Assembly (NCBI RefSeq): GCF_002000365.1
Contig: NZ_MVBK01000010.1
Span: 6,773-42,432, forward strand
Direction of reading: 5' to 3'
Source: Thioalkalivibrio denitrificans
Lineage (GTDB): Bacteria; Pseudomonadota; Gammaproteobacteria; Ectothiorhodospirales; Ectothiorhodospiraceae
Length of the DNA stretch: 35,660 bases
Numbering within the stretch: position 1 is the stretch's first letter; each line of letters opens with the position of its first letter. This document shows, in pieces, positions 1 through 35,660 of the stretch. The position numbers and the translations under genes were made by a program. The notes under the pieces were generated by a model. It made no database searches, was not told the DNA's origin, and saw only the letters and a program-made list of their open reading frames with translations.

Positions 1-2632
1 TCCGACAGGCTCCTAGTGCGGCGACTTTCGAGTGAAGATTCTCCACGATCTCCCGCTCATCGCGGCCGTAGCGCTCCGGATCCATGGGCTCACCGATGAT
101 CACCCGCACCCGTCCGGGCCGCGGCAGGATTCGTCCGGGCGGCATGGCCTCCCGGGTCCCCTCGATCCACACGGGGATCACCGGCACCGGCTGCGCCCGA
201 AGCACGAGGCCGATTCCCGGCCGGAACCGCTGCAGGGCGCCATCAGGGGAACGCTGACCCTCCGGGAACCAGATCAGGGTGTGGCCGCGCTTGAGGGCGG
301 TCGCCGCCAGTGCCAGGCTGCTGCGCGGCGCCGCGCCCGGGTCGATGGGCAGGACGCGCGCGATGCGGCTGAACCAGCGCGTGAGGCGACCGGAAAACAT
401 CAGTCCCGTCCATCCGGCCCAATACAGGGATTCCAACTGGCGTGCGCTGAGGCCCCGTATGAGCACCAGGGGATCGAGGGCGCTCAGGTGACGCGGCGCA
501 ATCAGGTAAGGGCCGTTGGTGGGGATGCGGCCACGGATCTCCACCCTGAGCAGGAGTCGGGTCGCCAGCCGCACGAGGCCCAGCAAGAAGCGCCCGGCGA
601 TCCTGCGCATGGGCCCGGGCGGGGTCAGTGCGTGTTCATGCTCCGGCTCCAGGAGTTCCTCCGGATGCGTGAGCGCCTCGGCCAGATCCTCGCCGCCTTC
701 ACCCGCCTCGGCAGCGCCCGCCGCCTCGCGCAGCAGGTCCCGCACCGTGCTCACCCGGGAGATCGCCGAATCGTCCAGTTCGATCCCTGCGTGCTCGCGC
801 AGGGCCAGGCTCAGATCCACCCAGCCGAGCGAGTCGATGTCGAGATCCCGGCTGAGCCCGCTGTCGGGAGTCAACCGCCGATCGTGAAAGCGCTTCGCCA
901 GATAGTTCCATGTGCCCTCGGCGGCCGGATCCGACAGCAACTGCTGATCCTCGGGGGACATGGATTCACGCGAGATGGGTTCGGGTGCCGCTTCGGAGAC
1001 GGCGTCGCCTTCGCCCAGCAGCTCGAACAGTTCCTTGAGCTTGTGGCGGCGCAGCTTGCCGAGGCGCGTGCGCGGCAGGGGGTCGAGGGCGAGGCGAACC
1101 GTGCCCGGCCGGTGGTGGCTCGGCAGCTCGCGCGCCGCTTCCTCCGCGGCCTTCTCGATGCGTTCGCGAAGGGCATCACCCGAGGCCTCGCTCAGCACCC
1201 CGGACTCCGGCACCACCACGGCCGCCAGGCGGTCTTCATGTGCCAGGATCCCCGCCTCGCGGATGTCCGCGGCCGCCGCCAGGGCCTTCTCCACGCGCTC
1301 GGGGTCCACGTTTTCGCCGCCCGAAAGCACGATCATGGCCGACTCGCGGCCGCGCAGGTACAGATACCCGTCCTTGTCCACCTCACCCGTGTCGCCGGTA
1401 TGAAACCAGCCGTCCTCGTCCAGATCCTTGGCGGTCTTCTCGGGAAGGTTCCAGTAGCCGCCGAAGACGTTCGGGCCCCGGGCCAGGACCTCGCCGGCCC
1501 CCTCACGGGCGTCGATGCGCAGCTCCACCCCGGGCAGGGCGATCCCGGCGCTCTCCAGCCGGATCCGGTCCGGCGGATTGAAGGTGAGAATGGGCGAGGT
1601 TTCGCTCAGTCCGTAGCCGGTGGCGACCTCCCAGCCCAGGCCCTGCAGCCTGCGGCCCAGATCCGGGTCAAGGGCCGCACCCCCGGACACCACCAGACGC
1701 AGATCCGGGGACAGGCGCTTGTGGAGGCCTGCGAACAGGCGGCGCCCCGCTCGCCAGCCCACCCGCCGGCGCATCGCCATGGACAGGCGCAGCAGGCCGT
1801 GGAACAGGGCTCCCGCCAGCCGCCCGCGGCCGGCAATGCGCTCCTCCAGCGCGTTCCAGACGGCTTCGTAGAGACGCGGCACCCCCAGCATGACCGTGGC
1901 TTCCCCCTCGCGCAGGGCGCGCACGATCTGCGGGCCCACCAGGGAGAAGGGGATGATGATCGTTGCCCCCAGGGTCAGGGGAATTAGGATGCCCACCGTG
2001 AAGGGGTAGACGTGATGGAACGGCAGCGGCACCAGGATGCGGTCCGCCTGATCCGCCAGGCCCTGTTCACACAGGGCCTCCACGTTGCTGCTCAGATTGC
2101 GATGAGTGAGCGGCACCCCCTTGGGCGGACCGGTGGTGCCGGAGGTATAGAAGATAGCCGCCAGGTCCTCTTCCCCGGCGACGGGCTCGGCGGTCGCCGA
2201 GGCGAGCAGGGTGTTCCAGGCCTCTGCGTCGTCCGCATCTCCTCCGAACAGGCGAAGTTGCGCGCGCAGATCCAGGTCCAGCCCCTTGATGCGCTCTCGC
2301 AACGCAGGCGTGGTGAAGACAAATGCCGGATCGCAATCGGCGAGGGCGTGTGCCAGATCCTCACCGGGCATCTGCACGTCCAGGGGCACCACCACACCGC
2401 CGGCGTTCATTACGCCAAGCGCCGAGACGATCCAGTCGGCGCTGTTGGGGGCCATGAGCACCACCCGATCACCGCGTTCAAGGTCCGCCTTGGCGAGGCC
2501 GGCGGCCAGCCGTCCGGCGCGCTCCAGAAGCTCGCCGCGGGTCATGGTCTCGATCGAGTCCCGGCCCAGCGCCGCCACGGCGGGCCGATCGGTGGGCGCG
2601 GAAGCTGCGGAAATCAGCTCAGCGAGGGTCAT
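1..2632 (-). CDS. Acyl-adenylate ligase / acyl carrier / 1-acylglycerol-phosphate acyltransferase fusion (3' end beyond window)
   Basis: Read from an ATG at 2632 without a stop to the window edge: 877 codons seen, C-terminus missing. Three modules follow one another. Residues ~1-530 are an ANL-superfamily AMP-binding enzyme with the P-loop YTSGTTGPPKG (~165) and a GYGLSETSP motif. Residues ~560-630 are a carrier domain with the phosphopantetheine serine in DIDSLGW (~600). Residues ~680-877 are a PlsC-type acyltransferase with HLSALD (HX4D, ~715) and FPEGQRS (~785). By family knowledge such a protein would activate a fatty acid as acyl-AMP, load it on its own carrier and pass it to a lysophospholipid, like bacterial Aas with a built-in ACP. 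The start overlaps the upstream PilZ gene by 14 bp, so the two are probably translationally coupled. Substrate unknown. An LplT-like MFS gene lies at 6353-7588. Confidence 0.9.
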   Translation of the reverse strand, partial: MTLAELISAASAPTDRPAVAALGRDSIETMTRGELLERAGRLAAGLAKADLERGDRVVLMAPNSADWIVSALGVMNAGGVVVPLDVQMPGEDLAHALADCDPAFVFTTPALRERIKGLDLDLRAQLRLFGGDADDAEAWNTLLASATAEPVAGEEDLAAIFYTSGTTGPPKGVPLTHRNLSSNVEALCEQGLADQADRILVPLPFHHVYPFTVGILIPLTLGATIIIPFSLVGPQIVRALREGEATVMLGVPRLYEAVWNALEERIAGRGRLAGALFHGLLRLSMAMRRRVGWRAGRRLFAGLHKRLSPDLRLVVSGGAALDPDLGRRLQGLGWEVATGYGLSETSPILTFNPPDRIRLESAGIALPGVELRIDAREGAGEVLARGPNVFGGYWNLPEKTAKDLDEDGWFHTGDTGEVDKDGYLYLRGRESAMIVLSGGENVDPERVEKALAAAADIREAGILAHEDRLAAVVVPESGVLSEASGDALRERIEKAAEEAARELPSHHRPGTVRLALDPLPRTRLGKLRRHKLKELFELLGEGDAVSEAAPEPISRESMSPEDQQLLSDPAAEGTWNYLAKRFHDRRLTPDSGLSRDLDIDSLGWVDLSLALREHAGIELDDSAISRVSTVRDLLREAAGAAEAGEGGEDLAEALTHPEELLEPEHEHALTPPGPMRRIAGRFLLGLVRLATRLLLRVEIRGRIPTNGPYLIAPRHLSALDPLVLIRGLSARQLESLYWAGWTGLMFSGRLTRWFSRIARVLPIDPGAAPRSSLALAATALKRGHTLIWFPEGQRSPDGALQRFRPGIGLVLRAQPVPVIPVWIEGTREAMPPGRILPRPGRVRVIIGEPMDPERYGRDEREIVENLHSKVAALGACR

Positions 2633-2975
2633 TGCCCTCGACCGTCGGGTGTGCGGAAGAATCGCGCAACAGATCCAGCAGGCCGTCGATGGCCGACGGA
2701 TCGGCGTTGTCGAACATGGCGCCGACACCGGTGTCGGTGACGCGCACCACAAAACAGTTCCAGATGCGGGTCGGTCCGGCGTCCTCTCTGTCCGGCCCGA
2801 ATATCAGCCGCAGGCGTGCATAACTAGTCAGGTCCGCACTGGGCATCTCCAGGTAAAGGCCGCTGAGGCTGACATCGCGAATCCGCCCGGTCACCTTGCG
2901 GCCCGGCATACCGGAAAGGTATTCGATCATGGCTCCCAGGTTCACCGGTTTGCGCGCCCCTTCGCGACGTTCCAT
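2619..2975 (-). CDS. PilZ-domain protein, probable c-di-GMP receptor
   Basis: 118 residues from an ATG at 2975 preceded by AGGAGGGCAAGA, a strong ribosome binding site; an upstream in-frame ATG at 3131 lacks one and would add low-complexity residues. The two PilZ signatures are visible: RxxxR (R4-R8, in RREGAR) and DxSxxG (DVSLSG). Known PilZ proteins bind cyclic-di-GMP with these residues and act as stand-alone adaptors. No second domain or membrane segment is seen. The gene overlaps the ligase/ACP/acyltransferase fusion by 14 bp, suggesting one mRNA and perhaps c-di-GMP control of that enzyme, which is inference only. Confidence 0.87.
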   Translation of the reverse strand: MERREGARKPVNLGAMIEYLSGMPGRKVTGRIRDVSLSGLYLEMPSADLTSYARLRLIFGPDREDAGPTRIWNCFVVRVTDTGVGAMFDNADPSAIDGLLDLLRDSSAHPTVEGNDPR

Positions 2976-3218
2976 TCTTGCCCTCCTGCTCCTGCCAAGG
3001 CCCGGCGGTTGTTCGGGCAATGCTGTCGCTGCCGCACAGGTTGCCCGGACGGACTTTCGGTGTGCCCGGTTGATCTCCAGAAGAAGTCTAGCAGACCGTC
3101 GGACTCGGCCACATACCGTGCTGCAAAGCATTGACTACCCTTAACCTGCATGTCACACCAAGGCGGGCGGCGGTGAGAAGTTGCCCCGTGACCACATTCA
3201 GCGCCCCGGAGGCATGCC

Positions 3219-4943
3219 GTGGCCAGACTCAACGCCGAGATCGCGGACAAGTTCAACCGTCTGGCGGATCTCCTGGAGATCGAGGGCGCCAACCCCTTCC
3301 GCGTCCGTGCCTATCGCAATGCCGCACGCACTGTAGGCAGCATGTCCCGAAGCATGGCCGACCTTATCGCCGAGGGCAGGGACCTCTCCGAACTGCCCGA
3401 TATCGGTGATGACCTGGCCGAAAAGATCGAGACCATCGTCAGGACCGGGCGGTTGCCCCTGCTGGAAGAGGTGGAGCAACGCACGCCGGCGGCCCTGAGC
3501 GATCTCATGAAGATCGGCGGCCTGGGCCCGAAGCGGGTCCAGACGCTCCATCGGGAACTTGGGATCGCGAGTGCGGAGGATCTCAGGCGTGCCGCGGATC
3601 AGGGCCGGATCCGAGGCCTAGAGGGCTTTGGCCCGAAGCTCGAGCAGACCATCCTGAGCCGGCTGGCGGGTACCCCGGGCTCCAAGGGCAAACGCCACCG
3701 GCTGATCGATGCCGAGGCAGTGGCCGAGCCGCTGGTAGCGTATCTCCGGGAGACCAAGGGCCTGAAGGACATCGTTGTGGCTGGCAGCTATCGGCGGCGC
3801 AGGGAGACGGTCGGGGATCTGGATATCCTGGTCACCGCCCGCAAGGGCACGCCCGTCATGGACCGGCTGGCGGCCTACGACCAGGTCTCGGAGGTGATCT
3901 CACAGGGCACGACCCGCTCGACGGTGATCCTGCGTTCCGGCATGCAGGTGGACCTGCGTGTCGTGCCCCAGGTGGCCTATGGCGCCGCGCTGCATTACTT
4001 CACCGGCTCCAAGGCGCATAACATCGCGGTGCGCAAGCTGGCGGTCGACCGGGGCCTCAAGCTCAACGAATACGGTGTGTTCCGTGGCGACAAGCGGGTC
4101 GGCGGGCGTTCCGAGAAGGAGGTCTTTGGCAGCGTCGACCTCCCGTACATCGAGCCTGAACTGCGCGAGAACAATGGAGAGTTCGAGGCCGGGGCAAAAG
4201 GCCGGCTGCCGAGGCTCATCACCCTGGACCGCATCCGCGGGGATCTGCACTGCCACACCACCGCCACCGATGGCCGCGACACCCTGGAGGACATAGTGGA
4301 GGCGGCCCGCGAGCGCGGCTACGAATATGTCTCCATCAACGACCATTCACGCCGCGTCGCTGTGGCACACGGCCTCGACACCAAGCGTCTGCTCGCCCAG
4401 ATCCGCGCCATCGACAGGCTGAACGAAAGGCTCGATGACATCGTCGTGCTCAAGTCCGTCGAGGTGGACATCCTGGACGACGGCGCCCTGGACCTGCCCG
4501 ACGATGTACTCAAGGAACTCGACTTCACGGTGTGCGCCGTACACTACCGGTTCAACCTGTCGCGCCGGAAGCAGACCGAGCGCATCCTGCGCGCCATGGA
4601 CAACCCGCATTTCAACATCCTCGCCCATCCCAGCGGGCGGCTCATCGGCAGGCGCGAACCCTACGAGGTGGATATGGAGCGCATTATGAAGCGGGCCGCG
4701 GAATGCGGCTGCTTCCTGGAACTCAACGCCCAGCCGGACCGACTCGACATGGACGACAGCGCCTGCAAGATGGCGCGTGACATGGGGGTCAAGGTCGCCA
4801 TCAGCACCGATGCGCACCGCACCGGCGATCTCGATCTCATGCGCTTCGGCATCGGCCAGGCGCGCCGTGGCTGGCTGGAGCCGGACGACGTGATCAACAC
4901 CCGACCGCTCAAGGAACTGAAAAGGCTGCTCAAACGGCACTGA
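3219..4943 (+). CDS. polX: Family X DNA polymerase / PHP-domain 3'-5' exonuclease
   Basis: 574 residues, the usual length of bacterial PolX. The start is GTG at 3219 with GGAGG seven bases upstream. Helix-hairpin-helix segments lie at ~52-75 and ~93-112. The polymerase core has the GS motif (189-190) and the carboxylates D200, D202 and D245. The C-terminal PHP domain keeps the metal ligands: H344 and H346 in DLHCH, DH at 375-376, E415, H442, H470, and D531/H533. All catalytic positions appear intact, so an active gap-filling polymerase with proofreading in base-excision repair is expected. It is transcribed divergently from the PilZ gene and followed by a 128-bp gap. Confidence 0.95.
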   Translation: MARLNAEIADKFNRLADLLEIEGANPFRVRAYRNAARTVGSMSRSMADLIAEGRDLSELPDIGDDLAEKIETIVRTGRLPLLEEVEQRTPAALSDLMKIGGLGPKRVQTLHRELGIASAEDLRRAADQGRIRGLEGFGPKLEQTILSRLAGTPGSKGKRHRLIDAEAVAEPLVAYLRETKGLKDIVVAGSYRRRRETVGDLDILVTARKGTPVMDRLAAYDQVSEVISQGTTRSTVILRSGMQVDLRVVPQVAYGAALHYFTGSKAHNIAVRKLAVDRGLKLNEYGVFRGDKRVGGRSEKEVFGSVDLPYIEPELRENNGEFEAGAKGRLPRLITLDRIRGDLHCHTTATDGRDTLEDIVEAARERGYEYVSINDHSRRVAVAHGLDTKRLLAQIRAIDRLNERLDDIVVLKSVEVDILDDGALDLPDDVLKELDFTVCAVHYRFNLSRRKQTERILRAMDNPHFNILAHPSGRLIGRREPYEVDMERIMKRAAECGCFLELNAQPDRLDMDDSACKMARDMGVKVAISTDAHRTGDLDLMRFGIGQARRGWLEPDDVINTRPLKELKRLLKRH

Positions 4944-4964
4944 GACGCCGAGGGGAAGGAGACG

Positions 4965-5010
4965 AAAGCCGATAACTGCCTTCCAAGGATGAAAACGGGT
5001 GGCTTTTTTT
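4965..5010 (+). terminator. Possible weak terminator after polX
   Basis: AAAGCC (about 4965-4970) pairs with GGCTTT at 5001-5006, which runs straight into a stretch of seven Ts. The loop is long (about 30 nt) and the stem short, so this is only a weak candidate for the end of polX transcription. Confidence 0.3.
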
Positions 5011-5071
5011 GAGCTAGAAGACTCTGAAACAATGGGTTTCAACGGTCCACCCCGAACGATCAGGAGCACTC

Positions 5072-5689
5072 ATGCAGCCAGACCGTTCCGCTCTCGGTGA
5101 CGCGATCGCCGTCCTCACGCGTCCCAGGGAGTTTTACCGCACCATGCCCAGGGGAACGGGGGTTCTGGAGCCCTTGCTGTTCCTGGTGGTGGTCGGCATG
5201 ATCACCGGTGCTGTTCACCTGGGTGTCGCGCGCCTTTTCCCGGGTCAGGTGATCGACCCGGGCCTGGAAATTCTGCTGCTCGCGCCGGTGGTGCTGATGG
5301 TGCTTAGCTTGGTGATCGGCAGCCTCCTTCACCTGGTCTGGAAACTGCTGGGCTCCGGAGAACCCTTTGAAACTGCCTTCCGGTGCGTCGCATACGCCAT
5401 GGCGATCGCACCTGTCGCGGTCGTTGTGGGCATGCTGCCTTACATGGGGACGCTGATCGTGGTGCTGTGGTGGGCGTTGTTGCAGGCCCTGGCGAGTATC
5501 GAAGTACATGGCATCGCTGAGCCCGTGGCGGTTGCGGTGTTTGGCATCATCGCCGTGCTCCTGATCCTGCTTGGAGTAACGCTTGAGCTCGCAGTACATG
5601 AAATGCAGCGAGGGGGGGAACTTCATGTGGCGGCCGGCAGCCGCGCTGCCCTGGAAGCACGATCCAGCCTGTCTGAACTGGTGACGTAG
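5072..5689 (+). CDS. YIP1-family integral membrane protein
   Basis: 205 residues; ATG at 5072 with AGGAG seven bases upstream. About five hydrophobic segments can be seen (~33-54, 67-90, 106-124, 126-144, 150-172) after a short soluble N-terminus with a LTRPREFYRTMP segment. That N-terminal pattern followed by several helices resembles bacterial YIP1-domain proteins, whose function is mostly unknown. The tail (~175-205) is hydrophilic. It sits alone between polX and the PfpI gene on the same strand, and no partner is evident. Confidence 0.75.
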   Translation: MQPDRSALGDAIAVLTRPREFYRTMPRGTGVLEPLLFLVVVGMITGAVHLGVARLFPGQVIDPGLEILLLAPVVLMVLSLVIGSLLHLVWKLLGSGEPFETAFRCVAYAMAIAPVAVVVGMLPYMGTLIVVLWWALLQALASIEVHGIAEPVAVAVFGIIAVLLILLGVTLELAVHEMQRGGELHVAAGSRAALEARSSLSELVT

Positions 5690-5778
5690 AGGGTCCGCGA
5701 AGCGATTGGCATGCTTCTGCGTCAGTGAAGTTTCCGGGCGAAAGCTATCATTGAGATTTTGTCTTTGGAGAACGTGCC

Positions 5779-6294
5779 ATGAGCCTAGATGAGAAAAAAG
5801 TCGCGATCCTCGTTGAGGACGATTACCAGGAGCTGGAACTGCACTATCCGCGGCTGCGCTTGCTGGAGGCGGGAGTGCGGGTCCTCGTAGTAGGCGCCGG
5901 CAAGCCGGAATACACCAGTGCAAAGGGGTACACGGTCCGGTCAGACGTCAGTGCCGAAGAGGTTGATCCGGGCGATCTGGATGCGTTGATCATCCCCGGC
6001 GGTATGGCGCCCGACAAGATGCGTCGCCATCGCGCGATGGTCGACCTGGTGCGGGCCGTGCATGACCGGGGCAAGCCGGTGGCCTGGATCTGCCACGGGG
6101 GATGGATGGCGGTATCCGCTGGTATTCTGCGCGGTCGGCGTGCGACCTCATTCCACTCGATCCGGGATGACATGGTCAACGCGGGAGCCGATTGGCGTGA
6201 CGAGGAAGTCGTGCAGGATGGGAACCTGATCAGTAGCCGCACTCCGGATGATCTGCCTGCATTCTGTCGTGCCTTGCTCGAGTCCCTGGCATGA
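5779..6294 (+). CDS. DJ-1/PfpI family protein (class I glutamine amidotransferase-like)
   Basis: 171 residues, typical for stand-alone PfpI/YhbO-like proteins. ATG at 5779 follows TTTGGAGAACGTGCC. The nucleophile elbow is AWICHGGW with C105-H106, and the later TSFHSIRDDMVNAGADW block is characteristic of the subfamily. In PfpI and YhbO a glutamate (FED/FEE) assists the cysteine. Aligning by eye, that place here is Q17 in DDYQELEL, so this is a YQE-type subgroup with possibly altered chemistry. Family members have been linked to protein or nucleotide deglycation and stress protection; which activity applies here is unknown. It is convergent with the MFS gene. Confidence 0.9.
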   Translation: MSLDEKKVAILVEDDYQELELHYPRLRLLEAGVRVLVVGAGKPEYTSAKGYTVRSDVSAEEVDPGDLDALIIPGGMAPDKMRRHRAMVDLVRAVHDRGKPVAWICHGGWMAVSAGILRGRRATSFHSIRDDMVNAGADWRDEEVVQDGNLISSRTPDDLPAFCRALLESLA

Positions 6295-6352
6295 CTATAG
6301 AGGTGTCCATCCACGCACCGGCCGGGATGAATAGACCAAGGCGTTGCCGTGA

Positions 6353-7588
6353 TCACTGGTCGCGCCTGCATCGCGAAAAGAGATGGATGGTGTAGACACC
6401 CGCCGCTATCGAGGCAAGCCCGGATAGGGCGAACATGTGGCTGGGCGCCGCTCCCAGCGGGCCGGTGAGGATCCAGAAAAGTACCGGTGCCACGAGCATG
6501 GCTGAAAAGGCCAGGAAGTTGCTGGCGGCGATGAACCGGGCGCGCCGACTGGCGGGACTCTTGTTCTGGAGGTAGGCGGACATCGGCACGATAAAGAATC
6601 CGGCGCCAACGCCCAGCAGGAAGGACAGCGCGAGGGTTGCCGCATAGCTGCCGACCGCGAACAACATGAGAAAGCTGAACACGCCCACGGCAATCATCCC
6701 CGCCGGCACATGCCTCATCTCAATCCGCTCTCCAGCCAGGTGGCCCGCAACGATGCTGCCGATGCCGATACCCACTGCCAGTACGGTCAGGATGATGCCG
6801 GTGTGCATTTCGCCGACCTGCAGCTGCAGCTCGGCAAACAGCGGTACGTTGAGCTGGTACAGGGTTCCCAGCGCCCAGAACAAGGCGATTCCCAATACGA
6901 CCAGGAACAACACACGGAAGTGACGAATCTCTCCGATGGCCGCCCTGACATCGGCAAAAGCATTGAGCCGGAATGGGGCTGGATCATCCTGGGCTTCGGT
7001 GGGTGTGATAAACAGGCTGGAGACCAGGCCCAGGATGGAAAAGAGCACGATGACCATCGCAGGAATCCACAACGCATCTCCGGCCCACTCCATGATGAAT
7101 CCGGCCAATGCAGTCCCCAGGATGATCGCGAGGAAGGTCCATAGCTGCATGTGCCCATTGGCTCGCGACAATTCCTCCTCGCGCACGATCTCCGGGAGGA
7201 TGCCGAATTTCACCGGACTGAAGAACGTGCTTTGCAGCCCCATCAGAAACAGGGTGATGAACAGACCGGTCATGTTATTCAGTATCAGCATCACCGCCGC
7301 GATCATGAGGATCCCCGCCTCAGCCAGCCTGGTACTGATGATCACGGCCTTCTTGCTGTAGCGATCTCCGATAAATCCCGCATAGGGAGAGAACAGCACG
7401 AATGGAAGCAGGAATATGAAGCCGACAAGGCTGTAGTAGAACGTTTCTGCTCCATCGGCGACGTAAACACGAATCGCGAGAAAGATGAAGACCAGCCGAA
7501 AGTAATTGTCATTCAGGGCATTGATGAACACCGTCACCATCAAGGCCGCGAAGCCCTTGGTTCTGATGTCGGATGGACTAGCCCGCAT
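6353..7588 (-). CDS. LplT-like major facilitator superfamily transporter
   Basis: 411 residues from the ATG at 7588, with around twelve hydrophobic stretches and the MFS loop motif GDRYSKK between helices 2 and 3. The N-terminal FINALNDNYFR matches the GAFNDNxFK signature of LplT and of the MFS part of Aas-type fusions, so lysophospholipid flipping is a reasonable but unproven role. The oddity is the start: the ATG and next two codons lie in the end of a 180-bp palindromic repeat (7580-7759), so the native 5' end may have been replaced. In-frame TTG/ATG at codons 16-17 is the only nearby alternative and would remove part of the conserved first helix. Confidence 0.88.
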   Translation of the reverse strand: MRASPSDIRTKGFAALMVTVFINALNDNYFRLVFIFLAIRVYVADGAETFYYSLVGFIFLLPFVLFSPYAGFIGDRYSKKAVIISTRLAEAGILMIAAVMLILNNMTGLFITLFLMGLQSTFFSPVKFGILPEIVREEELSRANGHMQLWTFLAIILGTALAGFIMEWAGDALWIPAMVIVLFSILGLVSSLFITPTEAQDDPAPFRLNAFADVRAAIGEIRHFRVLFLVVLGIALFWALGTLYQLNVPLFAELQLQVGEMHTGIILTVLAVGIGIGSIVAGHLAGERIEMRHVPAGMIAVGVFSFLMLFAVGSYAATLALSFLLGVGAGFFIVPMSAYLQNKSPASRRARFIAASNFLAFSAMLVAPVLFWILTGPLGAAPSHMFALSGLASIAAGVYTIHLFSRCRRDQ

Positions 7589-7759
7589 ACCTCACCACCC
7601 TTCTACTGCGGCCGCCGATCTGCGCGCTGTGACGGGGCGTGCTCGCTTCAGCCGGCTTGACGTAGTGCCGGCTACGCCGGCGCCGTCTTCCGTTCCGCGC
7701 GCCCCGCCACAGCGGCATCTCGACACCCTCGCTACGAACGGTGGTGAGATATGCGGGCT
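7580..7759. repeat. 180-bp palindromic MITE-like repeat, copy A
   Basis: Exactly 180 bp with about 20-bp terminal inverted repeats (AGCCCGCATATCTCACCACC and its complement; one end differs by a base). It also contains an inner inverted repeat and a CGTAG/CTACG centre. Flanking bases make CTAGCCC at one end and GGGCTAG at the other, compatible with a TA target duplication. It is inverted relative to copy B at 18081-18260, differing at about 16 positions and with no indels. No transposase is encoded, so it would be non-autonomous. It lies between the divergent MFS and gpmA genes and overlaps the MFS start codon. Confidence 0.85.
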
Positions 7760-7779
7760 AGCCCCGCATATCTCACCGG
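7760..7779. repeat. Partial inverted end of the same repeat, abutting copy A
   Basis: Immediately after copy A the sequence reads AGCCCCGCATATCTCACCG, a second end of the same element facing the first. Together they form a near-perfect palindrome centred on CTAG at about 7760. This looks like the remnant of a second insertion or of a circular or tandem junction. Confidence 0.7.
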
Positions 7780-8058
7780 GCGGACACCGGCTGGCGCGCA
7801 ACAGGTGGAAACATACGAAGAATGCCTTGGAATGGGTGCCGATCTCAGCATGACAGACTGTCTCCGCCGGTGTCCTGTCGCGGTTCAGGCTCAATTACCG
7901 GGTGGGTTCGTGCCGCACTTCTAACGCGTGAAAGTTTGCCATGGTACGCTCGTTGTTTACAGAAGGATGCCGGCGCCCTTGTCATCAAGGCGCATGGCAG
8001 CAATCGCGCTCGCTTGACCAATGCAGAACCGCTCCTGCAAAGGAGAGGAGGTATCCAA
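7780..8058. other. Intergenic leader between repeat copy A and gpmA
   Basis: No convincing gene is seen; an in-frame upstream ATG for gpmA at 7822 would add 79 unconserved residues. GGACACCGGC (~7792) and GCCGGTGTCC (~7867) form a widely spaced inverted repeat. The gpmA promoter presumably lies here, but no confident -35/-10 pair was recognised. Confidence 0.4.
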
Positions 8059-8793
8059 ATGCCCCGCATCGTCCTCATGCGCCATGGCCAGAGCACCTGG
8101 AATCAGCGCAAGCTCTTTACCGGATGGGTGGACGTGGACCTGACCGATGAGGGCAGGGGTCAGGCCACCGATGCCGCCGGGGTATTGGCGGCCGAGGGGA
8201 TCAGGCCCGATCTGTGCTTCACCTCGGTGCAGATCCGGGCCATACGCACGCTCTGGATCGTCCTCGACGGCCTGAACATGGATTGGTTGCCCGTGGTTCG
8301 CGACTGGCGCCTCAACGAGCGCCACTACGGAGCACTCCAGGGCTTCAGCAAGGCGGAGATCGCCGATCTGGTCGGCGAGGAACAGGTCCGCATCTGGCGG
8401 CGTTCGTGGGACGTGCGCCCGCCGCTGCTCGATCCGGAGGACCCCCGCTTTCCCGGCAACGATCCGCGCTACGCGGAACTGTCGGCCGATCAGTGGCCGC
8501 GCGGCGAGAGCCTCAAGGACACGGTGGACCGCCTGGCGCCGGCCTGGACGGGGCCCGTGCGCCACGCCCTGGAGCAGGGCCGCACACCCCTGATCGTGGC
8601 CCACGGCAACTCCCTGCGTGGCGTGGTGAAGATCCTCGACCGCATCCCCGATGAGGTCATTCCGCGGGTCGAGATCCCCGTGGGCAGGCCGCTGCTTTAT
8701 GAACTCGATGATGCACTGCAGCCGCTGGAGAGCCGATATCTCGGCCCGGTGCCCAAGGGGACGATACTGCCACGCGACGTGCCGCGTTCGTAA
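8059..8793 (+). CDS. gpmA: 2,3-bisphosphoglycerate-dependent phosphoglycerate mutase
   Basis: 244 residues; ATG at 8059 with AGGAGAGGAGG just upstream. It interconverts 3- and 2-phosphoglycerate in glycolysis and gluconeogenesis in the cytoplasm. Visible family features are the phospho-acceptor H9 in LMRHGQSTWN, FTGWVDVDLT (20-29), R60, E87 in WRLNERHYGALQG, WRRSWDVRPP, and the second catalytic histidine H182 in VAHGNSLRG. The fingerprint is that of the cofactor-dependent form, not GpmI. It lies divergent from the MFS gene and convergent with the GH65 gene, apparently as a single-gene unit. Confidence 0.95.
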   Translation: MPRIVLMRHGQSTWNQRKLFTGWVDVDLTDEGRGQATDAAGVLAAEGIRPDLCFTSVQIRAIRTLWIVLDGLNMDWLPVVRDWRLNERHYGALQGFSKAEIADLVGEEQVRIWRRSWDVRPPLLDPEDPRFPGNDPRYAELSADQWPRGESLKDTVDRLAPAWTGPVRHALEQGRTPLIVAHGNSLRGVVKILDRIPDEVIPRVEIPVGRPLLYELDDALQPLESRYLGPVPKGTILPRDVPRS

Positions 8794-8835
8794 GGCAGGT
8801 GCGCTTCGCTTATCCGCCCGACGCGCGGTCATTCG

Positions 8836-11349
8836 TCATGGCCGGGGCTCCTTGTCCGTTGCGTGGTGGGAGGGCGCCTGGTGGCGGTTCTCGTCGCGAT
8901 CCCGCTCTTCGGGCTTGAGCAGGCGGAATGCACAGGTCTCGCCCGGTGAGAGATCGCGGTAGTGACCACGGTAGGCGATGGTGACGGGTGTGGTGGTGCA
9001 GGGCGCGCTGCGGATGCGCAGCATGTCGTGGTCGGCCTCCACGTCCAGCGTCTGCCCCCGGTAGTGCAGGCGCACCCGTGCCCGGTGCAGATCGTCGGGC
9101 AGCGACGGGTCGAAATGCAGCACGTTGGCCCACATGTCGATGCCCAGGTAGCAGCGCTGCACCAGGTCGACGGTGCCGGCCATGGCGCCCAGGTGGATGC
9201 CCTCGGGGGTGGTGCCGCCCTGGATGTCTGCCAGATCGCTGTCCAGGGCGCGCTGGAACAGGCGCCACGAGCGGGCGCGGTCGGCCCGCGCCAGGACCCA
9301 CGAGTGCGCGAGCTGGCTCAGGGTGGAGCCGTGGGAGGTGCGCGCGGAGTAGTACTCGATGTTGCGCGGGATCGTGTCGTACTCAAAGGGATAGCCGAGC
9401 TGCTCGAACAGCAGCGCCAGCTCCTCTGCGGAGAACAGGTAGAACAGCATCAGCACGTCCGCCTGCTTGGAGACCTTGTAGCGGTTCGGCGTGTCGCCCT
9501 CGGCCTCCAGGATGCGGTCCAGGCGGTGGATGTCGCCGTACTTCTCCCGGTAGCCGTCCCAGTCGAACTCCTCCAGGTCGTCGTAACCGTCGAACTGGGA
9601 GATGATGCCGTCCGCGTTGATGGGCACGCGCAGCTTGCGGCTGACCTCCAGCCAACGCCCGATCTCCTCATCGCCCAGCCCCAGGCGCTCGCAAAGCTGC
9701 TCGCGGCGCCTGCCCGGCAACAGGTCGATCACGTCCAGTGCCCGGGTCAGCACCCAGGCGGCCATGACGTTGGTATAGGCGTTGTTGTCGATGCCGCCGG
9801 CCGCTTCGGGATCGGTATCCGGATAGGCGGTGTGATACTCGTCAGGGCCCATGACCCCCTTGATCTCGTAGCGGTCCAGCGAAGTGTTGTACGTGGCGAT
9901 GCTGGCCCAGAGGCGGGCGATCTCCAGGAGCATCTCGGCGCCGTAGAAGTGCATGTACTCATGGTCGCCGGTGGCCTGGTGGTACTGCCAGATGTTGTAG
10001 GCGACGGCCGAGTTGATGTGGCGCTGACGGTGGGAGGTGTCAGGGAGCCAGCGGCCGGAGTCCGGGTTGAGATGCAGCCGCTGGGTCTCCTCGCGCCCGT
10101 TGCTGCCGCTCTGCCAGGGATACATGGCACCCCGGTAGCCGGCCTCCTTCGCCGCCCGGCGCGCCTCGGTCAGACGGCGGTGGCGGTAGCGCAGCAGCGC
10201 GCGGGTGAGGGTGGGGATGCGCAGGCTCAGGAAGGGGAAGATGAACAGTTCGTCCCAGAAGATGTGCCCACGGTAGGCCTCCCCGTGCCAACCGCGCGCC
10301 GGCACGCCCGTGTCCAGGTCGATGGAGTGTGGCGAGACCGTCTGCAGCAGGTGGAAGATGTGCACGCGCAGCTTGAGTTCCGTTTCGGACGCCTCATTGC
10401 CTTCCAGGCCGATGTCGCACTCGTTCCACAGATGCGCCCAGGCCAGTTCGTGGGCAGCACGCAACTCGTCGAAACGCCCGGCGTTTCCCAGCGCTCTCAA
10501 TGACTCGATGCCCGGTTCCGAGATGGCCCAGTCCCGCGATGAGTACATGGCCACGATCTTCTCAGCCCGCAACGGCGTGTTCGCCTGCACGGTGCAGTCG
10601 ATCTCCTGGGCGATGCACCGGTCCTCCCTGATCGTGCGCCGTTGCGCGTCGACGGGTGATCCATCCACATACAGGCGCATGCGCGCTGCCTGGGCGACGC
10701 CCAGTTGTGACTGGTTGGTGCGGGCACGCAGGAAGATTGTCTCCTCGCCCCGATGTTCCAGCTCCAGGACATCCAGGTGTCGGTTGGCCAGATCCCGGTA
10801 GCGGGCCACGCCGCTGTTGGTGACGCCACCGTCCAGGGCCGAGCGCAGGGTGATCCGCCCCGACCAGTCCTCAGGGGTGAGTTCAACGCAAAGGCCCGCC
10901 AGGTGCGGGTCGGCCATACTGACCATGCGGCGTTCGTTCCATCGGGTGGTACGCCCGCGGGCGTCGCGAAAGCGCAGGTCCCGGCACAGCAGCCCGCGCT
11001 TGAGGTCCAGCGTCTGTCGCAGGGACAGGGTCTCCACCTCATCCATGGAGAGCCACGGGCCGTCATCGATGCGAAACGTCAGGGGCAGCCAGTTGGGCTG
11101 GTTGACCAGATCCTCGTTTTCCACCTTGCGCCCGGCAATCTCGCTCACCAGACGGTTGTAGCCGCCGGCCAGGTAGGTGCCGGGGTAGTGCACGTCGTCG
11201 GCGCGAGCATCCGGCGCGGCGCCGCGGGTGGCGAAATAGCCGTTGCCGAGTGTGCACAGGGCCTCGCGCAGGCCCTCCTGGTCCGGGCGATAGCCCTCGT
11301 AGATCAGTGACCATTCCGGGAGGGGTTCGTCCATCGGTTTCGCGCTCAT
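8836..11349 (-). CDS. Glycoside hydrolase family 65 phosphorylase, probable trehalose phosphorylase
   Basis: 837 residues, within the GH65 range for maltose, trehalose and kojibiose phosphorylases. The general-acid glutamate is E504 in GPDEYH. Other family blocks are TLGNGYFATRG near the N-terminus, HIFWDELFIFPF in the (alpha/alpha)6 barrel, YKVSKQADVLM, and the ARTSHGSTLS / GGTTPEGIHLGAMAGT phosphate-binding region. Family enzymes phosphorolyse alpha-glucobioses to glucose plus beta-glucose-1-phosphate. The ATG overlaps by 4 bp (ATGA) the stop of the upstream beta-phosphoglucomutase/trehalose-phosphatase gene. That pairing suggests trehalose (or trehalose-6-phosphate) as substrate, but sequence alone cannot exclude maltose or kojibiose. 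Confidence 0.9.
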   Translation of the reverse strand: MSAKPMDEPLPEWSLIYEGYRPDQEGLREALCTLGNGYFATRGAAPDARADDVHYPGTYLAGGYNRLVSEIAGRKVENEDLVNQPNWLPLTFRIDDGPWLSMDEVETLSLRQTLDLKRGLLCRDLRFRDARGRTTRWNERRMVSMADPHLAGLCVELTPEDWSGRITLRSALDGGVTNSGVARYRDLANRHLDVLELEHRGEETIFLRARTNQSQLGVAQAARMRLYVDGSPVDAQRRTIREDRCIAQEIDCTVQANTPLRAEKIVAMYSSRDWAISEPGIESLRALGNAGRFDELRAAHELAWAHLWNECDIGLEGNEASETELKLRVHIFHLLQTVSPHSIDLDTGVPARGWHGEAYRGHIFWDELFIFPFLSLRIPTLTRALLRYRHRRLTEARRAAKEAGYRGAMYPWQSGSNGREETQRLHLNPDSGRWLPDTSHRQRHINSAVAYNIWQYHQATGDHEYMHFYGAEMLLEIARLWASIATYNTSLDRYEIKGVMGPDEYHTAYPDTDPEAAGGIDNNAYTNVMAAWVLTRALDVIDLLPGRRREQLCERLGLGDEEIGRWLEVSRKLRVPINADGIISQFDGYDDLEEFDWDGYREKYGDIHRLDRILEAEGDTPNRYKVSKQADVLMLFYLFSAEELALLFEQLGYPFEYDTIPRNIEYYSARTSHGSTLSQLAHSWVLARADRARSWRLFQRALDSDLADIQGGTTPEGIHLGAMAGTVDLVQRCYLGIDMWANVLHFDPSLPDDLHRARVRLHYRGQTLDVEADHDMLRIRSAPCTTTPVTIAYRGHYRDLSPGETCAFRLLKPEERDRDENRHQAPSHHATDKEPRP

Positions 11350-12950
11350 TGCCCGCCTTCCTCGTTTGCCTCGGATCCTCCCGCGATGCCGGTCAGCCAG
11401 CGGAGGAAACGTTCCACTTCACCGGTATCCGCCAGCGTATAGTCCGCCGCGGTGCGGCGGATCTCCTCGCCGCGAACGGCCACGCACAACCCCGATCCTG
11501 CCAGTACGTGGAAGGCGTCCTCGTCGGTGATGTCGTCGCCGATATAGATCGGAACGCATTCCTGCGCGCCCCCGGCATCGGCATTGAAGCGTTCCAGAAG
11601 CCAGAGCACGGCCCGCCCCTTGTCCCAGTCGATATCCGGGCGCAGTTCGAAGACCTTCTTGCCGGTTCCCCGGTACAGGCCCGGGTGCGCCTCCAGGACC
11701 TCCTGCACCACCGACTCGACCCGCGAGACCTCCTCCTCCGCGACGCGGCGATAATGCACCGCGATGGAGAAGCGCTTGCGTTCCAGGGTATGGCCCTCGA
11801 TGCCGGCCAGGCGCTCCTCAAGGGTCTGCTCCGCCTTGTCCAGTTCGGGCAGAAACTCCTCCCCCATGGTCAGGCCCTGTTGCTTGCCTCCGGGACCGAC
11901 GATCTCGAAACCATGGCTGCCCGCATACCAGACGCCGTCCAGGCCCACCAGCTCACGCAGCCGGGCCAGATCCCTGCCGCTCACGATGACCACCGGGCAG
12001 GCCCGGGCGAGTGCCTTCAGGGTGGCGCGCATGGACGCATCGAGCAGGGCCCTGTCGGGGTCCTCGACGATGGGCGTGAGCGTGCCGTCGTAATCGAGAA
12101 ACGCCGCCGGTGTGCGGCCGCCGAGGCTTCGCTTGATACGGTCCCGGCCATCCCATGCCATGGGCAGGTTGGTCAGGGTCTTGACCGTGAGGCCGGTCTC
12201 CGGATCGAAGTGAAGCTCGCTCAGGTCGTTGACCACGATCTCCGCGCCGGCCTCCTTCAGGGCTGCCTCTCCGTCGTCGCGGGCCACGCCCACCGCAAGG
12301 CCGAAGTCGCCGCCGACCGCCGCTTCGATCCCGGCGATGGCGTCCTCGAAGACCACGCAATCGCCGGATTTGGCCCCCAGGCGGCGCGCGGCCTCCAGCA
12401 GCATGTCCGGTGCCGGCTTTCCGGGTATGTCAAGCTGCGCCCTGTCCTCGCCGTCCACCCTGGCGTCGAAGCGCTCGAGCACGCCGGCACTGCGCAACAC
12501 CGCCTCTGCATTACGGCTTGAAGAAAACACCGCTGACGGGATGCCGGCGGCACGGAAATCTTCGAGGAGGCGGAGGGTTCCCGGGTACGCCCGGACCGGG
12601 TTTGCCTCCAGCCATTCATGGAAATAGCGGTCCTTGCGATTGCCGAGGCCACATACGGTTTCCTCGTCCGGTCCGTCATCCATGTCGCCCGTCGGCAACT
12701 CGATCCCTCGTGACTCGAGAAAACTTCTGATGCCGTCGCCCCGGGGTTTGCCATCCACGTACTCACGGTAGTCGCCACGGGGATCGAACGGCTTGAATTG
12801 CTCATGGAGGCGATCCGCGCGCCTCCTGAGATGCTCATCGAACAGTCGCTTCCAGGCTGCGGCGTGCGCCCTCGCGGTATCGGTCACCACGCCGTCCATG
12901 TCGAACAGCGCGGCGCGCAGGCGGAGTCCCGATTGAGCATTCTGTGTCAT
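11346..12950 (-). CDS. Bifunctional beta-phosphoglucomutase / trehalose-6-phosphate phosphatase
   Basis: 534 residues from an ATG at 12950. Two HAD domains are fused. Residues ~1-255 resemble beta-phosphoglucomutase: FDMDGVVTD with D17/D19, a cap domain, FSSSRN (~142), KPAPDML (~178) and FEDAIAGIEAA (~201). Residues ~275-520 are an OtsB-type trehalose phosphatase: FLDYDGTLTP with D286/D288, VSGRD (~323), GSHGFE (~344) and IGDDITDEDAF (~470). Predicted reactions are trehalose-6-P to trehalose, and beta-glucose-1-P to glucose-6-P. The GH65 phosphorylase downstream, overlapping by 4 bp, would perform the step between them. No trehalose-6-phosphate synthase (otsA) is in the window. No strong ribosome site precedes the ATG, so the start is slightly uncertain. 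Confidence 0.92.
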   Translation of the reverse strand: MTQNAQSGLRLRAALFDMDGVVTDTARAHAAAWKRLFDEHLRRRADRLHEQFKPFDPRGDYREYVDGKPRGDGIRSFLESRGIELPTGDMDDGPDEETVCGLGNRKDRYFHEWLEANPVRAYPGTLRLLEDFRAAGIPSAVFSSSRNAEAVLRSAGVLERFDARVDGEDRAQLDIPGKPAPDMLLEAARRLGAKSGDCVVFEDAIAGIEAAVGGDFGLAVGVARDDGEAALKEAGAEIVVNDLSELHFDPETGLTVKTLTNLPMAWDGRDRIKRSLGGRTPAAFLDYDGTLTPIVEDPDRALLDASMRATLKALARACPVVIVSGRDLARLRELVGLDGVWYAGSHGFEIVGPGGKQQGLTMGEEFLPELDKAEQTLEERLAGIEGHTLERKRFSIAVHYRRVAEEEVSRVESVVQEVLEAHPGLYRGTGKKVFELRPDIDWDKGRAVLWLLERFNADAGGAQECVPIYIGDDITDEDAFHVLAGSGLCVAVRGEEIRRTAADYTLADTGEVERFLRWLTGIAGGSEANEEGGQ

Positions 12951-13364
12951 TGGTGGGCTAGTCGCCCCTCTCCTTCTGCTTCTCTGCCTCTTTGGCCATG
13001 AGCGTTTCCTCGCTTCGCTTGAATTGCCAACGAGCGGGCTGACTGATCGTGCCCGCTCCGGGTTTTCCGGGCGTTCTACTCTGATTAAGGTCGGCGTCTG
13101 GTGTGCATCGGCCGCAGGCGGTGTGATGACACGCCGTTGCAATACTTCTCGTCTTCATCCGGCCATTTCGGCGGCGCCCTTTGAGCATAGACCACCATTG
13201 GATCATGGGGCGTCCACCGCTGTGTTGAAGATGGAGAAGGGTATGGGTGTCAGCTGATCTGCCCGGGGGGGTGCGCAACATGCCTATACTCCTCATTGCA
13301 GGTTGCGCTTATATGACCGCGGTCTGTGGCGCAAATGCACAGACGTCCAGACGGCGGAGGGGAC
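12951..13364. other. Divergent intergenic region between the HAD fusion and the HtrA-type protease
   Basis: This 414-bp stretch must hold promoters for both flanking genes. It contains no recognisable gene, apart from an unlikely 13-codon minus-strand reading frame (12958-12999) ending eight bases before the HAD start. An isolated TATACT hexamer lies near 13284, but no matching -35 was found. No repeats were seen. Confidence 0.4.
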
Positions 13365-14645
13365 ATGGGAAACAGCACAACAACGCACGGGCTTTCGGCC
13401 CGCCCGCAATGCCACACCCTGATCGCAAGGGAGGCTGTCCACGTCTCCGCGTTGGCCGGTTGGTGGAGGATGGCGTTCGCCCTCGCGATGGTCGGGTTGC
13501 TCGCGCTGCCTGCGGGCACCCTGGATGCCCGGGAAGACAGGCGTGCCCGGCTGCAACTCGAATACGAGCGCAATACCGTGGAGGTGGTCCGGCGGGTGGG
13601 TCCGAGTGTGGTGGCGGTGCATGTAAGCCTGCCCGGCGAGCGCATGGAGATGACACCCGAGGAATCGCGGATGGTCGGCGGCAGCGGTTTCGTGGTGGAC
13701 ACGGAGGGGCGCATCATCACCAATTTCCACGTGGTGATGCATGCCCTGGAGAATCCTTCCGATCCTGCGCTGGAGTTGGCATCCGGGGCATCCCTGACGG
13801 TCTCGTTTCTCGGCAGTCCCGAGCAGGAGCACGCGGTGCGGGTGCTGGGGGCGAATCCGGACTTCGATCTGGCCCTGCTGGAACTGTTGGACCCAGAAGC
13901 TGCTCCGGCGCCCGGGCCGATCCCCCTGTCCGACTCGGACCGGGTGCAGGTGGGGCAGAAGGCCATCGCCATCGGCAATCCCTTCGGGCTGCATTCCACG
14001 GTGACGGTCGGGATCATCTCGGCGGTGGAGCGTGAACGGCCCGGCCTGATCGGCATCGAGATCCCCTACATTCAGACCGATGCGGCCATCAACCCCGGCA
14101 ACTCCGGCGGCCCGCTGCTGGATTCGGCGGGCGAGGTCATGGGCATCAACAACGCAATCATGGCCCCGGGTGGCACCTTTGCGGGCATCGGCCTGGCCGT
14201 GCCGGCCAACCTGCTGCGCGAGGCGATGGCGGAGCTGCGTGCCGGCGGCCTGAGCGGTTTCGCCGCAGCTGCCGCCCAATTGCCCCACCGACCCCGCCTG
14301 GGCGTCGAGGTGGGCCTGCGCGTGGTGGACTATCCGCCGGCCCTGCGTCGGGAACTGGGGTTCCCGCCCCGGGGCGTGGTGGTCACCCGGGTCTCCGAGA
14401 GCGGACCGGCGGACCTGGCCGGCATCCGCGGCCCCGAGGAGGCCATGATGGTGAATGGTCGCCTGTTTCCCGTGGGCGTGGACATCATCACCCGCATCGA
14501 GGGCAGGGAGGTGAATCGTGCCGTGGACGTGCAGCGGGTGATACTGGAACGTGAAGAGGGTGACGTGGTCACCGTCACCGTCTGGCGTGATGGCGAAGAA
14601 CGCGAGCTGGAGGTGACCCTGAGCGTAGTGGCACCCCAGCCCTGA
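13365..14645 (+). CDS. HtrA/Deg-type trypsin-like serine protease with PDZ domain
   Basis: 426 residues from ATG 13365, chosen because GCGGAGGGG precedes it; an upstream ATG at 13326 lacks such a site. A hydrophobic segment (~37-54, AFALAMVGLLALPAG) after a charged N-terminus is a signal peptide or anchor, placing the protease in the periplasm. The catalytic triad is H122 (ITNFHVV), D168 (DFDLALLEL) and S247 (NPGNSGGPL). One PDZ domain follows (~275-415, starting RPRLGVEVG), with the variable carboxylate-binding loop PPRGVVVTRV. One PDZ is DegS-like rather than DegP-like, but the unusual PDZ start and long N-terminus make a precise ortholog call unsafe. The role is likely envelope protein quality control. 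Confidence 0.9.
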   Translation: MGNSTTTHGLSARPQCHTLIAREAVHVSALAGWWRMAFALAMVGLLALPAGTLDAREDRRARLQLEYERNTVEVVRRVGPSVVAVHVSLPGERMEMTPEESRMVGGSGFVVDTEGRIITNFHVVMHALENPSDPALELASGASLTVSFLGSPEQEHAVRVLGANPDFDLALLELLDPEAAPAPGPIPLSDSDRVQVGQKAIAIGNPFGLHSTVTVGIISAVERERPGLIGIEIPYIQTDAAINPGNSGGPLLDSAGEVMGINNAIMAPGGTFAGIGLAVPANLLREAMAELRAGGLSGFAAAAAQLPHRPRLGVEVGLRVVDYPPALRRELGFPPRGVVVTRVSESGPADLAGIRGPEEAMMVNGRLFPVGVDIITRIEGREVNRAVDVQRVILEREEGDVVTVTVWRDGEERELEVTLSVVAPQP

Positions 14646-14732
14646 GCGGTTCCCAGTCAGCCCCGGCGTATCGTTGGCTGCTCAGAAGTATTTCTCTCGC
14701 AAAGAGCGCAAAGCACGCCAAGGGAAGCGAAA

Positions 14733-14829
14733 CCATGGGGTCAGATTTGATGATATCTATTCAATGATTCAACAACTCTGACCCCATGGTGTATCTATTC
14801 AATGATTCAACAACTCTGACCCCATGGTG
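14733..14829. repeat. Two exact 38-bp tandem units plus an inverted CCATGGGGTCAGA
   Basis: The units 14754-14791 and 14792-14829 are identical, each starting TATCTATTCAATG and ending GACCCCATGGTG. Just before them, CCATGGGGTCAGA (14733-14745) is the reverse complement of their TCTGACCCCATGG ends, so the block can fold back. I recall ATGGGGTCAGA-type strings as common intergenic repeats in proteobacteria. No coding sequence is seen. Confidence 0.85.
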
Positions 14830-14842
14830 TACAAGAACGACC

Positions 14843-14877
14843 GTAGGTTGGGGTTCGCTCCGCTCACCCCAACCTAC
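14843..14877. repeat. GTAGGTTGGGG palindromic intergenic repeat
   Basis: A 35-bp hairpin: GTAGGTTGGGGT pairs with CACCCCAACCTAC around a TCGCTCCGCT centre. It begins with GTAG, as many REP-type units do, and could form a stem-loop on either strand between the convergent HtrA and SYLF genes. Confidence 0.8.
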
Positions 14878-14960
14878 TTGACTGTTGTTCAATAGAAAAC
14901 GGTTTTCTTGGCGTCCTTCGCGCTCTTTGCGAGAGAAATCTTTTTCGCCTGTCTCTTTTT

Positions 14961-14987
14961 CTCTGTGACCTCTGTGCCCTCTGTGGC
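14961..14987. repeat. Three 9-bp imperfect tandem units
   Basis: CTCTGTGAC, CTCTGTGCC and CTCTGTGGC follow one another directly, between the inverted-repeat arm and the 3' end of the SYLF gene. Likely intergenic repeat debris; no function is inferred. Confidence 0.7.
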
Positions 14988-15015
14988 AAAACGCACGCTT
15001 GCACCGTCCCCAACG

Positions 15016-15582
15016 TCACCTCGGCCGGTAGTTGAACTTCTGTCCGCCGACGCTGGCTTCGTACATGAGACCGCCCTTGGCCACCGTGAACACGGCCATG
15101 CCACGGTAGTAGTTCGCGCGCGCACGGGCATCGCGCTGGCTGGTGCCGGCGCCCGCCGAGGTGCCCGTGGTGCCGGCGCCGGCCTGGGCGCCGGCGGTAA
15201 TGGCCACGGCGGACGCCTGTGCGCCGAACTCGAAATTGCCGCTGGTGAATTCACGCAGGGCGCGTTCGTCCTCGAAGAAGATCATCTGGCTGTAGGCCTG
15301 GCCGCCCAGCTGAAAGCCGATGGTGACCTGGGTCATGGTGGTGTCGCCGATGTACTCCCCCTGGGCATACACGCGACCGCTGCCACGGGCGCCGCCGATG
15401 CCCATGCCTCCCCGACCAATGGTGGGGAACACCGCGTACCCGTATGCATGATCGAAGAACTCGCTGCTTTCAACTGCGTTGCGAAATACCTCCAGCGTTT
15501 CCTCGTAGCGGTCCGCCCAGGCCTGTGATGCGGGCAGTAGCATCAGGAGCAGGATCAGAAGCGGGAAACGGATGGTCTTCAT
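15016..15582 (-). CDS. SYLF (Ysc84-like) lipid-binding domain protein, exported
   Basis: 188 residues from ATG 15582 with GAGGGC about seven bases upstream. An N-terminal signal peptide is clear (KTIRFPLLILLLMLLPASQAWA, cut near residue 23). The mature part shows the SYLF pattern: FDHAYGYAVFPTIGRGGMGIGGARGSGRVY, then TMTQVTIGFQLGGQAYSQMIFF, and a C-terminal AVFTVAKGGLMYEASVGGQKFNY. A Gly/Ala/Thr-rich linker lies at ~125-150. SYLF proteins bind phosphoinositides in eukaryotes; bacterial periplasmic members have no assigned role. It lies downstream of the nuclease gene and is separated from it by 67 bp, so it may have its own promoter. Confidence 0.9.
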   Translation of the reverse strand: MKTIRFPLLILLLMLLPASQAWADRYEETLEVFRNAVESSEFFDHAYGYAVFPTIGRGGMGIGGARGSGRVYAQGEYIGDTTMTQVTIGFQLGGQAYSQMIFFEDERALREFTSGNFEFGAQASAVAITAGAQAGAGTTGTSAGAGTSQRDARARANYYRGMAVFTVAKGGLMYEASVGGQKFNYRPR

Positions 15583-15649
15583 AGCAACGCCCTCGCAGGT
15601 GGTGTGACTGCGAACCATTGTAGCCCAAGCGTCGAACGTAATATGCCGA

Positions 15650-18600
15650 TCAGGCGTCCTTGGCGTCCTCATCGCCATGGGCCTGTTCCGGCATCGCTTC
15701 GTCGGCCCAGGTGCCGCGTCGGCACAGCACGCCCATGGTGCAATAACGACACGCCGCCTCGTCCCCCCAGGCCGGCATGGGATGGCCGGAGCGCAACCGA
15801 TTCACCATGTCCAGCAGCCGCTCGCCCACCGCGTCACGGAGTTGCTCCAGGGTCTCGCCTTCCAGACTGGCGCCCGAAGCCACCTTGTCGCGGTCAAGAT
15901 GCAGATATTCGACCCGAGCGGTTTCCGGCAGCAGCATGGCGTAGGTGGGCAGCTGCACGGCCTCGCCCTCATCCACCTCCACCTGGCGGGGCGGCGTGCC
16001 GGTCTTGTAGTCGATCACGGCGGCGCCTGCCGGGCCGCGATCCACGCGATCCAGCCGGCCTTTCAGGACCAGGGCATCCCGGAAGGGCTGCTGCAACTGC
16101 GCTTCCGTGGCATCCACCCGCCACTCGGCCGCCCGGGCGATGGCCCAGTCGAGATAGGCCGGAATCAGGGCGCGCCAGCGGGCCAGCCAGCCCCGGTGCA
16201 TGAAGTTGTCCTCCAGGTCGCGACGAAACACCGCCGCGCTGATCTCCTCCAGCAAGGCCTCGGCCACGGGACGCGTGCCCTCATCCAGTGGACCCCGCCA
16301 CGGACCGGGCAGCCACGCAACGCCGCCGTGAAAGGCCTGCAGGCACAGGTGCACCCGCTCACCGTACTCCGCCTTACTGAGGGCTTCGGCCAGTTCCTCC
16401 GGGGGCGCAAGGCCCAGTCCCCGGGCGGCATAGAAACGGTACGGGCAGTCGATCAGATCCTGGTGGGCACTGGCGGAGAGCTTCGCGGGCAGGCGGGCAG
16501 GAGGGAATGGCGGTGCCGGTCGGCGGGGCGGGGGTGGCAGCGGCCGGTCATCCGGACTCGTCACCCGGGCTTCGTCGCGGTTCAGCCAGTCGGCGAGGGT
16601 GTCGTCGTGCAGGGATCGGGCCCAGGCCAGTTCGTGGAAGGCGTTGATCAGCTCCACCCATGCTCCGGGGCGCTGGGGCCCTTGGTCACCTTCCCGCTGC
16701 CAGGTGATCAGTACACGGGGTGCCGCCTCCAGCAGGCGCCGGAACCGCCCCCATTGGCGCTGCACGCGATCATGCCAGGCCTCCAGCCCCAGGGCATGGC
16801 GCACACCGTCGTTGAACACGGGCCGCACCGGTTCGTGTCCGGGCAGGTGCGCCCGGTCCGCGGAGGCGATGATCAGTGCGTCGAACCGGGCCAGCCCGGT
16901 CTCCGCGAGGCTCAGCAACTGCACGGGCGCGGGCCGCGGATGCGCACGGAAGTGACGGGTTTCGAGCACGCGGCCGAGCCAGGTCCGAAACGCCCGCCAG
17001 TCCATGGTCAACGGGCGCCCGCCAAGGTCGGTCTCCATGGCGTCCAGTTCCTCCAGCAGGCGCTGGCCAGCGGGGTCGGCCTCAAATGCCGCGTGCATGC
17101 CCAGACGCTTCAGGCTCTCGCGCAGTGCCGGGAATATGCGTGCCGCATCTCCCTCGGGTGCGTTGACCAGCTCCTTCAGCGGTGCGGCCGCGTGTTCCAG
17201 GGCGTCCAGCAGGGCACTCACCGCGCGGGCACCCGAGTCTCCCGCCGGACCCAGCCGGGCGCTGCGCTGTTGCAGGTGAGTGCGCATGCGTTCCAGCCCT
17301 CGGGGGATGTTCTCGCGCAGCATCACGTCCTGCTCGAGTCGGTACACGGCGAACAGGTGTTCCTCCGCAGGGCGCTCCGGAAACACGAACGGGGACTTGA
17401 GCACATCCATGAGGGGCTGATACGCGAAGTCCTCCTCGATGGCCTCCAGCCAGCGCTCCAGTGCCGAGGCCGCGCGCGTGGTGGACAGCGCCCAGCCTCC
17501 TGGATCGTCTAGGTCCACGCCGGCCCGCTCCAGCAGGGCGCGCAGACGCCGGGCGAGACGCCGGTCATCGGTGATCACGCCGATGTGCCGGCAGCCTTCA
17601 ATCAACCATGAGCGGATGCGTGTATCCACGGCCGCAGCCTGGGCTTCGGCGTCCTCGGCGGCCAGCAGTGCGAGGCGGTCGACGGCGGGACTTGACGGGT
17701 GGGAACTGGCGAATGCCAGGGCGCGCTCGCGAAGCGGTGGTCCGTCGGTGCGAAACACTTCGTCCAGGAAGGCTCCGAAGGGTGGATCCGGGAGTGCGGT
17801 GTCGGGGGATGTGTCCGGCAGTCCTGGCGGGGTCGGTGTCGGCACCAGCCACCGGGCGTGACCCCGCAGCGCAAGGCCGTTCAGCAGCGCCGCCTCCGCG
17901 GGCAGGACCTCGTCGTAACCGACCACGTAGATGGCATCGGATGCGAGACCATCCGGATCCAGCGCCGCCAGTGCGCGCAGGTAGCGGGCATCCGGGTCCT
18001 CGCGCCCCTCGGCGTGCTGCTGGCGCAGCCATGCGTGCCACAGTGTATGCACCATGCGCGCCTCGCGGCCCAGCGGCTCCAGCCCGCATATCTCGCCACC
18101 GTTCGTGGCGAGGGCGTCGAGGCGCCGCTGTGACGGGGCGCGCGGAGCGGAGGGCGGCGCAGGCGTAGCCGACACTACGTCAAGCCGGCCGGAGCGAGCA
18201 CGCCCCGTCACAGCGAGCGGATCGGCGGCCGCAGTAGAAGGGTGGTGAGATATGCGGGCTTGACAGGCTTCTGTTCCGGCCCCCAGTCCGTAGGCATCAC
18301 GCAGTTGTGCAACGAAGTCCTCGTACTCCGGCGGCGGTGAGGCGTTTCCCAGTGTGAGCTCGCGGAAGAGCTCCAGCAGCGTGTCAACCATTTGCCACGG
18401 GTCGCGGTCGCCGAACAGCTGCGGGTGTTCGCGAAGGGCCTCGAAGAGCATCAGCTCCCGGCCGTGTTCTCCGAGAACGGGCGTTTCCTCGGAGGCGCGT
18501 TCAAGCACCCACTGGCGCAGCGAGGTGATGCGCAGCCCCAGCAGGGCATCGAAGCCCCCCTCCCGGGCGTGGCTGAGGAGCAGCCGGCGCAGGCGGGCGT

Positions 18601-18748
18601 CGGCATGTGCGCGGGGGCGCAGGACGGTGACGTGGGTGAGGTCGGGCAGTCGCCTCGACTGGTCCTCGACGATGCGCCGGACCAGCCAGGCGAGTGGATC
18701 GGCGCCAGGGGCGGCACCCTGTACCCGGGCGTCCTGTCCCGGGCCCAT
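15650..18748 (-). CDS. AddB-like PD-(D/E)XK nuclease with Fe-S cluster motif and an in-frame repeat insert
   Basis: 1032 residues from ATG 18748, which sits just past the fdxA stop and suggests coupling; an in-frame ATG at 18793 would overlap fdxA. The C-terminal third carries GRLDRVD, VIDYKTG (~915) and the QLPTY helix typical of RecB-family nucleases. Four cysteines can ligate an Fe-S cluster: one in DCPYRFY (~767), then C1000, C1003 and C1009 in ACRYCTMGVLC. The N-terminal two thirds look like the degenerate helicase-like part of AddB; no intact Walker A was recognised. Residues ~163-222 are encoded by a 180-bp palindromic repeat (18081-18260); without it the protein would read TEACQ-EPLGREARM uninterrupted. 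The expected partner AddA is not in the window. Likely role: DNA end processing in recombinational repair. Confidence 0.85.
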   Translation of the reverse strand: MGPGQDARVQGAAPGADPLAWLVRRIVEDQSRRLPDLTHVTVLRPRAHADARLRRLLLSHAREGGFDALLGLRITSLRQWVLERASEETPVLGEHGRELMLFEALREHPQLFGDRDPWQMVDTLLELFRELTLGNASPPPEYEDFVAQLRDAYGLGAGTEACQARISHHPSTAAADPLAVTGRARSGRLDVVSATPAPPSAPRAPSQRRLDALATNGGEICGLEPLGREARMVHTLWHAWLRQQHAEGREDPDARYLRALAALDPDGLASDAIYVVGYDEVLPAEAALLNGLALRGHARWLVPTPTPPGLPDTSPDTALPDPPFGAFLDEVFRTDGPPLRERALAFASSHPSSPAVDRLALLAAEDAEAQAAAVDTRIRSWLIEGCRHIGVITDDRRLARRLRALLERAGVDLDDPGGWALSTTRAASALERWLEAIEEDFAYQPLMDVLKSPFVFPERPAEEHLFAVYRLEQDVMLRENIPRGLERMRTHLQQRSARLGPAGDSGARAVSALLDALEHAAAPLKELVNAPEGDAARIFPALRESLKRLGMHAAFEADPAGQRLLEELDAMETDLGGRPLTMDWRAFRTWLGRVLETRHFRAHPRPAPVQLLSLAETGLARFDALIIASADRAHLPGHEPVRPVFNDGVRHALGLEAWHDRVQRQWGRFRRLLEAAPRVLITWQREGDQGPQRPGAWVELINAFHELAWARSLHDDTLADWLNRDEARVTSPDDRPLPPPPRRPAPPFPPARLPAKLSASAHQDLIDCPYRFYAARGLGLAPPEELAEALSKAEYGERVHLCLQAFHGGVAWLPGPWRGPLDEGTRPVAEALLEEISAAVFRRDLEDNFMHRGWLARWRALIPAYLDWAIARAAEWRVDATEAQLQQPFRDALVLKGRLDRVDRGPAGAAVIDYKTGTPPRQVEVDEGEAVQLPTYAMLLPETARVEYLHLDRDKVASGASLEGETLEQLRDAVGERLLDMVNRLRSGHPMPAWGDEAACRYCTMGVLCRRGTWADEAMPEQAHGDEDAKDA
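18081..18260. repeat. 180-bp palindromic MITE-like repeat, copy B, inside the nuclease gene
   Basis: It begins AGCCCGCATATCTCGCCACC and ends GGTGGTGAGATATGCGGGCT, so the terminal inverted repeats differ at one base. Inner arms GCTGTGACGGGGCG (18127-18140) and CGCCCCGTCACAGC (18201-18214), and a centre CGTAG/CTACG (18164-18179), let the whole element fold back. Its length is a multiple of three and the frame read by the nuclease gene has no stop, so translation continues through it. The flanks (CC and TG) show no TA duplication. It is inverted relative to copy A. Confidence 0.9.
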
Positions 18749-18750
18749 GT

Positions 18751-19074
18751 TCAGCGTTCCAGGTACTTGAGTTTGTCCGGCTTGCCGTCCCATTCCTCAG
18801 CGTCGGGAGGTGCTTCCTTGCGGGTGGTGATCACCGGCCACTGCCGCGACAGCTCCGCGTTGAGCTCCAGGAACGCCTCCTGTCCCTCCGGGATGTCGTC
18901 CTCGGGAACGATGGCCTCCGCGGGGCATTCCGGTTCGCACAGGGTGCAGTCGATGCACTCCTCCGGGTCGATCACGAGGAAGTTGGGGCCCTCGTGGAAG
19001 CAGTCAACCGGACACACCTCGACGCAGTCGGTGTACTTGCACTTGATGCAGTTTTCGATGACGACGAATGTCAT
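18751..19074 (-). CDS. fdxA: Seven-iron ferredoxin FdxA
   Basis: 107 residues, like Azotobacter ferredoxin I, with nine cysteines offset by one: C9, C12, C17, C21, C25, C40, C43, C46 and C50. They appear as [17 protein letters not shown] and [12 protein letters not shown]. This set binds one 3Fe-4S and one 4Fe-4S cluster. The conserved acidic C-terminal extension (~55-107) is present. The start is ATG 19074 behind AAGGGAGA. The protein is a cytoplasmic electron carrier; fdxA is often found next to mutS in gammaproteobacteria, but here bcsA and bcsS lie between. A 22-bp palindrome (19089-19110) lies in its leader/promoter region. The nuclease gene follows after two bases. Confidence 0.95.
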
Positions 19075-19088
19075 GATGCGTCTCCCTT

Positions 19089-19110
19089 ATACACTTGCGA
19101 TGAAGTGTAT
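19089..19110. promoter_or_regulatory. Operator-like palindrome upstream of fdxA
   Basis: ATACACTT-GCGATG-AAGTGTAT is an exact 8-bp inverted repeat with a 6-bp spacer, 15-36 bp upstream of the fdxA start codon and just before its ribosome binding site. On the minus strand its end overlaps TATAAG, a possible -10. It could be a dimeric regulator site or a 5'-UTR hairpin; the regulator is unknown. Confidence 0.4.
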
Positions 19111-19277
19111 CGGTTCTGAAGTGGGAAGTGCGAGTTGGGAGGTGGGAAAAAGGGCTTCTGCACGCCGCCTGATTGTCGGTGGTCAATTCCCGGTGGCCCG
19201 AATGAAGCCAACCGCAACCCGGTGGGGACCGTTCGGCCGGGCACGGGCTGTCCGGACTTCGCGATGCTTTATCCGGA

Positions 19278-20006
19278 TCACCAGTGTCCCGTGAATTCCA
19301 CCCCGACGTATCCCCGCCGGCTCTCGTCCCGCTGCTCGCGGATGCCCGCCCGAATGCCCGCCTGAACAGTGGAGGATAACTGCAGGCCGGCGAGGAAGGC
19401 TCCGTACTGGACGGCCCGGTAGTCCGGGTCGCCCTGCAGGATCAGTTCCGGCCCTGCGCGCAGGCCCGGCCCCACGTCCATGCCCAGGCGGGCCCGGGTC
19501 CAGTAGCCTCGCTGGCCGAACACGTAGCTGCCCAGTAGCCCCAGTTCGGCGGATTCCGAGACGGGTTGGTTGTATTCCACCTGTGCCCGAAGACGCCATT
19601 GGGCGCCGCGCGCGGCGCTGTCGGGGTCGTCGGGGCTCAGGGTCGTGTCCCGATAGAGGATACCCATCGTGGTGGAGAGTTGGCCGGACCCGACGGGCGT
19701 GACATAGCCCAGGGCCGCCTCGGCGCCGAGTCCTTCGGCCTCGATACGCCGACCGTCGCTGTCGTAGCGGTAGGTCAGGTAATCCACCCAGTAGCGCTGG
19801 ATAAACCCTTCCCCCAAATGACCGCCGAACGCGGGCATCAGCAGGCCCGCGTAACTGTAGCTGCTGCCCGGGGCGAGTTCGGTGCCCGCCAGCCAGAGCC
19901 GTTCCTGGGCCGAGGCCGCGGAGGCCGCCAGCAACAGGGCCGTCAGGCAGCAGCGGAGACCGATTCGCGATGTCGCGGATCGGCGTCGGTTTGCACGTCT
20001 TGCCAT
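19278..20006 (-). CDS. bcsS: BcsS-like cellulose biosynthesis protein, probable outer-membrane barrel
   Basis: 242 residues. The start is ATG 20006 with GAGGA five bases upstream, which makes it overlap bcsA by 64 bp. An arginine-rich N-terminus and hydrophobic stretch (~17-33, ending ASAASAQ) form a signal peptide. The mature part alternates short amphipathic strands rich in Tyr/Gly and ends in VGVEFTGHW, with a terminal aromatic residue as in outer-membrane barrels. The overall pattern resembles the BcsS family found near bacterial cellulose synthase genes. Position directly after bcsA supports this. The precise role, perhaps export or anchoring of the polymer, is not established. Confidence 0.75.
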   Translation of the reverse strand: MARRANRRRSATSRIGLRCCLTALLLAASAASAQERLWLAGTELAPGSSYSYAGLLMPAFGGHLGEGFIQRYWVDYLTYRYDSDGRRIEAEGLGAEAALGYVTPVGSGQLSTTMGILYRDTTLSPDDPDSAARGAQWRLRAQVEYNQPVSESAELGLLGSYVFGQRGYWTRARLGMDVGPGLRAGPELILQGDPDYRAVQYGAFLAGLQLSSTVQAGIRAGIREQRDESRRGYVGVEFTGHW

Positions 20007-22294
20007 GTGTCCTCGAGATCGAGTTCTCTGACAGATGTCAGGTAAAGGGGGGCGACGGGACTGTCCAGGACCTCGCCAACGCCGGTTCTGGCGATGAAGC
20101 TGGCCTGGCGGGTGCGTGTGGTGAGCCGGCCGTGCAGCAGTGCGGCCTCCGGCAGTGGCTCGAAACTCAACAACTGATGGGGGTCATCCACGGATGCCGG
20201 CAGGGACAGCAGCCCCAGACTCTGGCCGGGCTGACCCTCCACCTCATAGGTGATGGCGTTCCAGTGTGCCTCGCCGGGCACTTTGCCGCGCCCGCGCCGG
20301 AACGGATCGGCCAGCCATTCCAGCGGGGTGCGGCTCTGTTCGCTCAGGCTGTGCAGATGCCACTGCAGGTCGGAGCCGTAGAGGAACAGCTTGAGCAGAT
20401 CGCGCTCGACCCGGGTCGGCCAGATGAACTCGCAGCCTACGGCGCGTGTGTAGCCTGACTCCACCCCTTCCCCAGGGATGCGTGACATCACCCGGGCATC
20501 GAGCGTGCGCTGACCCGAGGGCAGGGCGAGGTCCATGGTGACGACTTCACCCGGCTGGAGGGATTCGGTCATGGGGCCGTAGAGGCGGCATCCGGACGAG
20601 GAGATGTCGTCCACCGTCGCCAGCTGCCGCCCGCCCGCGAGATGAAGCCGCGCCGGCAGGGGGATGGGGAACCGGTACTCGCCGCGGCGCTGGTCGCCCC
20701 GGTTCAGGGTGAACAGCACCACCGACAGGGCCAGCGCCAGGTTCAGGCTCGCCCACATCACGTTGACCACAGCCGCCTCCACGGGAAGGTGGTTGTCAAT
20801 GGCCATGAAGAGTGCAAGACCCACGGGCAGGGCAATGGCGTTCAGCGCGAGGATGATGAACTGCGGAGTGAGAAAGCGATAGGTCTCGCGGGTACGGGAC
20901 AGGCCCTTGGGTGTCACCGCGAAGCGCAGGGCGCGCCGGAACAGGGCGAGCGTAGCCCAGGCAAAGGCGGCGAAACGGCTCATGTTGTACTGCTCGATCA
21001 GGACCGAGCGCCCGTAGCCGCGACCCAGTTCCTCGAACAGCCAGAAGGAGAGCACGTAGTAGGGGATGAAGCGCACGAAGAACTCCGCACCCAGCGCGGT
21101 GATGGGCATCACGCCGGTGAGCAGCACGATCACCGGGGCCACGTAGAAGATGGCCTTCTGCCAGCCGTCGAAGTAGGTGGACATGGAGGCGAAGTAATTG
21201 AGCCGCTGGGCGAGCGTCAGGCCGCGGGCAGTCAGCACGCCTTCCCTGCGCCAGACCTGCATGGCCCCCTGACCCCAGCGGATGCGCTGCTTGAGGAACG
21301 GCACCACGTTGGAGGGCGCCAGTCCGAAGGCCAGGGATTCCGGGTGATAAACGGAGCGGTAGCCCAGCTTGTGCAGGCGCAGGGAGGTGTGCAGGTCCTC
21401 CGTCACGGTTTCCGTGGCGAAGCCGCCGATGCGCTCCAGCGCGTCGCGCCGCACCACCGCGCAGCTTCCGCAGAAAAAGGCGGCATTCCAGGTGTCCTTG
21501 CCCCGCTGGATCACCCGAAAGAACAGGGACTGCTCGGTCCAGACGAAGCGCTTTCCGGGCTGGCGGCGGTGCTGGTAGGAGTCCAGGTTGAAGAAGTCCT
21601 GGGGGGTCTGTACGAAGGCCACCTTCTCGTCCTGCACGAAATAGCCCAGGGTGCGTTCCAGGAAGTGGCGCTGGGGCGCGTGGTCGGCGTCGAACACGGC
21701 GATGAAGTCCGCGTCCGTTTGGGCCAGGGCATGGTTCAGGTTGCCCGCCTTGGCGTGGGTGTTGTCGGCGCGCGCCAGGTAGTGGGCGCCCAGTTCCTCG
21801 GCCAGGGCCTTCATGGCCGGGCGGTTTCCGTCGTCCAGCAGCCAGGTCTCGTGGGGGTAGTCCATGTGCAGCGCGGCGATGAGCGTGTTGCGCACCAGGT
21901 CCTCGGACTCGTTGTAGGTGGGGATGAACACGGCCACCTTGAGCCCGTCCGGTACGGGCGGGCTGACCCGTCTGCGCAGACGCCAGGTCATGAAGATGTG
22001 CAGCAGGGTGGCGAGAAAGCCGAACAGCTCTGCCCCGTAAATCACGAGGGAGAAGGTCAGCGCGTCGGGATTCAGACTGCCCGCACGCCAGCTCAGGTAC
22101 CACAGGGCGACGCCGATGAAGATGAAGACCAGCAGCTTGCGGGCGGGATTCAGCTCCTCGTAATCGTGGGTTGGGGGCTTCGGATGTCTCACGGTGCGGG
22201 ATTGCCGGGCAAGGGTAGAGGCCGTGTTTGCGTTGGTATGCTTTGCCAGTCGCAAGAGTCGGCAGTCGCCCGCGTACTGCTGGGCGGTAGCCAC
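19943..22294 (-). CDS. bcsA: Cellulose synthase catalytic subunit (GT2 + PilZ)
   Basis: 783 residues from GTG 22294; a GTG at 22192 (VRHPKPPTH...) is an equally plausible start because no clear ribosome site precedes either. The family-2 glycosyltransferase motifs are intact: DDG 154-156, DAD 202-204, TED with catalytic D300, and QRIRW 336-340. Hydrophobic helices flank the catalytic loop (~53-70, 80-102, 380-400, 405-420, 475-500, 507-530). A PilZ domain follows with R537xxxR541 and D563xSxxG568, so synthesis should be switched on by cyclic-di-GMP. The protein would polymerise UDP-glucose across the inner membrane. No bcsB, bcsZ or bcsC is present nearby; only bcsS follows. Confidence 0.9.
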   Translation of the reverse strand: MATAQQYAGDCRLLRLAKHTNANTASTLARQSRTVRHPKPPTHDYEELNPARKLLVFIFIGVALWYLSWRAGSLNPDALTFSLVIYGAELFGFLATLLHIFMTWRLRRRVSPPVPDGLKVAVFIPTYNESEDLVRNTLIAALHMDYPHETWLLDDGNRPAMKALAEELGAHYLARADNTHAKAGNLNHALAQTDADFIAVFDADHAPQRHFLERTLGYFVQDEKVAFVQTPQDFFNLDSYQHRRQPGKRFVWTEQSLFFRVIQRGKDTWNAAFFCGSCAVVRRDALERIGGFATETVTEDLHTSLRLHKLGYRSVYHPESLAFGLAPSNVVPFLKQRIRWGQGAMQVWRREGVLTARGLTLAQRLNYFASMSTYFDGWQKAIFYVAPVIVLLTGVMPITALGAEFFVRFIPYYVLSFWLFEELGRGYGRSVLIEQYNMSRFAAFAWATLALFRRALRFAVTPKGLSRTRETYRFLTPQFIILALNAIALPVGLALFMAIDNHLPVEAAVVNVMWASLNLALALSVVLFTLNRGDQRRGEYRFPIPLPARLHLAGGRQLATVDDISSSGCRLYGPMTESLQPGEVVTMDLALPSGQRTLDARVMSRIPGEGVESGYTRAVGCEFIWPTRVERDLLKLFLYGSDLQWHLHSLSEQSRTPLEWLADPFRRGRGKVPGEAHWNAITYEVEGQPGQSLGLLSLPASVDDPHQLLSFEPLPEAALLHGRLTTRTRQASFIARTGVGEVLDSPVAPLYLTSVRELDLEDTWQDVQTDADPRHRESVSAAA

Positions 22295-22313
22295 TCATAC
22301 AGATGAGTTATAT

Positions 22314-22329
22314 TGTGAACTACATCACA
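22314..22329. promoter_or_regulatory. Perfect CRP/Vfr/Clp-type palindrome upstream of bcsA
   Basis: TGTGA-ACTACA-TCACA matches the CRP half-sites exactly, with the standard 6-bp spacer, and extends to TTGTGA...TCACAA. On the bcsA strand it is followed directly by TATAAC, a possible -10 box. The site lies 20 bp from the GTG at 22294 and about 120 bp from the alternative GTG at 22192. CRP-family proteins, including c-di-GMP-responsive ones, are known regulators of exopolysaccharide genes. Confidence 0.6.
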
Positions 22330-22421
22330 AAATGATGCAATGCGCCAAAACGGATGCCGATCAACGAAAACGACCGTTGGTCAGTGGCTTGGGGGTGGTT
22401 TGGGATGTGAGGGGTGAGGGG

Positions 22422-22518
22422 GAAGTGGGAAGGGTGAATTGGGAAGTGGGAAGTGAGGGGTGAGAAGGGAGAAGCGAGGGCCTTAGATTCCAACTTCCCA
22501 ATTCACCCTTCCCACTTC
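22422..22518. repeat. 26-bp inverted repeat spanning the mutS stop codon
   Basis: GAAGTGGGAAGGGTGAATTG and six further bases at 22422-22447 recur exactly inverted at 22493-22518. The right arm contains the last mutS codons (AAG TGG GAA GGG TGA). Related GGGAAGTGGGAAG strings fill the loop and also occur at about 19119-19153 upstream of fdxA. It may act as a transcript-end hairpin for mutS. Confidence 0.75.
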
Positions 22519-25103
22519 AACAGCGTTTCCCTCAGCCGATACAGCGCCTCCAGCGCCTGTTTCGGCGAGAGGTCGTCCGGGTCGAGTTCGGAAACCGCTT
22601 CGCGCAGGGCCTCCAGTGCTGGGTCCGGGGCAGACGGAGGTGGTGCGCCGGGGGCGAACAGGCCCAGTTGCGGGTCCCGGGCATCGCCGGCCAGGTTCTG
22701 GCGTTCCAGTTCCGCAAGACGTTCCCGTGCCTTCCGGATGACGGTGCCGGGCATGCCCGCGAGGGCAGCGACGTGCAGACCGTAGCTCTGGTTGGCCGGA
22801 CCCTCCTTGACCGCGTGCAGGAACACGATGCGGTTGCCGTGCTCCACGGCGTCGATGTGCACGTTGGCGATGGCCTCGTGCTGGTCGGCCAGGGCCGTGA
22901 GTTCGAAGTAGTGGGTGGCGAACAGGGTGAAGGCGCGGTTGTGGCGCGCCAGGTGTTCCGCGCAGGCCCAGGCCAGGGACAGGCCGTCGAAGGTGGAGGT
23001 GCCGCGGCCGATCTCATCCATGAGCACGAGGCTGTGTTCGGTGGCGTTGTTGAGGATATTGGCCGCCTCTGTCATCTCCACCATGAACGTGGAGCGCCCG
23101 GAGGCCAGGTCGTCCGAGGCACCAATGCGTGTGAAGATGCGGTCCACCGGCCCGAGCACCGCGCGTTCGGCGGGCACGAAACAGCCCACGTGGGCCATCA
23201 GCACGATGAGTGCCGTCTGGCGCATGTAGGTGGATTTGCCGCCCATGTTGGGGCCGGTGATCACCAGCATGCGCCGGCCCTCGTCCAGGCGTACGCCGTT
23301 CGCGACGAAGGGTTCGTCCAGCACCCGCTCCACCACCGGGTGGCGGCCGTTCTCGATCAGCACTCCCGGCACGTCGCTCATCTCCGGGCGGACATAGCCC
23401 AGCGTCTCGGCCCGCTCCGCGAAGCCGGTCAGGACGTCCAGTTCCGCCAGGGCCGCGGCAGTGCGCTGCAGCCCGGGCAGGGGTTCCAGCAGTGCCTGCA
23501 GGAGCGCCTCATACAGGGCCTTTTCCCGGGCCAGCGCGCGTTCCCGGGCGGACAGCACCTTGTCCTCGAAGGACTTCAGTTCCGGGGTGATGAAGCGCTC
23601 GGCGCCCTTGAGGGTCTGGCGTCGCGTGTAGTCGGCGGGGGCCTTGTCGGCCTGGGCGCGGCTGATCTCGATGTAATACCCGTGCACCCGGTTATAGGCC
23701 ACCTTGAGATTGCCAATCCCGGTGCGGGCCCGCTCCCGGGTCTCCAGATCCACCAGGAACCGGTCCGCGTTTTCCGACAGGGCCCGCAGTTCGTCCAGTT
23801 CCGGGTCGTAGCCTGGCGCGATGACGCCGCCATCGCGTATGAGTACCGGGGGCTGTTCAATGACGGCGCGGGTCAGCAGGTCGACCACCCGGGGGTGCTG
23901 GGCCACTGCTTCGGCGAGATCCTGAAGGCGCGGCGCATGGGCACCGGCCAGGCAGGCCTGCAGTTCCGGCAGCACTGCGAGGGAGTCCCGCAGCGTGACC
24001 AGGTCCCTGGGGCGGGCGGAACCCAGCGCCACACGAGCCAGGATGCGCTCCAGATCGCCGATGCGCCGCAGGTGCCGATGGATCTCCCGGTGGTCGAGGT
24101 AAGCCAGCAGCTCGCCCACTGCACCGTGGCGGGCCTCCAGCACGTCGCGCCGGCGCAGGGGCTGATGGATCCAGCGCGACAGCAGCCGGCTGCCCATGGA
24201 CGTAGCCGTTTCGTCCAGCACCTCGGCCAGCGTGTGTTCCCGGCCGCCAGAGAGGTTGCGGGTGAGCTCCAGGTTCCGGCGCGTGGCGGCATCCAGGACG
24301 ATGCCGTCCTCGCGGCGATCCACGCCCAAGCTGTTGATGTGCGGCAGCGCGCTCATCCAGGTGTCCTGCACGTACTGGAGCAGGGCGCCTGCCGCACCGA
24401 TGGCGAGTCCAAGTTGCTCGCAGCCGAAACCGGACAGGTCGCGGGTGCCGAAGTGGCGCGTCAGCAGGGTCCGGGCCGCCTCCGTCTCGAAATGCCACAC
24501 GGGCCGGGTGCGGGTGCCCTTGCGCTGGGTGCCCGGAAGCGGTTGGCCCTCCGGCAGCAACAGCTCCGCCGGGCTCAGGCGCTCCAGTTCCGCGGCCAGG
24601 GCCTCGGGGCCATCCAGTTCCTGGACGCGGAAGCGGCCGGTGCTCACGTCCAGCGCCGCAAGGCCGTAGCGCCCGTCGTGGCTGCAAGCGGCCACCAGCA
24701 GGTTCTCCCGGCGTTCGTCCAGCAGGGCGTCCTCGGTTACGGTGCCGGGGGTGACGATGCGCACCACCTTGCGTTCCACCGGGCCCTTGCTGGCAGCGGG
24801 GTCGCCGATCTGTTCGCAGATGGCCACGGACTCGCCCTGGCGGATCAGCCGGCCCAGGTAGCTCTCCACCGCATGCACCGGTACGCCGGCCATGGGGATG
24901 GGTTCGCCGGCCGACTGGCCCCGCTTCGTCAGGGTGATGTCCAGCAGACGCGCGGCGCGTACCGCGTCGTCGTAGAACAGCTCATAGAAGTCCCCCATGC
25001 GATAAAACATGAGGATGTCCGGGTACCGGGCCTTGATGGCCAGGTACTGCTGCATCATGGGGCTATGCTGCGGGGCCTTGGCGCTGGCGGGGGCGGAGGA
25101 CAT
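22503..25103 (-). CDS. mutS: DNA mismatch repair protein MutS
   Basis: 866 residues from ATG 25103; a TTG at 25142 would add 13 unconserved residues. Mismatch-sensing F39-x-E41 lies in [10 protein letters not shown]. The ATPase domain has Walker [15 protein letters not shown] (~620), Walker [17 protein letters not shown] (~695) and the [10 protein letters not shown] switch. Connector, lever and clamp regions are of normal length, and a C-terminal [18 protein letters not shown] segment corresponds to the tetramerisation/helical tail. It recognises base mismatches together with MutL. The final codons lie in a repeated sequence (22493-22518). It is divergent from the host-attachment-family gene. 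Confidence 0.97.
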
Positions 25104-25474
25104 GAGCGGGGATTTTACGCATCCGGTGCGTTGCAAGGCCACCGGGCCGGCCGACCTGGTGCAATGTCCGGGTCAGCCCCTCTCCCGGGGTTGCCTTGAC
25201 CGGCGTCACGAAGTGTCCCTGTTGTGGCGCCGCCCGTCGGCCGGGCACTGGAGAGATTCGGGATTCCCGCTATATTCTGAAGCTATGAGTGGAACTGACG
25301 CGTTCCGACCCCCGTGGCGCCCTGATGGAAGCCACACACCCGCCTGTCCCCGTTCCTGTACTGGAAAGTGCATGATGTATTTCCCGCATCATGCTGAATT
25401 CGCTTGAAAGGTCACCTTGGCCCGGCCGGGCCGGGGTGGTTTGTTGTCCGCGAACCGCAAGGAGGTTACGCCTT
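25104..25474. other. Intergenic region between divergent mutS and the host-attachment-family gene
   Basis: 371 bp without a recognisable gene. It contains an inverted pair GCATGATG (25370-25377) / CATCATGC (25387-25394) and a perfect GC-only palindrome GGCCCGGCCGGGCC (25419-25432). CTATATTC near 25270 could be part of a promoter, but no confident pair of boxes was found. Confidence 0.4.
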
Positions 25475-25909
25475 ATGACCACATGGGTGATCGTTGCAGA
25501 TGCAAGCCGGGCGCGCATATTCAGCGCGGAGAAGTCCTTCAGCGCCCTGGAGCAGATTGAGGAGATTCACCATCCGGAGGGTCGACTCCACGAGCAGGAC
25601 TTCAACTCGGACCGGCCGGGACGCAGCTTCGACAGCAGCGGCGACGGACGCCATGCCATGGGCAAGGAGGTTCCGCCCAAGAAGCACGAGGCCGTGCGCT
25701 TTGCCAAATCCCTCTGCGATCGCCTGAACAATGCCCGGGCCACGGGCGTGTTCGAGAAACTCTACATCGTGGCCTCGCCGTCATTCCTGGGCACTTTGCG
25801 CCAGTGCATGAACGAGGTGACGCAAAAATCCATCGCCGGGGAACTGGACAAGAACCTCACCACCCACGACAGTCAGACCATCCGCAGCCATCTGCCGAAC
25901 TTCCTCTGA
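25475..25909 (+). CDS. Host-attachment family protein (eRF1-like fold)
   Basis: 144 residues from ATG 25475, chosen for the strong AAGGAGGT site eight bases upstream. The start TTWVIVADASRARIF, the central HPEGRLHEQDFNSDRPGRSFDS, and the end LYIVASPSFLGTLR...DKNLTTHDSQTIRSHLPNF are typical of the family named 'protein required for attachment to host cells'. The name comes from plant-associated bacteria. The biochemical role is unknown, and the fold resembles a release-factor domain. No signal peptide is seen, so it is cytoplasmic. It is followed by a stable hairpin. Confidence 0.9.
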   Translation: MTTWVIVADASRARIFSAEKSFSALEQIEEIHHPEGRLHEQDFNSDRPGRSFDSSGDGRHAMGKEVPPKKHEAVRFAKSLCDRLNNARATGVFEKLYIVASPSFLGTLRQCMNEVTQKSIAGELDKNLTTHDSQTIRSHLPNFL

Positions 25910-25918
25910 ACGCCGGCG

Positions 25919-25956
25919 CCGGGTGACCGCAGCGCGCAAGCGCCGCGGTCACCCGG
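25919..25956 (+). terminator. Stable hairpin after the host-attachment-family gene
   Basis: CCGGGTGACCGC (25919-25930) pairs perfectly with GCGGTCACCCGG (25945-25956) around a 14-nt loop. It begins ten bases after the stop codon. No uridine run follows, so it could stabilise the mRNA end rather than terminate by itself. Confidence 0.5.
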
Positions 25957-26061
25957 GATGACATCCGTTTCCGTTAGCCGTTAAAGTGAGCCAAGGGGCC
26001 CGCGCGGCGTTTGCGCGCCGAAAAGGGCGCACGGGATCCTCGGGCCATAAGAGGAGAAACC

Positions 26062-26355
26062 ATGAGGGAATTCGAGGAGAAGCGGGGGTTCCACCGGATG
26101 GAACTGAATTGCCGGGTCACCCTGATCCTATCGGACGAGAGTGAGACTCTGGAGGCTGAGGGCAGGGATCTGAGCGCACAGGGTTTTTCGTTCCATGCGG
26201 ATCGTCACTTCGAGCCGGGCGCCAGGCTGGAGGTGACCATCAGCCCCGAGAACGCGGTGGTGCGGCCCCTGCGCGCACGGTTGGAGGTGGTGCGCGCGCA
26301 ACCGGAGGGGGACGGCTACCTGGTGGGCACCCGGATTCTGGAAATGCTCGAGTAG
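26062..26355 (+). CDS. Small stand-alone PilZ-domain protein
   Basis: 97 residues; ATG 26062 behind AAGAGGAGAAACC. Both c-di-GMP signatures are present: RxxxR (R8-R12 in KRGFHR) and DxSxxG (DLSAQG). The protein is a single PilZ domain without an effector domain. It is the second stand-alone PilZ gene in the window after the one at 2619-2975, and BcsA carries a third PilZ domain. It precedes pncC by 59 bp on the same strand and may be the first gene of the pncC-thpR-recA run. Confidence 0.88.
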   Translation: MREFEEKRGFHRMELNCRVTLILSDESETLEAEGRDLSAQGFSFHADRHFEPGARLEVTISPENAVVRPLRARLEVVRAQPEGDGYLVGTRILEMLE

Positions 26356-26414
26356 CACGTGCCGTGCGGGTCCGCCCGCGCCACGCGGCGTATTTCGGCG
26401 CGCCCCGCACCGAC

Positions 26415-26933
26415 ATGGCCATTCACGAGCCGACCGTGATCCCAGATGACACCCAGCTCGAAGCGCTTGCCCGGGACGTGGGGAACGTCCTGGCCGGTGC
26501 CGGCCTGCGTCTGGCCACCGCCGAATCCTGCACCGGCGGCTGGATCGCCAAGCTGGTGACCGATGTGGCCGGCAGCTCCGGGTGGTTCGAGCGGGGTTTC
26601 GTCACCTATAGCAATGAGGCAAAGCAGGAACTGCTGGGCGTGCCCGAAGGGTTGCTGGAGCAGCACGGCGCAGTCAGCGAGCCCGTGGTGCGCGCCATGG
26701 CGGCCGGCGCCCTCGCGCGCAGCCGCGCGGACCTGTCCCTGGCGGTGAGCGGTGTGGCCGGGCCGGGGGGCGGTTCCGCCGCCAAGCCGGTAGGCACCGT
26801 CTGGCTGGCCTGGGCCGGCGCCGGCGGCGAAAGCGTCACCAGGCAATTCCATTTCGACGGCGACCGCGACGCCGTGCGCCGCCAGGCGGCGGCGGTGGCG
26901 CTGGAAGGTATTCTTTCCAGGCTTTCGAGGTAA
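26415..26933 (+). CDS. pncC: Nicotinamide-nucleotide amidohydrolase (CinA C-terminal domain type)
   Basis: 172 residues, as in stand-alone PncC/YdeJ-like proteins without the N-terminal molybdopterin-like domain of full CinA. It hydrolyses NMN to nicotinate mononucleotide and ammonia in pyridine-nucleotide recycling. Visible blocks are LATAESCTGGWIAKLVTDVAGSSGWF, FVTYSNEAKQELLGV, GAVSEPVVRAMA, LAVSGVAGPGG and KPVGTVWLA. The start was placed at ATG 26415 for family length; a GTG at 26364 is in frame but would add 17 unconserved residues. The stop is two bases before thpR. Position just upstream of recA is common in gammaproteobacteria. Confidence 0.92.
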   Translation: MAIHEPTVIPDDTQLEALARDVGNVLAGAGLRLATAESCTGGWIAKLVTDVAGSSGWFERGFVTYSNEAKQELLGVPEGLLEQHGAVSEPVVRAMAAGALARSRADLSLAVSGVAGPGGGSAAKPVGTVWLAWAGAGGESVTRQFHFDGDRDAVRRQAAAVALEGILSRLSR

Positions 26934-26935
26934 CC

Positions 26936-27502
26936 GTGGAACAGACTGACGACCACACTAAGCGGCTGTTTTTTGCGCTCTGGCCGTCGGACGAGGAGCG
27001 GCGCGCGTTGGCCCGGTGGCGGGACGGACTCGCGGGTGTGCGCGGGCGGTCTGTGCCCGCGGGCAACCTGCATCTCACCCTGGCATTTGCCGGCAACGTG
27101 GACCCGGCCGTTGCCGAGTGCCTGGCGGCGCGTGCCGAGCGCGTGCGCGGTGTTCCGTTCAACCTGGTTCTCGATCGCACGGGCCTGTTCAGGCGCGGCC
27201 TGCTCTGGGCGGGCACGCAGGCGTGTCCTGAACCGCTGGCGGCCCTGGCGAACGACCTTGCCGCGGTGCTGGCCGATTGCGGCATTGCACCGGATCCGCG
27301 GCCCTTCCATCCCCACGTGACATTGTTCCGCAACGTCAGGGGCCGGGCGCCCGTACCGGATCCGCCGGCGCAGGTCTGGCGGGCGGATCGCTTCTGTCTC
27401 GTGCATTCGCGACCGGGCGCCGGTTACGCGGTGCTCAAGTCCTATCCGCTGTGCGGAGATGGCCCGGGTTCGCTTTCGGAGCACTCCGCTTCTGTGAAAT
27501 AA
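26936..27502 (+). CDS. thpR: RNA 2',3'-cyclic phosphodiesterase (2'-5' RNA ligase family)
   Basis: 188 residues beginning at GTG 26936, two bases after the pncC stop. The two catalytic HxTx motifs of the 2H phosphoesterase family are HLTL (H46) and HVTL (H127). The opening [14 protein letters not shown] and the central FRRGLLWAG are typical of ThpR. The enzyme opens 2',3'-cyclic phosphates on RNA in vitro; its cellular role is unclear. Tight spacing with pncC implies one transcript. Small hairpins lie between its stop and recA. Confidence 0.92.
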
Positions 27503-27517
27503 TCCGGGGCTCTGCAG

Positions 27518-27565
27518 ACCGGCGGGAAGCCGGTTTCCGGCACCGTGTCCCCGGACCGGGCACAC
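27518..27565 (+). promoter_or_regulatory. Two hairpins in the thpR-recA gap
   Basis: ACCGGC-GGGAA-GCCGGT followed by TT (27518-27534) is a compact stem-loop that could be a weak terminator. GTGTCCCCGG-A-CCGGGCACAC (27545-27565) is a near-perfect 21-bp palindrome 32 bp before the recA start. Neither resembles the CTGT-N8-ACAG LexA box. They may tune recA expression. Confidence 0.4.
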
Positions 27566-27596
27566 ATCGTTTTCAACGGATTTGCGAGGACTTAAC

Positions 27597-28602
<1,006 letters not shown>

Positions 28603-28628
<26 letters not shown>

Positions 28629-29064
28629 GTACCAGGCGGACCCCTATGCCGACGCGGTGAGGCTGCAGGCCCGCCGCGAGCACAGCCGGTCTGAACTGCG
28701 GCGCAAGCTCGTTCACAAGGGCCATCAGGCCGACGCGGTGGACGAGGCACTGGACCGGCTGGCCGCGCAGCGCTTTCAGAGCGACGCGCGTTTCGTCGAT
28801 ACCTTCGTGCGCCACCGGGTCCAACAGGGATACGGGCCCGTGCGTATCGCCGCCGAACTGCGCGAGCGGGGCGTGGACGGGGCCGATGTGGAAGCGGGCA
28901 TCGCTTCCGCCGAGGCCGACTGGCAGGTCCTGGCCCGCGAGGCGGCCCTGAAACGCTTTGGCGAGGCTCCCGCTGCGGATGCGCGGGAATGGGCCAAGCG
29001 TGCGCGCTACCTGCAGTCCCGGGGTTTCCCCGCGGACATGGTGCGGCGAGCGCTGAAGAGATGA
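28603..29064 (+). CDS. recX: RecA regulator RecX
   Basis: 153 residues, the usual length, starting at ATG 28603 inside the end of recA (26-bp overlap). The pattern [23 protein letters not shown], then [22 protein letters not shown] and a third repeat [19 protein letters not shown], shows the three-helix tandem modules of RecX. It modulates RecA filament growth. Its stop codon TGA overlaps the first bases of a fold-back repeat. Confidence 0.93.
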
Positions 29065-29139
29065 TTCAAGATTCAAAATTCAAGATTCAAAGGGAAATCG
29101 TAACCTCCCCCTTGAATCTTGAATTTTGAATCTTGAATT
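29063..29139. repeat. Fold-back repeat of 7-bp units between recX and alaS
   Basis: GATTCAA-GATTCAA-AATTCAA-GATTCAA (29063-29090) is mirrored by TTGAATC-TTGAATT-TTGAATC-TTGAATT (29112-29139), 27 of 28 positions pairing, with AGGG/CCCC tightening the loop. It overlaps the last two bases of the recX stop codon and could form a long A/T-rich hairpin in the recX-alaS mRNA. Confidence 0.9.
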
Positions 29140-29158
29140 CGATCCACACGAGACCTTT

Positions 29159-31748
<2,590 letters not shown>

Positions 31749-31768
<20 letters not shown>

Positions 31769-31916
31769 ATTGCGCGCGCCCTGGCTTGTCTCTTGTCCGC
31801 ACAGGGGATTTTCCTCAGTCGGCCGTATAGCCCGATACGGCGCTCCCTCGGAAAATCCCCTGTGCGACCAATATCCTGCGCGATCATCGCGCGAATTCAT
31901 GAAACATTCGGGTTAA
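31749..31916. repeat. 168-bp three-tier palindromic element at the alaS 3' end
   Basis: Outer arms of 23 bp are exact (31749-31771, beginning TTAACCCGAATGTTTCATGA, against 31894-31916). Middle arms CGCACAGGGGATTTTCC (31798-31814) and its complement (31850-31866) are exact. The centre GCCGTAT/ATACGGC (31822-31841) is exact. It has the same layout as the 180-bp repeats at 7580 and 18081 and a related end (TAACCCGAAT against TAGCCCGCAT). No coding capacity for a transposase, so a MITE-like element. It could also act as an alaS terminator hairpin. Confidence 0.88.
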
Positions 31917-32031
31917 CTGACATATCCCCTTCATAATTTGCGGGGTTCGTGTTTTAATGGCCGCCCCGAAATGCGGCACTGCACAAACATGGTGCGTCTG
32001 GCGGCCCTGGGCTGCTAACACAGGGAAAGCA

Positions 32032-33261
32032 ATGGCATTGATCGTCCAGAAATACGGCGGAACCTCCGTCGGCAGCGTGGAGCGCATCCAGCACGTGGCC
32101 GACAAGGTGCTGGATTACCGCCGCCAGGGTCATGACGTGGTGGTCGTGGTCTCCGCCATGAGCGGTGAGACGGACCGTCTGCTGGGTCTGGCGCGCGATA
32201 TCAACGCCCGCCCCGAGGGTCGCGAACTGGACGTGCTGCTGTCCACCGGCGAGCAGGTCACCATCGCCCTGCTGGCCATGGCCCTCGAGGGCCGCGGCTG
32301 CCCGGCACGCTCCTACACCGGCGCCCAGGTGCACATCCTCACTGACAGCGCCCACAACAAGGCCCGCATCCGGGACATCGACGGTGCCCGCGTGCGCCGG
32401 GATCTCGCCGACGGCCGCGTGGTGGTGGTGGCCGGTTTCCAGGGCGTCGATGAGCATGGCAACATCACCACACTGGGCCGTGGCGGTTCCGATACCACCG
32501 CCGTGGCGCTGGCCGCCGCCCTGAAAGCGGACGAATGCCAGATCTATACTGATGTGGATGGCGTTTACACCACCGACCCGCGGGTCGCGGCCAACGCCCG
32601 GCGCCTTGAGCGCATCACCTTCGAGGAGATGCTCGAGATGGCGAGCCTCGGTTCCAAGGTGCTGCAGATCCGGGCCGTGGAGTTCGCCGGCAAGTACAAC
32701 GTACCACTGCGTGTGTTGTCCTCCTTCCAGGAAGGGCCGGGCACGCTGATCACTTTTGAGGAAGACGGAATGGAACAGGCGCTGATATCCGGCATCGCGT
32801 TCAATCAGAACGAGGCCCAGGTCACCATCCTGGGCGTGCCCGACCAGCCCGGTGTGGCCTGGCGTATCCTGGGCCCCATTTCCGACGCCAATATTGAGGT
32901 GGACATGATCGTGCAGAACGTGGGGGCCGACGGCACCACGGACTTCACGTTCACGGTGCACCGCAACGACTACGATAAGGCCCTGGCCATCCTCCAGGGC
33001 CTTCCGGAGAAACTTCACGCCCGGCAGATCTCGGGCGATCCTAAGATAGTGAAGATTTCGCTGGTGGGTGTGGGCATGCGGTCCCACGCCGGAATCGCCA
33101 GCAAGATGTTCGAGGCCCTGGCCGGAGAAGGCATCAATATCCGCATGATCTCCACATCGGAGATCAAGATCTCGGTGGTTGTTGATGAAAAGTATCTGGA
33201 ACTCGGTGTCAGGGCCTTGCACGACGCCTTCGAACTGGAGTCGCCGCAGCAGGGACGATAG
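32032..33261 (+). CDS. lysC: Aspartate kinase
   Basis: 409 residues from ATG 32032, the length of the alpha-type lysine/threonine-regulated aspartokinases. The kinase signature ALIVQKYGGTSVGS opens the protein. TLGRGGSDTTAVALAAAL and ADECQIYTDVDGVYTTDPR follow. The tandem ACT domains occupy ~265-409 (VTILGVPDQPGVAWRIL; VGVGMRSHAGIASKMFEAL) and would bind effector amino acids. It catalyses the first step of the lysine/methionine/threonine pathway. In several gammaproteobacteria alaS-lysC-csrA is a conserved order, as here. A 168-bp palindrome ends 115 bp upstream; no lysine riboswitch was recognised. Confidence 0.97.
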   Translation: MALIVQKYGGTSVGSVERIQHVADKVLDYRRQGHDVVVVVSAMSGETDRLLGLARDINARPEGRELDVLLSTGEQVTIALLAMALEGRGCPARSYTGAQVHILTDSAHNKARIRDIDGARVRRDLADGRVVVVAGFQGVDEHGNITTLGRGGSDTTAVALAAALKADECQIYTDVDGVYTTDPRVAANARRLERITFEEMLEMASLGSKVLQIRAVEFAGKYNVPLRVLSSFQEGPGTLITFEEDGMEQALISGIAFNQNEAQVTILGVPDQPGVAWRILGPISDANIEVDMIVQNVGADGTTDFTFTVHRNDYDKALAILQGLPEKLHARQISGDPKIVKISLVGVGMRSHAGIASKMFEALAGEGINIRMISTSEIKISVVVDEKYLELGVRALHDAFELESPQQGR

Positions 33262-33356
33262 AAGCCGGAGAACGCGGCATGTTCGTGGGCATGAGGACGT
33301 CGGACTGACAGGCCGGCGATTGGACCCAGGTGATTGAAGCAAATGGAGTAAGGACT

Positions 33357-33551
33357 ATGTTGATCTTGACCCGCAGAGTAGGAGAGACACTCATGATCGG
33401 TGACCAGGTTTCGGTGACCGTGCTGGGTGTGAAGGGCAATCAGGTGCGAATCGGAATCAACGCGCCCAAGGACGTTGCCGTCCATCGCGAGGAAATTTAC
33501 GACCGCATCAAGCGCGAAGGCGAAGACGGGTCGGCCTCGGCCGGCAACTGA
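33357..33551 (+). CDS. csrA: Carbon storage regulator CsrA
   Basis: 64 residues from ATG 33357 with TAAGGACT upstream. The [16 protein letters not shown] start and RNA-binding residues L4, R6, V42 and R44 ([13 protein letters not shown]) are intact. CsrA binds GGA motifs in hairpin loops near ribosome sites and regulates translation of carbon storage, motility and biofilm genes. Its own leader has GGA twice within 20 bp of the ATG, fitting known autorepression. It is followed by nested stem-loops and tRNA-Ser. Confidence 0.97.
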
Positions 33552-33552
33552 A

Positions 33553-33615
33553 AGCCCGCGAACCTTTACCCGCCAGGGACCGGCGGGTATTCTAGCCGCC
33601 TGACCCACGCGGGCT
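33553..33615 (+). terminator. Nested stem-loops after csrA
   Basis: An inner hairpin ACCCGCC-AGGGACC-GGCGGGT (33568-33588) is enclosed by AGCCCGCG (33553-33560) and CGCGGGCT (33608-33615). The inner stem is followed by ATTCT, not a clean U run. Probably the csrA mRNA end, but the tRNA promoter must also lie around here. Confidence 0.5.
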
Positions 33616-33635
33616 CGGGCGTGTGCGGGTGTTCC

Positions 33636-33726
33636 GGAGAGATGGCCGAGTGGTCGAAGGCGCTCCCCTGCTAAGGGAGTATGGGTCAAAAGCCCATCGA
33701 GGGTTCGAATCCCTCTCTCTCCGCCA
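33636..33726 (+). tRNA. tRNA-Ser, anticodon GCU
   Basis: 91 nt with encoded CCA. The acceptor GGAGAGA pairs with TCTCTCC at the 3' end, with discriminator G. The anticodon stem CTCCC/GGGAG holds the loop CTGCTAA (anticodon GCT at 33670-33672). The long variable arm TATGGGTCAAAAGCCCATC is typical of serine tRNA, and the T loop is TTCGAAT. It reads AGC/AGU codons. Confidence 0.97.
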
Positions 33727-33731
33727 TATTT

Positions 33732-33776
33732 CAAACCAAGAGGGGCCCCGGCTTGTTCGGGGCCCCTCTTGGTTTG
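33732..33776 (+). terminator. Perfect 19-bp hairpin after tRNA-Ser
   Basis: CAAACCAAGAGGGGCCCCG (33732-33750) pairs without mismatch with 33758-33776 around a seven-base loop. There is no U run beyond it. It lies six bases past the tRNA CCA and probably ends or trims the precursor. Confidence 0.65.
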
Positions 33777-33828
33777 GAATGTGATGAACGACGGATTCGA
33801 ACCCGAGATTGTGGGAATGATGGTTCGA

Positions 33829-33905
33829 TCAGATCGGCAGGAAGCCGATCTGACGTTGCGCGCAGCGCAACGCCCCGAAGGGGCGGGCGACATGGAAGTC
33901 GCCCG
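33829..33905. other. Four directly abutting stem-loops, candidate structured RNA or repeat
   Basis: Stem 1: TCAGATCGGC-AGGAA-GCCGATCTGA (33829-33853). Stem 2: CGTTGCG-CGCAG-CGCAACG (33854-33872). Stem 3: GCCCC-GAA-GGGGC (33872-33884). Stem 4: CGGGCGAC-ATGGAA-GTCGCCCG (33884-33905). All are exact and leave no bases between them. Loops 1 and 4 contain GGA, the core of CsrA sites, and csrA lies about 280 bp upstream. A good intrinsic terminator follows at 33940-33969. No promoter was recognised. A dispersed paired-hairpin repeat is the main alternative. Confidence 0.5.
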
Positions 33906-34001
33906 TCAATCCCTCTCTCCGCCATATTCAAACGAACGGGGCCTCGGCATTGTCGGGGCCTTTTCTTTTGACAAGGTGATGTGGACCAGATTCGAACCCT
34001 C
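33906..34001 (+). repeat. Degenerate second copy of the tRNA-Ser 3' end and its downstream region
   Basis: AATCCCTCTCTCCGCCATAT followed by TCAAAC (33909-33932) repeats the tRNA 3' end and flank (33709-33736) with small deletions. GGGGCC...GGGGCC then repeats the terminator, and GTGATG...GATTCGAACCC repeats 33781-33804. GATTCGAACCCTC (33989-34001) is also the exact reverse complement of the tRNA T-arm at 33699-33711. The block looks like a tandem duplication whose second tRNA lost its 5' part. Confidence 0.65.
33940..33969 (+). terminator. Intrinsic terminator
   Basis: GGCCTCG-GCATTGT-CGGGGCC, seven pairs with one G-U, followed by TTTTCTTTT. A well-formed rho-independent terminator that would end any transcript from the tRNA/four-hairpin region. 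Confidence 0.75.
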
Positions 34002-34052
34002 AGTATCAAGCCGACAACCAGAAGCCGATGCGTCCCGTAACCTCACGGATTT

Positions 34053-34085
34053 TCCCTCTCCCTCAGGGAGAGGGTAGGGTGAGGG
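34053..34085. repeat. CCCTCTCCCT palindromic intergenic repeat
   Basis: CCCTCTCCCT-C-AGGGAGAGGG forms a hairpin and is followed by TAGGGTGAGGG. This pattern is one I recall as a common dispersed repeat in GC-rich proteobacteria. It ends 29 bp before the DUF429 start. Confidence 0.7.
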
Positions 34086-34114
34086 TGGTTTTCATCGCCA
34101 CGGCAGAGGATTTC

Positions 34115-34834
34115 ATGACGAAGTATCTGGGACTCGACGGCTGCAGGGCCGGCTGGTTCATGGTCTCCATGGACGAGGACGGTGATGCTGACTTCAGGAT
34201 GCTGTGTGCCATTGATGAACTGTCCGCATATCTCCCGGATGCGGCAGTCGCGCTGATTGATGTGCCCATCGGGTTGCGTGGTCGGCACACGGACGAGCGG
34301 CAGTGCGACCGGGAGGCGCGCAAGCGGCTTCCCCCCGGTCGCAAATCGAGCGTGTTTCCTGCGCCCTCCCGTTGCGCCCTGGATGGCAATTCATATGCGG
34401 AGGCCAGCGAGCTCAACAGGGCGTGCACCGGCCGCGGGCTTTCCCGGCAGACGTTCGCCATCATTCCGAAGATATGCGAGGTGGACCGGTTTATGGGGGT
34501 GACGCCCTACCGACACAAGGTCCGCGAGATTCACCCGGAGGTGTGCTTCTGGGCGCTGAACGGCGAGAGGGCGATGACGTTCAGGAAGAAGAGCCGGGCG
34601 GGTTACGAGGAACGGTTGGCCGTCCTGGAGCGTTACTGTCCCGGTGCCGCCAGCCTCGTGGCCCGTGCCCTTGGGACATACAGGCGGCGTGAGGTGGCGC
34701 GGGACGACGTTCTGGATGCCTTCGTGGGTGCGGTGACGGCCGCACACCATGGCTCGCTTAAGCAGGTTCCCGACGTTCCGGAACGGGATGAGACAGGGTT
34801 GCCGATGGAGATCGTGTTCGCGATGACGGTATAG
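34115..34834 (+). CDS. DUF429 family protein, predicted RNase H-like nuclease
   Basis: 239 residues from ATG 34115 behind AGAGGA; an in-frame ATG at 34028 would translate a palindromic repeat and was rejected. Family marks are YLGLDGCRAGW (first acidic residue of an RNase H-like core), ALIDVPIGL with a second aspartate, RQCDREARKRLPPGRKSSVFPAPSR, REIHPEVCFWALNG, and DDVLDAFVGAVTA near the C-terminus. Members are predicted nucleases of unknown substrate. Neighbours give no clue: a tRNA-scar region upstream and a lipoprotein gene downstream. Confidence 0.88.
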   Translation: MTKYLGLDGCRAGWFMVSMDEDGDADFRMLCAIDELSAYLPDAAVALIDVPIGLRGRHTDERQCDREARKRLPPGRKSSVFPAPSRCALDGNSYAEASELNRACTGRGLSRQTFAIIPKICEVDRFMGVTPYRHKVREIHPEVCFWALNGERAMTFRKKSRAGYEERLAVLERYCPGAASLVARALGTYRRREVARDDVLDAFVGAVTAAHHGSLKQVPDVPERDETGLPMEIVFAMTV

Positions 34835-34918
34835 GCCTTCGCGTGCCGGAAAGGGCGCACGGTTTCCGGCTCATGCAACAGGTACACTGCCCATTCCTCG
34901 GGTGAGTGGAGCACGCTG

Positions 34919-35398
34919 ATGATCGTGTTTCGTCGTTGCGGTTCGGTATTGTTCCTGCTGCTTTATTTGGTGCTTCTTCACGGCTGCGCTTCCATGCTAG
35001 CCCGGACCGAGCCGCCGCGGGTTCACCTGGTGGGATTGCAGCTCCAGCAGATGGACCTGTTCGAGCAGCGGTACCTGGTCCGACTGCGGGTACAGAATCC
35101 CAACGATTTTCCCTTGAGGGTCCGGGGGCTGGATTTCCGGGTGGATATCGATGGAGAGCGGTTTGCCGACGGCGTGTCCAATCGACCGCTGGAGGTGCCG
35201 GCCTTCGGCGAGGCGCTGGCGGAGGTGGAGGTGTCGTCGAGCCTGTGGTCGCTGGCGCGCCGGTTGCGTGATGCGGGTGAGGCGGGTGTCGGGGCGATGG
35301 AGTATCGGCTGCACGGGCGAGTTGCCCTCACGGGGTACGCGGTGCCGCTCGGCTTCGAGTCTTCCGGAAACCTGGGCGCGCTGGTTCCGGTGCGTTGA
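34919..35398 (+). CDS. LEA-type (WHy domain) lipoprotein
   Basis: 159 residues from ATG 34919 with GGAG nine bases upstream. The N-terminus is a lipoprotein signal: hydrophobic ~9-20, then LLHGC with the lipidated C23 (the His at -2 is slightly unusual). The rest matches the LEA_2/WHy pattern, including VGLQLQQMDLFEQRYLVRLRVQNPNDFPLRVRGLDF, in which the NPN motif is characteristic, and a beta-rich tail. Such proteins are linked to desiccation or osmotic stress, though bacterial functions are poorly known. Likely attached to the inner leaflet of the outer membrane. Confidence 0.88.
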   Translation: MIVFRRCGSVLFLLLYLVLLHGCASMLARTEPPRVHLVGLQLQQMDLFEQRYLVRLRVQNPNDFPLRVRGLDFRVDIDGERFADGVSNRPLEVPAFGEALAEVEVSSSLWSLARRLRDAGEAGVGAMEYRLHGRVALTGYAVPLGFESSGNLGALVPVR

Positions 35399-35464
35399 GT
35401 TTCTTTGGTGTCTGAAACCGGCTTCGTGTGGAACACCTGTCTGGCCAGGGGCTCAAGCCACATC

Positions 35465-35539
35465 GTAGGCGCGGTGACCCCGCCGCGAATGCCCCGGCAC
35501 GATTGATCTCCGCCTTCGGCCCGAGGGCGGGCCTCCTAC
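35465..35539. repeat. Inverted pair of GTAG-type REP units
   Basis: GTAGGCGCGGTGACCCCGCC and GCGAAT (35465-35490) is a short imperfect stem-loop opening with GTAG. CGCCTTCGGCCCGAGGGCGG through CCTCCTAC (35511-35539) is a unit in the opposite direction, ending in the CTAC complement. Convergent REP pairs of this kind are usually spread by RAYT-family enzymes; none is in the window. Confidence 0.7.
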
Positions 35540-35561
35540 ATGCGGTACCGAGATATGGGTA

Positions 35562-35578
35562 TGAGATATGCGGGCTAG
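35562..35578. repeat. Solo end of the 180-bp palindromic repeat
   Basis: TGAGATATGCGGGCTAG is identical to the terminal inverted repeat of the elements at 7580 and 18081, here without the rest. A shorter GAGATATG lies just before it (35550-35557). Either a decayed copy or the trace of an excision. Confidence 0.6.
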
Positions 35579-35636
35579 ATGTGATCTCTCAATACGTTGT
35601 TCATCCGGGGTGAGCTGCTGGCAGGCAGGACCGATT

Positions 35637-35660
35637 GTAGGAGCCCAGCCCTCTGGGCGA
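35637..35660. repeat. GTAG-type REP unit cut by the window edge
   Basis: GTAGGAGCCCAGCCCTCTGG and GCGA reads as the start of a third GTAG unit (stem GCCCAG.. / CTGGGC) and continues beyond the window. Confidence 0.65.

Follow-up and report, generated by a model that had tools for sequence, protein, structure and literature searches.

The window analyzed here, a stretch of 35,660 nucleotides of Thioalkalivibrio denitrificans DNA, carries a 176-bp hairpin element in frame within a nuclease gene, a second copy of this MITE at the 5' end of a transporter gene, and solo copies of its terminal repeat. The features are listed by position in the window and by strand.

6353-7588, minus strand: MFS transporter gene, its first ATG within the terminal repeat of MITE copy 2
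7582-7757, plus strand: copy 2 of the MITE, bordered by CTAG at 7578-7581 and 7758-7761 and situated at the 5' end of the MFS gene
7763-7777, plus strand: solo terminal repeat CCCGCATATCTCACC, immediately adjoining copy 2
15650-18793, minus strand: AddB-like PD-(D/E)XK nuclease gene, 1047 aa including a 60-residue insert (ORF, Pfam/NCBIfam matches, congener alignment)
18079-18082, no strand: 4-bp flank CCAG, the same as the empty site (CCAG; CTGG on the other strand) in three congeners
18083-18258, minus strand: MITE copy 1, 176 bp, in frame within the AddB-like gene, peptide ARISHHPSTAAADPLAVTGRARSGRLDVVSATPAPPSAPRAPSQRRLDALATNGGEICG
18259-18262, no strand: 4-bp flank CTTG on the other side of copy 1, a single base off CTAG
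35560-35574, minus strand: solo terminal-repeat-like end TATGAGATATGCGGG, then CTAG at 35575-35578

The element and the AddB-like gene

The original prediction placed a 180-bp palindromic repeat at 18081-18260. A genuine near-complete hairpin repeat lies there, but those bounds include two extra bases on each side, and the element proper spans the 176 bp of 18083-18258, starting with CCCGCATATCTC, ending with GAGATATGCGGG, and flanked by CCAG and CTTG. The inverted ends of the MITE have the consensus CCCGCATATCTCACC, with CTAG as the usual 4-bp flank, and one end of copy 1 is a single base off this consensus (CCCGCATATCTCGCC). When copy 1 was folded end to end as single-stranded DNA, the energy was -74.5 kcal/mol (z -9.2), a value that none of 200 shuffled sequences equaled. 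The second copy, claimed at 7580-7759, was present with the more precise bounds given above; it is 91% identical to copy 1 and has the opposite orientation. We read the solo repeat at 7763-7777 as a remnant or a nested end. CTAG is rare in the window, with 13 sites compared to 113 expected from base composition and 22.6 expected from trinucleotides; two of the 13 adjoin MITE copy 2, and one adjoins the solo end at 35560-35574. The first ATG of the MFS gene is directly preceded by GGTGGTGAGGT, a Shine-Dalgarno-like sequence, and the location of this start in copy 2 suggests that MITE ends could act as portable translation starts. A search of the four congeners, run without a positive control, provided no MFS homolog for comparison of the start codon.

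The AddB-like ORF encodes 1047 aa from its first ATG, or 1032 aa from a later ATG, and is free of stops across the element. On the basis of alignment to three congeners, the insert comprises exactly 60 residues, 178-237 of the 1047-aa reading. The junction in the window, AYGLGAGTEAC(Q...60 residues...G)LEPLGREAR, corresponds to AYGLGGDDSAC-LEPLGREAR in congener G004, and the DNA at the join is TGC CTG GAA. The ORF and the congener alignment together confirm the predicted insert of exactly 60 codons, in frame and without a stop. The protein has a PDDEXK_1 match (8.4e-38) well above cut-off, and the motifs IDYKTG and CRYCTMGVLC, with putative catalytic and Fe-S roles, are legible in the translation. 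The nuclease part of the predicted identity was thereby upheld, but the protein missed the AddB equivalog cut-off of TIGR02786 (165.5 bits versus 486.5), and we use the AddB label loosely. A solved structure for the AddB-like protein was not found. Next to the AddB-like gene, 19278-22294 of the window contains a BcsS match and a cellulose-synthase-like glycosyltransferase that has a PilZ domain.

The insertion site in the AddB-like gene was readable in four genus genomes (the window's, G002, G003, and G004), with G001 providing a C-terminal piece only, and the insert was found in the window's genome alone. The gene is uninterrupted at the site in all three congeners read, whose proteins are 65-78% identical to that of the window, and the insert is likewise missing from L036, a homolog in another family with 36% identity; no distant homolog with the 60 residues was encountered among these. 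The repeat is thus confirmed as a mobile-type insertion in the AddB-like gene. The dN/dS ratios of the insert-bearing gene (0.20 against G002, 0.27 against G004, and 0.27 against G003) resemble those of the three insert-free pairs (0.17-0.27), and therefore the gene is still under purifying selection.

Further copies, host proteins, and frame use

The prediction that more copies would exist was amply borne out. A search of the window's genome (G000) with the 180-bp query returned at least 84 matches, at least 12 of which covered almost the whole query with an identity of 90% or higher; the remainder comprised one copy at 82% identity, fragments, and hits to the complementary strand of the palindrome. 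Loci read from the five genus genomes (G000, G001, G002, G003, and G004) contained at least 73 paired-end copies. Copy counts refer to the loci examined, with the best 40 candidates per genome scored and at most 100 pattern matches listed, rather than to whole genomes. Across all loci we collected 151 unique copies in which both ends had at most two mismatches from the consensus end (the search criterion), and 101 of these are 176 bp long. The pattern of two exact 16-base ends was matched by 84 stretches in 16 assemblies, as counted by accession prefix. These were mostly MAGs labeled Ectothiorhodospiraceae, Thioalkalivibrio, or Gammaproteobacteria, together with T. sulfidiphilus ALJ17; MAGs labeled Acidobacteriota and Gemmatimonadetes were also present, according to record labels for which binning errors are possible. 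In the plasmid and phage collections no record was covered to 80%, and the best E-values among the matches listed were 0.1 and 0.05; a search of viral contigs for the 19-base end gave no matches. Presence/absence polymorphism with clean empty sites was observed at the AddB-like site and at sites compared between G003 and G004. The window's genome is a 167-contig draft, for which an assembly artifact might be considered, but separately assembled genomes show the same element, flank anatomy, and in-frame hosts, and one insertion site in a DnaE2-like gene is common to G000 and G001, and we regard the chance of an artifact as negligible.

The peptide LARISHHPSTAAADLLAVTGR...RLDVVSATPAPSS...PSQRHLDALATNGGEICGL was found in long ORFs of the translated loci, and Pfam matches showed the element to be present in frame in several unrelated proteins. 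An insert is located in the second DnaE (DnaE2-like) of G000 and also in that of G001, where two are present (210 and 261 bp). In G003 the hosts are a ribonucleotide reductase (closest solved structure, B12-dependent), a KsgA homolog, a DUF255 protein, an outer-membrane efflux protein, a UvrA paralog, and a methyltransferase. Further hosts are a peptidase M1 in G000 and a NuoG-like protein (L037) in G038, from another family, with the latter case resting on the position of the insert between two domain matches. No Pfam match was obtained for 15 of the 30 scanned ORFs. The Maf and ABC_trans_aux cases (in MAGs) and a GT2 case in G000 (L004) are possible N-terminal extensions and were excluded from the demonstrated inserts; L200 sits at a contig end. 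An initial assignment of the DnaE insert to the essential replicative polymerase was wrong, as the host is a second DnaE and the main DnaE (1189 aa) is encoded elsewhere. The two MITE copies in the DnaE2-like gene of G001 (L171/L235; 206 and 257 bp) are both in frame in one protein; other, repeat-like sequence stands in place of their middle and may be a REP pair, and one of the two sites is shared with the window's genome. Empty sites for the UvrA paralog and the B12-type reductase were identified in G004, G000, and G002, those for KsgA in G004 (clean) and in G000 and G002 (weak local identity), and those for the two DnaE2-like sites in G002.

Decay of the host genes, which would then be open by chance, appears very unlikely to us as a general account. 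Loss could be tolerated for some hosts, as the second DnaE, the UvrA paralog (a large protein encoded beside a UvrA of about 990-1070 aa), and the B12-type reductase (which adjoins another reductase) each have another relative in the genome. Against decay, the AddB-like gene has a dN/dS as low as 0.20 with its insert in place, the shared DnaE2-like insert occurs in two species, and the interrupted KsgA is the sole strong family match in G003, where the other rows were weak partial matches.

The frame used by coding copies was determined by removing the element in silico and choosing the frame across the join by the codon usage of both flanks; the openness of the occupied gene played no part in this choice. 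Among the 73 copies, one was at a contig edge, 10 had no candidate frame, and 62 were scored, with 12 passing the threshold of at least 0.08 on both flanks. All 12 copies with strongly coding flanks were open, had lengths of 3n, and used one common frame of six. At lower thresholds the frame was open in 13/13, 13/15, and 13/17 copies. The DnaE2-like copies of G000 and G001 occupy one site and count as one event, leaving 11 insertions. Under a quarter-chance null (two orientations times two CTAG phases without an in-frame TAG), the probability is about 2e-7 for 11 events and 6e-8 for 12, consistent with the earlier suggestion that copies in genes keep a 3n length and an open frame more often than chance. 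The coding score was trained on seven window gene segments including the AddB-like gene; the AddB-like case is therefore not independent in this test and rests on its homologs instead. We conclude that the simplest cause of the single-frame use is selection against the other frames.

An insert that is absent from the final protein, because the ribosome skips the mRNA hairpin or because the segment is cut out, is highly improbable. The transcript has a strong predicted fold (-113 kcal/mol, z -8.4), and ribosomes are known to bypass inserted hairpins in other systems. A skipped element, however, would need neither an open frame nor a 3n length, whereas all 12 coding-flank copies show both, and an Rfam scan of the window at gathering scores found nothing but a tRNA. 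The segment is probably translated. Its charge-hydropathy value (H 0.465 versus a boundary of 0.432) does not classify it as disordered. Differences of the genic copies from the consensus numbered 10, 26, and 16 at codon positions 1, 2, and 3, with the third position not favored, so that no constraint on the inserted residues was seen at this sample size. The segment would then be tolerated and have no job of its own.

We also considered whether the element itself has been selected for an open frame in order to live inside genes, as an adapted coding palindrome like those of Rickettsia. The genus consensus has one of six frames open (LARISHH...GEICGL), and four lineages that diverge by up to 34% all have this frame open in their consensus. 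Among the 176-bp genus copies this frame is open in 51/52 (10/10 genic and 41/42 non-genic), and elsewhere in 45/47, 5/5, and 2/2. The differences between lineages, however, are even over the three codon positions (7/5/6, 18/22/20, and 13/12/12). New stops also match expectation, with 1 compared to 0.9 expected in the 42 non-genic genus copies and 3 compared to 2.4 in 47 SLSJ copies, genic and non-genic; the open frame is simply poor in codons one step from a stop. The codon-position and new-stop counts thus gave no sign of selection on the element's own frame, and we judge such adaptation quite unlikely.

Transposon family and target sites

The flanks and ends of the element point to a transposon origin. 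The 4-bp flanks are equal in 77 of the 151 copies, and equal flanks of 2, 3, 5, 6, or 8 bp occur in none. CTAG is present on both sides of 75 of the 151; in a later set of 155 it was found on both sides of 76, on one side only of 54, and on neither side of 25. As 176 + 4 = 180 bp, an insertion of the 176-bp form adds exactly 60 codons. Three loci, all in other genomes, share these ends with PF13701-bearing IS1380 elements. In L193, a Stutzerimonas plasmid, CTAG and CCCGCATTTCTCAC lie to either side of a gene annotated as an IS1380 transposase, with near-identical ends; in L137, a MAG, the exact end CCCGCATATCTCACC is followed by a broken IS1380 gene, whose PF13701 match (E 1.4e-8) falls narrowly short of the cut-off; and in L186, CTAG-flanked ends surround a PF13701 fragment. 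For the IS1380 transposase family PF13701, there was no match in G000, G001, G002, or G004, and G003 contained two fragments at contig ends with surroundings that lack this end. A PF13701 match was present in 8 of 16 genomes reached via element-bearing loci, with G003 again among the 16. With no PF13701 transposase found in the window's genome, assignment of the mobilizing enzyme to the IS1380 family is an inference from the ends shared with other genomes. The element looks like a non-autonomous IS1380-type transposon, an orphan MITE in this genus. IS701 (PF13546) was rejected as the parent after no match was found in any of the five genus genomes. No intact IS with these ends was found in the loci examined, where pairs of ends at 420-3500 bp were neighboring MITEs or chance ends, with the exception of L137, which led to the broken IS1380 gene.

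The empty sites present a puzzle. For eight insertions compared between G003 and G004, the sites read CTGG (reductase), CTGG (KsgA), CTGG (UvrA paralog), TTAG (L074), CCAG (L103), CTTG (L213), CAAG (L166), and CTAC (L215); seven of these were compared at 94.8-97% identity between the two genomes and L215 at 87%. None of the eight is CTAG, each being one base off, and six of the eight occupied partners have CTAG on both sides. For comparison, of 19 ordinary CTAG sites in G003, the G004 counterpart is CTAG at 10 and CTGG at 5, and in the reverse direction 10/15 are CTAG. The retention of 0/8 at empty sites differs from 10/19 with p 0.011 and from 10/15 with p 0.003. Other sites were read apart from this set: the empty site of the AddB-like gene is CTGG (CCAG on the other strand) in three congeners, which are more distant, and the DnaE2-like empty sites are CCAG and, at a poorly conserved place, CGGG. 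Four pairs were left out, namely L004-L106 (68%, gapped), L074-L245 (72%, gapped), L156-L299 (79%, another genome), and L174-L230. The site reads CTAG in the last pair, but a remnant of the element persists in L230, and the site is therefore shared rather than empty. Three copies, of which two are young, have TTAA on both sides, and in three young copies CTAG on one side is paired with a different tetramer on the other.

Eight non-CTAG sites out of eight are not expected of a plain CTAG duplication, and the 4-bp flank may therefore not all derive from the target. Either the element uses sites that have just turned into CTAG and are short-lived, or it brings CTAG along. The specific proposal that the ends of an IS1380-type transposon themselves bring CTAG and overwrite near-matches such as CTGG, CCAG, TTAG, CTTG, or CAAG is unlikely; the TTAA/TTAA copies fit a plain duplication, ordinary CTAG sites are themselves short-lived, and the sample is small. 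If it were true, the element would be a portable 60-codon cassette able to enter the common context of a Leu codon CTG followed by Gxx, beyond the rare CTAG. Transposition of piggyBac involves 4-nt overhangs, and the empty sites suggest an unusual, possibly piggyBac-like target reaction. According to PMC10045372, IS1380 is a distant relative of the eukaryotic piggyBac, and the two share 4-bp duplications and CC..GG termini. The element resembles IS1380 in its CCC...GGG ends and putative 4-bp duplications but lacks a transposase gene, and no partner was found in the window's genome.

Proposed explanation and relation to known in-frame repeats

A non-autonomous IS1380-type MITE that yields tolerated in-frame inserts of 60 codons is the best explanation and, in our assessment, a highly probable one, built on the observed transposon anatomy, empty sites, single frame used, and purifying selection on the AddB-like host. 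An IS1380-family transposase, now not found in the window's genome, would have moved the MITE into CTAG-like tetranucleotides. The net gain per insertion would be the element plus 4 bp, which for a 176-bp element would give a clean 60-codon insert. The element ends and the TAG of CTAG would close most phases, and genic insertions in those other phases would truncate the protein and be removed by selection. The rarer open-frame insertions in tolerant places would be translated as an extra segment of 60 residues and would persist. The in-frame copies look like tolerated survivors, and the insert-bearing repair proteins and other hosts seem, from their sequences, to keep working.

In-frame palindromes are already in print for several bacteria, and the 176-bp element is a new family among them. 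In-frame MITEs are reviewed in PMC2229807 and PMC10969869, and in-frame REPs in PMC3733652. PMC10969869 and PMC2229807 describe the RPE as short hairpin repeats of 105-146 bp that are both intergenic and in frame in unrelated proteins, with a conserved peptide; a Wolbachia counterpart appears by title in a reference list of these papers. Compared by description, both the RPE and the 176-bp element are hairpins that occupy intergenic sites and also occur in frame within unrelated genes, where they encode a conserved peptide. The RPE belongs to a different lineage, and Table 1 of PMC2229807 gives its target duplication as "?"; the 176-bp element, in contrast, has a transposon family, 4-bp flanks, and a visible 176 + 4 = 180 arithmetic. 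The predicted likeness to Rickettsia thus holds for the outcome, but shared descent is unsupported, the element being tied to IS1380 transposons. PMC2229807 also describes ERIC and the 107-bp Correia element as MITEs that carry open frames and form in-frame fusions with genes; both have TA at their termini in its Table 1, whereas the parent of the 176-bp element looks IS1380-like. In PMC3733652, GTAG/CGTC REPs of 20-40 bp are described within the uvrA, dnaE2, and recBCD genes of a range of bacteria, among them a uvrA of Thioalkalivibrio; unlike REPs, the 176-bp element has transposon ends and 4-bp flanks. A literature search on miniature inverted repeats in Thioalkalivibrio led to work on REPs, and no published account of the 176-bp element was found among the matches listed for Thioalkalivibrio MITEs, IS701/IS1380 MITEs, and in-frame fusions, a body of literature in which subscription journals were mostly not included.

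This case shows how mobile DNA that encodes no protein can lengthen bacterial proteins. It brings the in-frame palindrome puzzle, best known from the obligate intracellular Rickettsia, to the genus that includes Thioalkalivibrio sulfidiphilus, and here the transposon family can be named, the empty sites are clean, close relatives differ in individual inserts, and several hosts (DnaE2-like, UvrA-like, KsgA, and AddB-like) are open to assay. Replication and repair genes are prominent among the hosts (AddB-like, DnaE2-like, UvrA paralog, and reductase). An unrelated element is thereby added to the impression, given in PMC3733652, that inserts gather in DNA synthesis and repair genes. This gathering is now testable; protein length is an evident confounder, as most of the hosts are long proteins, which may explain the prominence. 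As a minor observation, the reductase orthologs differ in their inserts: that of G003 bears the 60-codon MITE, that of G004 (L260:1174-4587) has an intein-like insert (LAGLIDADG_3, 4.4e-23; Intein_splicing, 3.5e-7, below cut-off), and the matches in G000 and G002 cover the family with no gap of this kind.
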